A DNA stretch of 64,000 bases, from positions 7,688,001 through 7,752,000 of the forward strand of contig NZ_CP042437.1 in assembly GCF_007971525.1 (NCBI RefSeq). The letters run 5' to 3'. Shown here in pieces: positions 1 through 64,000 of this stretch (position 1 is the stretch's first letter; the number at the start of each line of letters is the position of its first letter). The stretch is from Mucilaginibacter ginsenosidivorax. GTDB lineage: Bacteria; Bacteroidota; Bacteroidia; Sphingobacteriales; Sphingobacteriaceae. The position numbers and the translations under genes were made by a program. Below the pieces are notes generated by a model. The model was not told the DNA's origin, made no database searches, and saw only the letters and a program-made list of their open reading frames with translations.

Positions 1-1021
1 CAGAAACCGAGCTTAATGACGGCGTTGGCTTTGCCTGTGCAGCCTCTACTTTGGGCTCGCTTGCATTTACACGCTCCGCTAGCGGTTCTGCTTTGGGTGG
101 CGCTGTTACTTCTGGTTCCTTAACAGGTTCAGGCGCTGGACTTGCAGCGACAGGCTCCTCGGCAGTTACTACATCGTTTAAAGTATCCGGCTGGCTTATC
201 GTACTTTCTTCAGGTAACACAGCGTTTGGTGGCTCAACAGTTGTTTCCGGAGCTTCAGCAACGGGTTGTACTATGCTATGGGTATTGCTTTCGGCAGGAG
301 CAAAAGATTGTACAGGAGCCTCTGCTTTCTGCGCTGCCGGGGAGTTCTTATACTGAATATAACTTAACAGATCATCTTTGGTTAAACGGCCTTCAGAACC
401 GGTACCGGGAATACGATCAAGTTCGTCAATGCTGATATTCTCCTGGCTGGCGATGTTGCGTACCAAAGGCGAGTAAAACCGTCCCTCACCTTTAAAATTC
501 TGATCGTAAGGCGATGGTGCCTGGGGTTCAAGCTGTGCAATTCCAGGGATATCAACAGGTGTCGCTATATCGGGTTGATGCTCTGTAACCTCTTGGTTTT
601 CAATCACAGGCGCTGGTGCATCATACCTAACCTCGTTAAACGGCGTATATTCCTTAAAATCGGTCTGACTTTCTTCAACAGGAGCAGATTCTGCTACATG
701 AGGTACTTCAATGGAAGGAATTGTTGTTTCAACTTCAGGAGCTAATTGAGCCTCCGGGGCGGCAGTTGCAGTTTCCGGTTCGTCAGTTTCAATAATGGCA
801 ATTATCGCCCCTACCTGCACTACATCGTTTTCCTGGTATAACTGCTCTATTAATTTACCGGCAACGGGTGATGGCACATCAGAATCAACTTTATCAGTCG
901 CAATCTCCATTACTGCTTCGTCGGCATCAACGCGATCTCCTGGATTTTTGTTCCATTTAATTACGGTTGCCTCCGCAACACTTTCACCCATTTTTGGCAA
1001 TAATAGTTGATATTTGGCCAT
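1..1021 (-). CDS. 2-oxoacid dehydrogenase E2 component (dihydrolipoamide acyltransferase), N-terminal part
   Basis: The gene is cut by the left edge; about 340 codons are visible. The start ATG is at 1021-1019. Residues 1-80 are a biotinyl/lipoyl domain with the modified lysine in the motif ATDKVDSD (Lys44). Residues about 180-222 are a peripheral subunit-binding domain (FYSPLVRNIA... GSEGRLTKDDL), which docks E1 or E3. Long Ala/Pro/Glu-rich linkers follow both domains, as in flexible swinging-arm E2 proteins. The acyltransferase catalytic domain lies outside the window, so pyruvate, 2-oxoglutarate and branched-chain specificity cannot be separated; the lipoyl motif resembles branched-chain-type E2s of Bacteroidetes. 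It follows cinA by 44 bases on the same strand and probably shares its transcript. Confidence 0.93.
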   Translation of the reverse strand, partial: MAKYQLLLPKMGESVAEATVIKWNKNPGDRVDADEAVMEIATDKVDSDVPSPVAGKLIEQLYQENDVVQVGAIIAIIETDEPETATAAPEAQLAPEVETTIPSIEVPHVAESAPVEESQTDFKEYTPFNEVRYDAPAPVIENQEVTEHQPDIATPVDIPGIAQLEPQAPSPYDQNFKGEGRFYSPLVRNIASQENISIDELDRIPGTGSEGRLTKDDLLSYIQYKNSPAAQKAEAPVQSFAPAESNTHSIVQPVAEAPETTVEPPNAVLPEESTISQPDTLNDVVTAEEPVAASPAPEPVKEPEVTAPPKAEPLAERVNASEPKVEAAQAKPTPSLSSVS

Positions 1022-1065
1022 AGATACAAATTATACTTTACGCACAAAATTATGCATTTTGAAGC

Positions 1066-2313
1066 TTAATCTGCAACATCTGTTAGTAAAGTATTCAACA
1101 TCGACAATGCCGTTACAGCGCTCCTTTCGATGTTTTGCTGCCTTTTATTGCCAAATGTGTATTTCTTTACTAACAGTTTACCCATGCCCGAAACCGCAAT
1201 CCACACAGTACCAACCGGTTTATCTTCAGTGCCTCCATCAGGGCCGGCTATGCCTGTTATGGATATGGCAAAATCCGACTTGAAATTTAATAATGCGCCT
1301 TCTACCATTTCTTTTACAGTTTGCTCACTTACGGCTCCAAAAGCTGCCAAAGTTTCTGGTTTTACCCCAAGTATATGCTCTTTCAACTCGTACGAATACA
1401 CAATTCCTCCTCCAAAAAACACTTTTGACGAACCGGCGTGCTGGGTAAAAAGATGAGAAAGGTATCCCCCGGTACAGCTTTCGGCCACCGATAAAGTAAG
1501 CCCTTTTTCGGCCATTTTGTTCAGGATCGCTTTTTCTAAAGGGATATCTTCGGCAACAACAAAAACACGGCCTATACGCTCAATAATTTTTCCGGCAAAT
1601 TCGTCAACTCCCTTTTGCATCAAGGCAACATCATCGCCAAAAGCACTCAACCGCAACCTAACCTGGCCCAATTTGGGTAAATAAGCCAGCTTAATGTATG
1701 GTGGCAAAGCATCTTCAATGTCTGCTATTCTTTCGGCCAAAAATGATTCGCCTTCTCCAACTGTTAAAAGTGTTTTATGAATGATGGATGGAAGTGTAAG
1801 TGTATTCTTCAACTTCGGTATTACGCCATCTTCCATCATATACATCATCTCGAACGGCACCCCCGGCATCGATACATATATCACCCCGTCATGATTAAAC
1901 CACATACCCGGCGCTGTACCGTTTTTGTTTAATATGATTTCGCAATTTGCCGGCACTTGCGCCTGTAACTTGTTTACTTCAAGTAATGGCCGGTTATATT
2001 TAGCAAAAATGCGCGCCACATTTTCCAACGCATCTTTATCCTCCATCATACCAACCCCAAAGTACTCGGCTAATGTTTTTTTGGTTATATCGTCCTTTGT
2101 CGGCCCCAATCCACCGGTTATAAAAATAACCTTCGCGCGGGCAGCGGCTTCGGCCAATGCCTTTAGGATATGTTCCTTATCATCAGATACCGACGAGATT
2201 TGTTTTACCCTTACCCCTATTTTATTGAGCTCCTTAGCCATCCAGGCCGAATTGGTATCAACAATTTGTCCTATCAGTATTTCGTCGCCAATGGTTATGA
2301 TCTCTGCCAGCAT
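1066..2313 (-). CDS. cinA: CinA-family protein (nicotinamide-nucleotide amidohydrolase type)
   Basis: The protein has 415 residues, the full length of two-domain CinA. The N-terminal part is a MoCF/MoaB-like domain (ITIGDEILIGQIVDTNS at the start, FITGGLGPTKDD near residue 65). The C-terminal part, from about residue 255, is the PncC-like NMN deamidase domain (SVAESCTGGYLSHLF and ITGIAGPDGGTEDKPVGTVW). The family hydrolyses nicotinamide mononucleotide to nicotinate mononucleotide in NAD salvage and also has ADP-ribose pyrophosphatase activity. It starts 5 bases after the lptD stop, so co-transcription is likely. Confidence 0.95.
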   Translation of the reverse strand: MLAEIITIGDEILIGQIVDTNSAWMAKELNKIGVRVKQISSVSDDKEHILKALAEAAARAKVIFITGGLGPTKDDITKKTLAEYFGVGMMEDKDALENVARIFAKYNRPLLEVNKLQAQVPANCEIILNKNGTAPGMWFNHDGVIYVSMPGVPFEMMYMMEDGVIPKLKNTLTLPSIIHKTLLTVGEGESFLAERIADIEDALPPYIKLAYLPKLGQVRLRLSAFGDDVALMQKGVDEFAGKIIERIGRVFVVAEDIPLEKAILNKMAEKGLTLSVAESCTGGYLSHLFTQHAGSSKVFFGGGIVYSYELKEHILGVKPETLAAFGAVSEQTVKEMVEGALLNFKSDFAISITGIAGPDGGTEDKPVGTVWIAVSGMGKLLVKKYTFGNKRQQNIERSAVTALSMLNTLLTDVAD

Positions 2314-2318
2314 AGTAA

Positions 2319-5168
2319 TTAATAAAAAGTTCTGTTACTTGAATAATCGTTTCTTTTACTCAGTTTTAAGTCCTGCAAAATAGTCGATTTTACCTTTAAT
2401 GTAACATTATATGATTTTAAATAGCCAAAGGGCACCCATTGAAACGAAAGGTCCCAGCAATGCAGGTCGCGATAAATGGAAAATGAAGTAGCGCTGGCCA
2501 ATTTCATCGCCTTAAAATCGTAGTTGGTTGAATATTGTATTTTCCATTTTTGCGTGATGCTTACATCGCCGCTTATCATGAGCGTGTTACTGGTAGATAC
2601 CTGGTTAAGATAATTGCTGTAACTGTAACTGTAATTTAAAGATATATTCCATGGTACATTAAAATCTACATATGAATTGGGGTCGCTGTTTACCAGTGCC
2701 AAACGTTGCAACTGTGGAGCCCCCGCCCCTTGCAAGGTATTTACGTTAGGCGTACCCGGTGCTTTGGCCGACGTAGAATTTAAACTGCCGCTCATGGATA
2801 TACTCAGCTGGTTCAACTGCGGAAACTGCCCATTTGCCCACCTGAACTTATTAATACGCTGGCTGGTGCGTACAATGGTGTTATTGGCTATAGAATCATG
2901 CACAGCGGTAACGTAAGGGTCAAAAGAGCCGCTGAAACTGATATTTACCTTTTGCTTAAAAATAGCTGTGTGCCCTGAAAACTGAATATTAGCCAGTTTC
3001 ATGGAGTCGGCAGCAAAATTGTAGAAACTCGAAAACGATAACCCCTGCAACAAGGTGATCTTCCTGTCGGTGCCTGAAGTATCAGTGCTTTTGGCTTTTA
3101 GCTTGGCTTCGATGGTATTATCCAGCGCGAAGCTGATACCAGCCTGTTTGCCTGCCGACGGATAGCCATATACGCCGTTTTCGAAAATTGAATACTTTTG
3201 GTAGGTATAAGGGTATGGTACACTTGCCTGGCTTACCGCGGTTTTATAATACCCGTAGCTGGGATCGCTAAAATCTGGCGTGTAGCCAAACCCTATAGAT
3301 GGGGTCATTACGTGCCTTATTGCTTTTAAATTCCCTTTAAAGTTCAACGTACCGTATAATTTGGTGGAAAGGCCGGTGCTTAAGCTGTAGTTACCCGCAC
3401 GTTTAAAACCTTGTAAGGTATCAACCAGCAATTGATCGGAACTGCTGATACTTCCACGCTCGAAATGTTTGTTTACCGATTGAAAATACCAGCGCTCGGT
3501 ATAATTCACACTGCTATTAAACTGAAAGTACTTGAGCACATTTAAACCTAAACTCACCGGTATCTGGTGCTGAAAACCGTTTTGAAGACGGCGGGTAATC
3601 GTACTTTTAAAAAGTTCAGATTCGGGGATGCTGTTTACCTTATTGGTAGCATTCAGGTTGTAACTCACTGTTATTTTTTGATACCATTTTTGCTCGCCAA
3701 CCCTGTCTTTCGAATCAAAAGGATTAATTGACGACATACCAAAAGCAATGGTTGGCAATTCAATAGTAATTGTTTTATTGGCTATATCCTGGCTGTGACC
3801 AATACCCACACTTAAATTAAATGGTGTACCTGCCCAGGTTTTTCCATAAGAAATACTCGACCGTAAACTACTTTGGGCAGCGGTAACCACGTTATAATTT
3901 GAGGTTGATGGGTTGCGCGAAAAATAACCCGAGGTACCGGCATTTACTGAAGCACTAAAGGTAGAACCTGGATTAGCACTCGGATCCTGTGAGTGTGTCC
4001 AATCGATATGGATATCTTTTACTGCAGGATCGCCTGGCAAACCGTAATTATGCGATCCGTAACTTAAAGACAGGTTACCTGTATACTTATAACGTACAAG
4101 ATAACGCGCTGTGGAGTTTACCTCGTATGATCCCTTGGAGTAAATAGTACCCGTAGTGGTTAAATCCATATAATCACTCAACCCAAGGTAATAACCAAAA
4201 CCGGCTAATTTAAAGCCCAGCTTTGCGTCTTCGCCAAAAGTTGGCAGGATAACCCCCGATGTTCGCGAATCGGGCTTGGGAAAAAAGCCGAACGGAATGG
4301 CCAACGGTAGTGGCACCCCCTCAATTTCAAGATACGCCGGGCCAGATATAATCCTGTTTTTTTCGCCAATACCTTTGGTAATTACTACACCAAAGTGCGT
4401 ATCGGGATAAGGAAGGTCGCAGGTGCTAAAAATTACGTTGCGGTAAGCTACCTCTGTTTCGTTAAGTTTTTTTGCCTGCCCGCCCGATATAAAATTTCCT
4501 TCCTGCTCGGACGCCGGGTTATAAAGCTTTCCTTTTTTGGTAGTATAATTAAACAATAACGAATCGGATGCTATTGGTTTTTCATTTTTTGATTTTGACA
4601 AAGGCCTCCCCACGTAACGTTTGGTACGTGGATCAATGCTCCCGCTGGCAAAAATGAGATGATTTTTCTGGTCGACCCTGATATAATCGGCATCTAACTC
4701 AAAATCTTCATAAGTTACCCTGGCGCGTCCATACAGGTATAAAATATTATGCTCATTATCAACAATGGTCGAATCCTCGGCCACCGCTTTAACTTCAGAT
4801 TGAATGCCATCTTTCTTTTTTGTCGTATCCGCTTCGGGCAATTTGGTTTGAGGCTTACCCGGGATGCCTGGCTTAGCCTGGATGTTTCTATTTTTGTTGG
4901 TATCTGCCTTAATTACCGTATCTACAGCGGGCGTAATATTATAAGTATTGCTTACACCCTGCCCATCTGTATTTAGATTTGGCTTAGTTTGCTTAGATTT
5001 CTTAACTTTAAGAAGTTTCCTGTCTCTTGCCTTAGTTGTATCGAGTTTAATGATCGTATCTGCGACGGCCTTGCGGCTATGCCTGTTATATGTACCTTTG
5101 CTTTCGGCAACCAGTACATTTACCGTTAAAATAATTGCAAGCAGAAAAAAAAGAGTTATGAATTTCAA
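2319..5168 (-). CDS. lptD: LptD-like LPS-assembly outer-membrane protein
   Basis: The protein has 949 residues and an N-terminal signal segment (residues 1-22, hydrophobic, ending VLVAES). A Lys/Thr-rich low-complexity stretch (about 25-125) is followed by an OstA/LptA-like beta-jellyroll (about 130-230, with the YLYGRARVTYEDFELDADYI pattern). The rest is a long region rich in alternating aromatic and polar strands, typical of a 26-strand barrel. LptD inserts lipopolysaccharide into the outer leaflet. It is divergent from an amidase gene with a 52-base gap and leads a leftward run with cinA and an E2 gene. The call rests on N-terminal domain and architecture; sequence conservation in the barrel is low across phyla. 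Confidence 0.88.
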   Translation of the reverse strand: MKFITLFFLLAIILTVNVLVAESKGTYNRHSRKAVADTIIKLDTTKARDRKLLKVKKSKQTKPNLNTDGQGVSNTYNITPAVDTVIKADTNKNRNIQAKPGIPGKPQTKLPEADTTKKKDGIQSEVKAVAEDSTIVDNEHNILYLYGRARVTYEDFELDADYIRVDQKNHLIFASGSIDPRTKRYVGRPLSKSKNEKPIASDSLLFNYTTKKGKLYNPASEQEGNFISGGQAKKLNETEVAYRNVIFSTCDLPYPDTHFGVVITKGIGEKNRIISGPAYLEIEGVPLPLAIPFGFFPKPDSRTSGVILPTFGEDAKLGFKLAGFGYYLGLSDYMDLTTTGTIYSKGSYEVNSTARYLVRYKYTGNLSLSYGSHNYGLPGDPAVKDIHIDWTHSQDPSANPGSTFSASVNAGTSGYFSRNPSTSNYNVVTAAQSSLRSSISYGKTWAGTPFNLSVGIGHSQDIANKTITIELPTIAFGMSSINPFDSKDRVGEQKWYQKITVSYNLNATNKVNSIPESELFKSTITRRLQNGFQHQIPVSLGLNVLKYFQFNSSVNYTERWYFQSVNKHFERGSISSSDQLLVDTLQGFKRAGNYSLSTGLSTKLYGTLNFKGNLKAIRHVMTPSIGFGYTPDFSDPSYGYYKTAVSQASVPYPYTYQKYSIFENGVYGYPSAGKQAGISFALDNTIEAKLKAKSTDTSGTDRKITLLQGLSFSSFYNFAADSMKLANIQFSGHTAIFKQKVNISFSGSFDPYVTAVHDSIANNTIVRTSQRINKFRWANGQFPQLNQLSISMSGSLNSTSAKAPGTPNVNTLQGAGAPQLQRLALVNSDPNSYVDFNVPWNISLNYSYSYSNYLNQVSTSNTLMISGDVSITQKWKIQYSTNYDFKAMKLASATSFSIYRDLHCWDLSFQWVPFGYLKSYNVTLKVKSTILQDLKLSKRNDYSSNRTFY

Positions 5169-5220
5169 AATTGATTATGAATAGTATTTTTGCAGATATA
5201 GTTAACAGCGTTCAAAAATA

Positions 5221-6123
5221 ATGAAAAATAGGGCATTGAAAAGATTGATTTATAGTTTATCGGTATTGTTGGTACTCCTTTCATCGTTCCCACTTATTTC
5301 TTACGGCCTCATCAAAACAGATACGGTTGTTAATTCGGGTTTCAAAATAAAAACTATTATCGTTGACGCAGGTCATGGCGGTAAGCCCACCGGGACTGGG
5401 CATTTTTCGCATGGTGCATCAGGAAGTTTTTCTTCAGAAAGAAATGTAACGCTTGCCATTGCTTTAAAATTGCAGGCTGCTATAGAAAAAGATATGGCCG
5501 GAGTAAAGGCTGTTTTAACACGGTCGACAGAGGATGATGTGTCGTTTGAACGCCGTGCCGAAATAGCCAACGAAAACAAAGGCAACATTTTTGTATCCAT
5601 CCACTGCAACTCACTATCCGACAGACGCGTGCGGGAGCAGGTGGGCACAAAACATCACAAACCCATTTACCGTACAGTAACCGTACCCGATCGTTCGGGC
5701 AAGGGGGTATTGTTATTGGTTTACGGTTTACACCGGTCAAAAGAAGAGGAACGAACCATAGTACACAACCAGGTTGAAGAAGACTCAGGAATGGACGCAG
5801 GCTTAGATCCGGATGATCCGATTACCATTATTTTAACCAACGAGTATAAAAGAAAATTCAGACAACAAAGCATTAAGCTGGCTACGTTAATTAACAATGA
5901 GTTTACTGAAACCGACGGGCGGCCAAGCGAAGGTTTGCGTGAACAAGGTATTTATGTATTATGCCATACGGCAATGCCTTCTGTTTTGGTTGAAACCGGT
6001 TATATTAATAACCCAACAGACGAAGCTTACCTGAACTCGGAAGATGGACAAAATGAAATTGTAAGTTCAATAGTACGCGCACTATTAAATTACAAAAACG
6101 AGGTTGAACACGTATCGCAGTAG
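5221..6123 (+). CDS. N-acetylmuramoyl-L-alanine amidase (Amidase_3)
   Basis: The protein has 300 residues and an N-terminal signal anchor (about 8-30). The zinc amidase residues are all visible: His52 in DAGHGG, Glu73 in SSERN, His128 in SIHCNS and the catalytic Glu258 in VETGYINN. It cleaves the bond between MurNAc and L-alanine in peptidoglycan, in the periplasm. Residues about 130-215 form a larger insertion between the second histidine and the C-terminal motif, which in AmiC-like proteins often carries an autoinhibitory helix. It is divergent from lptD and followed after 136 bases by an MCE-domain gene. Confidence 0.93.
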   Translation: MKNRALKRLIYSLSVLLVLLSSFPLISYGLIKTDTVVNSGFKIKTIIVDAGHGGKPTGTGHFSHGASGSFSSERNVTLAIALKLQAAIEKDMAGVKAVLTRSTEDDVSFERRAEIANENKGNIFVSIHCNSLSDRRVREQVGTKHHKPIYRTVTVPDRSGKGVLLLVYGLHRSKEEERTIVHNQVEEDSGMDAGLDPDDPITIILTNEYKRKFRQQSIKLATLINNEFTETDGRPSEGLREQGIYVLCHTAMPSVLVETGYINNPTDEAYLNSEDGQNEIVSSIVRALLNYKNEVEHVSQ

Positions 6124-6259
6124 CAAACAAGTAATAAAATGACATTCTTCACGTTTACTGCCAAAACTTAATCTATCTTTCAAACGTATATTGCATATAA
6201 CATCACCTGTGCCGTGGGCATTGCCTGCAAAAAACATTTAAACATAATCACACTACTGA

Positions 6260-7204
6260 ATGAAAATTTCAAACGAAACAAAAATAGGCGCCCTTACAGT
6301 AATTGCAATCACCATACTTGTTTTAGGATACAGCTTTTTAAGAGGCAACGATGTATTCTCAGGATCGAATAAATTTTACGCTGTTTATAACAGCGTTGAA
6401 GGATTGGGAGTATCAAAACCTGTACTGGTAAATGGTTTCCAGATTGGTCGTATATCTAAAATGGAACTTCAGCCTGATGGACGCACGATTGTTGAATTTA
6501 AGATTGAAGAGAAATACGATGTACCCAACAACACCCTCGCCAAGTTGGAAAGTACCGATCTGTTAGGCAGCAAGGCCATAGTTTTTGAACTGGGCAATAG
6601 TAAAATACTTGCCGAAAACAAAGACACTTTGAAGGCTGATATACAAGGTAGCCTGGCCGAAAGCCTGCAACCGATACAAAAAAAGGCAGAAATGCTGATC
6701 AACAAACTCGATTCGTCATTAGCTGCGATTAACAAGATCCTTAACCCAACGTTTCAAAAAAATGTTGACCGGAGTTTTATGAGCATTGCTAATTCATTGC
6801 AAACACTGGAAGGCGTTACCAAAAAGATAGATAACCTGGTAGGTACGCAAACCAAGCATATCGACGTAATACTATCAAATGCCGAAGTAGTATCTGCCAA
6901 CTTAAAAACCAGCACCGGGCACATCAACGGTATGGCTACCAACTTTGAAAAAATAAGTAACGATATAGCGGCATCCAACATCAAAAACACCCTTGATAAT
7001 GCCAACAAAGCCATGGCCGATTTACAGGCTACCATTGCCAATATTAACTCCACTAAAGGAACTTTAGGCTTGTTAATGAATGATGATAAGGTATATAAAA
7101 ACATGGATGCTGCCACCAACAGCCTAAACAACCTGTTGCTTGATTTAAAAGCGCATCCTAAACGTTATGTAAGCTTCTCGGTTTTTGGTGGTAAAAAAGA
7201 CTGA
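6260..7204 (+). CDS. MlaD-like MCE domain protein
   Basis: The protein has 314 residues. A single transmembrane segment (about 10-28) is followed by an MCE domain (about 38-115, with FYAVYNSVEGLGVSKPVLVNG as opening). A long helical, coiled-coil-like region (about 130-290) follows, rich in Asn, Ser and Thr. MCE proteins form hexameric rings that carry phospholipids between inner and outer membrane. No MlaE or MlaF partner lies in the window; in Bacteroidetes these are often elsewhere. Its position next to an amidase and lptD fits an envelope-biogenesis role. A strong hairpin terminator lies 44 bases after the stop. Confidence 0.9.
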   Translation: MKISNETKIGALTVIAITILVLGYSFLRGNDVFSGSNKFYAVYNSVEGLGVSKPVLVNGFQIGRISKMELQPDGRTIVEFKIEEKYDVPNNTLAKLESTDLLGSKAIVFELGNSKILAENKDTLKADIQGSLAESLQPIQKKAEMLINKLDSSLAAINKILNPTFQKNVDRSFMSIANSLQTLEGVTKKIDNLVGTQTKHIDVILSNAEVVSANLKTSTGHINGMATNFEKISNDIAASNIKNTLDNANKAMADLQATIANINSTKGTLGLLMNDDKVYKNMDAATNSLNNLLLDLKAHPKRYVSFSVFGGKKD

Positions 7205-7210
7205 AAATAG

Positions 7211-7243
7211 AGTCAAGAATCAAGAGTCAAGAATCAAGACAAG
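7211..7243. repeat. Heptanucleotide array, AGTCAAG/AATCAAG type
   Basis: Four contiguous 7-base units alternate AGTCAAG and AATCAAG, followed by a partial unit. The array starts six bases after the MlaD-like stop codon and just before the terminator hairpin. The same words recur at 9679-9747 and 30147-30314. Confidence 0.85.
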
Positions 7244-7246
7244 CGC

Positions 7247-7285
7247 AAAAAAAGCCGGTGATTACTAATAGTCACCGGCTTTTTT
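7247..7285. terminator. Bidirectional rho-independent terminator
   Basis: A 9-bp GC-rich stem (7253-7261 paired with 7272-7280, AGCCGGTGA) has a 10-base loop. It is flanked by an A-run on the left and a T-run on the right, so it can stop the rightward MlaD-like gene and the leftward rnz transcript. Confidence 0.85.
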
Positions 7286-7308
7286 CATTCTGAATAAATT
7301 ACCAAGCA

Positions 7309-7357
7309 TCTGAAATCTGCACATTGAAATCTGCACATTGAAATTTGCACATCTACA
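7309..7357. repeat. Heptanucleotide-phase array, TCTGCAC/ATTGAAA type
   Basis: The segment reads as TCTGAAA, then alternating TCTGCAC and ATTGAAA words, then TTTGCAC, all in a 7-base register. It ends four bases before the rnz stop codon. Confidence 0.75.
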
Positions 7358-7361
7358 AGTA

Positions 7362-8276
7362 TTATTCAATATAAAAAGTGCGTCCTTCAACAGCCAGTTC
7401 CGTTGCAGGGAATACGCTTCTTGCCTCATCCAGCAACTCGGTTAAGGTTTTATAACGGGCAGAGAAGTGACCAATCAGTAACCTTTTCGCATTGGTTTTT
7501 AGTGCTACATCGCCGGCCTGCAACGCCGTTGTATGGAAAGTATCATTAGCCCTATCCAGCATCTCATTTAAAAATGTGGCTTCGTGATAAAGCAGCGTTG
7601 CGTTGGCTATTTGTTCAAAATACTGCTCACCGTAAAGCGTATCAGAGCAGTAGGCGTATGACTTAGGCTGATCTGAATCGATAGTCAAATCATCATTTTT
7701 GTAAACCTGCCCGTTTGGTGCCGTATAATCGGCTCCTTTTTTTAACGAGGTGAAGTAAGGAACCGGGATTTGCAGTTGCTCAATCACCTCCTTGCGTAGT
7801 TTACGCAAACGCTTTTTTTCTCGAAAAATAAACCCGGTTGTATCAATCCTGTGGTTGAGGGGGATTGTTTCAACTATAATGTCATTGTTGTTTACAATTA
7901 CCTCGGGATGTTGCGTGTGTGTCTGCTTAAACTCTAAGGGGAAGTGCAGGGTAGTTTCTGAATATTTTAACTGCAGATCAATGATCTCCATTAAATGGGG
8001 CGGCCCAAAAAGATACAATGTTTTTTTTCGCCCGTTAAGGTGCATTGATGATAACAGTCCTACCAGGCCCAGGTAATGGTCGCCATGTAGATGGCTGATA
8101 AAGATATAATCTATCCGGCTGGCTTTAATGTCAAAACGTAGCATTTGCTGCTGGGTGCCTTCGCCGCAGTCAATTAAGTACAAGTGCTCGTTGATATTGA
8201 GCACTTGTGCTGTAGGATTTCTGTTAAAAATGGGTGTTGCGGAACTGCTTCCAAGTATTGTTACCTCAAATTTCAT
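7362..8276 (-). CDS. rnz: Ribonuclease Z
   Basis: The protein has 304 residues, the usual length of bacterial RNase Z. The metallo-beta-lactamase zinc motif HLHGDH is at residues 62-67, preceded by the N-terminal LGSSSATP and DCGEGTQQQ motifs. It has the exosite-like insertion in the middle and the late GHFSARY motif. It cuts the 3' trailer of tRNA precursors. The gene follows a STAS-domain gene on the same strand after 21 bases, and the two are likely one transcript. Confidence 0.96.
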   Translation of the reverse strand: MKFEVTILGSSSATPIFNRNPTAQVLNINEHLYLIDCGEGTQQQMLRFDIKASRIDYIFISHLHGDHYLGLVGLLSSMHLNGRKKTLYLFGPPHLMEIIDLQLKYSETTLHFPLEFKQTHTQHPEVIVNNNDIIVETIPLNHRIDTTGFIFREKKRLRKLRKEVIEQLQIPVPYFTSLKKGADYTAPNGQVYKNDDLTIDSDQPKSYAYCSDTLYGEQYFEQIANATLLYHEATFLNEMLDRANDTFHTTALQAGDVALKTNAKRLLIGHFSARYKTLTELLDEARSVFPATELAVEGRTFYIE

Positions 8277-8297
8277 AATGGGATAACAATGTAAGGA

Positions 8298-8675
8298 TTA
8301 TCTTGATTCTTTTTTCAATTCTTTCTCAATCTCTTCCATAAAAATAAGATCGACACCTTCTTCGGCAGTAGGTACAACTGTAAGCACGTTATCCAGTTGC
8401 GAGATAGTGATTAAACGCGCCACGGCATCGTTCAATCCACACAATATAAATACGCCAGATGCGTTTTTGCACAAACGGTGACCAACCAACAAGCTACTTA
8501 AGCCGGATGAATCGGCAAATTTTACCTGTGAAAGGTCAAGAATGATGTTTCTTTGTCCTTCCGTATTGATCAATATCAGTTCAGATTTTAATTGAGGCGT
8601 TACTAACGAATTCAATTTTGATTCGTTAAGCTTCACTAAAATGTATTTCTCGTGTTTATCGACAGCAAATTTCAT
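8298..8675 (-). CDS. STAS-domain anti-sigma-factor-antagonist-like protein
   Basis: The protein has 125 residues and consists of a single STAS domain. The conserved phosphorylatable serine is in DSSGL (Ser56), after the beta strand NIILDLSQVKFA. Proteins of this kind act in partner-switching with a HATPase anti-sigma factor, but no such kinase lies in the window. The C-terminal tail (about 105-125) is charged and rich in Glu and Lys. It is immediately upstream of rnz and downstream of purC on the same strand. The target it regulates cannot be inferred. Confidence 0.9.
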   Translation of the reverse strand: MKFAVDKHEKYILVKLNESKLNSLVTPQLKSELILINTEGQRNIILDLSQVKFADSSGLSSLLVGHRLCKNASGVFILCGLNDAVARLITISQLDNVLTVVPTAEEGVDLIFMEEIEKELKKESR

Positions 8676-8727
8676 TCTTATAAAAATTAATAAGCTAAGA
8701 TATGATTAATTTATGTGTAATTAAAAA

Positions 8728-9672
8728 TTACATAATACTAAGCGCATTCTTTATGGCGGTTTCAACCCTGTTCAACACACTTTCTGTATCTGATTTCACG
8801 AAGGCCTCACCTATAATCTTTTCATAAAGTTCGATATAGCGTTCAGATATCGATGTGACTATCTCCTTAGTCATTACAGGAATAACCTGTCCTTCCTTAC
8901 CCTGGAAACCGTTTTCAATCAGCCATTTGCGTACAAACTCTTTTGAAAGTTGTTTTTGCGGCTCGCCTTTTTGCTGGCGCTCCTCATATCCTTCCTTATA
9001 AAAATACCTTGACGAATCGGGCGTATGAATTTCATCTATTAAATAAATAACGCCATCAACTTTACCAAATTCATATTTGGTATCAACCAATATTAAGCCT
9101 TGTTTGGCAGCAATTTCGGTACCCCGTGCAAACAGCGCTTTAGTATATGCCTCCAATCGGGCATAATCTTCGGCAGATACAATACCCTTTGCCAGGATAT
9201 CCGCTTTTGAAATATCTTCATCATGCCCAACCGATGCTTTGGTAGTAGGCGTAATTATCGGCTCGGGCAGGATATCGTTTTCCTTTAAACCTTCGGGCAA
9301 TGTTTCACCGCAAACCTGCCGGCGGCCGGCGGCATATTCACGCGCAGCGTGGCCTGCCAAATATCCCCGTATCACCATCTCCACCTTAAAGGGCTCGCAA
9401 ATGCGGCCAATGGTAACACTCGGATCGGGCACGGATATTACCCAGTTGGGTACAATATCGCTGGTAGCCTTTAAAAAACGGGCAGCTATCTGGTTAAGCA
9501 CTTGTCCTTTATAAGGGATAGCCTCGGGTAGCACCACATCAAAGGCCGAGATCCTGTCGGATACCACCATGGCCAGGTACTTATTTTCTATCGTATATAC
9601 ATCGCGTACCTTCCCCTTATAAAAGCCTGTCTGGCCCGGAAAGCTAAAATGTGTTTCTTTTATTGCATTCAT
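8728..9672 (-). CDS. purC: Phosphoribosylaminoimidazole-succinocarboxamide synthase
   Basis: The protein has 314 residues from the ATG at 9672-9670. A TTG four codons upstream is possible but lies in repeat sequence. The motifs [25 protein letters not shown] and [12 protein letters not shown] are typical of SAICAR synthase. It ligates aspartate to CAIR in purine biosynthesis, using ATP. Length fits the longer Bacteroidetes and yeast-like form rather than the 240-residue E. coli form. A heptanucleotide array separates it from phoH. Confidence 0.95.
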
Positions 9673-9678
9673 AATGAG

Positions 9679-9747
9679 AGTCAAGAATTAAGAATCAAGA
9701 GCTAAGACAAGAAAAAAACATTTAAGTTTTCTTGATTCTTGTCTCTG
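9679..9747. repeat. Heptanucleotide array with inverted arms (CTTGATT/AATCAAG type)
   Basis: The left arm has four 7-base units (AGTCAAG, AATTAAG, AATCAAG, AGCTAAG). The right arm has the complementary words CTTGATT and CTTGTCT. Together they could fold into a hairpin in the phoH-purC intergenic region. The array fills almost all of that spacer. Confidence 0.8.
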
Positions 9748-9749
9748 TT

Positions 9750-10709
9750 TTACTGTATATCCCCGTAGGCTGCTAATATTTTGCGTACCAGTTTATGGCG
9801 TACAACGTCTTCACCGCTTAGGTATACTATTTCTATTCCTTTTATATCTGTTAATATGCGCAGGGCAGTGTGCAGACCCGATTGCTGTTTTTTTGGCAAA
9901 TCTATCTGCGTTACGTCACCGGTAACAATAAATTTGGCCGATGGGCCCATACGCGTCAGGAACATCTTTAACTGCATATCGGTTGCGTTTTGAGCCTCGT
10001 CTAATATCACAAAACAATTATCAAGGGTACGGCCACGCATAAATGCCAGCGGCGCAATCTCGATGGTACGGTTTTCCAGGTAAAATTTTAATTTCTCTGC
10101 CGGGATCATATCATCAAGTGCATCGTACAATGGCCTCAGGTACGGGTCAATCTTTTCTTTTAAATCACCAGGTAAAAAGCCGAGGTTCTCTCCTGCTTCA
10201 ACCGCCGGGCGGGTTAAAATAATGCGTTTAATTTCTTTGTTCTTTAACGCACGCACGGCCAATGCAACCGCAGTATAAGTTTTACCGGTACCAGCAGGGC
10301 CAATAGCAAATAAAATATCGCTTTGATTGATGCTATCAACCATTTTACGCTGGTTGGCTGTACGGGCTTTCACCATTACACCATTCGGGCCAAAAACGAT
10401 AACCTCGCCACTGGCAAACTTATCAGTTACAGGCTCAGACGAGGAATTTGAAGATACTTTTGATCCTAAAATACGTTCAAGATCGGTAATGTTCAGGTTC
10501 TCGAATTTCTCAACATGAGCAAGCAGGTGCGAGAATTTTTCCTGGAAAACATTCAGTTCGTGATCATCACCCAAAACTTTTACTTCGCTGCCTCTTGCAA
10601 CAATTTTAAGTTTGGGATATTGTTTCTTAATGATCTCAAAATGATCATTATTAGGCCCCCACAATACGGCTGGATTTACGTTTTCAATTGATAGCTTAAG
10701 TTCGTTCAA
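9750..10709 (-). CDS. PhoH family P-loop ATPase
   Basis: The protein has 319 residues. A KH-like N-terminal part (about 1-75) precedes the PhoH ATPase domain with Walker A GPAGTGKT (137-144), the LTRPAVEAGENLGFLPGD signature (about 165-182) and Walker B VILDEAQN (about 234-241). PhoH-like proteins are predicted RNA helicases or nucleases, often linked to ybeY and RNA maturation, though no ybeY is seen here. It is divergent from the gene at 10811, with about 100 bases between the starts. Confidence 0.93.
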   Translation of the reverse strand: MNELKLSIENVNPAVLWGPNNDHFEIIKKQYPKLKIVARGSEVKVLGDDHELNVFQEKFSHLLAHVEKFENLNITDLERILGSKVSSNSSSEPVTDKFASGEVIVFGPNGVMVKARTANQRKMVDSINQSDILFAIGPAGTGKTYTAVALAVRALKNKEIKRIILTRPAVEAGENLGFLPGDLKEKIDPYLRPLYDALDDMIPAEKLKFYLENRTIEIAPLAFMRGRTLDNCFVILDEAQNATDMQLKMFLTRMGPSAKFIVTGDVTQIDLPKKQQSGLHTALRILTDIKGIEIVYLSGEDVVRHKLVRKILAAYGDIQ

Positions 10710-10810
10710 TACTAATTGATTTTTTAGTTACGGATTTTTATGAATTAAAAATTGAATATTTGTAGCTTCAAATGCTATTACAAGATTAGCAATAAATATT
10801 TATAAAATTA

Positions 10811-11587
10811 ATGGCAATAATAACATTAACTACTGATTTGGGCGATAAGGACATTTACCAGGCTGCTTTAAAAGGTAGCATCTATAAATCGTTGCCAACA
10901 GTTAATATTGTTGATATTACCAACAGTGTGGCGGCTTTTAACGTGCAACAGGCTGCTTTTATATTAAAGAACAGTTTTTATTACTTCCCCGAAGATACCG
11001 TACACCTTATAGGTATTGATACCGTTTACAGCGACCATACCAAGTACCTGGCGGTAAGGTACAAAAAACATTATTTTGTGGGTGCCGATAATGGAATTTT
11101 TTCGTTGATGTTTGATACCGACCCTGAGGAAATTGTGGAGATAAACATTATGCAGGATTTAAAGTTCCTGCATTTTCCGCTTGCAGATATTTTTGTTAAA
11201 GCGGCCTGCCACCTGGCCAAAGGCGGCAAACTGAGTGAAATTGGTTTGCCGGTATACGATATCGAAAACAAAATGAACCTGCAGCCTGTTATCGAAAAAA
11301 ACCTGATCAAGGGTGTAGTGATCTATATCGATTCGTTTCAAAATGTGATAACCAATATTACCAAGGAGTTTTTTAACAGTGTGCAGCAGGGCCGTAAATT
11401 TGTACTTAACTTTAAACGTAACGAAACCATCAATCACCTGAGCTGGCATTATAACGAGGTACCCGTTGGCGAAAAACTTTGCCTGTTTGGTATAAGCGAC
11501 CATTTGGAAATTGCAATCAATAAAGGCAATGCCAGCGGCCTGCTGGGCTTAAACCTTAATGATAAGGTTATCATCGAATTTCAGTAA
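10811..11587 (+). CDS. SAM hydroxide adenosyltransferase family protein (DUF62)
   Basis: The protein has 258 residues. The N-terminus ITLTTDLGDKDIYQAALKG contains the conserved Asp residues that bind SAM in the DUF62 family. The middle has VHLIGIDTVY and the VGADNGIFSLMF motif. Members hydrolyse S-adenosylmethionine to adenosine and methionine; the halogenases of the same fold differ at the active site. Physiological use in Bacteroidetes is unknown to me. The next gene begins 9 bases after its stop. Confidence 0.9.
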   Translation: MAIITLTTDLGDKDIYQAALKGSIYKSLPTVNIVDITNSVAAFNVQQAAFILKNSFYYFPEDTVHLIGIDTVYSDHTKYLAVRYKKHYFVGADNGIFSLMFDTDPEEIVEINIMQDLKFLHFPLADIFVKAACHLAKGGKLSEIGLPVYDIENKMNLQPVIEKNLIKGVVIYIDSFQNVITNITKEFFNSVQQGRKFVLNFKRNETINHLSWHYNEVPVGEKLCLFGISDHLEIAINKGNASGLLGLNLNDKVIIEFQ

Positions 11588-11596
11588 ATTTTAGAT

Positions 11597-12124
11597 ATGA
11601 AAAAACTGTTACTGTTTGGCCTGTTGTATTTTTTTGCCATAGGCGGCGTGCTTGCGCAATCGCAGGCTAACGCTGATTCTGTTGCTTATCAGCTTCAGCG
11701 TAAAAAGATAAATACCATGCTGGCCGCCCGCAAAGCCAAATTTGGCCAGTACAGCCAAAGCTTAAGCCAACACACCGGCATTTTTGGTTTGCAGACAAAA
11801 GATGATATCCGCAGATCAAACAGCATACTGATGGACATTGCCCGTACAGATGATGCTATCTTTAAAGAATTAAAAATACTATTTGAATACAGTGCCTTCC
11901 AACAAAGGCAAATTCAAAGCCACAGCAAAGAAGCCGAGACCATAAATCACAATTTCCTGCTTACAATAAGCAAGTTAAGACAGCAAAACGCCCAGCTAAA
12001 AACCAAGGTTGCTGAAAACAAAGCGCAAACAAACAGTTCAACTCCCATCTATATTACGGTTATTGTGCTCATGCTTGCGTCAATTTTGTATTTGCTTTAC
12101 CAAAAAAACAAAGGGAAGGCGTAA
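11597..12124 (+). CDS. Exported membrane-anchored protein, function unknown
   Basis: The protein has 175 residues. It opens with a signal peptide (1-20, ending GVLAQ). A largely helical, Gln/Lys-rich middle (about 25-140) has coiled-coil character, and a C-terminal transmembrane helix (about 150-168, ITVIVLMLASILYLLY) ends in a short basic tail. That architecture would leave the helical part in the periplasm, anchored at the C terminus. It lies 9 bases after the DUF62 gene and 30 before an ABC transporter, so it may belong to one operon. I do not recognise the family. Confidence 0.85.
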   Translation: MKKLLLFGLLYFFAIGGVLAQSQANADSVAYQLQRKKINTMLAARKAKFGQYSQSLSQHTGIFGLQTKDDIRRSNSILMDIARTDDAIFKELKILFEYSAFQQRQIQSHSKEAETINHNFLLTISKLRQQNAQLKTKVAENKAQTNSSTPIYITVIVLMLASILYLLYQKNKGKA

Positions 12125-12154
12125 TTTCGCGCCCGTAACTACTTAAAACTATAA

Positions 12155-13987
12155 ATGGCACGAGGAAGACTGAACAGTGGCGCTAAAGCAGAAGCCGAAC
12201 TACCCAAAGCAAAAATTAACAGGCAGAGCATCCAGAATATCCGCAAACTACTCACTTACATTAAACCATACCGGGGAAAATTTATGGCGGGAATGCTGTT
12301 TCTGTTCATATCCAGCCTGGTAGGCCTTGCTTTCCCCGCGATACTGGGCGCATTAATAGATGCGGCGCAAGGAAAGTATAAATATCCCTATTTACCGCAT
12401 AGCTTAAATGCCATAGCCATAGCTGGATTTATTATTCTGTTCGGGCAGGCATTTATATCTTTTTTTAGGGTTGTATGGTTTGTTCAGGTTGCAGAGCGCT
12501 CCCTGGCCGATATACGCCGGGACACATATTTTAAGCTCATAACCCTGCCAATGAATTTTTTTGCCAACCGCCGTGTTGGTGAATTGAATAGCCGCATTTC
12601 TGCCGATCTTTCACAAATACAGGATACGTTAACCACTACTATCGCCGAGATTATCAGGCAGTTGGTAATTATGGTAGGCAGCGTTATTTTATTAGCTATA
12701 GTATCTATCAAGTTAACCCTTGCCTTATTGGCAATATTGCCTTTTCTGGTAGCTTTTGCCGTTTTTTTCGGCAAATTTATTCGCAAGCTCTCACGCCAGG
12801 CCCAGGATAAATTAGCAGAGTCAAATACAATTGTTGAAGAAACCCTGCAAGGCATCGCCAATGTAAAAGCATTTGTAAATGAGGCTTACGAGGCTACCCG
12901 GTACGATAAAATATTACGCAACGTAGTTGATATCGCCGTTAAAGGGGCTAAATTCCGTGGGATTTTTGCTTCGTTCATTGTATTCTGCTTGTTTGGGACT
13001 TTTGTAGGTGTAATATGGTATGGATCAGTTCTGGTAAGTCATAAAGAAATCTATGTAGGCGATTTGACCACCTTTATCATGTACTCCATATTTGTAGGTG
13101 CCGCTATGGGCAGTTTCCCAGATTTGTACGCCAACCTGCAAAAAGCTGTTGGGGCAAGCGAGCGTGTGTTAGAGATACTGGCCGAAAAAGGTGAAGACAT
13201 CCCGATGGTAGAAAGCAATAACAAAATAGACCAAGCTATTAAAGGCGACTTGTCATTTGATAATGTGGTATTTGCCTACCCATCCCGGTCGGAGTTAACT
13301 ATCCTGAAAGGCATTTCTTTTAACGCCGCTGCAGGCCAAAAAGTGGCCATTGTTGGGCCAAGTGGCTCTGGTAAATCTACCATGGCCTCGTTAATACTCC
13401 AATTTTACCATCCGCAAAGTGGCACCATTTTATTTGATGGCCGCCCGGCTGATGAGTTTTCTATTACAGATATCCGTAATCAGGTAGCCATAGTACCGCA
13501 GGATGTATTGCTCTTTGGCGGATCGATATTAGAGAATATTGCTTATGGCCGGTTAAATGCATCAAAAGAAGATATTATACAAGCAGCCAAACGGGCAAAC
13601 GCGCACCAATTTATCCTATCGTTCCCCGAGGGTTATGAAACCATTGTTGGCGAACGGGGAGTAAAACTTTCAGGCGGCCAGCGACAGCGCATTGCTATAG
13701 CAAGGGCATTGCTTAAAAATCCATCCATATTGATATTGGATGAGGCAACGTCATCCTTAGATTCTGAATCGGAGCGCCTGGTACAGGAAGCTTTAGAAGA
13801 GTTGATGAAAGATCGCACATCTATCATTATCGCCCATCGTTTATCAACTATCCGCGAAGCCGATAAGATCATCGTTCTGGAAAAAGGCGAGATCATCGAA
13901 AGTGGCAGTCACCAGGAACTTATCGGCAATGAGCAAGGGCTTTATCGTTATTTGAGCCAGCTGCAATTTGAAACACAGGTGGGATAG
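12155..13987 (+). CDS. ABC exporter, fused permease and ATPase
   Basis: The protein has 610 residues in the half-transporter layout. The transmembrane domain is at about 30-330 (six helices) and the nucleotide-binding domain at about 350-600. Walker A GPSGSGKS is near residue 399, the signature LSGGQRQR near 505 and Walker B ILILDEAT near 525. It resembles MsbA-like and multidrug-type lipid exporters that work as homodimers. The substrate cannot be told from sequence. Its stop codon is directly followed by an ACGT-type heptanucleotide array. Confidence 0.92.
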   Translation: MARGRLNSGAKAEAELPKAKINRQSIQNIRKLLTYIKPYRGKFMAGMLFLFISSLVGLAFPAILGALIDAAQGKYKYPYLPHSLNAIAIAGFIILFGQAFISFFRVVWFVQVAERSLADIRRDTYFKLITLPMNFFANRRVGELNSRISADLSQIQDTLTTTIAEIIRQLVIMVGSVILLAIVSIKLTLALLAILPFLVAFAVFFGKFIRKLSRQAQDKLAESNTIVEETLQGIANVKAFVNEAYEATRYDKILRNVVDIAVKGAKFRGIFASFIVFCLFGTFVGVIWYGSVLVSHKEIYVGDLTTFIMYSIFVGAAMGSFPDLYANLQKAVGASERVLEILAEKGEDIPMVESNNKIDQAIKGDLSFDNVVFAYPSRSELTILKGISFNAAAGQKVAIVGPSGSGKSTMASLILQFYHPQSGTILFDGRPADEFSITDIRNQVAIVPQDVLLFGGSILENIAYGRLNASKEDIIQAAKRANAHQFILSFPEGYETIVGERGVKLSGGQRQRIAIARALLKNPSILILDEATSSLDSESERLVQEALEELMKDRTSIIIAHRLSTIREADKIIVLEKGEIIESGSHQELIGNEQGLYRYLSQLQFETQVG

Positions 13988-14121
13988 GTTTTACGTGGTA
14001 CGTATTACGTTATACGTTTGGAAAAGCACTGCATAAACTATTATATTCACAACTTAAGATGTGTGGCGATACGGCCACTATTCAGCAAATAAACGTATAA
14101 CGTAATACGTTCAACGTAACA
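13988..14121. repeat. ACGT-word heptanucleotide arms forming a long inverted repeat
   Basis: Two arms carry the word ACG(T) every seven bases: 13988-14019 and 14091-14121. Their cores, 14000-14019 and 14091-14110, are a perfect 20-bp inverted repeat around a 71-base non-repetitive core. The element fills the space between the ABC exporter stop and the next start. A related array is at 63084-63167. Confidence 0.85.
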
Positions 14122-14122
14122 A

Positions 14123-15523
14123 ATGAAATTAACCATACACGGGGCGGCCCGACAGGTAACCGGCAGCATGCATTTGCTGCAGGTAGGCCAATACAAAATA
14201 TTAGTGGATTGCGGGTTAGATTATGAGAAGGACCGCAGCATTCAATCAAATGAAAACTTTCCTTTCCGGCCGGAAGAGATTGACGTGGTAATACTTACAC
14301 ATGCGCACATAGATCACTCTGGTAATTTACCCACGCTGGTAAGGCTTGGTTTTAACGGCCAGATATTATGCACTCCCCCTACCGCCGATTTGACCGAACT
14401 ATTATTGCTCGATTCGGTAAGCATTTTCATGAACAAGGCAGGCAAGGGTAACCGCAAACGCGGCAAAGGCAAATTCAATTCGGGCGGCGGCCCACAGCCG
14501 CTTTATTTGCAAAAACACGTGATGGATACTGTGGACCGTTTTGTAACCATTGGGTTTAATCGCCCTTTCAGGATCAACGGCGATATCGAACTTACATTTA
14601 TCCCGGTTGGCCACTTATTAGGCGCGGCATCAGCTGTTTTAAAAGTAACCGAAAACGGCGAAGAAAAATCAATTGCCTTTACCGGCGATATCGGCCGGAA
14701 AAATTACCCGGTATTAAATGATCCGCAGGAATTGCCTCCTGTTGATTTCCTGGTATCAGAATCAACTTATGGCGGCCGTTATCACACCAAGGGAAAATCG
14801 GTAGAAGAAACCCTTGTTGAAGTTATTGAAAAAGCATGTATTAAAGAACAAGGCCGTTTAATTATCCCGGCTTTCAGTATTGGGCGTACCCAATCGTTGG
14901 TATATTCGTTAAACAAGATTTTCACTGAAGGATTATTGCCGGCTGTAAAAGTTTTTGTTGATAGCCCGATGGCTACCATGGCAACCGGCATCTTCCGCAA
15001 ATACCATAGCCTGGTAAATCAGGAGGCCCAGGATTTTTATAAAGATAAGGGCGATGAGTTTGAATTTGATAACCTCACCTATGTAGAAACCCTGAAGGAT
15101 AGTCGCCAGATTTCCAATTACTGGGAGCCTTGCATCATCATCTCCTCAGCAGGAATGCTGGAGGGCGGCCGTATCCAGGACCACCTATTTTACAATATTC
15201 AAAATTACTACTGCACCATCCTGTTCATTGGCTATTGCGCCAAAGGAACCCTGGGACACCGTTTACTGCGGGGCGATCCTATCGTTCACATTAAAGACCG
15301 CGAATTGGCCGTTTATGCCACTATTAAACAAACCGACGTATTAAGTGCTCACGGCGACCACCAGGACCTTTTAGATAATGTAAAACAGCAGGATAAAACC
15401 AAGCTAAAGAACGTATTCCTGGTACATGGCGAAGGGGAAAGTATGAAACTGCTGGCTGCTTCTCTGGAAGATGAAGGGTATACCGTTACCATACCGGAAA
15501 AGGATGTAACATATAATATTTAA
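14123..15523 (+). CDS. Metallo-beta-lactamase/beta-CASP nuclease with RNA-specificity domain
   Basis: The protein has 466 residues. The zinc motif HAHIDH is at residues 60-65, the FTGDIGR motif near 188, and the beta-CASP part contains VDSPMATMAT and ISSAGMLEGGRI. The final motif SAHGDHQDLLD and the LVHGE box complete the RMMBL domain. It resembles archaeal CPSF-like nucleases and bacterial YpjC/MBL RNases and probably processes RNA. A Lys/Gly-rich insertion (about 104-125, KAGKGNRKRGKGK) is likely a flexible RNA-binding loop. The preceding spacer is filled by the ACGT-type inverted array. Confidence 0.92.
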   Translation: MKLTIHGAARQVTGSMHLLQVGQYKILVDCGLDYEKDRSIQSNENFPFRPEEIDVVILTHAHIDHSGNLPTLVRLGFNGQILCTPPTADLTELLLLDSVSIFMNKAGKGNRKRGKGKFNSGGGPQPLYLQKHVMDTVDRFVTIGFNRPFRINGDIELTFIPVGHLLGAASAVLKVTENGEEKSIAFTGDIGRKNYPVLNDPQELPPVDFLVSESTYGGRYHTKGKSVEETLVEVIEKACIKEQGRLIIPAFSIGRTQSLVYSLNKIFTEGLLPAVKVFVDSPMATMATGIFRKYHSLVNQEAQDFYKDKGDEFEFDNLTYVETLKDSRQISNYWEPCIIISSAGMLEGGRIQDHLFYNIQNYYCTILFIGYCAKGTLGHRLLRGDPIVHIKDRELAVYATIKQTDVLSAHGDHQDLLDNVKQQDKTKLKNVFLVHGEGESMKLLAASLEDEGYTVTIPEKDVTYNI

Positions 15524-15555
15524 CAACTAAATGCACACGTAAATAACCATTATCA

Positions 15556-15741
15556 ATGATTTTTATCCCTGGCCTCATATTGCTATTGATAGTCACGCTC
15601 ATTATTTATAGCACAAATAAGGGGAAGTTTACTGAATACACCAGATGGAGAAAAACAGGAAAGTTTGCCCTTTATTTTTTGTATACTGTATTAGGTACTA
15701 TAGTATTGGCTTTTATTACATACCTGTTAAAAAAGCCTTAA
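15556..15741 (+). CDS. Small membrane protein, function unknown
   Basis: The predicted protein has 61 residues, with two hydrophobic helices (about 1-19 and 37-57) separated by a basic and aromatic loop (YSTNKGKFTEYTRWRKTGK). It lies 32 bases after the beta-CASP nuclease on the same strand. Coding potential is plausible from the clean two-helix pattern, but no family is recognised. Confidence 0.6.
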   Translation: MIFIPGLILLLIVTLIIYSTNKGKFTEYTRWRKTGKFALYFLYTVLGTIVLAFITYLLKKP

Positions 15742-15852
15742 ATTAATCCGGACCATACTATTATGTCGAAGAATAAAGCCTTCGCTAACTTTGCAAATCG
15801 AACTTATTGGTGTATAAATACTACTTCCTTTAATGTAATAAATAGACCAAAA

Positions 15853-15944
15853 GCAAATGGCACGAACTCATAATAGGAATTCGTGCCATTTGCCTTATTT
15901 AAAAATTCGAATTGAATCAAATTCGTGCCATTCGATTCAATTCG
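15853..15944. repeat. Two tandem palindromes sharing the word ATTCGTGCCATT
   Basis: The first hairpin has a perfect 14-bp stem (15853-15866 with 15880-15893). The second has an 11-bp stem (15908-15918 with 15934-15944), and its loop again contains TTCGTGCCATT. The pair lies between the small membrane protein and the serA stop and may also end transcription, although there is no clear T-tract. Confidence 0.75.
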
Positions 15945-15956
15945 TAAAATTAGTGT

Positions 15957-16910
15957 TTATGCTTTCTTAAAGTGATCAATGATCAAATTAGCTAACTCCA
16001 CACCTATTCTTTCCTGGGCCTCGTTGGTGGCTGCGCCAATGTGAGGAGTTAACGAAATTTTAGGGTGTTTCAGTATCTCTTCGCGGGGCGTAGGCTCGTT
16101 ATCAAATACATCTAATGCTGCAAATGAAACCTGGCCGCTGTTTAACGCGTCAATTAAAGCCAACTCGTCAATTAAACCCCCACGCGAAATATTTACAAAA
16201 CCAACACCTTTTTTGGTTAACGCCAATTCTTCGGCACCAAACAAAGCCTTGTCGATAAATGGTGTGTGTAGGGTAATAAAATCAGCCGTTTTGGTTACCT
16301 CTTCTAAAGTTGAAGTTTTTACACTTACTTTAACAGTAGTACCACCACCTAAAACAATATCCAACTCGGGGTTAAACGGAAATAAATCGTAAGCCAAAAC
16401 TTCCATGCCTACGCCAATAGCTATTTTGGCTACCTCGCGGCCGATACGGCCAAAGCCAACAATACCTAAAGTTTTACCGCGCAGTTCGATACCTTTTGCG
16501 TAAGCCTTTTTCAGGTCATTAAATTTAGTACCGCCTTCAACCGGCATTTTGCGGTTGCTATCTGGTAAAAACCTAACCGCGCCAAATAAACTGGCAAAAA
16601 CAAGTTCGGCAACAGATAATGAAGATGATGCAGGCGTATTATAAACGCTCAGGCCTTTTTCCCTTGCGTATTCTACATCAATGTTATCCATACCAACGCC
16701 ACCACGGCCAATCACTTTAAGATTTGGGCAGGCATCAATAAGCGCTTTACGCACTTTAGTTGCGCTGCGTACAGTAATGGCATCGTACTCTTGTAATCTT
16801 ACAGGCAATTCATCCTGCGGAATGTTATTGGTATCAACAATAAAACCAGCTTCTTCTAAAAGCTGTTTTCCAATTGGGTCGATACCGTCATTAGCTAATA
16901 TTTTGATCAT
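15957..16910 (-). CDS. serA: D-3-phosphoglycerate dehydrogenase, short form without ACT domain
   Basis: The protein has 317 residues. The Rossmann motif GIVGFGRIGREVAKIA is near residue 150. The catalytic residues of the 2-hydroxyacid dehydrogenase family are present: Arg in NISRGGLIDE, the Glu after it, and His in LTPHIGAAT. It oxidises 3-phosphoglycerate with NAD in the first step of serine biosynthesis. The regulatory ACT domain found in longer SerA proteins is missing, so serine feedback through that domain is not expected. It follows serC on the same strand, separated by an octamer hairpin. Confidence 0.93.
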   Translation of the reverse strand: MIKILANDGIDPIGKQLLEEAGFIVDTNNIPQDELPVRLQEYDAITVRSATKVRKALIDACPNLKVIGRGGVGMDNIDVEYAREKGLSVYNTPASSSLSVAELVFASLFGAVRFLPDSNRKMPVEGGTKFNDLKKAYAKGIELRGKTLGIVGFGRIGREVAKIAIGVGMEVLAYDLFPFNPELDIVLGGGTTVKVSVKTSTLEEVTKTADFITLHTPFIDKALFGAEELALTKKGVGFVNISRGGLIDELALIDALNSGQVSFAALDVFDNEPTPREEILKHPKISLTPHIGAATNEAQERIGVELANLIIDHFKKA

Positions 16911-16919
16911 CTTATTTTG

Positions 16920-16989
16920 TCATTGAGTCATTTGGTCATTGAGTCATTGCCATAAAAAATGACTTAATGACCCAATGACTTAATGATTA
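16920..16989. repeat. Octanucleotide array with inverted arms between serC and serA
   Basis: The left arm has four 8-base units (TCATTGAG, TCATTTGG, TCATTGAG, TCATTGCC). The right arm has four complementary units (AATGACTT, AATGACCC, AATGACTT, AATGATTA). In the serC-serA mRNA they would form a long imperfect hairpin ending ten bases before the serA start. Confidence 0.85.
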
Positions 16990-16993
16990 AAAA

Positions 16994-18061
16994 TTATTTA
17001 TTTCCTTCAGCAAACTCCTGCATTACGTCAATCAGGGCGTAAACGCTGGTTATTGGCAATGCGTTGTAAATTGATGCGCGGAAACCACCAACGCTTCTGT
17101 GGCCTTTAATACCTACTATACCTCTTTCGTCGCATAGTTTCAGGAATGGTTTTTCCAGTTCAGGATTTTCCATTACAAAGGTTACGTTCATGTGCGAACG
17201 ATCTTCTGTAGCGCAAACAGGTTTAAATAACGGATTACGTTCAATCTCGTCATATAATACCCTTGCTTTGGTTATGTTTTCCTGTTCAATAACTTCAACA
17301 CCGCCTTTGGCTTTTAACCATTGCAGGGTAAGCATCGATACATAAATAGCCAAACATGGAGGCGTATTGTACATCGATCCACCTTCAATTTGCACCTGGT
17401 AATTAAGCATTGCCGGAATTTTACGGTCAACCTTACCTAAAATATCGTCTTTAACAATAACTAAGGTAACACCTGCAGGGCCCATGTTTTTTTGAGCGCC
17501 GGCGTAAATTAAGCCAAAGTCGGCAACGTTAATTTTACGGCTGAAAATATCTGACGACATGTCGCAAACAACCGGTACCGGTGATTTCGGGAATTCCTGT
17601 AACTGTGTACCATAAATGGTATTGTTTGAAGTGATGTGGAAGTAAGCCGCATCAGCAGGAATAGTATAATCTTTAGGGATGTAAGTAAAATTATCGGCTT
17701 TTGAAGAGGCAACAATCTCTACTTCGCCGAAAAACTTGGCTTCTTTTAAGGCTTTGTTGGCCCAAACACCTGTTTCCAGGTAAGCGGCCTTACCTGTTGA
17801 AGGCAATAAATTGTAAGGGGCCATGGCAAACTGCGTGCTGGCGCCGCCTTGTAAAAATAACACCGAATAACCCTCTGGCACGGCAAATAATTCTTTTACC
17901 AAAGCAACAGCTTCATTCAAAACTGCTTCAAATTCTTTCGACCGGTGAGAGATCTCCAGCAATGATAATCCTGTACCATTAAAATCAATAACCGCCTCGG
18001 AAGCTTGTTTTAAAACCTCCTGAGGTAAAATGCCTGGTCCGGCACCAAAATTATGTTTCAT
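16994..18061 (-). CDS. serC: Phosphoserine aminotransferase
   Basis: The protein has 355 residues. It begins with [15 protein letters not shown], typical of class V SerC. The pyridoxal-phosphate lysine is Lys191 in [12 protein letters not shown]. It transaminates 3-phosphohydroxypyruvate to phosphoserine, the second step of serine synthesis, and also acts in pyridoxal phosphate synthesis in some bacteria. serC and serA are in pathway-related order on one strand with an 83-base spacer. Confidence 0.96.
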
Positions 18062-18263
18062 ATAATTAACGAATTGTAGGTTCTGAATACTTGATTAGGA
18101 ACTTTGTATTTAGTTGGGCCGAAGTTAATCAATTTGACAAAATTCATAGGATTAATTTACGTTTTTTGAAAAAATATACAATTAATCAACAAAAGCCTTT
18201 TTGATTGCAAATATCAAATTTATCCTATAAGGTTGGTAGTAATTATTACAATTGTAATAACTT

Positions 18264-18914
18264 TTAAGGGTGTTTGAGGTTATATATCGCATCGGCCGGT
18301 ATGGCCGATGAGAACACAGAACTGCCGGCAACAAGCACATTTGCACCTGCTTGCAACAATTCTTTAACATTGTTTTGATCTACGCCACCATCAACTTCGA
18401 TAAATAAGCCCGGATTTTTCTTTTCACTCAGTACTTTCAAATCGTTAAGTTTTTTGTAGGTATTGGCAATAAACTTTTGCCCCCCAAAACCAGGATTAAC
18501 AGACATAATAAGCACCATATCCAGGTCGGCAATAATATCCTCCAATAAAGCAACAGGCGTATGCGGATTAAGGGCTACTCCTGCCCTGCAGCCAAGCTCT
18601 TTAATAGCCTGTACAGTGCGGTGCAAATGCGGGCAGGCTTCGTAATGAACAGTTATACCATTGGCACCTGCATCTTTAAATGCCTTAAGGTACCTATCAG
18701 GGTCAACAATCATCAGGTGAACATCCAGCGGTTTGGTGGCGTGCCTTTTTGTGGCGGCAACAACCGGGAAACCAAAAGAAATATTTGGCACAAACATGCC
18801 GTCCATAATATCAACATGCACCCAATCAGCTTCGCTGTTATTGATCATTTCAATATCGCGTTGCAGGTTGGCAAAGTCGGCTGCTAAAATAGATGGCGCT
18901 ATCAGATGGTTCAT
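18264..18914 (-). CDS. rpe: Ribulose-phosphate 3-epimerase
   Basis: The protein has 216 residues from the ATG at 18914-18912; an upstream TTG two codons earlier is less likely. The TIM-barrel motifs LIAPSILAADFANL, VHVDIMDGMFVPNISFG, LIMSVNPGFGGQKF and EVDGGVD are all present. It interconverts ribulose-5-phosphate and xylulose-5-phosphate, which links it to the xylose pathway at 44-49 kb, although the genes are far apart. Confidence 0.97.
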   Translation of the reverse strand: MNHLIAPSILAADFANLQRDIEMINNSEADWVHVDIMDGMFVPNISFGFPVVAATKRHATKPLDVHLMIVDPDRYLKAFKDAGANGITVHYEACPHLHRTVQAIKELGCRAGVALNPHTPVALLEDIIADLDMVLIMSVNPGFGGQKFIANTYKKLNDLKVLSEKKNPGLFIEVDGGVDQNNVKELLQAGANVLVAGSSVFSSAIPADAIYNLKHP

Positions 18915-19068
18915 GTGCAAATATATAAATCCCTGGCACTGCGAATGGCAATTTTTTGTAAAGTTTTATCAGTATAAATCCTAAGCCAATTTTACGTTAA
19001 CGGTACCACCAAGGATTAAATACAACGTAGATATTGGACTAAGTGGTATAAAGATATGCTAAATCGTT

Positions 19069-19090
19069 CCCCCTTCAGGGGGTTAGGGGG
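19069..19090. repeat. Short G/C-run palindrome (CCCCCTTCAGGGGG)
   Basis: A run of five C and a run of five G are separated by TTCA, followed by TTAGGGGG. It lies just before the stop of the small gene at 19091 and could form a stable small hairpin. Confidence 0.5.
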
Positions 19091-19363
19091 CTAATCGCAG
19101 TTCAGCAACAAATCGTAGTACTTTTTCATCAGTACTGTATCGTAGTTTACCAGCGATTGATAGGCCTCTGATACCAGTTCATTCAAAATTGATGAGCCAA
19201 GCTGGCCGCCTCCATTGGGAATGGAGTCATAATACAATATCAATTCTTTAACCCGGATGATCTCATAGAGCAAAAGCTGAACCAAATCGGTTTGCGTAGC
19301 CGGTTGCATTCCCTGCGGATTACTGTTAAGAAAATCTAAAGGATCATTTGTAGCAGGGGTCAT
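19091..19363 (-). CDS. Small protein of unknown function
   Basis: The predicted protein has 90 residues, with no signal peptide and no transmembrane segment. The second half is amphipathic and helical (LVQLLLYEIIRVKELILYYD and LVSEAYQSLVNYDTVLMKKYY). It stands alone between rpe and pnp on the same strand. I recognise no family. Reading frame and composition fit a real gene, but support is limited to that. Confidence 0.6.
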   Translation of the reverse strand: MTPATNDPLDFLNSNPQGMQPATQTDLVQLLLYEIIRVKELILYYDSIPNGGGQLGSSILNELVSEAYQSLVNYDTVLMKKYYDLLLNCD

Positions 19364-19489
19364 CGTTTTTACAAGCAGGATCGGATTTTATGGTTTATTC
19401 AACTATCTATGAACTAATACAAAGTTTAAACATCCAACTTTTGTTTTAATTTTTCTCAAAAAAAGTATAAAAAAACCAAATAAAATAAC

Positions 19490-19512
19490 AAAACCCTCAT
19501 AAAGAGGGTTTT
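19490..19512. terminator. Terminator hairpin after pnp
   Basis: A 9-bp stem (AAAACCCTC with GAGGGTTTT) has a five-base loop. It lies about 20 bases after the pnp stop in the leftward direction. Confidence 0.75.
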
Positions 19513-19531
19513 GCATATGTAATATTTACAG

Positions 19532-21667
19532 TTATTTTTCTGTTTTTGGGGCTTCCGGCCTCGGTAACAATGCTTTACGCGATAACTTAAGTTTACCTTG
19601 TTTATCTACATCAAGCAATTTAACCCTTACCTCGTCGCCAACTTCAAATATACCGTCCATTTTTTCGATCCTGCGGTGGTCTATTTCAGATATGTGTAAC
19701 AAGCCATCTTTACCCGGCATAATTTCAACAAATGCACCAAACGGCATAATTGATTTCACTTTACCTTCGTATATCTCGCCTACCTCTGGTTTAGAAGCAA
19801 TGTTACGGATACGCGATAAAGCCTGGTCGATAGACGCCTTGTTGTCGGCAAAAATCTGAACGATACCCTGGTTATCTTTTTCTTCGATAGAAATAGTTGC
19901 ACCGGTTTCGCGTTGCATTTCCTGGATGATTTTACCACCGGGCCCGATAACTGCACCAATAAATTCTTTATCAATTTTAATGGTAACAATACGCGGAGCG
20001 TGTGGTTTCAGATCAACACGAGGGGCCGTAATGGTTTTAGCCATCTCGCCAAGGATATGTAAACGACCATCTTTAGCCTGGTTTAAAGCGTTGGTTAACA
20101 CTTCATACGATAGGCCATTAATTTTCAAGTCCATTTGTACGGCAACAATACCGTTGGTGGTACCGGTTACTTTAAAGTCCATATCACCTAAATGATCTTC
20201 GTCGCCCAGGATGTCAGATAAAATGGCATATTTAGTACCCATTTCGTTGGTGATCAATCCCATCGCGATACCAGATACCGGGTTGGTAATTTTGATACCG
20301 GCATCCATCAAGGCCAATGTACCGGCACAAACCGTAGCCATTGACGATGATCCGTTTGATTCCAGGATATCAGAAACGATACGGATAGTGTATGGATTTT
20401 CATCCTCAGATGGTAATACTTGTTTTAACGAACGCATAGCCAGGTTACCATGACCAATTTCGCGGCGACCAGCACCCCTGTTCGGACGAACTTCGCCGGT
20501 TGAGAAACCTGGGAAGTTATAGTGCAACAGGAATTTTTGGTAACCGTTGATGAACGCGCCATCAATCATTTGCTCGTCATCTTTAGCACCTAAGGTAACG
20601 GTGGTTAATGATTGTGTTTCGCCACGGGTAAATACCGCAGAACCGTGAGCAGATGGTAAATAGCCAACTTCGCTCCATATTGGGCGAATCTGGGTAGTTG
20701 TACGGCCATCTAAACGTTTGCCTTCATCTAATACAAGGTTACGGATAGCATCATACTCCACATCGTGGTAATATTTTTTGGCAAGACCTTTAGTGATATC
20801 ATCAATTTCGCCTAAAGTAGCGATATAAGCGTCACGTACTTCTTTAAATTTAGCACCACGCTCGTCTTTTGCAGAAGCAGAAGAAGCGATAGTGTAAACC
20901 TGATCGTAAGTAGCGGCGTAGATGGCTTTTTTCAAGTCCTCGTTGCTGTGTTCGTGGCTGTAAACGCGTTTTTCGGTTTTGCCAACCTCAATAGTTAACT
21001 CTTTTTGAGCTAAACATTGAATTTTGATAGCTGTGTGTGCAAATTTGATAGCCTCAACCAATTCAGCTTCCTGGATCTCTTTTGATTCACCTTCAACCAT
21101 GTTGATGTCATGCTCGCTACCTGCAACAATAAATTCTAAAGTAGCGTTTTCAAGCTGGCTAAGGGTTGGGTTAATTACCAACTGACCATCAATTTTAGCA
21201 ACACGAACTTCAGAAATTGGGCCATTAAACGGAATGTTTGATACAGATAATGCTGCTGATGCTGCCAAGCCGGCAAGGCAATCGGGCATAATATCTTTAT
21301 CGGCCGAAATTAAAGAGATCATCACCTGTGTATCAGCGTGATAATCTGAAGGGAACAACGGGCGTAATGCACGGTCAACCAAACGCGAGATTAAAACCTC
21401 ATAGTCTGACAAACGTGCCTCACGGCGTAAAAAACCACCCGGTATACGACCGGTGGCAGCGTATTTTTCCTGGTAATCAACAGAAAGGGGTAAAAAATCA
21501 ACTCCCTCTTTCGCTTCCGGCGACGATACTACGGTAGCCAATAACATGGTATCGCCCATTTTAATAACTACAGAGCCATCTGCCTGTTTGGCCAGTTTTC
21601 CTGTTTCGATCTCAATGGTGCGGCCGTCACCTAAATCAATAACTTTTTTAATTACGTTTAAACTCAT
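19532..21667 (-). CDS. pnp: Polyribonucleotide nucleotidyltransferase (PNPase)
   Basis: The protein has 711 residues from the ATG at 21667; a GTG seven codons upstream is less likely. Two RNase PH domains (about 10-220 and 315-545) are followed by a KH domain (about 550-610, [15 protein letters not shown]) and an S1 domain (about 620-690, [20 protein letters not shown]). The phosphorolytic core [14 protein letters not shown] is present. It degrades mRNA from the 3' end and acts on tRNA trailers. It lies downstream of rpsO as in many bacteria, with a terminator hairpin between them that may attenuate read-through. Confidence 0.98.
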
Positions 21668-21747
21668 CTTCTTTTTGTTGTGGTGCACTTTTCATCTTTC
21701 GGAGCGCACCGGTTTTTTATGTGTGTGTGTATAATTTTTTCAAAAGT

Positions 21748-21782
21748 AAAAAAGCCATCCACAAAATCGGGATGGCTTTTCA
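21748..21782. terminator. Terminator-like hairpin between rpsO and pnp
   Basis: A perfect 10-bp stem (21751-21760 with 21770-21779, AAAGCCATCC) is flanked by A and T runs. It lies 20 bases after the rpsO stop and would end or attenuate leftward transcription before pnp. Confidence 0.75.
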
Positions 21783-21798
21783 ATAAAAAGTATGAGAA

Positions 21799-22077
21799 TT
21801 ATTTAATGATATCCCTTAGCTGTAAAGCTTTGATGATAGCACGATATCTTTCAATGTCTTTTTTGTACAGGTACGCTAACAAACCGCGGCGTTTACCTAC
21901 TAATTTTTGCAGTGATAACTGGGTAGAAAAATCGTGTTTGTTTTTCTTAAGGTGACCAGTTAAGTGTGCGATGCGGTGAGTGAATAATGCTACCTGACCT
22001 TCGGTTGAACCAGTGTCTGTAGCACCCTTACCGTGTTTTGCAAAGATCTCTGCCTTTGTCTCTTTACCTAAATACAT
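21799..22077 (-). CDS. rpsO: 30S ribosomal protein S15
   Basis: The protein has 92 residues, close to the usual 89. The conserved segments DTGSTEGQVALFTHRI, LTGHLKKNKHDFSTQ and LVGKRRGLLAYL are present. S15 binds 16S rRNA early in small-subunit assembly and in several bacteria represses its own translation. The rpsO-pnp order is conserved widely. A Bacteroidetes-like -7 element lies 48 bases upstream. Confidence 0.98.
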   Translation of the reverse strand: MYLGKETKAEIFAKHGKGATDTGSTEGQVALFTHRIAHLTGHLKKNKHDFSTQLSLQKLVGKRRGLLAYLYKKDIERYRAIIKALQLRDIIK

Positions 22078-22124
22078 TACGTGAATAATATTAAAGCGTT
22101 AAATACTTTTGTTAATTGTGGGTG

Positions 22125-22132
22125 CAAAGATA
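22125..22132 (-). promoter_or_regulatory. Candidate -7 element for rpsO
   Basis: The minus strand reads TATCTTTG, which matches the Bacteroidetes TAnnTTTG consensus, about 48 bases upstream of the rpsO start. The -33 region has only TTT where TTG is expected. Confidence 0.5.
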
Positions 22133-22340
22133 GTGATTTAATTCAAAAGTAAAAGCACAAAGTAATCTTGAGCACCTTAATTAAAAAATAATAAGCGAAA
22201 AATTCAAAAGTTGGTGAGTGGTTGATTGGATTGCTTAAGTGAGTAGTTAAACTTAACGTATTTCGGTAATGCCCACACCTTGTTTATCAAAATTCTCCAG
22301 TCAGAATCCCAGTGAGTTGAAAAACTTATTTCCGCCCCGT

Positions 22341-24584
22341 TTATTTAGTCTTACCATCATCATTTGTTAAAATAATTGCCTTGGCGCGCTCCAACAACTC
22401 ATCGCGACCTTCTTTAATGCCTTTAATTGTTGGCTTTATCGCAACATCAATTTTAACCCCTTTGCGCTGCGTATCGGTGCCATCAGGGTAGTAAATACCC
22501 AGGCCCGAGATCATTGTTGAAATCGCCCCCGGTAAAATAATGGCTGAAACATTACCATCGGCACCAGCGGTTGTACTGCCGATAACCGTTACATTGGGCG
22601 AGCTTTGGAATGCCATAGTAGTATACTCGGCCTGGCTTTGCGATACGGCGTTTACAATAACCACTACTTTGCCCTTATAATCGTTATCCGGCTTAATACT
22701 CAGCGGATCTGAAATTACCATTAAGCCAGGGGTGTTAACCTGTGCCTTGGTAAACTTTACAAACCGGGCGTTCCCGGTTTTGATATAGGGGACAAAAGTG
22801 AAAGGCATAAATTCAGATGGGTAGCAGCGCATATCTATTATTATACCCCTGGTATCTTTAAATAGTTTCTTAATGTCAGATAGATCTTTGTTATGATACC
22901 TGCCCGGATATACATACCCAATTTCCTTATCAATTACATAGTAACCCGGCGATTTGATATCATATAATGAACTGTAATTTATCTTTTCGGCAGGCAAAGC
23001 AGTTACAGTTGATTTTATAGGCTGTCCGTCTCTTATTAATTCCAGGTTTAAAGCAACCGTATTGCCGCGCAACAGGTACGTGCCCGGTATATCGCGCAGC
23101 TGGGTATCATAGTTGGATGCAGGGGTATACGGCAGGTATTTTTCGATAAGTTGGGTTACAGGTTGACCGTTAATAGTTTCTATAACATCGCCAACTTTTA
23201 CCAGTTGCTTTACATTAAGGGTATCATTTAAATAACCGGTCACTACCAGCTTATCTTCAATAAATTTAGCATCAAAAGGCACGCGGTATTTGCCTTTAAA
23301 TGCGGTTATCGCTTTATTGTAGCTCCAGATGTTAGCGTGCGTATCATGAATACGAGCTATCAATGCCAGCGTATTCAGTGCGTAGTCGCTTGCATTGGCA
23401 GCCGTGGCAAATTTGGGGATACAATCTGCGAGTACGTTGTTCCAGTCCTCGCCTATCAAATATTTATAGGGATAAAAATAATTGATCATGCTCCAATACC
23501 GGTACAAGGTAAGCAGGCGGTAGCCTGCATCGGGATAAGTAAATTGGGAGTAAGCAGCTTCATGGGTAAAAACCGGGTTGCCAATAAACCTGGCCATATC
23601 TATATAATAATTATCACCCGTGTTACGGTTATCAAGAATATACTGAAGCTTTTGGGTAAGCGATGCCGATAGCACCTGTTTATTAAACAACAATCCATAG
23701 TCAGGCTTTAGCTTAATTTCATCGGGCCTGGCCGTAATTTTACAGTTGCCGCAAAGCGACGGAACTCCAAAGCCGTCAACCCATTTTTCGATGGCTTTGC
23801 TCAAAGCCGCATTGTCGGCTGCTTTTAACACCTGCGGCATCACCCTGAATAATTCGGCGTCCCAATTGTGGTTGCCTTTGGCTACATCCGGGTGGTGGTA
23901 TTTTAAAAAGCCCCAAACCTGGCCTAAAGCGGTAAGGTTAGTTACCTGCTGTTTGCTTAACAGAATGGTATCAATTTTTGAACCTATATTGTAAGCAGTA
24001 TCCATCCCGGCTTTGGTTAATACTTTGGTGGCTTTCTCAATGGGTTTGCCGTTTATAAACAAACGCAAATTATCCACCCAGACCTTACCATCGCCAACCA
24101 GCAAAGCACCGCCATGAATATTTATGGCCGCGGCATCATCATAAGGTAAATCAATCACATACTCCTTCCAATCGGTAGTACCTGTAACGCCCCTGTTTTG
24201 CATATTATCAAAGGCCGGGGTACCATCAATCCGCAGCCACAAACCGGCATAGCCGTTTTTAACGTTTTCTGTTTTGATATAACCCCTAAGCTGTATTTTA
24301 TTGCCGGTAAATGATTTCAATATCGGGTAATCAATTACCCCGAAACGACTTTCGTTACTTACCTTTTCAATAGATAATGAGTATTTGCCATCCTGTTTTA
24401 CCAGGCTATCAATCTTTACGGGATAAGCTTTTTGTTGTTCGGCCTGAAAATAGGTTAACCAGCCGGCGGCTTTGGTTTTATCGGCGGATAATTGTTCCAT
24501 ATTGCCGTTATATTGCACCTGGGCCGGTGAAATTTGACAGCCAAAAAACAATATACTTAATAATAGCAAGGTAAATGATTTCAT
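22341..24584 (-). CDS. Exported S41-family peptidase
   Basis: The protein has 747 residues. It has a signal sequence with a possible lipobox (ILFFGC, Cys16). An N-terminal carbohydrate-binding-like or CBM-type beta domain (about 25-170) is followed by a helical region, a PDZ-like domain (about 455-530) and a C-terminal S41 tail-specific protease domain. The nucleophile serine is in the QSQAEYTTMAF motif near residue 650. The family cleaves misfolded or tagged periplasmic proteins or peptides. Such long S41 proteins with extra N-terminal domains are common in Bacteroidetes. Substrate is unknown, and it stands alone on its strand. Confidence 0.85.
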   Translation of the reverse strand: MKSFTLLLLSILFFGCQISPAQVQYNGNMEQLSADKTKAAGWLTYFQAEQQKAYPVKIDSLVKQDGKYSLSIEKVSNESRFGVIDYPILKSFTGNKIQLRGYIKTENVKNGYAGLWLRIDGTPAFDNMQNRGVTGTTDWKEYVIDLPYDDAAAINIHGGALLVGDGKVWVDNLRLFINGKPIEKATKVLTKAGMDTAYNIGSKIDTILLSKQQVTNLTALGQVWGFLKYHHPDVAKGNHNWDAELFRVMPQVLKAADNAALSKAIEKWVDGFGVPSLCGNCKITARPDEIKLKPDYGLLFNKQVLSASLTQKLQYILDNRNTGDNYYIDMARFIGNPVFTHEAAYSQFTYPDAGYRLLTLYRYWSMINYFYPYKYLIGEDWNNVLADCIPKFATAANASDYALNTLALIARIHDTHANIWSYNKAITAFKGKYRVPFDAKFIEDKLVVTGYLNDTLNVKQLVKVGDVIETINGQPVTQLIEKYLPYTPASNYDTQLRDIPGTYLLRGNTVALNLELIRDGQPIKSTVTALPAEKINYSSLYDIKSPGYYVIDKEIGYVYPGRYHNKDLSDIKKLFKDTRGIIIDMRCYPSEFMPFTFVPYIKTGNARFVKFTKAQVNTPGLMVISDPLSIKPDNDYKGKVVVIVNAVSQSQAEYTTMAFQSSPNVTVIGSTTAGADGNVSAIILPGAISTMISGLGIYYPDGTDTQRKGVKIDVAIKPTIKGIKEGRDELLERAKAIILTNDDGKTK

Positions 24585-24728
24585 AGATGGGTATAGGTGA
24601 TTATAAGTTTAGCATAATGGGTAAACGTTGAATTTGGCTGTTTAATGTGTAAGGGGAATAAAAGAATAATGGATTTAACACTAATTAACTACGCGAATAA
24701 ACCACCCACCTAATAAACCCAATCCCCC

Positions 24729-25682
24729 CTAAACCAAATACTCTCCGGCTTTTCCATATTTTTCCAGCTGCCTGATGCCGGTGCTCGAGATATGCTCAAA
24801 CTCCATATCACAAAATATGGCAATTACATTGATATTTTTATCGCCAAGCTCCTGCATATAGCGGTACTGGTTTAATTCGTATTGCAAATCCGATCCATTG
24901 CGTAGGCCTCGGATTATTGTTACCGGGTAGCCCAAGTTACCGGTAAAATCAGTTAGTAAGCCTTCGTAGGTGGCTAATTGCCTGTACTTTAAAATATCGG
25001 GTAAAGCATAACTGGTGGCTTCTTTACCGGGGTTAACTCCGCGGGCTATGATTACCTTATCAAATACCTGTTCTGCTTTTTGCAGTATGTTAAAGTGTCC
25101 TTTATGGAATGGATTAAAACTACCGGGGTAAACTGCTATCCTGGGCTGGCGGGTACGCACGTAGTCAATTAAATACTCCAGGGCAGGGTTGTTTACATTT
25201 TGCTGTAAACTCCGCAACACCTCTACCCTCTTTTCGCGGTAAATGGAATAATCAACAAACTGAAACTCCTTAAATATCTGCTGCTCATACTGCAGCAATT
25301 TATCAAACGGCTGCGTGAGAATATTTAAATCGGCATCACAAAACACTTTTGACAGTTCTGTTTTGGGCTGATGAGTTTTGGTATCGAGGATGATCTGCGT
25401 TACTTCATCCTTTAAATGCTGGTCGCCGATAAACACCTCATTAAAATACTTAGCCGAGTCCTCTTCGTTTGTAACCGAACGCGGATCATAAATAATATCG
25501 TGAAATACTGTAGCAAGCAGTAATGCATGATTATCGGCAAAACCTTTCAATTCCAGTTGACTGCACAAATCGTCCAGATGATCCAGCGTATGGTAAAACC
25601 GGTGAGGCTCGCGGTAATGGTTTAATATGTCCGCATCAAGGCCAAGTTCGATGAGCCGGTTTGTTTGTTCTGTAATTTTCAT
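24729..25682 (-). CDS. HD-domain phosphohydrolase fused to CoaD-like nucleotidyltransferase
   Basis: The protein has 317 residues in two parts. Residues 1-175 resemble the COG4339-type HD superfamily (HRFYHTLDH at 27-35, FHDIIY with His61-Asp62, CDADLN near 115). Residues 180-317 are a phosphopantetheine adenylyltransferase-like domain with YPGSFNPFHKGH (HxGH at 193-196), RGLRNGSDLQYE (258-269) and ISSTGIR (298-304). CoaD makes dephospho-CoA from pantetheine phosphate and ATP. The FNPFHKGH box also resembles NadD-type enzymes, so substrate is not certain. It could be the cell's only CoaD or a second, divergent enzyme. Confidence 0.87.
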   Translation of the reverse strand: MKITEQTNRLIELGLDADILNHYREPHRFYHTLDHLDDLCSQLELKGFADNHALLLATVFHDIIYDPRSVTNEEDSAKYFNEVFIGDQHLKDEVTQIILDTKTHQPKTELSKVFCDADLNILTQPFDKLLQYEQQIFKEFQFVDYSIYREKRVEVLRSLQQNVNNPALEYLIDYVRTRQPRIAVYPGSFNPFHKGHFNILQKAEQVFDKVIIARGVNPGKEATSYALPDILKYRQLATYEGLLTDFTGNLGYPVTIIRGLRNGSDLQYELNQYRYMQELGDKNINVIAIFCDMEFEHISSTGIRQLEKYGKAGEYLV

Positions 25683-25753
25683 AACGTTTTAATTACCCCA
25701 CAATGCTACAAACAAATACTTTTAAAATTGTAAGTCATCTTGGAATTTCGACT

Positions 25754-27559
25754 TTACAAATTCCCTATCCAGCTTTTATAAATAGCCGCCTGTAAAGGAT
25801 CGGGATTAGGTAGCGGACTTATCTTAAAGGTTTTTTCCTTTTTGCTGCCCAGTATAATAGTTACGTCCCGTTTTTCGGTACCTTTTACTATGGTGAGCGT
25901 TAAAGCATCGCCCGTGTTTTTTGCTTCCAGCGTTTGATTTAGCAATTTTTGTGTTGCCGGCTGGCCTTCAATAGTTAATATTTTTGTTCCACCCCTTATG
26001 CCTTTTTCCCATGCAGGCGAATTGGGTTCAACAGTGCCAATCGTTAGCGTATCCCGTCGCTGCCTGTAATTTATGCCGGCCCATGAGTTATAAGTAACCG
26101 TAGCGTTGGTATCTATCCTTAAACCACCGTAAGCAAAATATTTTGGATAATCGGGCGGTTTAACGGTAACTGCATATTCAAACAGTTCAGGCATTGGCGA
26201 GCCTGCCATTTTTTCACACTCGGTCCTAAATTCTTTTTCGGTAAAACCGCGGTTAAGCTTTTTATAGTATTTGTAGTAAAGCAGCCGCATTACATCATCA
26301 AGTGTTTTTTCATTCTGCGTGGCATGCCTGATGTTAAAATCGAGCATTAAGCCAAGCACAGGGCCTTTATCATAATAGGATATGGTTTTATTAATATCTT
26401 CATTTACGCGGCCGTTTGGCCCATCGTTCCATGTATTATAACTGGCCTGGGTGGCCGACTGATAAAAATGGCCCGGCTTATTCTCATAGTTTTTAATATT
26501 TTCTTCAAAATCTTTCAGCATATCTTCACCCGTCATTAAACCGGCCCGCCTTGTTATCATATATTCGTAATAAACCGTAAACCCTTCAGATACCCAAAGC
26601 ATGTTGGTATGGTTCTCTTTCGAATAATCAAACGGACCCAATTCAACCGGCCTGATACGTTTAACATTATAATGGTGAAAATACTCGTGCGCTATAAAGT
26701 TATAAAGCTTTTTCCTGGCTTCGGGCGAATTAAAACCCTCGCCCCCGCTAAAACTTAACGACGATGAGTTTAAATGTTCGATACCACCGCCACCTGCACC
26801 AATCGATAAAAAGGTGTAGTGCGTATAGGGTATTTCGCCAATGATGTTACTGCCGGTAACCACAATCTTTTTCAAATCGTCCATAAATGCCTGCCTGTCA
26901 AACTCCGGCAGCTTATAACCAATAAAATTGTGTGGTTTATTTTTAACCGTAAACGGCGGCAGTACTTCCAGTTCGCCCATTAAAAAAGGGCTATCATACA
27001 GTACGTCAAAATTATCTGCTTTGTACAGGTGATATTTACCTGCAACCGTATCTAAACCCGTGGCCACCATTGCATTCCATTTACTGTAAGGCGTCATTTT
27101 TATGGTAACCGGATGCCGCAGTTCATTATCCAGGTACATAAATAAACCACCGGGTGTAATATATCCCCTGGTCTCATCAAGGTAAATATTGCCCACAAAG
27201 GGCACTGTGGCTTTAACATCGTACGAAATTTTTACAGCGCCAGGGTTGTCATGATAAACGCGCCAGGTATTTTCCGAGGCTTTTTGCCACTTCAGGTTTA
27301 CGCCTTTGCTATCGGTTACTTTAAAATTTTGTACCGCGGCGGCAAAATCAATAAGTTGGTAGTACCCCGGAGTCCAGACACACATTTTAAAATCGAGTGT
27401 TTTGCCGGGCGTTTTATTGGTAAGCTCAACATGGTAAAGATGATCGGCTGCCTGCTCCATCGAAACAACGTATTGCATATTTACAGGTTGCTGTTGTGCA
27501 AAAGAGTTAACGCTTAAAAACAGGGTAGCGGTAAATAATAACCGGGATAGTTTTTTCAT
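25754..27559 (-). CDS. M61-family metallopeptidase with PDZ domain
   Basis: The protein has 601 residues with a signal peptide (1-21, ending SFAQQ). An N-terminal beta domain precedes the zinc motif HEYFHHYNVKRIRP near residue 290, with the glutamate downstream in WVSEGFTVYYEY. A PDZ domain (about 495-570, PNSPAWEKGIRGGTKIL) is near the C terminus. The family includes glycyl aminopeptidase and acts on peptides outside the cytoplasm. It is probably monocistronic, with a well-placed promoter just upstream. Confidence 0.93.
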   Translation of the reverse strand: MKKLSRLLFTATLFLSVNSFAQQQPVNMQYVVSMEQAADHLYHVELTNKTPGKTLDFKMCVWTPGYYQLIDFAAAVQNFKVTDSKGVNLKWQKASENTWRVYHDNPGAVKISYDVKATVPFVGNIYLDETRGYITPGGLFMYLDNELRHPVTIKMTPYSKWNAMVATGLDTVAGKYHLYKADNFDVLYDSPFLMGELEVLPPFTVKNKPHNFIGYKLPEFDRQAFMDDLKKIVVTGSNIIGEIPYTHYTFLSIGAGGGGIEHLNSSSLSFSGGEGFNSPEARKKLYNFIAHEYFHHYNVKRIRPVELGPFDYSKENHTNMLWVSEGFTVYYEYMITRRAGLMTGEDMLKDFEENIKNYENKPGHFYQSATQASYNTWNDGPNGRVNEDINKTISYYDKGPVLGLMLDFNIRHATQNEKTLDDVMRLLYYKYYKKLNRGFTEKEFRTECEKMAGSPMPELFEYAVTVKPPDYPKYFAYGGLRIDTNATVTYNSWAGINYRQRRDTLTIGTVEPNSPAWEKGIRGGTKILTIEGQPATQKLLNQTLEAKNTGDALTLTIVKGTEKRDVTIILGSKKEKTFKISPLPNPDPLQAAIYKSWIGNL

Positions 27560-27576
27560 TATAAGCAGAAGTTTCC

Positions 27577-27606
27577 CGAATATAGGAAAACCCCAACAAA
27601 CGTCAA
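27577..27606 (-). promoter_or_regulatory. Promoter of the M61 peptidase gene
   Basis: The minus strand has TTG (27606-27604), a spacer of exactly 19 bases, then TATATTCG (27584-27577). This is the Bacteroidetes -33/-7 arrangement with one deviation from TAnnTTTG. It ends 18 bases before the ATG. Confidence 0.65.
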
Positions 27607-27744
27607 TCTGTTATTTGGATATCTATTCTGTGTTTTTTTGCAGTATCTTAAGGAAACTGTTTAATCTAATTCCATTATAATGCTGTTCTAATCCTCTTCT
27701 AATAAGGGCATTGTAATTTTATGTCGTACCATAAATAAACCGTC

Positions 27745-28434
27745 ATGAAACACTTGCTACCTATTCTTTGCCTATTTTTAACCACCAACTTATTTGCCCA
27801 ACGCAATGCCAATAACCAGGATCACAACGTATTAATCCTCGCGTTGGGGGTCGATCAGCCTCTTATGGATAATGGAGCATTTAACTCCTGGTCGCAATTA
27901 AATTATAAACATCATCAAAATTGTACCGTAGGCGGTAATTTTGGTTTAGATGTAATTGTAAAATCTTTCGCTTTTGGATTGGATGCCGTAATTGGCAAAC
28001 CTTACGCCACCGGCAGTATTTACGCGGGCAGCAGGCTGACAACGCCCGAAAGCATTGTTTCGTCTTTTTTAAACTTACAGATGGGCCTTTTTGATTTTCA
28101 TGGCAGCGGTGACTCCCCGCTTAACTACGTACCTACCGCCGACCAGGCCGGCAAATCACTTTATCTCGATTATTCGGCATTATACTTTGGCCTGTCCAGT
28201 AGGAATTATATCAACAAATTCCATTTTGTTAGCGGGAAAGGCAAAAACAAGATCTCCTATAATTCCGGTTTTTTCTGTAGTGTAAATGTAGAACCGTGGA
28301 CAAACGACTGGCGTTACGGCTATAATAAACGCTCGGGCCGCTATACTCATTTTATCAGCAATAGGGTATATGGCATCCCAAAACCTAATCCGTTTTTTTT
28401 TGAAACAGGCGTTTTTATGGGGATAGGGATTTAG
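27745..28434 (+). CDS. Secreted or outer-membrane protein of unknown function
   Basis: The protein has 229 residues with a clear signal peptide (1-18, LFLTTNLFAQ). The mature part is rich in aromatic residues, Gly, Ser and Asn in alternating patterns (NFGLDVIVKSFAFGLDAVIG, LYLDYSALYFGLSS) and ends in a strand-like FFFETGVFMGIGI. This fits a small outer-membrane beta-barrel. I recognise no named family. Confidence 0.75.
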   Translation: MKHLLPILCLFLTTNLFAQRNANNQDHNVLILALGVDQPLMDNGAFNSWSQLNYKHHQNCTVGGNFGLDVIVKSFAFGLDAVIGKPYATGSIYAGSRLTTPESIVSSFLNLQMGLFDFHGSGDSPLNYVPTADQAGKSLYLDYSALYFGLSSRNYINKFHFVSGKGKNKISYNSGFFCSVNVEPWTNDWRYGYNKRSGRYTHFISNRVYGIPKPNPFFFETGVFMGIGI

Positions 28435-28504
28435 GGGTTACTTAGATTAGTATCTGTCACCATCCCAATCAACCACTCTCCAACCCAATCACTATATTTG
28501 CCAT

Positions 28505-28924
28505 ATGGATACTCCCATCTACTCTACCTTCGAAAGCGAGTTTCGTGTACGCCCCGACGATATAGACATGTTTCAACACGTACACAACAGCAAATATTTT
28601 GATTATGTATTGGCCGCCCGGTACGATCAGATGGAACGTTGCTACGGTATGGCTATGGAAAAATTTATGGAGCGCGGTTTTGGCTGGGTAGTGCGTGTAG
28701 CCCATGTAGACTATAAACGCGCGCTCACTATGGGCGACTACTTCATCGTAAAAACCGGCATCGAAAGTATCGACGACAAAGGCTGCCGCGTAAAATTCAG
28801 CCTAAGCAACAAAGCCAACGGCAAAATATGCTGCGACGGCTATTTTGATTACGTAATGATTGATATGGCCACCGGAAGAAGCGCCAAGGTACCTGAAGAT
28901 GTAATTGCACATTATACTATTTAG
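28505..28924 (+). CDS. Acyl-CoA thioesterase, hotdog fold (YbgC/FadM type)
   Basis: The protein has 139 residues, the typical single hotdog length. It carries the 4-hydroxybenzoyl-CoA thioesterase pattern RPDDIDMFQHVHNSKYFDYV, with the catalytic Asp and following HVHN, then VRVAHVDYKRALTMGD. It would hydrolyse acyl-CoA thioesters in the cytoplasm. The stop codon TAG is followed at once by a perfect GGTCATT array. Confidence 0.9.
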   Translation: MDTPIYSTFESEFRVRPDDIDMFQHVHNSKYFDYVLAARYDQMERCYGMAMEKFMERGFGWVVRVAHVDYKRALTMGDYFIVKTGIESIDDKGCRVKFSLSNKANGKICCDGYFDYVMIDMATGRSAKVPEDVIAHYTI

Positions 28925-28994
28925 GGTCATTGGTCATTGGTCATTGGTCATTGGTCATTGGTCATTGGTCATTGGTCATTGGTCATTGGTCATT
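28925..28994. repeat. Perfect heptanucleotide array, ten copies of GGTCATT
   Basis: Ten uninterrupted, identical 7-base units begin on the first base after the thioesterase stop codon. There are no spacers between units. Perfect identity suggests recent slippage expansion. Confidence 0.97.
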
Positions 28995-29041
28995 GGGAAA
29001 AGTTCTTTTGAAGAAGATTGTTTTGACTATTTAACATAATC

Positions 29042-29226
29042 CAACTCACAACTCACAACTCACAACTCACAACTCACAACTCACAACTCACAACTCACAA
29101 CTCACAACTCACAACTCACAACTCACAACTCACAACTCACAACTCACAACTCACAACTCACAACTCACAACTCACAACTCACAACTCACGATCTCACAAC
29201 TCACGATCTCACAACTCACGATCTCG
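29042..29226. repeat. Heptanucleotide array of CAACTCA running into xerD
   Basis: Twenty-one perfect copies of CAACTCA (29042-29188) are followed by two further copies, each preceded by the octamer CGATCTCA, and a last partial CGATCTC. The xerD stop codon (29218-29216) lies inside the last CAACTCA copy, so the array forms the 3' end of that gene. Confidence 0.97.
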
Positions 29227-30115
29227 GGTGAAACTGGCTTATTGTACTCTTTAAATACTCTCTGTCCAGGTGAGTATAAATTTCGGTAGTGGTGATACTC
29301 TCGTGGCCCAGCATTTCCTGTACGGCGCGCAGGTCGGCGCCGCCTTCAACCAGGTGGGTGGCAAAGGAGTGGCGGAAGGTGTGCGGGCTGATTGTCTTTT
29401 TTAAGCCAATGGTTTGCGCCAGGTCCTGGATCATCAAAAATATCATCTGGCGGCTTAAGCGTGCTCCCCTCCTGTTTAAAAACACAATATCGTCTTCGCC
29501 TTTTTTAATTGGGATGTGCACCCGCAGGCTTTCGATATAAATTTTAATGGCTTTGATGGCTTCGGCGCCTATGGGTACCAGGCGTTCTTTATTACCTTTC
29601 CCGGTAACTTTTATAAATTCAATATCAAGGTACAGGTTGGATAGCTTTAGTTCGGTTAATTCAGATACCCGCAGGCCACTGCCGTACAAGGTTTCTAATA
29701 TCGCTTTGTTGCGCGGGCCTTCGGGTTTAGATAAATCGATGGCGGCTATCAGTTTATTAATGTCCTGGTAACTGAGTGTATCGGGCAGTTTTCGCCGAAT
29801 TTTGGGCGATTCCAATAACTCCGACGGATCACTTTTTATCAGATCCTCCATCAGCATGTATTTGTAAAAAGCCTTGATGCCCGATAGGATGCGTGCCTGG
29901 GATGATGGGATCATGCCCAGTTCGGCCGCCCAGGTAATAAACTCCCGCAAGTCGGTTAAATTAATGGTTTCCGGCTTCAGCTTAAAGGGTTTAGTTTCGG
30001 CAAACTGGTATAGTTTTTCTATATCCCGGCTATAGGCCTCCACAGAATTATCGGCCAGCGATTTCTCTAATTTCAAATATGCCTGGAAACCTTTTATTGC
30101 CGAACGCCAATCCAA
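29216..30115 (-). CDS. xerD: Tyrosine recombinase XerD
   Basis: The protein has 299 residues, the standard XerC/XerD length. The SAM-like core-binding domain is at 1-90 and the catalytic domain at 105-295. The catalytic set is complete: Arg in YGSGLRVSEL, Lys in VTGKGNKERL, His-x-x-Arg in HTFRHSFATHL, His in MLGHESI and Tyr in TEIYTHL. It resolves chromosome dimers at dif. The last codons and the stop fall in the adjacent repeat array, so the C-terminal RS is repeat-derived. XerC and XerD cannot be separated with certainty. Confidence 0.94.
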   Translation of the reverse strand: MDWRSAIKGFQAYLKLEKSLADNSVEAYSRDIEKLYQFAETKPFKLKPETINLTDLREFITWAAELGMIPSSQARILSGIKAFYKYMLMEDLIKSDPSELLESPKIRRKLPDTLSYQDINKLIAAIDLSKPEGPRNKAILETLYGSGLRVSELTELKLSNLYLDIEFIKVTGKGNKERLVPIGAEAIKAIKIYIESLRVHIPIKKGEDDIVFLNRRGARLSRQMIFLMIQDLAQTIGLKKTISPHTFRHSFATHLVEGGADLRAVQEMLGHESITTTEIYTHLDREYLKSTISQFHPRS

Positions 30116-30146
30116 ATTGATTTTAATTTAATGTATTTAGGAAAAG

Positions 30147-30314
30147 AGTCAAGATATAAGAGTCAAGAATCAAGATAGAAAACAATATTAGGGTATTTTC
30201 CCTTAGCTTCGATGACGAAAATAGTTTTTAAAGCGATACGTTTGTTTTTTTCGCTTATCTTGATTCTTTACATTGTTGTCTTAATTCTTGACTCTCATAT
30301 CTTGACTCTTAATT
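30147..30314. repeat. Heptanucleotide arms, CTTGACT/AGTCAAG type, inverted around a core
   Basis: The left arm, 30147-30174, has four units (AGTCAAG, ATATAAG, AGTCAAG, AATCAAG). The right arm, 30259-30314, has eight 7-base units with the complementary words CTTGACT, CTTGATT and CTTAATT. An 84-base non-repeat core lies between them. The whole element fills the xerD-aroQ divergent spacer, so it sits where both promoters should be. Confidence 0.88.
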
Positions 30315-30341
30315 AGCATTTTTATACTTAAGTTTGGAGCA

Positions 30342-30761
30342 ATGAAGATACAAATTATAAACGGCCCCAATTTAAACCTGCTCGGCGTTCGCGAAAAATC
30401 CATTTACGGCGATACCAGCTTTGAAGGTTACCTTGAACAACTACGTGCGCGTTACCCGGCGGTAGATATAGCCTACTACCAAAGTAATGTTGAAGGCGAA
30501 ATTATAAATAAACTTCATGAAATTGGCTTTAGTTATGATGGCATTGTAATAAACGCTGGTGCTTACACCCATACATCCATCGCCATTGCCGATGCTATTG
30601 CGGCTATCAATACCCCGGTTATCGAAGTGCACATATCCAACGTATACAAACGCGAAGACTTCAGGCATCACTCCATGCTGGCCGCGAGTTGTAAGGGCGT
30701 TATTGCCGGTTTCGGCATGGACTCATACAGGCTTGGTGTAGAGAATTTTCTGAACAAATAA
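30342..30761 (+). CDS. aroQ: Type II 3-dehydroquinate dehydratase
   Basis: The protein has 139 residues, as expected for the small dodecameric type II enzyme. Motifs are INGPNLNLLGVREKSIYG, INAGAYTHTSIAIADAI and EVHISNVYKREDFRHHS. It dehydrates 3-dehydroquinate in the shikimate pathway. It is divergent from xerD, with a repeat-filled spacer between them. Confidence 0.97.
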   Translation: MKIQIINGPNLNLLGVREKSIYGDTSFEGYLEQLRARYPAVDIAYYQSNVEGEIINKLHEIGFSYDGIVINAGAYTHTSIAIADAIAAINTPVIEVHISNVYKREDFRHHSMLAASCKGVIAGFGMDSYRLGVENFLNK

Positions 30762-30812
30762 CAAGCGTTTCAATAATAGTCTATAACATGTGGTATATGA
30801 TAAACAACCGTC

Positions 30813-31454
30813 ATGATCAAATACACGCTAAAAGGATTAAATGCTGAGCAACAGGAGCAGCAACTAAAAAAACTCCCCAGCCTTTACAAGCGACTGGAGG
30901 GTTTTATTACTGCTACAGTGGTTGTTTATCTTATTCTTTTTATGGCGCTTCATGCTATTTGCAAAAAAATTGGAACGGCACCGGCAGCAACTCAAATCAT
31001 TGGTTGCTTACTCGTTTTAGCAATTGCCTCGGCCTTTGCAGTATTTATTTGCAATAAGTTCGTAACGCCGCTTAGTAACGCTAAAAAGATAAGCGCCATT
31101 AAAACCGGGCAGGTTGAAATTATTACTGTTAAAACATCAAGAGCAATAAAAAGAGCTGATTTTGATGATTTTGGGTCAGCTTTTTATGTTGACGTTATCG
31201 ATAAAGACCGCAAGAAAACCTTGTTTTTATGGGGACAGTACCTGGATGAAGACGATTGCCAAAATAATTTCCCAAACACCGAATTTGAAATCATCCGCCA
31301 ACCCGGTAGCGATGAGTTTATGAGTTTTAAATTAATGGGCCAACATTTTAAGCAAGAAAAAACCTTGCCGCCATTTGATAAAAAAATTTGGCAAACCGGG
31401 GCATATCCTGTTAATGGTGATTTACTTGATCAAAGTATTGATGAGATAACCTGA
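30813..31454 (+). CDS. Membrane protein of unknown function
   Basis: The protein has 213 residues. Two transmembrane helices (about 30-52 and 62-84) are followed by a soluble domain with beta-rich segments (GQVEIITVKTSRAIKRADFDDFGSAFYVDVID). It lies 51 bases after aroQ in the same direction. The C-terminal part is probably cytoplasmic. No family is recognised. Confidence 0.75.
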   Translation: MIKYTLKGLNAEQQEQQLKKLPSLYKRLEGFITATVVVYLILFMALHAICKKIGTAPAATQIIGCLLVLAIASAFAVFICNKFVTPLSNAKKISAIKTGQVEIITVKTSRAIKRADFDDFGSAFYVDVIDKDRKKTLFLWGQYLDEDDCQNNFPNTEFEIIRQPGSDEFMSFKLMGQHFKQEKTLPPFDKKIWQTGAYPVNGDLLDQSIDEIT

Positions 31455-31473
31455 CTATTCCTCCCAATCATCG

Positions 31474-32526
31474 CTAAACCAAGTCCTGCCGCGGTAAATC
31501 GGTAAATTTTCGTTTCTTTTTAACAAAAAACTGCCACACTATGCTGCCCTGGAAAGTGCCTTTTGAGTTATGAGCTATGAGTTGTGAGTTATATAATCCT
31601 TTTGCCTTTTGCCTTTTACCTTTAACCTTAAATAAGCCCAAAACAAAGGCCTGATGTGCCCTGCTTACGGCCCAGGCATCTTTACGTTTGCCTTCCATCA
31701 TAAACCGGATAAGGGCAAGCAGATCCATTAAAAAGCGGATACTGATAACCCAGAATGCCCTCCAGAAAGGCAGGTTCTTTTTTAACAATAAAAGGTTGTT
31801 CCTGAAATTGAGGTAGGTTTTAAAGGGGTTTTCGGTATTGAGTGTACCGCCGCCAACATGGTAAACGGTAGATTCGGCGCAATACATCACTTTATAGCCC
31901 ATGTTTTTTAGTCGCCAGCACAGGTCAATCTCTTCCATGTGGGCAAAAAAGTATTCGTCAAAACCGCCTGCCAGGTCCCAGTATTTCTTTTTGATGAACA
32001 ACGAGGCACCCGAGGCCCAGAAAATCTCGCCCGATTGCTGGTATTGGTCATGGTCTTTTTCAACTTCATAAAACATGCGGCCACGGCAAAATGGGTAACC
32101 GTACGCATCAATAAACCCGCCTGCAGCGCCTGCGTGTTCAAATGTATTCTTATTGGCATACGCTAACAGCTTGGGCGCTGCCGCGGCTATCTTTTCGTCG
32201 CTTTCCATCAGGCTTATCACCGGCTCAATCCAACCGGGTACCACCTCAACATCGGAGTTTAGCAGGATATAATAGTCGGCATCTACTTTGGCCAGCACAC
32301 GGTTGTAACCGCCGGTAAAACCGTAGTTTTCATCGTTCTGAATGATCTTTATTGTGGGATAGTTTTCTTTCACAAATGCTACCGAATCATCTGTGGAAGC
32401 ATTATCTCCCAAAACAACATCAAGCCCGGGCCAGGTTGACGCCATTACCGAAGGAAGAAATTGTTTAAGATATTTGGTGCCGTTCCAGTTTAAAATAACT
32501 ACGGCAACTTTTGGTGCACTGATCAT
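31474..32526 (-). CDS. Family 2 glycosyltransferase with repeat-derived C-terminal insert
   Basis: The protein has 350 residues. It begins with VAVVILNWNGTKYL and has the GT2 core motifs DNASTDDSV, YGFTGGYN, LLNSDVEVVPGW and the later FFAHMEEIDLCWRLKNMGY typical of WcaE/rhamnosyltransferase-like enzymes. It probably adds a sugar to a cell-surface polysaccharide at the inner membrane. Near the C terminus the segment GKRQKAKGLYNSQLIAHNSK is encoded by heptanucleotide repeats at 31565-31632 and looks inserted in frame before a tail with SIVWQFFVKKKRKF. Its start overlaps the acyltransferase stop by 4 bases (ATGA). Confidence 0.9.
   Translation of the reverse strand: MISAPKVAVVILNWNGTKYLKQFLPSVMASTWPGLDVVLGDNASTDDSVAFVKENYPTIKIIQNDENYGFTGGYNRVLAKVDADYYILLNSDVEVVPGWIEPVISLMESDEKIAAAAPKLLAYANKNTFEHAGAAGGFIDAYGYPFCRGRMFYEVEKDHDQYQQSGEIFWASGASLFIKKKYWDLAGGFDEYFFAHMEEIDLCWRLKNMGYKVMYCAESTVYHVGGGTLNTENPFKTYLNFRNNLLLLKKNLPFWRAFWVISIRFLMDLLALIRFMMEGKRKDAWAVSRAHQAFVLGLFKVKGKRQKAKGLYNSQLIAHNSKGTFQGSIVWQFFVKKKRKFTDLPRQDLV
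31565..31632. repeat. Two heptanucleotide arrays inside the glycosyltransferase gene
   Basis: Four GAGTTAT-type units (31565-31592) are followed by five CCTTTTG/CCTTTAA-type units (31598-31632), all in a 7-base register. They lie inside an open reading frame and keep it open. Confidence 0.9.
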
Positions 32527-33407
32527 TTATGTTTGTCCTCCGGCTTAAATTTCCACCTCCGGTGACTCCATAGCCAATATTGAGGCTCCTTCCTAATCAT
32601 CCCTTCCAGGTATTGCACATGCATTTCGGTTAACTCATGCTCTGCGGTCTGTTTCGGGGTTTCTGTCAGCGGAACCAATGTATAAGTATAATAACCGCGT
32701 TTAACGCGTTTCATATCGTAAAAAACAACAGCGGCATCAATTGTTTTTGATATTTTTTCGATGCCCAGGAAAACTGCTGTAGGCTGGTTTAAGAAGGTGG
32801 TAAAATAGTTTACTTCGTTTACACCGGGGGTTTGGTCGCCCACTAATACACTTACCGTTAATTCTTTACGGTACTCTACCATTTTACGCATGGTTTGTTT
32901 CATGGCAATGGGCTGTCCCCCAAACCGCGACCGGATCTGGATAAAAAAGTCGTTAAAAATTTCGTTATTCAACGGCTTGTAAACAATCATGAACCTGTTA
33001 TCAGTCACAAAGTTAAAGTTCAGCGCAGCCATTTCCCAGTTGCAATAATGGCCTGCCACCGCTATGATGCTTTTACCTTTTGCAAAATATTCGTGAACTA
33101 ATTGGGCATTGGTAGCCACTACCCTTTTTTGAATTTGCTTTTCAGATACGGTAATCATTTTTACCGTTTCTACAATCAAATCGGCCAGGTAATGGTAGTA
33201 TTTGCGCTCGATATCCTGGCGTTCTTCAATTGTTTTTTCGGGAAAAGCGTTGGCCAGGTTTTGCTGTACAACTGCCCTGCGGTAATGAACAATGTGGTAA
33301 ATAATAACGAACAAAACATCAGATATGAGGTATAAAAACCAAAAGGGCAATAACGAGGTAAGGTATAAAAATAAAATCCCTAACCTTGTAAACCCTTTTT
33401 TTACCAT
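32523..33407 (-). CDS. Lysophospholipid/lipid A acyltransferase (LpxL/HtrB type)
   Basis: The protein has 294 residues from the ATG at 33407; a TTG eight codons upstream would overlap the divergent gene's leader. A membrane anchor (about 10-40) is followed by the HX4E acyltransferase motif in AGHYCNWEMAAL, near residue 117, and VLVGDQTPGVNE. It likely adds a secondary acyl chain to lipid A or a related lipid at the inner membrane. It is translationally coupled to the glycosyltransferase by a 4-base overlap. Confidence 0.9.
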   Translation of the reverse strand: MVKKGFTRLGILFLYLTSLLPFWFLYLISDVLFVIIYHIVHYRRAVVQQNLANAFPEKTIEERQDIERKYYHYLADLIVETVKMITVSEKQIQKRVVATNAQLVHEYFAKGKSIIAVAGHYCNWEMAALNFNFVTDNRFMIVYKPLNNEIFNDFFIQIRSRFGGQPIAMKQTMRKMVEYRKELTVSVLVGDQTPGVNEVNYFTTFLNQPTAVFLGIEKISKTIDAAVVFYDMKRVKRGYYTYTLVPLTETPKQTAEHELTEMHVQYLEGMIRKEPQYWLWSHRRWKFKPEDKHK

Positions 33408-33442
33408 TATTTTAACCAATTTTGACCACAAACATAAAATAT

Positions 33443-34060
33443 ATGATTGAAAAAGGTGCTGTATTACCTATGTTTTATCTTCCGCCGGTTGAATACTTTG
33501 TACAATTAAACACGTACAAGCCTGATATACTGATAGAAAGAGAAGAACATTTTCCCAAACAAACTTACCGCAACCGGGCTAACATCTATTCGCCCGAGGG
33601 TATACTTACATTGGTGGTACCGGTGGTAAAAGGTTCAAAAACACATACCAAAGTTAAAGATGTTAAAATAAGCTACGATTTTGACTGGCAGCGCCTGCAT
33701 TGGCAAAGCCTGGGCGCATGTTACCGCCGGTCTGCTTATTTTGAATATTACGAAGATGACTTTGCCCGTTTTTACAACAGGCAAAAGCAGGTAACCTATT
33801 TATTTGATTACAACCAGGAGCTTTTACAATTGCTGTTCAAATTCCTCAAAATTAAAACGGAGCTGCAGTACACATCCGAATATCATGCCGAATATCCTTC
33901 GGTTCCGGACTTTCGTGCGTCCATCCACCCAAAAAAAGAAACAGAGTTACAACAAAAACCGTATTTTCAGGTTTTTGAAGACCGGCAAGGCTTCCTGCAA
34001 AATTTGAGCATTGTCGATTTACTGTTTAACCAGGGCCCACAGGCCATTAATTATTTGTAA
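33443..34060 (+). CDS. WbqC-like protein
   Basis: The protein has 205 residues from the ATG at 33443. An in-frame TTG at 33422 is possible, but the family begins shortly before LPMFYLPPVEYF. Motifs include QTYRNRANIYSPEG, LTLVVPV and HWQSLGACYRRSAYFEYYEDDF. WbqC-like proteins are found near surface polysaccharide genes and their reaction is not established. Its stop codon abuts the corA start. Confidence 0.88.
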   Translation: MIEKGAVLPMFYLPPVEYFVQLNTYKPDILIEREEHFPKQTYRNRANIYSPEGILTLVVPVVKGSKTHTKVKDVKISYDFDWQRLHWQSLGACYRRSAYFEYYEDDFARFYNRQKQVTYLFDYNQELLQLLFKFLKIKTELQYTSEYHAEYPSVPDFRASIHPKKETELQQKPYFQVFEDRQGFLQNLSIVDLLFNQGPQAINYL

Positions 34061-35185
34061 ATGAATAATGTAATAAAAAGGGTTAAGTACAATGCCCGCC
34101 GCAATGCAGGAAATGTTGGCGACAGCCCCGGAATGATACGAGTGCCCGATGGCGCACTTAAGCCGCACATAGCCATGTTTAGCTATAATAAGGACGAGCT
34201 GATAACTTCCGAAGGCAAGGATATTAAGGTAATATTAGCGCAGTTAAAAAAATGCGATAACCATACCCACTGGATAAAAATAAACGGCCTTGGCGATGCC
34301 CGGCTGATTGAACAGATTGGCGAACACCTGCATATAAACCCATTGGTTTTAGAGGATATTGCCAATATTCATCAACGCCCAAAGTTTGATGAGTACGAAG
34401 ACTATGCCTTTAGCACCAGCCGCATTGTACATTTTAACAGCGAAGACGAACTGGTGAACCACCAGTTTTCGGCCATTATAAAGGATAACCTGATCATCAG
34501 CTTTGAAGAGGACCATGTGGAGTGCTTTGAGGCCGTTAAAGCCCGCCTAAAGGCTGGGAAGGGAGCTATACGCACGGCAGGGCCCGGTTATATGTGTTAC
34601 GCACTCACAGATACTATAATTGACACCTATTTTATTTTGCTGGCGCAGATAGGCGACAAACTGGATGCCATTGAAGATAAGGTTTATACTGATGCTGACA
34701 AAAGCATCATGTTTAATTCGCAACAAATTAAGCGGACGCTTATCATCATTCGCCGGGCAAGCTGGCCCGAACGTGATAAGATAAACGACATGATCCGTTC
34801 CGAAAGTCCGCTGATAACGCCCGAAGTAAAGCTGTTTTTACGCGATGCTTATGACCATTGCATCCAGGCAATGGATTTGATTGAAAACTACAAAGAGGTA
34901 ACCTCCAGCATTATAGACCTTTACCTATCTATGGTGAGCAACCGTATGAACGAGATTATGAAGGTGCTGACTATTATCTCAGTAATTTTCATCCCCCTGA
35001 CTTTTATTGCCGGTATTTACGGGATGAACTTTGCACGGCAAGACGATAAAGGCCACATTATCCCCGGCAATATGCCTGAACTTTACTGGCACAATGGTTA
35101 CGCTTATGCTTTATTATTGATGTTTTTTATCGCGGTAACACTTGTATATGTATTTTGGAAAAAGGGATGGTTTAATAAATTGTAA
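34061..35185 (+). CDS. corA: CorA family magnesium/cobalt transporter
   Basis: The protein has 374 residues. A long cytoplasmic N-terminal domain (1-310) is followed by two C-terminal helices, with the signature GMN in FIAGIYGMNFA near residue 323. The basic tail WKKGWFNKL ends the protein. It forms a pentameric channel for Mg2+ or Co2+. The start codon follows the WbqC stop directly (TAA then ATG), which suggests coupling. Confidence 0.95.
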   Translation: MNNVIKRVKYNARRNAGNVGDSPGMIRVPDGALKPHIAMFSYNKDELITSEGKDIKVILAQLKKCDNHTHWIKINGLGDARLIEQIGEHLHINPLVLEDIANIHQRPKFDEYEDYAFSTSRIVHFNSEDELVNHQFSAIIKDNLIISFEEDHVECFEAVKARLKAGKGAIRTAGPGYMCYALTDTIIDTYFILLAQIGDKLDAIEDKVYTDADKSIMFNSQQIKRTLIIIRRASWPERDKINDMIRSESPLITPEVKLFLRDAYDHCIQAMDLIENYKEVTSSIIDLYLSMVSNRMNEIMKVLTIISVIFIPLTFIAGIYGMNFARQDDKGHIIPGNMPELYWHNGYAYALLLMFFIAVTLVYVFWKKGWFNKL

Positions 35186-35211
35186 TATATTCAATCGATA
35201 TTTGATTTTCC

Positions 35212-36216
35212 ATGAAACTAAACTTTTGCGTGTTGTTTTTTTTGGCAAGCGCGTTTTTTAAACCTGCATTTTCGCAAACTGCCAATACCGATTCTGCCGA
35301 TCTGGAGTATGTTAAAAATATAGGCATAACCACAACCAGTTTTGAAAAGTTATTGCCGGCTATAACCAAACCAGGCATTACTGCCGAACAAAAACTAAAG
35401 CTGGTTTACTATTGGGTATACGCGCATATCGATTTTGACACTCAGCGTTTCCGGGAATCTGGCCCACTTCAGCCTTTAAGTACTCAGGAAACTTTAAAAT
35501 CGGGCAGGGCGTTGTGTTACGAGTATAATGGGTTTGTCGACATAGCCTGTAGTTACCTTAAAATTCCAGGCTTTGATATTGAAGGTTATGTAAAGTATTA
35601 TGGCTTTGAGCCAGGCGACTCATTTACGCAAAACAACCATATTTGGCACGCAGTATACATAAACGGCAAGTGGAAAATGATAGACTTCCTTTGGGGAAGT
35701 GGTAGCCTGACAATAAAAGGAGACGATTATAAATTTAAAAAGGGACTCCACCCATCATACTTTCTGGCATTGCCCGACGATTTCCTAAAAACGCATTTAC
35801 CTGCTGACCCTGTTTTTCAATTCCAGGAAAAGCCATTAACTATGGCAGGCTTTACTGCTAAAGATTATAATGAAATTGATAACGAGAAGCGCGGGAACTA
35901 TATTAACTATGCAGATAGCATAAAAGCATCTTACAAATTACCAGTTGCCGATAATGAAATAAAATCGGCGTTGCGGGCCTACAAATTTAACCCGAACAAC
36001 GCCGATCAATTAATTATTGTTTATTATAATGCTGCGGTTAAGCTTATGAACAATGACAAGGCCAGTAAAGATGAGCTTACAAAAGCCAAAAGCTATTTTT
36101 TACAGGACATACCGTTAATTGAGAAAACCCCAACAAAAGAGTTAAAACCACTGTTACAAGTTTGCAACCGTGGCGTAGCCTCAGCCTCGCTCCGTTTAAA
36201 AAAGTTTAAAAGCTAA
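35212..36216 (+). CDS. Exported transglutaminase-like protein
   Basis: The protein has 334 residues and a signal peptide (1-21, KPAFSQ). A transglutaminase-like fold is marked by Cys in GRALCYEYNGFVDIA (about residue 102), His in NNHIWHAVYINGKWKMIDFLWGSG and the following Asp. Related proteins can act as peptidases or crosslinkers. The C-terminal third is helical. It lies 26 bases after corA, but functional linkage is unclear. Confidence 0.88.
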   Translation: MKLNFCVLFFLASAFFKPAFSQTANTDSADLEYVKNIGITTTSFEKLLPAITKPGITAEQKLKLVYYWVYAHIDFDTQRFRESGPLQPLSTQETLKSGRALCYEYNGFVDIACSYLKIPGFDIEGYVKYYGFEPGDSFTQNNHIWHAVYINGKWKMIDFLWGSGSLTIKGDDYKFKKGLHPSYFLALPDDFLKTHLPADPVFQFQEKPLTMAGFTAKDYNEIDNEKRGNYINYADSIKASYKLPVADNEIKSALRAYKFNPNNADQLIIVYYNAAVKLMNNDKASKDELTKAKSYFLQDIPLIEKTPTKELKPLLQVCNRGVASASLRLKKFKS

Positions 36217-36218
36217 AA

Positions 36219-36869
36219 TCACTTCGCAAACTCCGGCTTTAATTCTGCAGCCATCGCTTTCCTGAATTTCAGCACTTTGGGTGTTGATACCGAGGCAATA
36301 TAAGGCTGGGTTAAATGCGTTTTATAATAGCCCTGGTGATAGTTTTCGGCGGCGTAAAATACGGTGAACGGAACAACCTGTGTAACTATTGGGTTATTAT
36401 AATGCTTTGATTCATTTACTTTTTTGATTGTGGCCAGCAGGATATTTTTCTCTTCGGGTGTGCGGTAAAAAGCTATCGAACGGTAATCTGTACCTTCATC
36501 AGGCCCCTGGCGGTTTAATGTAGTTGGATCGTGGGCAAAAAAGAAAGCTTCGGCAATTGTAGCGTAGTTAATCACCTTAGGATCATAATAAATCTGCACT
36601 GTTTCTGCATGGTTGGTGGTGCGGGTGCTAACATCCTCATAGGTCGGATTTTTGGTATTTCCACCGGCATATCCCGAAATAACTTTGTTTACCCCTTTAA
36701 GCTCAGACATGGCCTCGCTCATACTCCAGAAACATCCGCCGCCAAAGGTAGCCAGTGCTTCGCCTGCTTTGGGTTTTGGCAACGGGGCCATCGCATCCTG
36801 GTTAGGTTGTCCGTTTGCGCAGCCTATAAATAAAAATACGCCGGCAATATATAACATCAACTTTTTCAT
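36219..36869 (-). CDS. msrA: Peptide methionine sulfoxide reductase A, lipoprotein form
   Basis: The protein has 216 residues. A signal peptide with lipobox (FLFIGC, Cys17) suggests a lipoprotein exported to the periplasm. The catalytic motif GGGCFW has Cys46, followed by VISGYAGG and QIYYDP, and HDPTTLNRQGPDEGTDYRS is also MsrA-typical. It reduces the S-isomer of methionine sulfoxide in damaged proteins. No MsrB is fused or adjacent. It is convergent with the transglutaminase gene, with two bases between stops. Confidence 0.95.
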   Translation of the reverse strand: MKKLMLYIAGVFLFIGCANGQPNQDAMAPLPKPKAGEALATFGGGCFWSMSEAMSELKGVNKVISGYAGGNTKNPTYEDVSTRTTNHAETVQIYYDPKVINYATIAEAFFFAHDPTTLNRQGPDEGTDYRSIAFYRTPEEKNILLATIKKVNESKHYNNPIVTQVVPFTVFYAAENYHQGYYKTHLTQPYIASVSTPKVLKFRKAMAAELKPEFAK

Positions 36870-36948
36870 AATTATTTATGTTTTTACTGTTAGTCGGATA
36901 TACGCAGGATACCTTACAAGCGGATGGTCATCAATTGGTCACTTTAAG

Positions 36949-37212
36949 CTATTTTAGTTTCGGGATAATACCCTGGCCTTTATTTAGTGATTTGCGCACC
37001 ACAAACAAAATCTCGCTTAAACCATTGGTTTTTATCTCGAAAACGGTAGATAACATCATTCCAAGCTTGTCTTTTGTAAAACCCTTACCGCTCATCCACT
37101 CCAGGTAACTAATTGGTATATCGGCAATTATTGTGCCTTTATACTTACCATAAGGCATTTGCGTTTGTACAATATCGATCAATACTTTGGGGTCGGGCTG
37201 TAAGTTTTTCAC
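36949..37212 (-). CDS. DUF3820 family small protein
   Basis: The protein has 87 residues. The conserved MPYGKYKGTIIADIPISYLEW is the core of the DUF3820 family. No catalytic function is established; relatives are annotated as putative quorum-sensing-regulated virulence factors. It stands alone between msrA and a small rightward gene. Confidence 0.85.
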   Translation of the reverse strand: MKNLQPDPKVLIDIVQTQMPYGKYKGTIIADIPISYLEWMSGKGFTKDKLGMMLSTVFEIKTNGLSEILFVVRKSLNKGQGIIPKLK

Positions 37213-37314
37213 GTGTTAAAGATAATGATTTTGCGATTGAAGATTTACCTTGCTACTAACCAATATACTGCAAACACAAAGCAACAACGCGTGTTAGTAT
37301 TAAAATTATAAACT

Positions 37315-37542
37315 ATGGAACAGCAAATTGAAGCCAAATTAACCGGCACCGACAGTACGATTGATGGCACATTAGAACCCATTGCTTACGGCAATTTTAC
37401 AAAAGCATATGAATTTAAGTCGGTTGATGGCACACTGCACCTGATAATAGCGCAGGAAGCCGATGGCGGATGGATCAGGTTAACAGGCACCGAGCCATAC
37501 CTGTCAAGTTGGATTGATGAACTTGCAGCGCAGGTGGGCTAA
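37315..37542 (+). CDS. Small protein of unknown function
   Basis: The predicted protein has 75 residues, acidic, without signal peptide or membrane helix. It contains beta-type segments (AYEFKSVDGTLHLIIAQEADGGWIRLTG) and a short C-terminal helix. A repeat array starts 15 bases after its stop. I recognise no family. Confidence 0.6.
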   Translation: MEQQIEAKLTGTDSTIDGTLEPIAYGNFTKAYEFKSVDGTLHLIIAQEADGGWIRLTGTEPYLSSWIDELAAQVG

Positions 37543-37557
37543 ATTCATATAATAGCT

Positions 37558-37590
37558 AAAAGCAGAAGGCGAAAAGCGAAAAGCATAAAG
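37558..37590. repeat. Heptanucleotide array, AAAAGCG/AAAAGCA type
   Basis: Four 7-base units (AAAAGCA, GAAGGCG, AAAAGCG, AAAAGCA) and a partial unit are seen. The words are complementary to the CTTTCGC/CTTTTGC arrays at 31598-31632 and 47243-47274. Confidence 0.8.
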
Positions 37591-37664
37591 TAATTTAATG
37601 GCAATCGTCCCGGCTTCGTTACCTGATCAAAAAAATTCGGCTTTAAAAAACTTAAACAAAATCA

Positions 37665-37705
37665 TATAATCAGGCACCGGCTGCAAACGCCGGTGCCTGA
37701 TTATA
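37665..37705. repeat. Perfect 16-bp palindrome
   Basis: Arms 37665-37680 and 37690-37705 pair perfectly with a nine-base loop, and the stem core is CAGGCACCGG. There is no strong T-tract on either side, so a terminator role is uncertain. Confidence 0.8.
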
Positions 37706-38001
37706 CCAACAGGGAAAACATATCTCAATAGTTAACAGCAACAGCGTACGGAACATATAAGCACCAACCAACACCTTGTTTTTATTGCCTGATCCTGTTT
37801 AAATAATCAAGGTAAGGAAGGCACCTGGATTGGCCAACAACAGGCACAAATATTTGGATTTACCTAAATTGCGCAATCAATTCAATGTTAACCATGATTA
37901 AAAATAAAACATTGATTATCAAATACTTATAAAGTATTTATCTAAAATATGTTAAGTTATGTTAACCCAAATTTGGATGCATTTTCCGTTATTATATAAG
38001 A

Positions 38002-39309
38002 TTAAAGCTTAATCGGCTTCATTTTAGGAACAAGCGCATGCATAATTAACCATGCCAGTATGTAGGCGCTGCCGCAAACAAAAAACATGATGTAATAGGC
38101 AATTTCTATTTTATGAATAGCGCGGTAATGCACAAACAGATTTTTTTGTACTGCCATTGACAAAAACACACCGCCTATTGATCCAAACATACCTCCAATA
38201 CCGGTAACTGATCCTATAGATTTTTTAGGGAACATATCCGACACTGTTGTAAATATATTGGCGCTCCAGGCCTGGTGTGCCGACGCGGCAATACCTATAA
38301 CCAATACTGCAAGCCACATGTTGATGCCGCCCAAGACCTGTGCAAAAACAATAGGAATCACAAACAAAGCGTAAATAAACATAGATGTTTTACGGGCCTT
38401 AAAAACCGCCCAGTTATTCCTGATGAGCCGCATTGGCAGCCAACCGCCAAAAACACTTCCAACCGTCGACATGGTATAAACAGCCGCCACGGGGAATGCC
38501 ACATCGGTACCTTTTAAACCATACTGGCTTTGTAAAAAATCGGGCAGCCAAAACAGGTAAAACCACCAGATAGGATCAGTTAAAAACTTGCCGATAACAA
38601 ATGCCCAGGTTTGTTTAAAGGTGAGCAGTTTGCCCCATGATATTTTTTCGCCCTCAATTAATTTTTCGTCCGGCGTTGCTGTTTCCTGGTCGCTGTTGAT
38701 ATAGTCCAGTTCCGCTTTGGTTACATACTTATGTTTAGAAGGAGTCTGGTAAAAAAAGAACCAGAGCACCAGCCAGATAAAACCAATTGAACCGGTAATA
38801 ACAAACGCCCAGCGCCAGCCCCAGGCAACGGCGATATAGGGTACCGTTAAAGGAGCAACAATGGCCCCGATGTTTGATCCGGAATTGAAGATGCCAGTTG
38901 CAAAAGCCCTTTCTTTTTTTGGGAACCACTCGGCTACGGTTTTGATGGCAGCCGGGAAGTTACCCGCCTCGCTTATCCCTAATGCCGACCGGACAACACC
39001 AAAACCAAATGTACTTGTAACAAAAGCGTGGCACACGGCGGCAACGCTCCAAAAAAAGGTCGACAAAAAATAGCCCAGCTTGGTGCCTACTTTGTCGATA
39101 ATACTACCGGCAGCCAATAAACCCAGGGAGTATGCTATTTTAAATGCAATTTCAATATTGGCGTAATCCCCATCGTTCCATTTGAATTCATCTGTTAGCG
39201 GCGACTTTAACAGACTGATTACAGCCCTGTCAAGGTAATTAATGGTTGTTGCAAAAAAAACAAGCGAACATATCACCCATCTGTAATTTCCAACTTTTGC
39301 TTCTCTCAT
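38002..39309 (-). CDS. exuT: MFS transporter, hexuronate (ExuT) type
   Basis: The protein has 435 residues and 12 predicted transmembrane helices. The N-terminus NYRWVICSLVFFATTINYLDR and the SEAGNFPAAIKTVAEWFPKKERA segment are typical of the anion:cation symporter family that includes ExuT and GudP. It likely imports glucuronate or galacturonate with protons. It is the last gene of a leftward run uxuA-uxaC-kdgK-eda-exuT, which supports the substrate guess. Confidence 0.85.
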   Translation of the reverse strand: MREAKVGNYRWVICSLVFFATTINYLDRAVISLLKSPLTDEFKWNDGDYANIEIAFKIAYSLGLLAAGSIIDKVGTKLGYFLSTFFWSVAAVCHAFVTSTFGFGVVRSALGISEAGNFPAAIKTVAEWFPKKERAFATGIFNSGSNIGAIVAPLTVPYIAVAWGWRWAFVITGSIGFIWLVLWFFFYQTPSKHKYVTKAELDYINSDQETATPDEKLIEGEKISWGKLLTFKQTWAFVIGKFLTDPIWWFYLFWLPDFLQSQYGLKGTDVAFPVAAVYTMSTVGSVFGGWLPMRLIRNNWAVFKARKTSMFIYALFVIPIVFAQVLGGINMWLAVLVIGIAASAHQAWSANIFTTVSDMFPKKSIGSVTGIGGMFGSIGGVFLSMAVQKNLFVHYRAIHKIEIAYYIMFFVCGSAYILAWLIMHALVPKMKPIKL

Positions 39310-39413
39310 TATATAATTGGTTTATATTTTGTTGGTTTGTAAGCGCAAACAAGGGGAAATTCGCGCTAAAATCAAGCTTCTGTCATTATGCCTTGGGCTT
39401 TCCGCTCAAAAAG

Positions 39414-40073
39414 TTACCTGGCAGCTTTTACCATATCCAGCAGTGTTACGGTATCACTGTATAATTGGTCGTACAGTTTGTTTTCCAATACATTTTTGCT
39501 GATCAGTTTGCTCCCCATACCCACAGCGCAAACGCCGGCCTTAAACCAGCCGCTAATGCTGTTAATATTTAAATCGACACCGCCCGTAGGTATAAACAAC
39601 TGCCCGGCAAACAAATCGCGGATTGACGATACAAACTCCGGCCCTAAAATATTGGCCGGAAAAATTTTTATTAGCGCCGCACCGTGCTGCTGCGCCGTAT
39701 AAATTTCGGTAGGCGTCATACATCCAGGAATCCATAGCAACTCATGCTTCGCGGTAAATTCGCCCACTTCGGGGTTCACAATTGGCGATACAATAAAATC
39801 GGCACCGGCGTCAATAAAAGCTGTTGCTTCCTCCAGGCTTTTAATGGTGCCTATGCCCAGGTGCAAATCGGGCATTTCGGCCTGTTGCGCCTGTTTTAAT
39901 ATTTTAAAATTGGCCAGCGCGGCTGCGCCACGGTTGGTATATTCAAATACCCTCACCCCTGCTTTGTACAAAGTGCGGGTAATTTCAAGGCTAACCTCGG
40001 CATCGGGATAAAAAAACAGCGGCAAGGTACCCTGTGTTAATATCGCATCCAGTACTATATCTTTCTTGCTCAT
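39414..40073 (-). CDS. eda: KDPG/KHG aldolase
   Basis: The protein has 219 residues. The TIM barrel carries the catalytic Schiff-base lysine in ALIKIFPANILGPEFV and a glutamate in FEYTNRG, where E. coli Eda has EVTLRT. It cleaves 2-keto-3-deoxy-6-phosphogluconate to pyruvate and glyceraldehyde-3-phosphate. It directly follows kdgK, whose product is its substrate, across a heptanucleotide hairpin spacer. Confidence 0.93.
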   Translation of the reverse strand: MSKKDIVLDAILTQGTLPLFFYPDAEVSLEITRTLYKAGVRVFEYTNRGAAALANFKILKQAQQAEMPDLHLGIGTIKSLEEATAFIDAGADFIVSPIVNPEVGEFTAKHELLWIPGCMTPTEIYTAQQHGAALIKIFPANILGPEFVSSIRDLFAGQLFIPTGGVDLNINSISGWFKAGVCAVGMGSKLISKNVLENKLYDQLYSDTVTLLDMVKAAR

Positions 40074-40086
40074 AATTTTGTTACGT

Positions 40087-40177
40087 CTTGAATTCTAAGT
40101 CGAGAGTCTTAAGTTCTAAGTCTTAAGTCCAAAATCTAATTTGTCACTTTTGACTTAGAACTTAAGACTTTTGACTC
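40087..40177. repeat. Heptanucleotide arms, CTTAAGT/ACTTAAG type, inverted
   Basis: The left arm (40087-40128) has six 7-base units that end in AGT in register or nearly so (for example TCTAAGT and CTTAAGT). The right arm (40146-40177) has units starting with ACT (ACTTTTG, ACTTAGA, ACTTAAG, ACTTTTG). They can pair across a short centre in the kdgK-eda mRNA. Confidence 0.88.
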
Positions 40178-40188
40178 CAGACCATCGG

Positions 40189-41235
40189 TCATTTCGCGCT
40201 AAACGCGACATTAGTAATTTCTTCAACTGTTTTCGTGGTGGCATCGCCCTCAATAAACAGTTTGGTGTATGCTGCGGCAGTTGCAAACTGTAATGTTTGC
40301 TGCGGCCCAAGGTTATTGTAAAACCCATAAATAAGCCCGGCCATAAAGCAATCGCCACTGCCAACTTTGTCAACCACCTTATCGGTTTCATACTGGCTGG
40401 AGTTGTATAGTTTATCGCCGGTATATAAAGCCGTATAGTAGTTAATACCCTCGCCGGCATCAAACCTGAAAGTATTGGCTACTGCTTTACATTTTGGGTA
40501 TTGGGCCATGATGGTTTCCGACGTTTTGAGCGCCTCTTTCAGGTAGATGCTTTTCTGTCCCGATTCATGAATATCCGGCGCTACCGGGATATCCAGCATT
40601 AACTCGGCTGCCCAAACATTACCCATTACCAAATCGGCGTATTTTACAAGCTGTGGCATTATATCAACCGGTTGTTTACCGTATTTCCATAATCTTGAAC
40701 GGTAGTTTAAATCAACAGAAATGGTGATACCTTTTGCCGATGCAGCTTCCAGCACTTCAAGGCAAACATCCGCCACATCCTGGCTTATAGCCGGGCATAT
40801 CGCACTGAAATGGAACCAGGTTACGCCATCCAAAACCTCGTCCCAGTTAACCTGACCGGGTTTCAACATGGCAAATGCCGACCAGGCGCGATCATAAATA
40901 AGGGCATTGTTTTTGATATCCTTACCCCGGGTTAAATAGTACAGTCCTATCCTATCGCCATGTTTGTATACCGAAGATGTATCAACCTTTTTTGCCTCCA
41001 GGTAATCAATGATCTGGGCCGACATGGCGTTATTAGGCAGGGCCGTAAAATATGCCGAGGGCAATTGCCAAAGCGCCAGTGCACCGGCTACGTTCAGTTC
41101 GGCACCGCCTATAAAAAATGGCAGCTGGTTATCGTTCAGCCATTGGCCGCCGGCGTCGGGGCATATCCGCAAAAGCAGTTCTCCGAATGAAAGGATGCGC
41201 CCTTTTGATGCCGTTATTTCAAATGGCGTACTCAT
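40189..41235 (-). CDS. kdgK: 2-dehydro-3-deoxygluconokinase (PfkB family)
   Basis: The protein has 348 residues. The ribokinase-like fold has the N-terminal GGAELNVAGALALW motif and the anion-hole and catalytic base motif DKVGSGDCFMAGLIYG near residue 300. It phosphorylates 2-keto-3-deoxygluconate to KDPG. Its ATG overlaps the uxaC stop by four bases (ATGA), so the two are translationally coupled, and eda follows. Confidence 0.92.
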   Translation of the reverse strand: MSTPFEITASKGRILSFGELLLRICPDAGGQWLNDNQLPFFIGGAELNVAGALALWQLPSAYFTALPNNAMSAQIIDYLEAKKVDTSSVYKHGDRIGLYYLTRGKDIKNNALIYDRAWSAFAMLKPGQVNWDEVLDGVTWFHFSAICPAISQDVADVCLEVLEAASAKGITISVDLNYRSRLWKYGKQPVDIMPQLVKYADLVMGNVWAAELMLDIPVAPDIHESGQKSIYLKEALKTSETIMAQYPKCKAVANTFRFDAGEGINYYTALYTGDKLYNSSQYETDKVVDKVGSGDCFMAGLIYGFYNNLGPQQTLQFATAAAYTKLFIEGDATTKTVEEITNVAFSAK

Positions 41236-42644
41236 TTGCTCTGATCGAAATTAAAGTAATTCTTCGCGTTGTAATAACAAATATCCTGGACGATTTTACC
41301 CGTCCACTCGATATCGTTTGGCAATTCGCCGTTTTCGATATCATCGCCAAACAGGTTACAAACCAATCTGCGGAAATACTCATGCCTTGGGAAAGACAGA
41401 AAGCTGCGTGAATCGGTAAGCATCCCTACCAGCCTGCTGAGCAAGCCAATGTTGGATAGCGCATTCATCTGTTTGGTCATGCCGTCCTTTTGATCCAAAA
41501 ACCACCAGGCCGATCCAAACTGAATTTTACCGGCTACCGAACCATCGTTAAAATTGCCGGTCATGGATGCCATCAGTTCGTTGTCGGCCGGGTTTAAGTT
41601 ATACAGGATGGTTTTGCTAAGCTGATTGGTTGTATCCAAACGGTTCAGGAATTTAGACAAAGCCCGGCCTTGCGAAAAGTCACCGATGGAATCCCAGCCG
41701 GTATCCGGCCCAAGCTCGCTTAATCCGCGGGTATTGTTGTTACGCAGCGCACCCAGGTGCAATTGCATTACCCAGCCTTTCTCGTGGTTCCACAAAGCAA
41801 AATTGTACAGCATGGCCGATTTAAATTGCAGGGCCTCGGTTGCATCAAGGGACTGGTTGTTCCTTATCTTGATAAATATATCAGCTATTTCGGCATCGGC
41901 ATAATCTTCGGCATATACTTGCTCCAAACCATGGTCAGATAACCGGCCTCCGTTTGCTGCAAAATAGTCGTGGCGGGCTTTCAAAGCCCATAAATAGTCA
42001 TTAATGGTATGGATAGCGGCGCCTGCTATTACCTCCAGTTTATCAATGTACAGGTTTAATGCAGCCAAATCATCGGCATTCATAGCCTTATCCGGCCTGA
42101 ATGTTGGCAACACCTGTACTTCGTAACCATCAGCTTTTATTTTTCGATGATGAGCCAGGTCGTCAAGCGGATCGTCGGTTGTACATATTACCTCGACATT
42201 TTTGCTTTTGATGATATTGCGGATACTATACTCCGGCGATTGGAGTTTTTTGCTACTCTCGTCATAAATCTGCAGGGCAGTTACCGGCGATAGCAGGTCG
42301 TGAATACCAAAATACCGCTGCAGTTCAAGGTGTGTCCAGTGGTAAAGCGGGTTGCGCAGTGTATAGGGTACGGTGGCCGCCCATTGTTCAAATTTTTCGA
42401 GGTCGGTTTTTTTCCCGGTAATGTAATCTTCATCAACGCCGTTGGCACGCATGGCACGCCATTTATAATGGTCGCCGTTAAGCCATACCTGGGTTATGTT
42501 TTCAAAATTGATATCACCGGCAATCTGGTCGGGCGGCAAATGGCTATGGTAATCAATAATAGGTAAATCCGCAGCATATTCATGGTACAGGCGCCTCGCG
42601 GTTTGGGTAGTTAATAAAAAGTCTTTATCTAAAAAGTTTTTCAT
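41232..42644 (-). CDS. uxaC: Uronate isomerase
   Basis: The protein has 470 residues from the ATG at 42644 (MKNFLDKDFLL); the frame extends 23 codons further upstream but that part overlaps uxuA. Motifs are IIDYHSHLPPDQIA (the HxH metal site), TTDDPLDDLAHH and the C-terminal DSRSFLSFPRHEYFRR. It converts D-glucuronate to D-fructuronate and D-galacturonate to D-tagaturonate. It lies just after uxuA and overlaps kdgK. Confidence 0.96.
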   Translation of the reverse strand: MKNFLDKDFLLTTQTARRLYHEYAADLPIIDYHSHLPPDQIAGDINFENITQVWLNGDHYKWRAMRANGVDEDYITGKKTDLEKFEQWAATVPYTLRNPLYHWTHLELQRYFGIHDLLSPVTALQIYDESSKKLQSPEYSIRNIIKSKNVEVICTTDDPLDDLAHHRKIKADGYEVQVLPTFRPDKAMNADDLAALNLYIDKLEVIAGAAIHTINDYLWALKARHDYFAANGGRLSDHGLEQVYAEDYADAEIADIFIKIRNNQSLDATEALQFKSAMLYNFALWNHEKGWVMQLHLGALRNNNTRGLSELGPDTGWDSIGDFSQGRALSKFLNRLDTTNQLSKTILYNLNPADNELMASMTGNFNDGSVAGKIQFGSAWWFLDQKDGMTKQMNALSNIGLLSRLVGMLTDSRSFLSFPRHEYFRRLVCNLFGDDIENGELPNDIEWTGKIVQDICYYNAKNYFNFDQSK

Positions 42645-42654
42645 CAATAGTAGG

Positions 42655-43851
42655 TTATGCTTTATCCAGTAAAGAGCGTTTAACGCCCATTTCAAGGCCT
42701 CGCAATTCAGCAAGCCCTTTCAGCCTGCCTATGGCCGAGTAGCCGTGGTAAGTTTTGTGGTTAAAATCGTCCAACAGTTTATGTCCATGATCCGGGCGCA
42801 TGGGTATGGCAATATCATCACGGCCATCGGCCACGCGTTTTTGCTGCTCCAATACAATATTTTTCATAACGGCATACATATCGGTACTGCCGCCCAAATG
42901 CTCGGCCTCGTAAAAGCTGCCATCAGCTTCGCGCTGCACATTACGCAGGTGCAGGAAGTGGATGTGTTCGCCTAATCGTTCTATAATTCCCGGCAAGTCA
43001 TTATCGGCCCTTGCCCCTAATGAGCCGGTACAAAACGTGATGCCATTACTGGTCGAAGGGTAATAGTTAACCAGGTCGGCTAAATCCTGCTCGGTAGATA
43101 CCACCCTTGGCAGGCCCAGTATCGGGAATGGAGGATCGTCCGGGTGGATGCACATTTTAACGCCTGCTTTTTCGGCCGCAGGTATAATACCCCTTAAAAA
43201 GTAAGCAAGGTTTTCTTTAAGGCCCACGGCATCAACATCCGCGTAGCGTTTTAAGTGCTCCTTAAATTCGGGAATGGTTAGTGTTTTGTTGGTGCCTGGT
43301 AAACCTGCCATCAGGTTATTAATTAGCTGCGTGCGTTCATCGGCAGTAATGTTGTCCAAGTATTGTTTGGCAACCTGCTGTTGGGCGGCACTATAATCGT
43401 CGCGGGCGCCCAGGCGCTCCAGGATGTAAAGGTCAAAAGCGGCTAAAGCTTTAGCATCGTACCTTAAAGCAGTTGCTTTGTTGGCCAGCAGGTAATCCAG
43501 GTCGGTACGTGTCCAATCCAGCACGGGCATAAAGTTGTAGCATACGATGTTGACGCCTGCCTGCGCCAGGTTTTGAAGCGTAGCTACATAGTTTTGGATG
43601 TATGTATCCCTATCGGCGCCGGCGGTTTTTATACTTTCATGAATATTCACGCTCTCTACAACCGACCACCGTAAGCCAGCTTCTTCTATCGTATTTTTAC
43701 GTTGGATGATTTCATCCAAACTCCAAACCTCGCCAACTGGGATGTGGTAAAGTGCTGTAACAACGCCGGTAGCCCCGGATTGCGAAATTGCTGTTAGTGT
43801 AACCGGATCGGCGGGGCCAAACCACCGGAATGTTTCTTCTAAATTATTCAC
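42655..43851 (-). CDS. uxuA: D-mannonate dehydratase
   Basis: The protein has 398 residues, the full UxuA length. It begins LEETFRWFGPADPVTLTAI, with the later CIHPDDPPFPILGLPRVVS, TFCTGSLGARADND and MRPDHGH segments that form the metal and substrate site. It dehydrates D-mannonate to 2-keto-3-deoxygluconate. It appears to be the first gene of the uronate operon: the upstream gene's terminator lies at 44010-44040. Confidence 0.96.
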   Translation of the reverse strand: MNNLEETFRWFGPADPVTLTAISQSGATGVVTALYHIPVGEVWSLDEIIQRKNTIEEAGLRWSVVESVNIHESIKTAGADRDTYIQNYVATLQNLAQAGVNIVCYNFMPVLDWTRTDLDYLLANKATALRYDAKALAAFDLYILERLGARDDYSAAQQQVAKQYLDNITADERTQLINNLMAGLPGTNKTLTIPEFKEHLKRYADVDAVGLKENLAYFLRGIIPAAEKAGVKMCIHPDDPPFPILGLPRVVSTEQDLADLVNYYPSTSNGITFCTGSLGARADNDLPGIIERLGEHIHFLHLRNVQREADGSFYEAEHLGGSTDMYAVMKNIVLEQQKRVADGRDDIAIPMRPDHGHKLLDDFNHKTYHGYSAIGRLKGLAELRGLEMGVKRSLLDKA

Positions 43852-43925
43852 TATAGGTTAATGGTATTGTAGTTTGAACGGGCAAATTACACATCATTAG
43901 TTTAGGATGGAAACGATATTTACAA

Positions 43926-43944
43926 CAATCTACGATAACGATTG
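43926..43944. promoter_or_regulatory. Candidate regulator site upstream of uxuA
   Basis: CAATC and GATTG form an inverted repeat around nine bases, and the right side reads CGATTGCG. The same eight bases occur in the palindrome between xylB and the LacI-type regulator (48834-48841). This is a weak, shared-word argument for co-regulation. Confidence 0.35.
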
Positions 43945-44009
43945 CGGAGAGGCCTCATCAAAGGAGAGCATTCTGATTTTCAGCTTTAACTTTATTTCCT
44001 AAACCAGTT

Positions 44010-44040
44010 AAAAAAAAAGCGGCAGGTAAAACCCGCCGCT
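44010..44040 (-). terminator. Rho-independent terminator after the Na+ symporter gene
   Basis: The stem AGCGGC-GGT (44018-44040, with one unpaired base) has an AAA-type loop. On the minus strand it is followed by a run of T (44017-44010). It separates the xylose operon from the uronate operon. Confidence 0.85.
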
Positions 44041-44067
44041 CGCTAAATATTTCAATTAACTTGTCTA

Positions 44068-45774
44068 CTACCAGAATACAGAGTACAGCGCAACCACGAT
44101 GCCTGTAATAATTACCGCACCGGCCAAAAAGCCTTTCGAAGTTTTAAACATCGATGCGTCAATTTCGAGACCATTTGTAACAACGCCTTTGGCGGTTTCA
44201 ATTTTTGATATGATGTACATGCCTATAATACAAATAACAAATACAAAGCCCATACGGTCAAGGAAAGGTATTTCGTACAGTTTAGTTACTTTATCATCTT
44301 GTAAAGCCAGTTTGGAGAAACCGTATGGCGATAAGAAGCTAAGATCAGCAAAGCGTGGTAAAACTTTAAACACACACGACATAATGAAACCACCGATAGT
44401 AGCAAACAAGGCCGCGTTTGATGTTGCCTTTTTCCAGAAGAAACCAAGGATAAACATGGCAAATATACCCGGAGACACAAAGCCAGTATATTCCTGGATG
44501 TATTGGAACCCTTGTTTACCTTCGCCCATCAAAGCGTTGCCGATAAAAAATGATAAAATAACACCTAATGCCAAAGCAACCAAAACAGATATTTTACCAA
44601 GATTTACCAATTTTTTATCTGTAGCACCGGGATTGATAGCTTTTTTGTAGATATCTAAGGTAAATATGGTGGCTATACTATTGGCTTTACCTGCTAAAGA
44701 AGCCACAATTGCCGCCGTTAGTGCCGCAAATGATAAGCCTTTTAAGCCGGTTGGCAATAAGTTCAATAAGGACGGATAAGCTTTATTAGGATCGGTTACA
44801 CCTGTTGAGCTCATCATTTCCTGGTGGAACATGCCTTTTTGGTACAATAAATAAGCGGCAATACCTGGTAACACCACAATAACAGGCATTAGTAATTTAA
44901 GGAAAGCCGCGAACAAAATACCACCACGAGCGGTTTTAAGGTTTGCACCCAAAGCTCTTTGCGTAATATATTGGTTACAGCCCCAATAGTTAAGGTTGGT
45001 TATCCACATACCACCAATTAAAACTGATAAGCCAGGCAAATCCATATAGTTAGGATTATCCTTTTTGAAAATCATGTGGAAGTGGTCTGAAGCTTCTGAA
45101 TGTAATATTTTAAATCCATTCAATAAACCTGTAGTGCCCTCCTTCTCACTCAATAAAGTTAGCGCCAGGTACGAAGCCATCAATCCGCCTAAAATAAGCA
45201 CAGCAACCTGAATAACATCGGTGTAACCGATAACCTTCATGCCCCCAAGAGTAATAAATGCCGAGAAAACTGCAAGTAATATGATACATAACCAGATGTT
45301 GAGGCCAGATATACCGCTGATAGCCAATGCACCAAGGTAAAGGATAGACATTAAGTTAACCACGATGTATAGCAACAGCCAAAAGATGGCCATGATCATG
45401 GCCACCGTACTGTTATATCGCTGGTGCAAAAATTGCGGCATGGTGAATATCTTATTTTTAAGATACACAGGTATAAAAAATACCGCCACAATGATCAGCG
45501 TTATTGCCGCCATCCACTCGTAGGTTGATATGGCCAATCCCATTTTAAAAGCCGAACCACTTGTACCAATAAACTGCTCGGCAGAGATATTGGAAGCGAT
45601 TAATGATGCCCCGATTGCCCACCAGGTAAGCGACCCTTCGGCCAAAAAATAGTCTTTAGAGGTCGCGTCGGCATTATGCTTACGCTTGTATACCCAATAG
45701 CCATAACTGGATACGATAACGAAGTAAATAAAAAACACGACATAATCGCCGTACGAGAGGGTTTTCAGGTTCAT
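44068..45774 (-). CDS. Sodium/sugar symporter (SSS family)
   Basis: The protein has 568 residues with about 14 predicted transmembrane helices. SSS-family features include YFLAEGSLTWWAIGASLIASNISAEQFIG near the N terminus and the GGMKVIGYTDVIQ segment. It resembles SGLT-like sugar carriers of Bacteroidetes. The position directly after xylA suggests D-xylose, or another sugar from xylan, as substrate; this is inference. Confidence 0.9.
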   Translation of the reverse strand: MNLKTLSYGDYVVFFIYFVIVSSYGYWVYKRKHNADATSKDYFLAEGSLTWWAIGASLIASNISAEQFIGTSGSAFKMGLAISTYEWMAAITLIIVAVFFIPVYLKNKIFTMPQFLHQRYNSTVAMIMAIFWLLLYIVVNLMSILYLGALAISGISGLNIWLCIILLAVFSAFITLGGMKVIGYTDVIQVAVLILGGLMASYLALTLLSEKEGTTGLLNGFKILHSEASDHFHMIFKKDNPNYMDLPGLSVLIGGMWITNLNYWGCNQYITQRALGANLKTARGGILFAAFLKLLMPVIVVLPGIAAYLLYQKGMFHQEMMSSTGVTDPNKAYPSLLNLLPTGLKGLSFAALTAAIVASLAGKANSIATIFTLDIYKKAINPGATDKKLVNLGKISVLVALALGVILSFFIGNALMGEGKQGFQYIQEYTGFVSPGIFAMFILGFFWKKATSNAALFATIGGFIMSCVFKVLPRFADLSFLSPYGFSKLALQDDKVTKLYEIPFLDRMGFVFVICIIGMYIISKIETAKGVVTNGLEIDASMFKTSKGFLAGAVIITGIVVALYSVFW

Positions 45775-45820
45775 TGTTTGGTTAAGTTGGTTTTAATAAT
45801 GTTAGATTGACAATTATAAG

Positions 45821-47149
45821 CTATATATAGCGATTTATCAAATTTTCTAAATATTCTTGTCGACCGCTTAATGTTTTTGGCTCACCATTGGTTATTGCAT
45901 AGTTACGCAAATCTTCTAAAGATAGCTTACCATCTTCAAAATCTTTTCCCGAACCTGCATCAAATGAGGCATATCTGTCGGTACGGATCTTTTTATACTC
46001 TGATTTTTGCAAAATATTATCGGCTATAACCAGGGCGCGGGCGAATATATCCATGCCACCTATATGAGCGTAGAATAGGTCGGCCTGATCTGTTGAGTTA
46101 CGGCGAATTTTGGCATCAAAGTTAATACCGCCGCCTTGTAAACCACCTGCTTCCAGGATAATCATCATCGATTCGGTAATTTCGTTAATATCATTCGGGA
46201 ACTGATCGGTATCCCATCCGTTTTGGGTATCGCCACGGTTGGCATCTATCGAGCCCAATAAACCCGAATCGGCAGCTACTTGTAATTCATGCTGGAAAGT
46301 ATGGCCGGCTAATGTAGCGTGGTTAACTTCCAGGTTCAGTTTAAAATCATTCAGCAAATCGTATTTCTGCAAAAAGCCTAAAACGGTAGCCGCATCATAA
46401 TCATACTGGTGTTTGGTTGGCTCGCAAGGTTTTGGTTCGATAAAGAAGTTTCCTTTAAAACCTTGTTTACGTGCGTAATCTTTAGCGGTATGTAAAAATT
46501 TAGCGAAATGTTCCTGCTCGCGTTTCATATCGGTATTCAGCAGACTCATATAGCCTTCGCGACCACCCCAGAAAACGTAGTTTTCGCCGCCTAAAGCGAT
46601 GGTTGCATCAATTGCCGCTTTAACCTGTGCTCCGGCATGGGCCAGTACATGAAAATCGGGATTGGTAGCAGCACCGTTCATATACCTGCGGTGGCTAAAC
46701 AGGTTTGATGTTCCCCAAAGTAATTTAACACCGCTTTCGGCTTGTTTTTGTTTGGCATATTCAACCAAAGCCTGGATGCGGCGGTCGTTCTCATTTACAT
46801 CGTTGGTATAATCTACCACATCTACGTCATGGAAACAATAGTAAGGGATATTCATTTTGGTGATAAACTCAAACGCTGCATCCATTTTGTCTTTAGCGCG
46901 TTCTACAGCGTCGGCTTTCTCGTCCCATGCAAAAATGTGGGTAGGTCCGCCAAACGGATCCGCACCATTACCATTAAATGAATGCCAGTAAGCGCAGGCA
47001 AAACGTAAATGCTCGGCCATGGTTTTACCAGCCACTACCCTGTTGGCATCGTACCAACGAAACGCCAGCGGGTTATCTGATTCCGGCCCTTCGTAAGCAA
47101 TCTGGCCTATCCCTGTGAAAAATTCCTTTTCGCCTGTGATGATTTTCAT
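45821..47149 (-). CDS. xylA: Xylose isomerase
   Basis: The protein has 442 residues, the class II (long) form. Metal and substrate motifs are present: [44 protein letters not shown] and [15 protein letters not shown]. It interconverts D-xylose and D-xylulose. It lies between xylB and the symporter gene on one strand. Confidence 0.98.
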
Positions 47150-47151
47150 AT

Positions 47152-47274
47152 TATTTAATTATTGAATTACTGATTGTTTAATTATTGAATTACTGAGTTA
47201 TTGAATTATTGAATTTCTTCTGCTTTTACTGGTCGGCTCCGACCTTTCGCTTTTAACCTTTCGCCTTTAACCTA
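47152..47274. repeat. Octanucleotide and heptanucleotide arrays between xylB and xylA
   Basis: The first part (about 47152-47216) repeats ATTGAATT/ACTGAGTT words mostly every eight bases. The second part (47243-47274) has 7-base units CCTTTCG, CTTTTAA, CCTTTCG, CCTTTAA. The xylB stop codon lies inside the second array. Confidence 0.85.
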
Positions 47275-48740
47275 ATCTCAAGTAGCTCTTTCCACTCGTT
47301 ATAAATAGGTTCAAAATCAACAGAAAGATCCGGCTCTATTAATTGGATGGCTTTGGTGTTGCTGAATGCTTCTGACGGCGATTTGAAGATGCCTGCACCT
47401 ATCCCTGCGCCTAAGGCCGCGCCAACGCTGCCATCGTTGTTGTATAGTTCAACGGGAACACCTGTGGCGTTTACAAAGGTTTCGGTAAATAGCTCGCTCA
47501 AAAACAGGTTGCTTTTGCCGGCGCGTATAACCGTAGGGTTCATGCCGTTGCTGCGCATGATATCAAAACCATAACGGAATGCGCAGGCTATGCCCTCCTG
47601 TACCGCGCGGAAAATATGCGCTTGGGTATGCAGGTTAAGGTCGATATTCTGGAAATGGGCGCCTACCTGCTTATTGTTCAGCATGCGCTCGGCACCGTTG
47701 CCAAAGGGCAGTACGCGCAGGCCATCGCTGCCCAGGGGCGCTTTTTTTGCTTCTTCGTTGAGTTGATTGTAGCTTAAGCCTGCGCCAAAATTGTATTTGG
47801 CCCAGCGGTATAAACTGCCCGTTCCGTTAATACAAAGCAATACGCCTAAACGTTTTTCCTCTTCGGAATAATTTACGTGGGCAAAGGTGTTGATGCGCGA
47901 TTGCTGGTCATAAGCCAGTTGATCGCTTACGCCGTATATTACTCCGGATGTGCCTGCAGTTGCAGCTACCTCGCCCGGATTCAATACATTTAATGATAAA
48001 GCATTATTTGGCTGATCGCCTGATTTATAGGTTACAGGGATGCCGGCTTTAAGGCCAAGTTTTTCGGCTACATCGCTTTTTAATGCTCCGTGAGATGAAA
48101 ACACCGGGTTGATAACCGGGAACAGGCTTTCATCAAAACCAAAGTAATTGATAACGTCTTTAGAGATGCCGTTGGTTTTAAAATCGAAGAATACCCCTTC
48201 AGATAATGCCGATACCGAGGTAGTGATCTCGCCGGTTAGCTTCATGGCGATGTAATCGCCGGGTAGCATGATCTTGTCTATTTTAGCATAAATTCCGGGC
48301 TCGTTCTCTTTTACCCATGCCAGTTTGGATGCGGTAAAGTTGCCCGGCGAGTTTAACAGGTGCGATAAGCATTTTTCCTGGCCTATGGCGACAAAGGCTT
48401 TATCGCCAATTTCAACGGCGCGGCTATCGCACCAGATAATGCTATCGCGCAAAACATTCTGGTCTTTATCAACCAAAACCAAGCCGTGCATCTGGTAAGC
48501 TATGCCTATGGCGGCAATATCCTGCTGGTTGTAACCTCCCTTGGCGTGGCAGCGTGCCAGTGCCTGTTGTACCTGGTCCCACCACATGAGTGGCGATTGC
48601 TCGGCCCATCCCGGGTGTACCGCTTTTATCGGCGATTCCTCGTCCGGAAACTGTGCTGATGTTATAATTTGTTGCGTATCAGCGTTAACAACACTAACTT
48701 TAACTGAAGAAGTACCTATATCAATCCCTAATAATAGCAT
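47253..48740 (-). CDS. xylB: Xylulokinase
   Basis: The protein has 495 residues from the ATG at 48740 (MLLLGIDIGTSSVKVSVV); the frame extends 18 codons upstream without a family match. It is an FGGY-type kinase with an ATP-binding fold, IAYQMHGLVLVD near residue 80 and DQPNNALSLNVLNPGEVAATAGTSG further on. It phosphorylates D-xylulose to xylulose-5-phosphate. The last residues RLKAKG and the stop codon are encoded by a heptanucleotide array, an odd 3' end. It is divergent from a LacI-type regulator. Confidence 0.96.
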   Translation of the reverse strand: MLLLGIDIGTSSVKVSVVNADTQQIITSAQFPDEESPIKAVHPGWAEQSPLMWWDQVQQALARCHAKGGYNQQDIAAIGIAYQMHGLVLVDKDQNVLRDSIIWCDSRAVEIGDKAFVAIGQEKCLSHLLNSPGNFTASKLAWVKENEPGIYAKIDKIMLPGDYIAMKLTGEITTSVSALSEGVFFDFKTNGISKDVINYFGFDESLFPVINPVFSSHGALKSDVAEKLGLKAGIPVTYKSGDQPNNALSLNVLNPGEVAATAGTSGVIYGVSDQLAYDQQSRINTFAHVNYSEEEKRLGVLLCINGTGSLYRWAKYNFGAGLSYNQLNEEAKKAPLGSDGLRVLPFGNGAERMLNNKQVGAHFQNIDLNLHTQAHIFRAVQEGIACAFRYGFDIMRSNGMNPTVIRAGKSNLFLSELFTETFVNATGVPVELYNNDGSVGAALGAGIGAGIFKSPSEAFSNTKAIQLIEPDLSVDFEPIYNEWKELLEIRLKAKG

Positions 48741-48829
48741 GGATTTGTTTTGGGTTTTAGCATGAATAGTAAAAACGGGTTTATTTTTTGGCATTTAACT
48801 TCACGAAATTAAATAAATATTTAAAATTA

Positions 48830-48839
48830 CAATCGATTG
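48830..48839. promoter_or_regulatory. Candidate LacI-family operator between xylB and its regulator
   Basis: The sequence CAATCGATTG is a perfect palindrome with the central CG typical of LacI-family operators. It lies 33 bases upstream of the regulator start and about 90 bases upstream of xylB, where a divergent operator would be expected. Confidence 0.5.
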
Positions 48840-48871
48840 CGTAAAATATTTTTTCCAACTTGCACTTTATA

Positions 48872-49909
48872 ATGAAAAAGGGAAAACGCACCACCATTTA
48901 TGACATCGCCGAAAAACTTGGCATAACCGCTTCGTCGGTGTCTCGCGCATTGAATAACAGCAACCAGGTAAACGAAAAAACCAAGGAGCTGATCATGAAA
49001 ACCGCCGATGAACTTAACTACAAGCGTAACATCCTGGCATCAAACCTGCGCAAGGGACACTCCAAAACTATTGGCATTGTGGTGCCGCGCATTAACCAAA
49101 ACTTTTTTGCCAACGTTATTGCAGGTATCGAGGAAGCTACCTATCAAAAAGGCTACAACCTGATCATCTGCCAATCGGGCGAATCGCATGATAAAGAGAT
49201 ACAGTGTGTAAATACCCTGATAAACCAGGATGTGGATTGTATTGTAATATCGGTATCGGCCGATGGCAACGACTATCAGCACCTGCAAAATGTGATTGAC
49301 CACGGCATCCAGCTCATCCAGTTTGACCGTGTGGCCGAAGAACTGGAAACCCTGAAAGTAATAAACGATAATGAACAGGCATCGTACGAAGCTGTATCGC
49401 ACCTGATTGAAAGCGGCTACAAACGCATAGCACTATTGGAAGGCCCTCAAAACCTCAGCATTTTTAAACAGCGTAAAACCGGCTACCTGCGGGCCTTAAA
49501 GGCCTACAACATTGATGTGATTGATGAACTGATAGTTGAAAACGCCTGGACAAAAGAATTAGGCGCCGAAGGTACCCGCAAACTGCTAAGCCTCCCCCAG
49601 CCTCCCGATGCCATATTTGCCTCTACATCTGATTTCTCGGCCCTGGGTGTTTTGGAGGTTGCCAACGCAATGAAAATAAAGGTACCAGCCGAGTTAGGCG
49701 TTTGCGGCTACGCCAACGAAGGTTTCTCGGAAATTACCAGCCCATCCATAACCACTATAGACCAGTTTAGTATTTACATGGGCAACACAGTTGCTAATTT
49801 GTACTTCCAGGAAAAGGGAAATACAGATACGATATCTAAACCAAAAACCATCAGCATAAAACCAGAGTTGATTATCAGGGGATCAACGGCGAGGAATGGG
49901 AAAAGTTAA
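48872..49909 (+). CDS. LacI family transcriptional regulator
   Basis: The protein has 345 residues from the ATG at 48872. The N-terminal helix-turn-helix (TTIYDIAEKLGITASSVSRALNN) and hinge (NILASNLRKGHS) precede a periplasmic-binding-like effector domain (about 62-345, IGIVVPRINQNFFANVIAGIE). It is divergent from xylB, so it probably controls the xylose operon and perhaps the uronate operon, as a repressor relieved by a sugar. The effector is unknown. Confidence 0.94.
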   Translation: MKKGKRTTIYDIAEKLGITASSVSRALNNSNQVNEKTKELIMKTADELNYKRNILASNLRKGHSKTIGIVVPRINQNFFANVIAGIEEATYQKGYNLIICQSGESHDKEIQCVNTLINQDVDCIVISVSADGNDYQHLQNVIDHGIQLIQFDRVAEELETLKVINDNEQASYEAVSHLIESGYKRIALLEGPQNLSIFKQRKTGYLRALKAYNIDVIDELIVENAWTKELGAEGTRKLLSLPQPPDAIFASTSDFSALGVLEVANAMKIKVPAELGVCGYANEGFSEITSPSITTIDQFSIYMGNTVANLYFQEKGNTDTISKPKTISIKPELIIRGSTARNGKS

Positions 49910-49953
49910 TCGTTCAATAGTCTATTTTTATAGGGTACCGATATTAAGGTATC

Positions 49954-50567
49954 ATCGAGCAGAAAATAGGGGTTATTTCTCTACTTGTCCTCTCAAGCCC
50001 CCTACGTGCCGTTAGGTATACGGTGGTTTGTCGGGGTAATGGTGGTGCTTCTCAACAGAACGATTTCTATTAGTTGCCTTAGCTCTAATTCAGTTCCCTT
50101 GTCTTTTACTCTTAGCTTCCAGCTTACCTCAAACAAGCAGTTCTATTGCGTGGTTCGGTCGTTATTGTATTGAGCCTGATGCTTTCGTTTTATCCCGACA
50201 TTCAGCCCTTCTCCAGTAAGTAAGGGATACTATGGGTTCTGTAGATTTCTGATAAAAAGCCTTGTACTACTGGCCATTGCTCTTTCAGGCGGCTTTTTCC
50301 CTCCGTCTACTATTTACCAGCTCTCCCCGGGGTAAGAACACAAGCTTTCTCTTGCTATACCGATCAGATATACCGCGCCACGTTTCGGATAACTTGGGGC
50401 TTCGTCTCACCCAAATGGAACTGCCTCATCTGCTTCCTGTTCGTCAATCCGGAATTACCACCGGCTTCCTTCAGATTCGCAGTCACCCACAACATCCTTG
50501 CATTTAGTTAACGCCTCCCACTATCAAGGCGCGTTGGGGACTAAGCTTGTTCCCATGCCAGGCGCAC
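49954..50567 (-). mobile_element. ORF-less group II intron
   Basis: On the minus strand the 5' end reads GTGCGCCTGGCATGG. It is followed by domain I landmarks well known from reverse-transcriptase introns (GATAGTGGGAGGCGTTAAC, GACTGCGAATCTGAAGGAAG, GACGAACAGGAAG, CTTACCCCGGGGAGAGCTG). The usual pre-ORF region GAGAAGGGCTGAATG follows, but no maturase gene. The 3' end has a domain V-like stretch (ACCACCGTATACC), GAGAGGAC, a small domain VI hairpin and the terminal CTGCTCGAT. Boundaries are my estimate: about 614 bases. Domain V pairing looks degenerate, so self-splicing is doubtful. It lies directly after the T-run of the terminator at 50570-50610. The stretch holds no other gene. Confidence 0.82.
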
Positions 50568-50569
50568 GT

Positions 50570-50606
50570 AAAAAAGGGGTAATAATTAAAATTATCGCCC
50601 CTTTTA
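50570..50606 (-). terminator. Terminator after the lipoprotein gene
   Basis: The stem pairs 50572-50587 with 50590-50605 (AAAAGGGG with CCCCTTTT, two mismatches inside). On the minus strand it ends in a run of T, immediately before the group II intron 5' end. Confidence 0.8.
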
Positions 50607-50629
50607 AATTTAATCAGATACTTATTTTG

Positions 50630-51133
50630 CTATTTGACGTCGGTAACCTTGGTAAGGTTTTGATCAAAGCGGAATAGATTTGTACTCAATACCACGGCCC
50701 CCATTGCATTTTTAGCACGATAGGTATGGCTTATCACCCAACCTATAGGCTTACCTTTGAATTTTTCGATAAAAGCTTTTTCATCTTCCAGATTTTTCTC
50801 CTGTTTTGAATAGATGCTGTCAGCTTTATGCTTAAGATTAGCAGTATCTGATGGAGAGGACACTATTGCACCAAGGATGGCATTATGAAGTGAATCCGCA
50901 ATAGTTTTCAAACTGTCTTTTACTTGTTCGTAATTTCGGTATTGAGAATTTTCATCAATACTTTCTGTTAGAGTATCAAGCTTAGAAAATTTGACGGCTT
51001 CATAACTTTTAGCATCGTTTAAAGTACTGTCCAAATACTTTTTCGTTAAGGTTTGAGCTTTTTGTTCATTAGATTGCGTACACGACGCCAATGCTACGCT
51101 CACTAAAAAAATTGTGATAAGTTTAATTTTCAT
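50630..51133 (-). CDS. Lipoprotein of unknown function
   Basis: The protein has 167 residues. The signal peptide ends in a canonical lipobox (ALASC, Cys18), followed by TQSNEQKAQ. The mature part is helical and charged (coiled-coil-like, about 25-130) and ends in a short beta-type segment (GWVISHTYRAKNAMGAVV). The family is not recognised. It is single and followed by a terminator and then the intron. Confidence 0.8.
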   Translation of the reverse strand: MKIKLITIFLVSVALASCTQSNEQKAQTLTKKYLDSTLNDAKSYEAVKFSKLDTLTESIDENSQYRNYEQVKDSLKTIADSLHNAILGAIVSSPSDTANLKHKADSIYSKQEKNLEDEKAFIEKFKGKPIGWVISHTYRAKNAMGAVVLSTNLFRFDQNLTKVTDVK

Positions 51134-51525
51134 ATTGTTTTTTTTCTAAAAGTAATATGAAAATTAATATTTAGAAAACCCTTAAGATTAAATATTGACA
51201 TTATATAAAACACAATATCATCAAGACTTTTAAAGTTGAAGGGGGGGGATTTTAATTTGTAGATTTTCCATCGCTTTAGGCAAACTTGCCTTTCACTTTA
51301 TTGCAATACATTTTCCGGCATATACCAAGGCTATTAACTTGAAAAGTAACATCCCTACATCTTTAAAATATTGACGACACAAACATCCTTTTCTACAAAA
51401 AAAGTTCCACTAATCCAATAGCTTACGCTAAAAACCTTGTAATTCATATTCGATATCAATTAACATTTCTGTTACATTTGTGCGATATAGCTTTTAACTT
51501 TCAACCATAATTTAACATCACAACT
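51134..51525. other. Intergenic region between a lipoprotein gene and cydA
   Basis: No gene is supported here. The region is AT-rich, contains a run of nine G at 51241-51249 and holds the candidate cydA -7 element at 51473-51480. Confidence 0.7.
51473..51480 (+). promoter_or_regulatory. Candidate -7 element of cydAB
   Basis: TACATTTG matches the Bacteroidetes TAnnTTTG consensus 45 bases before the cydA start. No good -33 TTG lies at the expected spacing, so an activator may be involved. Confidence 0.5.
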
Positions 51526-52833
51526 ATGGATGACTTTATAGCAGCCAGGTCGCAAATGGCCTTATCCTTAGGGTTTCACATCATCTACTCCTGCATTGGT
51601 ATGGTTATGCCTGTTTTTATGGCCATATCGCATTATAAATGGATAAAAACCAAAGATCCCGTTTACAAAAACGTTACCATCGCCTGGAGCAAAGGTGTTG
51701 CTATATTTTTTGCAACCGGGGCAGTATCGGGCACCATGCTTTCATTTGAGTTGGGGTTGCTTTGGCCGGGTTTTATGAAGCATGCCGGGCCGATATTCGG
51801 GATGCCATTTTCTTTGGAAGGGACTGCCTTTTTTATTGAAGCGATAGCGCTGGGCTTTTTCCTGTACGGATGGAACAAATTGAACACCTGGTTTCATTGG
51901 GTTACGGGCATTGTGGTGGGTGTAAGCGGGATAGCATCGGGTATATTAGTGGTGGCGGCCAACTCATGGATGAACAGCCCATCGGGTTTTGATTATGTAA
52001 ATGGCAAATACCTCAATATAGACCCGTTAAAGGCCATGTTTAACGAAGCCTGGTTTTCCGAAGCATTACATATGACGATAGCGGCATTTTCGGCAACGGG
52101 TTTCGCCGTGGCGGGTATCCACGCGCTGATGATCTACCGGAAACAGAATGTTGCTTTTCATACCAAATCATTTAAAATAGCCATCGTATTTGGCGCGGCA
52201 GCTGCCATTTTACAGCCCTTAAGCGGCGATATATCTGCCAAAGGAGCAGCTAAACGGCAGCCAGCTAAACTGGCCGCTATGGAAGCTTATTTCCATACTC
52301 AGGAGTATGCGCCGCTGGTTATTGGTGGTATCCCGGATACTGCTGCTAAAAAGGTTAATTACGGCCTGGAAATACCCGGTCTTTTGAGTTTTTTGGTTCA
52401 TGACGATTTTAAAACAGTTGTAAATGGCCTGGATAAAATCCCGGTTAAAGATCAGCCTCCTGTTGCCATTACGCACTACGCTTTCCAGGTGATGGTGGGC
52501 ATCGGCACGCTGATGATGTTTATCGGTATTCTGTATTTTATAGCCCTGTGGAAAAAGAAAGGATGGCTAAACAAACCTTGGTTTTTAAAGCTGTTTATTA
52601 TTGCCACGCCAACGGGTTTTATAGCCTTAGAGGCCGGCTGGACTGTAACCGAAGTTGGCCGCCAGCCATGGATTATCCAGGGTGTGATGCGCACCAGCGA
52701 GGCGGTTACCAAAATGCCGGGTATCCAGTATACTTTTTACCTGTTTACATTTATTTACTTCACCCTGAGCGTATTTGTTATTTTCCTGCTGAAAAGACAA
52801 ATTGAGATGGTGCCTAAATTGTACGACAAATAA
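51526..52833 (+). CDS. cydA: Cytochrome bd-type quinol oxidase subunit I
   Basis: The protein has 435 residues and about nine transmembrane helices. It shows LGFHIIYSCIGMVMPV near the N terminus (heme His), EALHMTIAAF (heme b558 His), MVGIGTLMMF (Met ligand region) and the quinol-site GRQPW motif. The periplasmic Q-loop is short, as in the CIO-like cydA of many non-enteric bacteria. It reduces oxygen to water with quinol under low oxygen or cyanide. cydB follows after 12 bases. Confidence 0.96.
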   Translation: MDDFIAARSQMALSLGFHIIYSCIGMVMPVFMAISHYKWIKTKDPVYKNVTIAWSKGVAIFFATGAVSGTMLSFELGLLWPGFMKHAGPIFGMPFSLEGTAFFIEAIALGFFLYGWNKLNTWFHWVTGIVVGVSGIASGILVVAANSWMNSPSGFDYVNGKYLNIDPLKAMFNEAWFSEALHMTIAAFSATGFAVAGIHALMIYRKQNVAFHTKSFKIAIVFGAAAAILQPLSGDISAKGAAKRQPAKLAAMEAYFHTQEYAPLVIGGIPDTAAKKVNYGLEIPGLLSFLVHDDFKTVVNGLDKIPVKDQPPVAITHYAFQVMVGIGTLMMFIGILYFIALWKKKGWLNKPWFLKLFIIATPTGFIALEAGWTVTEVGRQPWIIQGVMRTSEAVTKMPGIQYTFYLFTFIYFTLSVFVIFLLKRQIEMVPKLYDK

Positions 52834-52845
52834 CCTGCTGATACT

Positions 52846-53856
52846 ATGTTATACATCGTTATATTATTTTTATTTGCATCCATCACCCTCTACTTTTTAT
52901 TGGGCGGGGCCGATTTTGGCGCCGGTATCATCGAGCTTTTTACCTCCGATGACAACAGGCACCGCACCCGCAAAACCATGTACCAGGCCATAGGCCCCAT
53001 TTGGGAAGCCAACCATATGTGGTTGATTATTACTGTGGTAATACTTTTTGTGGGTTTCCCAGATATTTATAGCCAGATGTGTACCTACCTGCATATCCCG
53101 CTCCTTATCCTGTTATTAGGTATCATTGCGCGTGGTACCGCTTTCACTTTCAGAAATTATGATGCCATTAAAGGCGAAAGGACACAAAACCTTTATAACC
53201 ACCTGTTTATCTACTCGAGCTTTGTTACCCCAATGTTCCTGGGCATTATAGCGGGCAGCGCATTATCCGGTCAGATTGATCCGGCAGCCAAAGATTTTGT
53301 CCATGCGTATATATTCAGCTGGTTTAACTGGTTCTCGGTGGCCGTAGGGCTGTTTACCGTAGCGCTTTGCGGCTTCCTTGCGGCCATTTATATTGTGGGA
53401 GAAACAGATAGCATTGACGATATTAAACGCTACATCAAAAAAGCAAAGATATTTAACGTAGTAGCCGTTATTTGCGGCGGGCTGGTTTTTATAGCTTCCG
53501 AAATTGAGCACGTTGGCTTATCCAAATGGATCTTCGGCAATGTTATTAGTTTGGTAGCCGTAATAGCCGCCACTTTATCACTCGTGCTGCTTTGGTTTAT
53601 CATCTCCGAAAAGAAAAACAGGCAATGGATAAGGTTATTAGCCGCTTTCCAGGTAAGTATGATCCTGATATCGGTAGGGTCAACCCGCTTCCCAAGGTTT
53701 GTGATATTTAAGGGCGGCAGTTCGATGTCATTACTAACGGATCACGCAACCGTAAATACCATAGATGATTTGGGCATTGGCTTATTGGTTGGCAGTATGT
53801 TCATATTGCCGGCATTAGGATATTTGTATTATAGCTTTCAGCGGAAGGAAAAGTAA
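52846..53856 (+). CDS. cydB: Cytochrome bd-type quinol oxidase subunit II
   Basis: The protein has 336 residues with about eight transmembrane helices. The conserved opening LLGGADFGAGIIELF, the GPIWEANHMWLI motif and RGTAFTFRNYD identify CydB. It pairs with CydA at the inner membrane. No CydX or CydCD gene follows. Downstream lies a 23-bp inverted repeat element instead. Confidence 0.96.
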   Translation: MLYIVILFLFASITLYFLLGGADFGAGIIELFTSDDNRHRTRKTMYQAIGPIWEANHMWLIITVVILFVGFPDIYSQMCTYLHIPLLILLLGIIARGTAFTFRNYDAIKGERTQNLYNHLFIYSSFVTPMFLGIIAGSALSGQIDPAAKDFVHAYIFSWFNWFSVAVGLFTVALCGFLAAIYIVGETDSIDDIKRYIKKAKIFNVVAVICGGLVFIASEIEHVGLSKWIFGNVISLVAVIAATLSLVLLWFIISEKKNRQWIRLLAAFQVSMILISVGSTRFPRFVIFKGGSSMSLLTDHATVNTIDDLGIGLLVGSMFILPALGYLYYSFQRKEK

Positions 53857-53862
53857 TTTTTG

Positions 53863-53979
53863 TCTGAACCCGGATTAAGCAGATTCGTCGGATTTATCGA
53901 ATTTTTAAATTTTGACAATTCATCCTCGTGCAAATCAAATCCAAAAAAATCTAAAAAATCTGCTTAATCCGGGTTCAGA
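53863..53979. repeat. Inverted-repeat element after cydB (23-bp arms)
   Basis: The arms 53863-53885 and 53957-53979 are perfect inverted copies (TCTGAACCCGG... and its complement). They surround 71 AT-rich bases with internal partial repeats of GGATTT and AAATCC words. It may end cydAB transcription and resembles a dispersed palindromic repeat common in Bacteroidetes. Confidence 0.85.
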
Positions 53980-54032
53980 AACCCCACCATCCCCTACTAT
54001 CTTTTTAAACAAAAAATACAATCCGGTAATAT

Positions 54033-54047
54033 TACATTTGTGTAACC
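54033..54047. promoter_or_regulatory. Candidate promoter/operator of the GntR regulator gene
   Basis: TACATTTG matches the -7 consensus and overlaps an imperfect palindrome TTACA-TTTG-TGTAA just upstream of the GTG start. Autoregulation by the GntR protein is possible but unproven. Confidence 0.4.
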
Positions 54048-54059
54048 CAATTGTAACGC

Positions 54060-55088
54060 GTGAAGAACTATCTTAAAATATTATCTATCGACGAGTATTC
54101 CATTACTCCCAAATACCTGCAGCTTTCAAACGCCATTATCAGGGCTATCGAAAGTGGCGATATCGTTAAAGATGATATGTTACCATCCATCAATGATTTA
54201 AGTTTTGCTTTGGATACCTCGCGTAATACTATAGAAAGAGTTTATAAAGAACTGAAGGACAAAGGAATAGTAAGTTCGGTTCCTGGAAAAGGTTTTTTTA
54301 TATCGAATACCGATTTTCAAAAGCCATTGAAGATATTCCTGCTGTTCAACAAGTTAAGCGCCCATAAAAAATTGATTTACGATGCCTTTGTAGACACAAT
54401 TGGCGAACTGGCTACCATCGATTTTTACATTTACAATAACGACTTTTACTTTTTTAAAAAGATCATGGCCGAAAGCTTTAACAGCGACTACGCCAAATAC
54501 ATTATCATCCCCCATTTTTTAGACAACGAAACCAAAGCACATGAGATCATCAACACTATCCCAAAGGATAAACTGATCTTGTTAGATAACCTGGTACCGG
54601 CTATAAACGGCAAGTTTGCAGCCATTTATGAAAACTTTGCATCGGATGTTTATGAAGCACTTAAAAGTCTTACACACAAATTAACTAAGTATCATAACAT
54701 CAAACTGATTTTTCCCGGTAAAACATACCATTCGAAAGAGATATTGAAAGGTTTTCTTAATTTTTGCAGGCAATACGCGTTTGATTATGAAGTAGTTGAA
54801 TCGTCGGCAATAGAAACCATCCAGAAAGATACCGTATACATCAGCCTCACCGAAGATGACCTGGTAGAGCTGATTAAGAAGATCATCGCATCCGACCTGA
54901 AAGTAGCTAAGGATGTGGGCGTTATATCTTATAACGAGACAGCACTTAAGGAGATCATTTTGGATGGCATCACCACCATATCAACCGATTTTAAGCTGAT
55001 GGGCAGCAAAACAGCAGAGTTTGCTTTGAGCAATTGCCATGATCATTTCGCGGTTCCGTTTAATGTGACGTTGAGGAATTCTTTGTAG
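54060..55088 (+). CDS. GntR-type regulator with periplasmic-binding-like effector domain
   Basis: The protein has 342 residues and starts with GTG. The N-terminal winged helix is at about 15-85 (YLQLSNAIIRAIESGDI, ARR-type LPSINDLSFALDTSRNTIERVYKEL). The C-terminal part (about 90-342) is a LacI-like sugar-binding domain rather than FCD or UTRA. Such hybrid GntR proteins control sugar catabolism in Bacteroidetes. The target is unknown. It is convergent with the DUF1080 gene, across a palindromic repeat. Confidence 0.88.
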   Translation: MKNYLKILSIDEYSITPKYLQLSNAIIRAIESGDIVKDDMLPSINDLSFALDTSRNTIERVYKELKDKGIVSSVPGKGFFISNTDFQKPLKIFLLFNKLSAHKKLIYDAFVDTIGELATIDFYIYNNDFYFFKKIMAESFNSDYAKYIIIPHFLDNETKAHEIINTIPKDKLILLDNLVPAINGKFAAIYENFASDVYEALKSLTHKLTKYHNIKLIFPGKTYHSKEILKGFLNFCRQYAFDYEVVESSAIETIQKDTVYISLTEDDLVELIKKIIASDLKVAKDVGVISYNETALKEIILDGITTISTDFKLMGSKTAEFALSNCHDHFAVPFNVTLRNSL

Positions 55089-55103
55089 AGAATAAACTAT
55101 AAA

Positions 55104-55181
55104 AACCGTCATTGCACGAAGCAATCCTCTATATGCTCATTAGCTTTGCTTATCGGGGATTGCTTCGTGGCAATGACGGTT
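55104..55181. repeat. REP-like palindromic element, copy 1
   Basis: The arms pair as GTCATTGC...GAAGCAATCC and its complement, about 24-25 bp with one bulge, around a loop of about 29 bases. It is related to the elements at 56593 and 62195. Confidence 0.88.
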
Positions 55182-55203
55182 TAATTTACGATTTCAGGGA
55201 TTT

Positions 55204-56559
55204 TTACTTCAGCTCCTTCACCTTTATACTTCTGAAAAAAACCTCGTTACCATGATCCTGTAATAACAAATGTCCTTGAGGAGCTTCGCCAAAGTTTTTC
55301 CAGATGGTGTATTTGCTGATGGCAACCAGGTCTTTAAAGGCTTTTGAGCCGCGTTCGTATTCAAGTACCTTCACCCCATTCAGATAGTGTTCTACATGGT
55401 TATTGGGATAAACCACTACCCTGCCAATGTTCCAGGCGCCAATGGGATGCACAAAGCGTTCCTGTTTGTTGGCTTTGATGAGGTCATATAACGAGGCCAG
55501 CGTTCTGTCGCCCCCCCGGCCAAGTTTGGCATCGGGGTGCAGCTTGTCATCCAATACCTGGTATTCAAGGCCTATAGCCGATCCGGTTGTTACTTCACTC
55601 AGGGTAACAAAGTATTTAACACCGCTGTTGGCCCCCGGAGTCAGCTTAAACTCAAACGACAGATCAAAGGCACTGTAATTATCATCAGTAACCACGTCGC
55701 CACCGCCCGATTCTTCTTTACCGGCAGACGGCAGTACATGCATGGTTCCGTTGGCTACCTCCCAGCCATGGTCAGGAAAAGTTTTGAGGGTTGCACCGCG
55801 CCAGCCGGCACTGGTTTTACCATCATATAATAACTTCCAACCGGCAGCTTTTTCGGCTGCGGTGATGCTGTTGGGTTGCAGGTTTACCACATACACATTT
55901 TTAGGAAATGATTTGGATTTCAAGTTGGTAGTTTGCAGGTTAAAGTTTTTGAAATACACTTTTTTACCGGCTTGTTTTTCGTCGCTCACGGCGTGAACCT
56001 GTAAAGCAATGAAGCCTTTAGTGTCAATGGTATCTACCACATCGGCAGTAGGGATTCCGTTTACCCAGGTTTTCATTTCGTTGCCAATGCATTCGATGCG
56101 GATATGGTTATACTCGCCTACTTTAAAGGCGTCTTTGGCAGCAGCATTCAAATCCAGCGGGTACAGCCAGTCGCGACGGCCTTCGTCATAAATACCACCT
56201 GTCCATTTACGGTCAGATGGATCTATCTCAAACTGTCGCCCATAAACCATCCCCTTGCCATCGTGGCCGGCCGGGTTATAATGGCTGCGTGTTTGAACGC
56301 CAGAGTTGCTCAGTTTACTTTCTATTTTGGCATCCAGCTCTAAAATAAAATCGCCGTATTCTTTTTCGGTAACTAAAAAGGTGTTGCCTGAGTTTAAAAC
56401 GGTGGTGCCCACAATGGCTCCGTCTTCTACCTTGTAATCGGCGGTGCCGGCAAGGCGTTTCCAGCCTTTGAGCGTTTTGCCATCAAATATTTTTGTTTGC
56501 GCCTGGGTTAATGAGGCTGTTGCAAGTAAAAGAGCTAAAGGATAGATGTATTTTTTCAT
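55204..56559 (-). CDS. Exported protein with two DUF1080 domains
   Basis: The protein has 451 residues and a signal peptide (1-20, TQAQT). Two concanavalin-like DUF1080 (3-keto-disaccharide hydrolase) domains follow. The first (about 25-210) begins IFDGKTLKGWKR and contains YGDFILELDAKI. The second (about 235-450) begins LLYDGKTSAGWRG and has FKLTPGANSGVKYFV. The family acts on beta-glucosides or keto-sugars outside the cytoplasm, though function is known for few members. It lies upstream of no clear operon but is beside a secreted Gfo/Idh oxidoreductase. Confidence 0.9.
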   Translation of the reverse strand: MKKYIYPLALLLATASLTQAQTKIFDGKTLKGWKRLAGTADYKVEDGAIVGTTVLNSGNTFLVTEKEYGDFILELDAKIESKLSNSGVQTRSHYNPAGHDGKGMVYGRQFEIDPSDRKWTGGIYDEGRRDWLYPLDLNAAAKDAFKVGEYNHIRIECIGNEMKTWVNGIPTADVVDTIDTKGFIALQVHAVSDEKQAGKKVYFKNFNLQTTNLKSKSFPKNVYVVNLQPNSITAAEKAAGWKLLYDGKTSAGWRGATLKTFPDHGWEVANGTMHVLPSAGKEESGGGDVVTDDNYSAFDLSFEFKLTPGANSGVKYFVTLSEVTTGSAIGLEYQVLDDKLHPDAKLGRGGDRTLASLYDLIKANKQERFVHPIGAWNIGRVVVYPNNHVEHYLNGVKVLEYERGSKAFKDLVAISKYTIWKNFGEAPQGHLLLQDHGNEVFFRSIKVKELK

Positions 56560-56592
56560 GGTATGGTATTAAATGAGTACATTATTATGTTA

Positions 56593-56671
56593 CGTCATTG
56601 CGAGGAACGAAGCAATCCTCTACATGCTAAGTCCCACATTGTTCGGGATTGCTTCGTTCCTCGCAATGACG
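56593..56671. repeat. REP-like palindromic element, copy 2
   Basis: The arms 56593-56618 and 56646-56671 are perfect 26-bp inverted copies (CGTCATTGCGAGG...). The loop carries TACATGCTAAG and GTTCGG words shared with copy 3. Confidence 0.95.
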
Positions 56672-56694
56672 GTTTAATTAGTATTAGTGGCGTT

Positions 56695-58026
56695 TTACAC
56701 CTTCACCTCCCAACCTTTTTCATATTCGCGGCTCCAAAGCTTTTGGGCTTCGGGGTCATTCAGGATATGGCCGTTGGTTGGGTTAATGTGCAGCACACGG
56801 TCAACCCGGTATGATGTATTGCCCAATTGCGGCAGCAGAGTTGATTTAAAACCAATCTCAATGGGGCAGTTCAGCGGTGCTAGTCCCCTTACCCCATCAA
56901 TAAAATTTTTCAGGTGAAAACCATCAAGCGCCTCGGTGGGGCTTACTTTGTTGGTGCCATCAACTTTGGTATCATCTTTAACTTCTTTCACCAGCTTGTT
57001 ATCGCCATCGTAAACCTGGTAGCCGTTGCCGCTACCGTAAAACAGGGTGCCTTTATCGCCGTAAAATACCACCCCGCGACTTAACTGCTCAATATTAAAA
57101 CCATTGCTACTGCGGCTTTCCCACTCAGCAGCTGTATTGTTTGGGAAGTTGTACAGGATATTCTGGGTATCGGGCGTTTGCCAGTCATCATTAAAATGGA
57201 AACGGCCACCGGTTGATACTACTTTGTTAGGATAATCAACACCCAAACCCCAGCGGATCACATCCAGCTCGTGGGTACCATTATTGAGCGCCTCGCCGGT
57301 TCCCCAGTTCCAAAACCAATGCCAGTTATAGTGGATAAGGTTATCCTGGTAGGGCTTACGTGGGGCCGGGCCCTGCCACAGATCGTAATTCAGATTAGCA
57401 GGCACAGGCACTTGTTTGCCATGGCCAATGCTTAACCTGTGGTTGGTGTACCAGCCTTTGGCATAATAGGTACGACCAATGACGCCATCGTGCAATTCCT
57501 TAACCATAGCCTGCACGTTGGAGAATGAGCGCCGCTGACTGCCCATTTGCACCAGGCGATTATATTTTTTGGCGGCTTCAACAGCCATCTCGCCCTCGTG
57601 CGGGTTATGGCTGCAGGGCTTTTCAACATAAACATGTTTGCCAGCCTGGCAAGCCATAATGGTGGCCGGGGCGTGCCAATGATCGGGCGGGGCAACAACT
57701 ACGGCGTCGATATCCTTTATTTCCAGCATTTTGCGGATATCGGTAATACCTTTTGGCCGTTTGCCTGTTATTTTATAAATTTCTTCAATGGTTTTGTCAA
57801 CTACTTTAGAGTCAACATCGCAGATATAACCTATCTCTACATTAGGAATTTTAGCATAGCTCTGCGCCAGGTACAGGCCGCGGCTATTGGTGCCCATGGA
57901 GCCTAAAACTACTTTTTCGTTGGGCGAACCTTTGAAAAAACCAGCTGCCTTTGAAAGTTGGGGCGCAAGTAAAAAACTTGTCCCGGCAACTGACGTATTC
58001 TGAATGAACTGTCTTCGGTTAAGCAT
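56695..58026 (-). CDS. Exported Gfo/Idh/MocA family oxidoreductase
   Basis: The protein has 443 residues from the ATG at 58026. The N-terminus NRRQFIQNTSVAGTS is a twin-arginine export signal. A Rossmann NAD(P)-binding domain (about 45-170, VVLGSMGTNSRG) and the catalytic-lysine region HVYVEKPCSHNPHEGE follow. Then comes the larger C-terminal beta domain with WHWFWNWGTGEALNNG. It probably oxidises a sugar or sugar derivative in the periplasm. Its neighbours are DUF1080 and an aldo/keto reductase, suggesting a keto-sugar route. Confidence 0.9.
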   Translation of the reverse strand: MLNRRQFIQNTSVAGTSFLLAPQLSKAAGFFKGSPNEKVVLGSMGTNSRGLYLAQSYAKIPNVEIGYICDVDSKVVDKTIEEIYKITGKRPKGITDIRKMLEIKDIDAVVVAPPDHWHAPATIMACQAGKHVYVEKPCSHNPHEGEMAVEAAKKYNRLVQMGSQRRSFSNVQAMVKELHDGVIGRTYYAKGWYTNHRLSIGHGKQVPVPANLNYDLWQGPAPRKPYQDNLIHYNWHWFWNWGTGEALNNGTHELDVIRWGLGVDYPNKVVSTGGRFHFNDDWQTPDTQNILYNFPNNTAAEWESRSSNGFNIEQLSRGVVFYGDKGTLFYGSGNGYQVYDGDNKLVKEVKDDTKVDGTNKVSPTEALDGFHLKNFIDGVRGLAPLNCPIEIGFKSTLLPQLGNTSYRVDRVLHINPTNGHILNDPEAQKLWSREYEKGWEVKV

Positions 58027-58423
58027 AGGTAAATGGTAAATTGGTTTACAAAACTTTGCCCGTTGGGCGCTTGCGGGCAAATTAGCTAAGTTTTGCAAAG
58101 CTTCGAAGAAAACAGGCTATTTTTTTTGAATACCATTGTAATTTAACTGTTACCTCAACCCGTTATCATCTCAACCGGCTGGCCTGGAAACAAAAAACAA
58201 GCCGGCAGGAAGCTGGCTTGTTTTTGCAAAGGATAATGTTTAGGAGCATTAAATTATTAACTGTTTACTTTGTAAAAATAGAGATCCCTTGTTGTTATCA
58301 AATTAGTAGAAACACGGTATTTGAGTGGTTTTTACACGTATTTTTACGTAACTAAACAGAATAATTCAAACGCCCGCAGCTACGGGTTTAACCTGCCGCT
58401 ATAAATGTTTGTAGACAATGATA
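58027..58423. other. Intergenic region between two oxidoreductase genes
   Basis: No gene is supported. The region contains a bidirectional hairpin terminator at 58193-58225. The rest is AT-rich without obvious motifs. Confidence 0.65.
58193..58225. terminator. Bidirectional hairpin terminator
   Basis: The stem pairs AACAAGCCGGC with GCTGGCTTGTT (one G-T pair) with a five-base loop. It is flanked by an A-run on the left and a T-run on the right. Confidence 0.75.
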
Positions 58424-59455
58424 TTAGTATTGTATTGGCGGAGGTATAAGTTGTGGATTTTGAAGTTGGTGCCAGTACGGATATATCGGCGCTAAATCGC
58501 TGGCGGCATCAAGTTTTTTAACCTGATCGGTAGTTAAGTTCCAGCCAACGGCGTCAAGGTTTTGTATTAATTGTTCCTCGTTACGTGCGCCTATAATAAT
58601 GTTGGCAACGGTTGGCCTTTGCAATAACCAGTTAATTGAAATTTGCGCCACAGATTTACCTGTTTCCCCGGCAACTTCTTCTAAGGCATCAACGATGTTG
58701 TACAGGCGATCAAAGTTGGTTTCGGGTCCATGAGCGCCGCCTTGCACGGTTCTTGAATCTGCCGGAATGGGCTGCCCCCTCCTGAATTTACCACTCACCT
58801 TGCCCGATGCCAATGGGCTCCAAACTATGGTACTCACATTTTGATCAATGGCTAAAGGCATCAACTCCCATTCAAACTCGCGGTCTAACAACGAATAATA
58901 AGCCTGGTTGGCAATGTATCTGCTCCAGCCATAACGTTCAGATACCGATAGCGATTTCATTAAATGCCAACCCGAAAAGTTTGAACAGGCAATGTAACGT
59001 ATTTTACCACTTGTTACCAGGTCATCAAGCGCGCGCAGGGTTTCTTCAACCGGGGTTGTGGCATCAAAGCTATGCATGTGGTAAACATCTATATGGTCTG
59101 TTTGTAACCTTTTAAGGCTATCTTCTGCCTGTTTTATCAAATGCTGGCGCGATGAACCATAATCATTAGCATCGTCGCCCATCGGAAGCGTGGCCTTTGT
59201 GCTGATGAGTACCTGGTTACGCAGACCTTCCAATGCCTTGCCCAATATTTCTTCAGATAGCCCCCTTGAGTATATATTCGCTGTATCAAAAAAGTTAACA
59301 CCAGCGTCAAGGCATAAATTAATCAACTTTTTGGCCTCATCAACCTGTGTATTACCCCAGGCTTTAAAAAATTCGTTACCACCGCCAAATGTGGCCGTTC
59401 CGAAACTTAATACCGGAACCCTCAATCCCGATGCTCCTAATTGTCTGTATTCCAT
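58424..59455 (-). CDS. Aldo/keto reductase
   Basis: The protein has 343 residues. The catalytic tetrad is visible: Asp and Tyr in FFDTANIYSRG, Lys in VLISTKATLPMGDD and His in HIDVYHMHSFD. The C-terminal NIIIGARNEEQLIQN segment binds the NADP phosphate region. It reduces aldehydes or ketones, perhaps keto-sugars made nearby. It is monocistronic. Confidence 0.93.
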   Translation of the reverse strand: MEYRQLGASGLRVPVLSFGTATFGGGNEFFKAWGNTQVDEAKKLINLCLDAGVNFFDTANIYSRGLSEEILGKALEGLRNQVLISTKATLPMGDDANDYGSSRQHLIKQAEDSLKRLQTDHIDVYHMHSFDATTPVEETLRALDDLVTSGKIRYIACSNFSGWHLMKSLSVSERYGWSRYIANQAYYSLLDREFEWELMPLAIDQNVSTIVWSPLASGKVSGKFRRGQPIPADSRTVQGGAHGPETNFDRLYNIVDALEEVAGETGKSVAQISINWLLQRPTVANIIIGARNEEQLIQNLDAVGWNLTTDQVKKLDAASDLAPIYPYWHQLQNPQLIPPPIQY

Positions 59456-59693
59456 AGTGTAATTTTAAGCAGAAAGTTTAAAGCAATAGGCCCAGGACCT
59501 TTATCGCATATAACAAAGCTAAAACATCTGTTTCTGTAGCGCGGATATGGTACATCATCATTTTGTCATTTGTGGCCTGCGATAATAAAAGGCTAAGCTA
59601 CCCGCAGCTATATTGACTCATGATCCTATTCGCAACCCCAATCAGGAACCCTTCTAAATAGCAAATAGCCCCTTTAAAGGCCACCGCATTGGT

Positions 59694-59701
59694 TAACTTT
59701 G
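59694..59701 (+). promoter_or_regulatory. Candidate -7 element of the CDGSH gene
   Basis: TAACTTTG fits TAnnTTTG, 17 bases before the ATG, implying a very short leader. The -33 part is weak (TTT). Confidence 0.4.
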
Positions 59702-59717
59702 CGCCAAAATATAACTT

Positions 59718-59942
59718 ATGGCAACAACCAAACTTACTATCAATAACAACGGATCTGTAAAAATCGATGGCGATTTTGAAATTGTAGATATGCAAGGCAA
59801 CAACTATGGCTTACAGGGCAGAACAATAGTTTCTATTTGCCGCTGTGGCTTATCGGCCAACAAACCATTTTGTGACGGCTCGCACAAAGGTCATTTTGAG
59901 CATGATGCAATCGCTTTTGATTTGCCTCCAAAAAAAGTATAA
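59718..59942 (+). CDS. CDGSH iron-sulfur domain protein
   Basis: The protein has 74 residues. The [2Fe-2S] ligands are complete: Cys41, Cys43, Cys52 and His56 in CRCGLSANKPFCDGSH. Single-domain CDGSH proteins are thought to act in electron transfer or cluster handling. There is no obvious partner nearby. A hairpin at 59997-60023 follows. Confidence 0.95.
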   Translation: MATTKLTINNNGSVKIDGDFEIVDMQGNNYGLQGRTIVSICRCGLSANKPFCDGSHKGHFEHDAIAFDLPPKKV

Positions 59943-59996
59943 TTCGTTAAATAACGGGCACCGCTACTAAGCCGGCGCATTAACTGTTTTTTTATA

Positions 59997-60023
59997 ACAA
60001 ATGGCTCTTACGGAGCCATTTGT
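59997..60023. terminator. Hairpin after the CDGSH gene
   Basis: A perfect 11-bp stem (ACAAATGGCTC with GAGCCATTTGT) has a five-base loop. It lacks a long T-tract on the + strand, so termination is likely but not certain. Confidence 0.55.
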
Positions 60024-60068
60024 GTTATTATACCCGTAAACTTATTTACATAGTGTATATTTATAGTA

Positions 60069-61328
60069 ATGAAACAATATTGTATCCTGTTAATAATAAT
60101 TGTAACCGGTTTAAATACATTAGCCCAACAACCTGATACCATCTTTCTCAAAAACCTGCTACAATCTCACCCCGAGTTATTTCAAGGCATCCTTAATCAT
60201 CCAACGCATAACGAAGTACAGATCCTGTACACGCAGATCAACCGCGACAAGAATAACAAACCACATTTTAAGTCATACAGTTACCGGCTTAATCCAAAAC
60301 GATATTTTTATCCGGCAAGTACGGTAAAACTGCCAACCGGCATTTTTGCGCTCGAGAAACTAAATGAGCTTAAAATTAAGGGCCTTACCAAAAGCTCGGC
60401 AATGATAACCGACAGCGCTTTCGCAGGCCAAACTAAAGTTAAAACAGACACATCGTCGGCCAATGGCCTGCCATCAATAGAAAACTATATAAAAAAAATA
60501 TTGCTGGTAAGCGATAACGATGCATATAACAGGCTTTATGAATTTGTGGGCCGTGAAGAGATTAACAAAAAATTAAAAAAATACAAGCTCAACAATACCC
60601 GCATTATTGGCCGGTTGGCGATAAATGATACCGGCGAGGGTACCAAACACGCCAATCCTATTGATTTTTACAATGGCGATAAACTGGTTTACCAAAAACC
60701 AGCGTTGTTTGATGGCAATGATTACCCTATGCAACTGGATAACATGCTGCAAGGAAAAGGCTACCTGGATAAAAACGACAGACTGGTAATGCAGCCCTTT
60801 GACTTTAGCCAGAAAAACGTTTATACCATTGCCGACCAGCAAATGGTTTTAAAACGGTTGCTTTTCCCCGAAGCTTTCGCTGCGGAACAACGCTTCAATT
60901 TAACACTGGCAGATTATCGGCTTATCTACAAGTATATGAGCATGTTCCCTCCAGAAAGTATCAAACCTACCTATAACCGGCCGCAAAATTATCCTGTAAT
61001 GAGCAAACTGTTGTTTTATGGTGCTGATAGTACCGCAGTGCCCGATGCCAACATCAGAATTTTTAATAAATACGGCGACAGCTATGGCTACAATATTGAT
61101 AACGCATATATAGTTGATTTTAAAAACAAAGTGGAGTTTTTACTTACCGCCGTTGTGCAATCAAACGAGGACGGTATTTACAACGATAACAAGTACGAAT
61201 ACGCCACGGTATGCCTCCCTTTTCTGAGAAACCTTGGGCAGGTAATTTACCAGCACGAATTGCATCGACCAAAGAAACACCTCCCTGATTTAACCAACTT
61301 TAAATTTAATTACCATACGGTTAAATAA
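60069..61328 (+). CDS. Exported serine hydrolase related to class A beta-lactamases
   Basis: The protein has 419 residues and a signal peptide (1-19, LNTLAQ). The S-x-x-K motif is YPASTVK with Ser84 and Lys87, and an SDN-type motif is at 148-150. The usual KTG motif is not evident, and the protein is about 130 residues longer than typical class A enzymes. It is more probably a peptidoglycan- or peptide-acting hydrolase than a resistance enzyme. Confidence 0.87.
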   Translation: MKQYCILLIIIVTGLNTLAQQPDTIFLKNLLQSHPELFQGILNHPTHNEVQILYTQINRDKNNKPHFKSYSYRLNPKRYFYPASTVKLPTGIFALEKLNELKIKGLTKSSAMITDSAFAGQTKVKTDTSSANGLPSIENYIKKILLVSDNDAYNRLYEFVGREEINKKLKKYKLNNTRIIGRLAINDTGEGTKHANPIDFYNGDKLVYQKPALFDGNDYPMQLDNMLQGKGYLDKNDRLVMQPFDFSQKNVYTIADQQMVLKRLLFPEAFAAEQRFNLTLADYRLIYKYMSMFPPESIKPTYNRPQNYPVMSKLLFYGADSTAVPDANIRIFNKYGDSYGYNIDNAYIVDFKNKVEFLLTAVVQSNEDGIYNDNKYEYATVCLPFLRNLGQVIYQHELHRPKKHLPDLTNFKFNYHTVK

Positions 61329-61393
61329 AATACGATTCAATAAAACTTACCATGCCATGTGTTGTTTAGTTTTAGTACCATTTAAACAAGCAC

Positions 61394-62137
61394 ATGGCAA
61401 CTACCATAATCGAATACAAAGATAATTTTCCCATACTTTATGGCGACGACAGGGTAAACCTGAACTGGCCGGAACGTTATACATCTATCATTGGTGGTGT
61501 AAAACTCGGCTGGTCGGGCTTTAAGAACATTTTCTCGAGCCCGTTTTCAAGTGTTTTAAAAATTGGCGCGGGTGGTTACCTGTTAAACCGCGGCCTTACC
61601 GGGCATTGTGAGCTTTATAAGCGCATCGGCAAGCTTTCTACCAGCCCTATCAACGTTAATATCCGGTCGTCGTTCACGGTAAATCAACCAAGGCACAAAG
61701 TTTATAATTTTTGGCGCAAATTGGATAACCTGCCGCTATTTATGAAACACCTGGAAAGTGTGGAAATTATTGACCCTAAATATTCTTACTGGGTTTTAAA
61801 ATTACCCGCCGATATGGCAACCGTAAGCTGGCATGCCGAAATTGTAAAGGATGAGCCAAACGAAATGATAGGCTGGAGCTCGTTGCCCGATTCGGCCATT
61901 AATAATGCAGGCAAAGTACGTTTCCAGGATACCATCGACGGAACCGGCACTGTAGTTGATATCGTTATCAGTTACCAGCCACCCGCGGGCGGCATAGGCG
62001 CCGGTATAGCTCAGGTACTTAACCCGTTGTTTAAAAACATGGTTGACAAAGACGTACAAAACTTTAAACAGTATATGGATCTTGATAACGGATTCGAAGC
62101 ATCTTTTGATACGTCTGAAGTTATTATCATATCTTAA
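61394..62137 (+). CDS. SRPBCC-superfamily protein with DUF2892-like N-terminus
   Basis: The protein has 247 residues. The N-terminal part (about 20-85) resembles a DUF2892-like membrane-associated segment (LKIGAGGYLLNRGLTGHCELYKRIG). The C-terminal part (about 90-230) is a START/cyclase-like fold (SSFTVNQPRHKVYNFWRKLDNLP, and IGWSSLPDSAINNAGKVRF). Members bind hydrophobic ligands, and the ligand here is unknown. Confidence 0.85.
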   Translation: MATTIIEYKDNFPILYGDDRVNLNWPERYTSIIGGVKLGWSGFKNIFSSPFSSVLKIGAGGYLLNRGLTGHCELYKRIGKLSTSPINVNIRSSFTVNQPRHKVYNFWRKLDNLPLFMKHLESVEIIDPKYSYWVLKLPADMATVSWHAEIVKDEPNEMIGWSSLPDSAINNAGKVRFQDTIDGTGTVVDIVISYQPPAGGIGAGIAQVLNPLFKNMVDKDVQNFKQYMDLDNGFEASFDTSEVIIIS

Positions 62138-62194
62138 AGGCTGTCTAAATTTGATTTATGAATGGTTATGTTTCTTATGAAGCACATATCCATG

Positions 62195-62271
62195 CGTCAT
62201 TGAGGTACGAAGCAATCCCCTACACGCTAAGCCCTGAATAGTTCGGGATTGCCTCGTACCTCGCAATGACG
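62195..62271. repeat. REP-like palindromic element, copy 3
   Basis: The arms are 62195-62219 and 62245-62271 (CGTCATTGAGG..., near-complementary). The loop contains TACACGCTAAG and GTTCGGG, as in copy 2. Confidence 0.9.
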
Positions 62272-62372
62272 ATAGTTTAGAACATTCGTTCAACGATTTT
62301 TTGGGGTTTTACCTTATAGATACTCAATGACGGTCTGATTTTTTTATTTTGGATAGCTTCTTAAAAGCATTA

Positions 62373-62406
62373 AAAAAGCCGTCTTGCAAAACGCAAGGCG
62401 GCTTTT
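62373..62406 (-). terminator. Terminator after rplT
   Basis: The stem pairs AAAAGCCGTCTTGC with GCAAGGCGGCTTTT around a small loop. On the minus strand it is followed by a T-run, 32 bases after the rplT stop. Confidence 0.85.
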
Positions 62407-62437
62407 AAATTCAAGGGCAAAGCGCCGGTGAATGTTA

Positions 62438-62782
62438 TTATTTTACTGCATCAATAACGGCTTTGAAAGCATCAGGATGATTCATCGCTAAATCGGCCAA
62501 TACTTTACGGTTTAAACCGATTTCTTTTGCTGCTAATTTACCTATTAATTGAGAGTAAGAAATTCCGTGCTGACGGGCACCGGCGTTGATACGCTGGATC
62601 CATAAAGCCCTGAACTCTCTTTTCTTGGTTTTACGGTCACGATAAGCGTACTGTAAACCTTTTTCTACTGTGTTTTTTGCAACGGTATAAACCTTGCTGC
62701 GTGAACCCCAATAACCTTTGGCGAGGTTCATGATCCTTTTCCGGCGTCTTCTCGACGCTACTGCGTTAACTGAACGTGGCAT
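62438..62782 (-). CDS. rplT: 50S ribosomal protein L20
   Basis: The protein has 114 residues, the standard length. It begins [25 protein letters not shown] and carries the [18 protein letters not shown] motif. It binds 23S rRNA early in assembly and in E. coli represses rpmI-rplT translation. It is the last gene of the infC operon. Confidence 0.98.
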
Positions 62783-62860
62783 GTTGTTTGATTTTGGTAG
62801 TGAGTGCCTGCCTTTACAGCCGAACTTAAAACTCTAATACCTGGTTAAAAAAATTGTGAA

Positions 62861-63061
62861 TTACTTTCCGATGCAAAGCATGCGTTTAACATTGCCGCAA
62901 TCAGCTTTTGAAACTAAGCTGGTGTGGCCAAGGTTACGCTTACGTTTAGTCGACATCTTGGTTAAGATGTGGCTTTTGAATGCATTCTTCCGAGTGATTT
63001 TACCTGTTCCAGTAAGCTTAAAGCGCTTTTTAGCACTGGAATTGGTTTTCATTTTTGGCAT
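62861..63061 (-). CDS. rpmI: 50S ribosomal protein L35
   Basis: The protein has 66 residues, the typical length. Motifs are [21 protein letters not shown] and [18 protein letters not shown]. It lies between infC and rplT in the conserved order. A 105-base spacer before it is filled by a heptanucleotide array. Confidence 0.98.
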
Positions 63062-63083
63062 AACTATTATTTATTTGTGTTAG

Positions 63084-63167
63084 ACGTTGTACGTAATACG
63101 TTTTACGTGAACGTTTTATTTTTATTAAAATTCAATACGTATAACGTTGAACGTCAAACGTAAAACC
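63084..63167. repeat. Heptanucleotide arms with ACGT words between infC and rpmI
   Basis: The left arm (63084-63117) and right arm (about 63134-63167) repeat ACGTTTT/ACGTAAT words on a 7-base phase, with one six-base slip. They are partly complementary. It is the same word family as 13988-14121. Confidence 0.82.
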
Positions 63168-63733
63168 TACTTTTTAGCAGCTTTAGGCGCAAGGGTTAAA
63201 AACATCCTTTTACCTTCAAGCTTTGGTAACTGCTCCACTTTACCTACATCCTCCAATGCCTGAGCAAAACGGAGTAATAATATCTCGCCCTGCTCTTTGT
63301 AAACAATGGCACGACCTTTAAAGTGTACGTAAGCCCTCACCTTTTCGCCGGCTTCCAAAAACTTAATGGCATGCTTTAATTTAAATTCAAAGTCATGGTC
63401 ATCAGTATTAGGCCCAAAACGGATCTCCTTTATAACAGTTTGCTTGGCATTGCTCTTTATCTCTTTAAGCTTTTTCTTCTGCTCGTAAATGAACTTGTTA
63501 TAGTCCGTTACTTTACAAACCGGAGGTACGGCGTTCGGAGATATTTCAACCAGGTCAAGTTCCTGCTCCTGCGCTATAGCAAGGGCATCTCTTAATGAAA
63601 AAATACCTTGCTCTACGTTATCACCTACAAGGCGAACTTCCTGAGCCCTAATGAATTGATTGATGTTGTGTTCAGCTTCTTTTTTCTTAAAAGGAAGCCT
63701 TGGTCCTCTATTGAAAGGTTTGTTTAATGCCAA
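63167..63733 (-). CDS. infC: Translation initiation factor IF-3
   Basis: The protein has 188 residues. Conserved motifs are [58 protein letters not shown] and VHFKGR. The start is TTG (63733-63731). Upstream in frame a stop occurs within four codons and no ATG or GTG lies before the conserved N-terminus, so TTG decides the start. It lies one base after the thrS stop, so translation may be coupled. Rare start codons are a known feature of infC autoregulation, as with AUU in E. coli. Confidence 0.95.
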
Positions 63734-63734
63734 G

Positions 63735-64000
63735 TTATACTTTTATTTCTTTAATTATTTGTTCTTTAAAATCTTCTATGCTCATACTTCCCAAGTCTCC
63801 CAAACCATGTTTCCTTACAGAAACCATGCCTTCAGCAGCTTCTTTTTCGCCCACTATCAACATATAAGGGATCTTTTTGACTTCAGCATCGCGTATCTTG
63901 CGTCCTATTTTCTCATCCCTGAAATCAATCAGCCCGCAAATATCGGAATCTTTTAACACATCAGAAAGTTTTTTTGCATATTCCTCGTATTTTTCTGATA
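63735..64000 (-). CDS. thrS: Threonyl-tRNA synthetase, C-terminal end
   Basis: The gene is cut by the right edge; about 88 codons are visible, opening [16 protein letters not shown]. The segment [19 protein letters not shown] followed by [21 protein letters not shown] is the anticodon-binding domain of class II synthetases. Position upstream of infC is the usual order. Confidence 0.95.

Follow-up and report, generated by a model that had tools for sequence, protein, structure and literature searches.

The closest described precedent for a protein joining an HD metal-hydrolase to an HxGH adenylyltransferase of a cofactor pathway is NadD-YqeK of the mycoplasmas (JCVISYN3A_0380), in which the HD domain YqeK hydrolyses wrong-nucleotide products of the fused NadD (PMC9426524). 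There, the partner NadD belongs to NAD synthesis and the YqeK-family HD domain is C-terminal, whereas the protein described here combines a phosphopantetheine adenylyltransferase (PPAT) of CoA synthesis with an N-terminal domain of a different HD family. Two other known proteins likewise join a CoA-pathway domain to a phosphatase. The archaeal bifunctional PPAT/NTP phosphatase PRK01170 (NF002250) consists of an archaeal-type PPAT and a phosphatase unrelated to the HD domain of the fusion; its model matches our protein weakly, in the HxGH region. PANK4, an animal protein with unrelated domains, carries a pantothenate-kinase-like domain and a DUF89 phosphatase that is thought to pre-empt damage. 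The HD half also has stand-alone counterparts in several other phyla, namely unfused proteins of approximately 180-225 amino acids with an EPHRxYHTxxH motif (presumably COG4339), which share 31-40% identity and the same invariant residues with it. The sequence-only reading had called the joining of the two domains unusual. This holds for the pair of HD and PPAT, of which no description was found in the literature searched (PPAT-HD fusion, COG4339, Bacteroidetes coaD; most subscription journals lay outside the scope), but not for HD-adenylyltransferase fusions as such, as NadD-YqeK is a precedent.

Architecture and Distribution of the Fusion

The window, i.e., the whole stretch of 64,000 nucleotides that was analysed, encodes a protein of 317 amino acids on its reverse strand, with an ATG start and without internal stops. 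The gene and its parts are as follows:

24729..25682, minus strand: whole fusion gene, HD and PPAT (CoaD-like), 317 amino acids (ORF and full-length homologues)
25149..25682, minus strand: HD phosphohydrolase domain, residues 1-178 (AlphaFold2 model, structural matches, stand-alone homologues)
25143..25307, minus strand: C-terminal helices of the HD domain, residues 126-180, still present in HD-less relatives (R152 in 24/24 short forms)
24732..25142, minus strand: PPAT/CoaD-like adenylyltransferase domain, residues 181-317 (TIGR01510 at 182-311; PPATs in the PDB)

An AlphaFold2 model of the whole protein, with 42 aligned fusions as input (pLDDT 91, pTM 0.87), shows ten helices (residues 1-177) and, immediately after them, an alpha/beta nucleotidyltransferase domain that starts at residue 182. 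The catalytic residues of both the HD and the PPAT site are all present in the protein. With an unbroken reading frame, two intact active sites and an occurrence in more than 40 genomes, the initial description as an HD hydrolase fused to a CoaD-like adenylyltransferase is borne out, and the HD-CoaD fusion is a real, conserved protein. A degenerate domain was considered and rejected for both sites.

Within the order of the window, 151 genomes were searched (44 of the same genus and 107 of other genera). The fusion occurs in 7 of the 44 Mucilaginibacter genomes (six besides the window genome, with 63-68% identity), next to one C-terminal remnant, and in none of the 107 genomes from other genera. 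A scan of approximately 85,000 species yielded around 40 full-length fusions. Besides Mucilaginibacter species, these comprise many uncultured Bacteroidota (51-57% identity), Cytophagales/Microscillaceae (41-48%) and Kapaibacterium/Ignavibacteria MAGs (about 45%). In total, 43 intact fusions align from end to end. Among pairs that are unsaturated at synonymous sites, dN/dS is about 0.07-0.1 for the HD domain and about 0.01-0.06 for the PPAT domain; judged by these ratios, purifying selection acts on both domains.

The Adenylyltransferase Domain

The NCBIfam coaD profile TIGR01510 matches residues 182-311 of the window protein with 83.7 bits (E 1.4e-23). As this score lies below the curated cut-off of 103.3 bits, the protein is classed with a divergent CoaD-type clade and not with the canonical equivalog. 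The cut-off is reached by only one of the 29 fusions outside Mucilaginibacter (G174, 103.9 bits), and G346 scores 107.4 bits. The more general nucleotidyltransferase profile of Pfam, CTP_transf_like, matches above its cut-off. In structural terms, the domain superposes on solved PPATs with Z values of about 16 over 134-137 residues (e.g., 7yy8: Z 16.7, rmsd 1.9, 134 residues; the E. coli CoaD structure 6b7a: Z 16.5), and its top structural matches are all PPATs. The following motifs were assigned by alignment with E. coli CoaD and by residue role (PMC12784347), the last three also by conservation among the fusions:

25095..25124, minus strand: GSFNPFHKGH (residues 187-196), nucleotide-binding HxGH motif; S188 corresponds to E. 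coli T10 and H196 to H18
25023..25025, minus strand: K220, corresponding to E. coli K42
24900..24911, minus strand: RGLR (residues 258-261), corresponding to E. coli R88-R91
24783..24788, minus strand: S299-S300, corresponding to E. coli S128-S129

The PPAT site also contains D265 and E269. The window protein has equivalents of E. coli T10 (as S), H18, K42, R88, R91, D95, Y98, E99, S128 and S129. For T10, H18, K42, R88, R91, S128 and S129, structure and mutation have demonstrated a part in binding or catalysis in the H. pylori or E. coli PPAT (PMC12784347). G187, F189, P191, H196, K220, G259, R261, D265, E269, S299 and S300 are invariant in 43/43 fusions. While the fusion shares its fold and these residues with canonical CoaD (TIGR01510; E. 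coli, T. thermophilus 1od6), approximately nine residues after K42 are deleted, the last C-terminal helix is absent and the HD domain, or a remnant of it, is present at the N terminus. In a phylogenetic tree, all fusions and HD-less short forms fall into a single deep clade apart from standard CoaD (100/100).

Gene Content and Replacement of Standard CoaD

Patterns of replacement are the main evidence for PPAT function in the fusion-type and HD-less proteins. Outside Mucilaginibacter, the fusion is the only coaD-type (TIGR01510-type) gene in 29/29 fusion genomes tested. The next gene of the pathway, coaE, was found in 28 of these 29, hence missing data do not explain the absence of another coaD. 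At the level of the phylum, a standard coaD is present in 215 out of 218 genomes with a completeness of at least 95%; the remaining three carry the fusion or an HD-less form. One family is divided by genus: the fusion is present in g55 and g103, standard CoaD in g110 and a protein of 211-245 amino acids without the HD catalytic half in g113. The family of a Sediminibacterium MAG (81 genomes, with unread sequences classified by the length of the open frame) comprises nine genomes with standard CoaD only, 32 with the fusion and 33 with an HD-less form of approximately 200 amino acids; of the remainder, one has both the fusion and an HD-less form (possibly a stray contig), one has standard CoaD and a split fusion, and five have none. 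Based on the sole-PPAT pattern and the presence of coaE, the fusion-type enzyme almost certainly fills the role of CoaD in genomes without another coaD, and the gene counts indicate that its divergent CoaD part replaces standard CoaD in many genomes.

A separate observation concerns locus L178 (G463, positions 955-1908), where the HD and PPAT parts of the fusion are encoded by two different ORFs; this genome also has a standard-CoaD-like match.

Probable Redundancy in Mucilaginibacter

The sequence-only reading had proposed to look for a separate coaD in the genome, and one is present: the window genome encodes a second, standard CoaD, intact and 153 amino acids long. A standard coaD was also found in the other Mucilaginibacter fusion genomes checked. 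The combination of a separate conserved coaD with lost catalytic residues, named at the outset as grounds to abandon the idea, thus applies in its first half only, as no catalytic residue of the fusion is lost. In the standard CoaD of the window genome (L002, 1450-1911), FDPVTKAH stands in the position of E. coli FDPITNGH, with the catalytic His retained.

Given this second gene, it is quite conceivable, if somewhat short of an even chance, that the fusion is a dispensable extra copy in this genus, without an important role and on its way out. Its sparse occurrence (7/44 genomes) fits this reading, as do the remnant and the premature stops in the fusion genes of two Mucilaginibacter MAGs, i.e., G113, which is among the seven, and L062. 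The opposite is suggested by the complete set of catalytic residues and by the strong purifying selection where the gene is intact (dN/dS of 0.065 for HD and 0.008 for PPAT between L035 and L036). The premature stops (L006/L040 for G113) may be real or assembly errors; sister species carry intact copies. The remnant (L011 of G042, positions ~1501-1740) lies upstream of rpsO, covers residues 237-316 and is 88% identical to the window protein, which points to a recent gene loss in a close relative. In the lineage of the window, the fusion beside standard CoaD probably represents a second PPAT, either redundant or specialised, that is being lost in some species.

The HD Domain

The Pfam HD profile (PF01966) scores the window protein at 13.8 bits, below its gathering cut-off of 22, and reaches E 0.01 for 9/47 members of the HD family. 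The assignment therefore rests on motif and fold, and the domain represents a divergent HD subfamily. The motif consists of the following residues, each invariant in 43/43 fusions and in the stand-alone family:

25590..25592, minus strand: H31 of the EPHR-x-YHT-xx-H motif
25578..25580, minus strand: H35, predicted metal ligand
25497..25502, minus strand: H61-D62, HD dyad
25329..25331, minus strand: D118, last metal ligand of the H...HD...D motif

Across the 47 HD sequences, this H...HD...D metal motif (H31/H35, H61-D62, D118) is equally invariant. Modelled alone, the domain reaches a pLDDT of 97 and its structural matches are mostly HD-superfamily hydrolases. Class I phosphodiesterases rank best (Z 12.7 over 176 residues), ahead of further matches such as YpgQ, YedJ and small alarmone hydrolases (SAH, Mesh1), with Foldseek E-values of 0.03 and up. 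YqeK is absent among the structural matches listed, which still leaves room for kinship. A PDB sequence search with the HD domain alone returned no match, and the HD family profile gave matches at E 0.07-0.08, including a weak one to YqeK (2o08, E 0.08). By motif and model, the N-terminal domain is a metal-dependent HD hydrolase.

In 33 genomes of one family and six of another, an HD-less form of about 200-245 amino acids is the only PPAT gene. What these forms retain corresponds to residues ~126-317 of the fusion, with the last HD helices (which may be a structural part) still in place, and they consequently look like trimmed fusions instead of the ancestral state. A tblastn search near the HD-less genes did not find the HD half; the only matches were in L177, a full fusion, and L178, the split fusion. 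The tree implies about seven changes between the fusion and HD-less states, at least four of them forced by well-supported branches, with the caveats that the bootstrap is not fully settled and that long branches are present. On this phylogeny, relatives have lost the HD half by deletion on at least four occasions. As these deletions leave the sole PPAT in place, the transferase is indispensable and the HD domain accessory. The metal site itself is all or none: the ligand set is complete in 43/43 fusions and in 0/24 short forms, and no full-length fusion with a dead HD site occurs among the 43. This favours catalysis over a scaffold or structural role.

Proposed Function and Alternative Readings

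We favour, with moderate confidence, a bifunctional CoaD in which a C-terminal PPAT is joined by an N-terminal HD hydrolase acting at the transferase step. The C-terminal domain would transfer AMP from ATP to 4'-phosphopantetheine, yielding 3'-dephospho-CoA and PPi. Homology, the active-site residues and the replacement seen in gene content all lend strong support to this reaction. In most of the lineages that carry the fusion, it would be the only PPAT of the cell. The HD domain would be catalytically active on a compound at this step. By analogy with NadD-YqeK, our best guess is that it cleaves the diphosphate of dephospho-CoA-like products, and so disposes of those that are in excess or aberrant (deoxy forms, forms derived from CTP/UTP, or damaged ones). 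The lack of the residues after K42 and of the canonical C-terminal helix in the PPAT domain counts against this bifunctional reading.

A more specific version, which we put forward only tentatively, holds that the HD domain is a built-in editing or sanitising enzyme of CoA synthesis, hydrolysing wrong-nucleotide dephospho-CoA analogues or CoA-type RNA caps, and thereby the equivalent in this pathway of proofreading by NadD-YqeK. The divergent CoaD that carries it would have taken the place of the standard one in several Bacteroidota-related lineages. PPAT can cap RNA (PMC10761072), and removal of such CoA-type caps by the HD domain would be an alternative to product disposal. Several further points count against the favoured reading: the HD domain resembles YqeK only weakly, its closest fold being that of class I cyclic-nucleotide phosphodiesterases, the domain order is reversed compared to NadD-YqeK, no CoA genes adjoin the fusion and the repeated loss of the HD half shows that editing is inessential.

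Regarding the gene neighbourhood, no CoA genes were found beside the fusion in 40 fusion loci and the window. Fusions in Mucilaginibacter are flanked by rpsO-pnp on one side and a divergent hot-dog thioesterase on the other. In the window (19532-22077 and 28505-28924), extra genes have inserted between these neighbours and the fusion: towards one side an S41-like peptidase, towards the other an M61-like peptidase plus one more ORF. In the uncultured Bacteroidota (L041-L061), insulinase-like (M16) peptidase genes regularly adjoin the fusion on the same strand.

Another possibility, which we consider unlikely, is that the HD domain is a phosphatase of 4'-phosphopantetheine (or another pantetheine-phosphate) that clears damaged or surplus substrate before adenylylation. 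The intact HD metal site in 43/43 fusions and the existence of HD monophosphatases such as YfbR (PMC8177086) would be compatible with such a role, but a link to phosphopantetheine phosphatases in sequence or fold is lacking, and structurally the domain comes closest to phosphodiesterases and nucleotide diphosphatases. The analogy is with PANK4/DUF89, where a phosphatase is fused to a CoA-pathway enzyme. It is similarly improbable that the HD domain has a regulatory role, as a nucleotide-binding domain or an alarmone/Ap4A hydrolase, and tunes PPAT without a direct tie to CoA intermediates. The SAH, Mesh1 and YpgQ folds among its structural matches speak for this, and so does the wide spread of stand-alone homologues without CoA-gene neighbours, with a coaD-like gene within 5 kb in only 1/39 loci (L094). 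The PPAT-specific fusion across distant lineages, on the other hand, suggests a link to that very reaction. In locus L094 (4968-9452), from an actinobacterial MAG, the stand-alone HD relative lies approximately 3.3 kb from the coaD-like gene, just after recG-like and rsmD-like ORFs.

The resemblance of the HKGH box with FNP to NadD-type enzymes had been taken to leave the substrate open. Use of NMN/NaMN in place of phosphopantetheine is, however, very improbable: the models for NadD and NMN/NaMN adenylyltransferases match only a stretch of ~35 residues around HxGH (residues ~181-215), far below their cut-offs, while the coaD profile extends over the domain at 1e-23, the K42, R88, R91, D95, Y98, E99 and S128-S129 equivalents are in place, the top structural matches are all PPATs and 29 genomes with the fusion have no other PPAT gene. 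NadD/NMN specificity was accordingly rejected on profile extent, fold and gene content, and the domain is assigned on this evidence as PPAT (CoaD)-type and not NMN-type. Finally, a sequencing frameshift that fused two genes, suggested earlier as a possible refutation, can be dismissed with near certainty, given the same architecture in 43 separately assembled genomes.

Implications

CoaD, an essential enzyme, is also a drug target. Lineages with only the divergent form mostly score under the standard coaD cut-off and would therefore seem to lack this step; recognition of the fusion-type enzyme closes this apparent gap in the pathway. The natural deletions of the HD half, in turn, offer a ready comparison of the same transferase with and without HD, which bears on built-in editing in cofactor synthesis.
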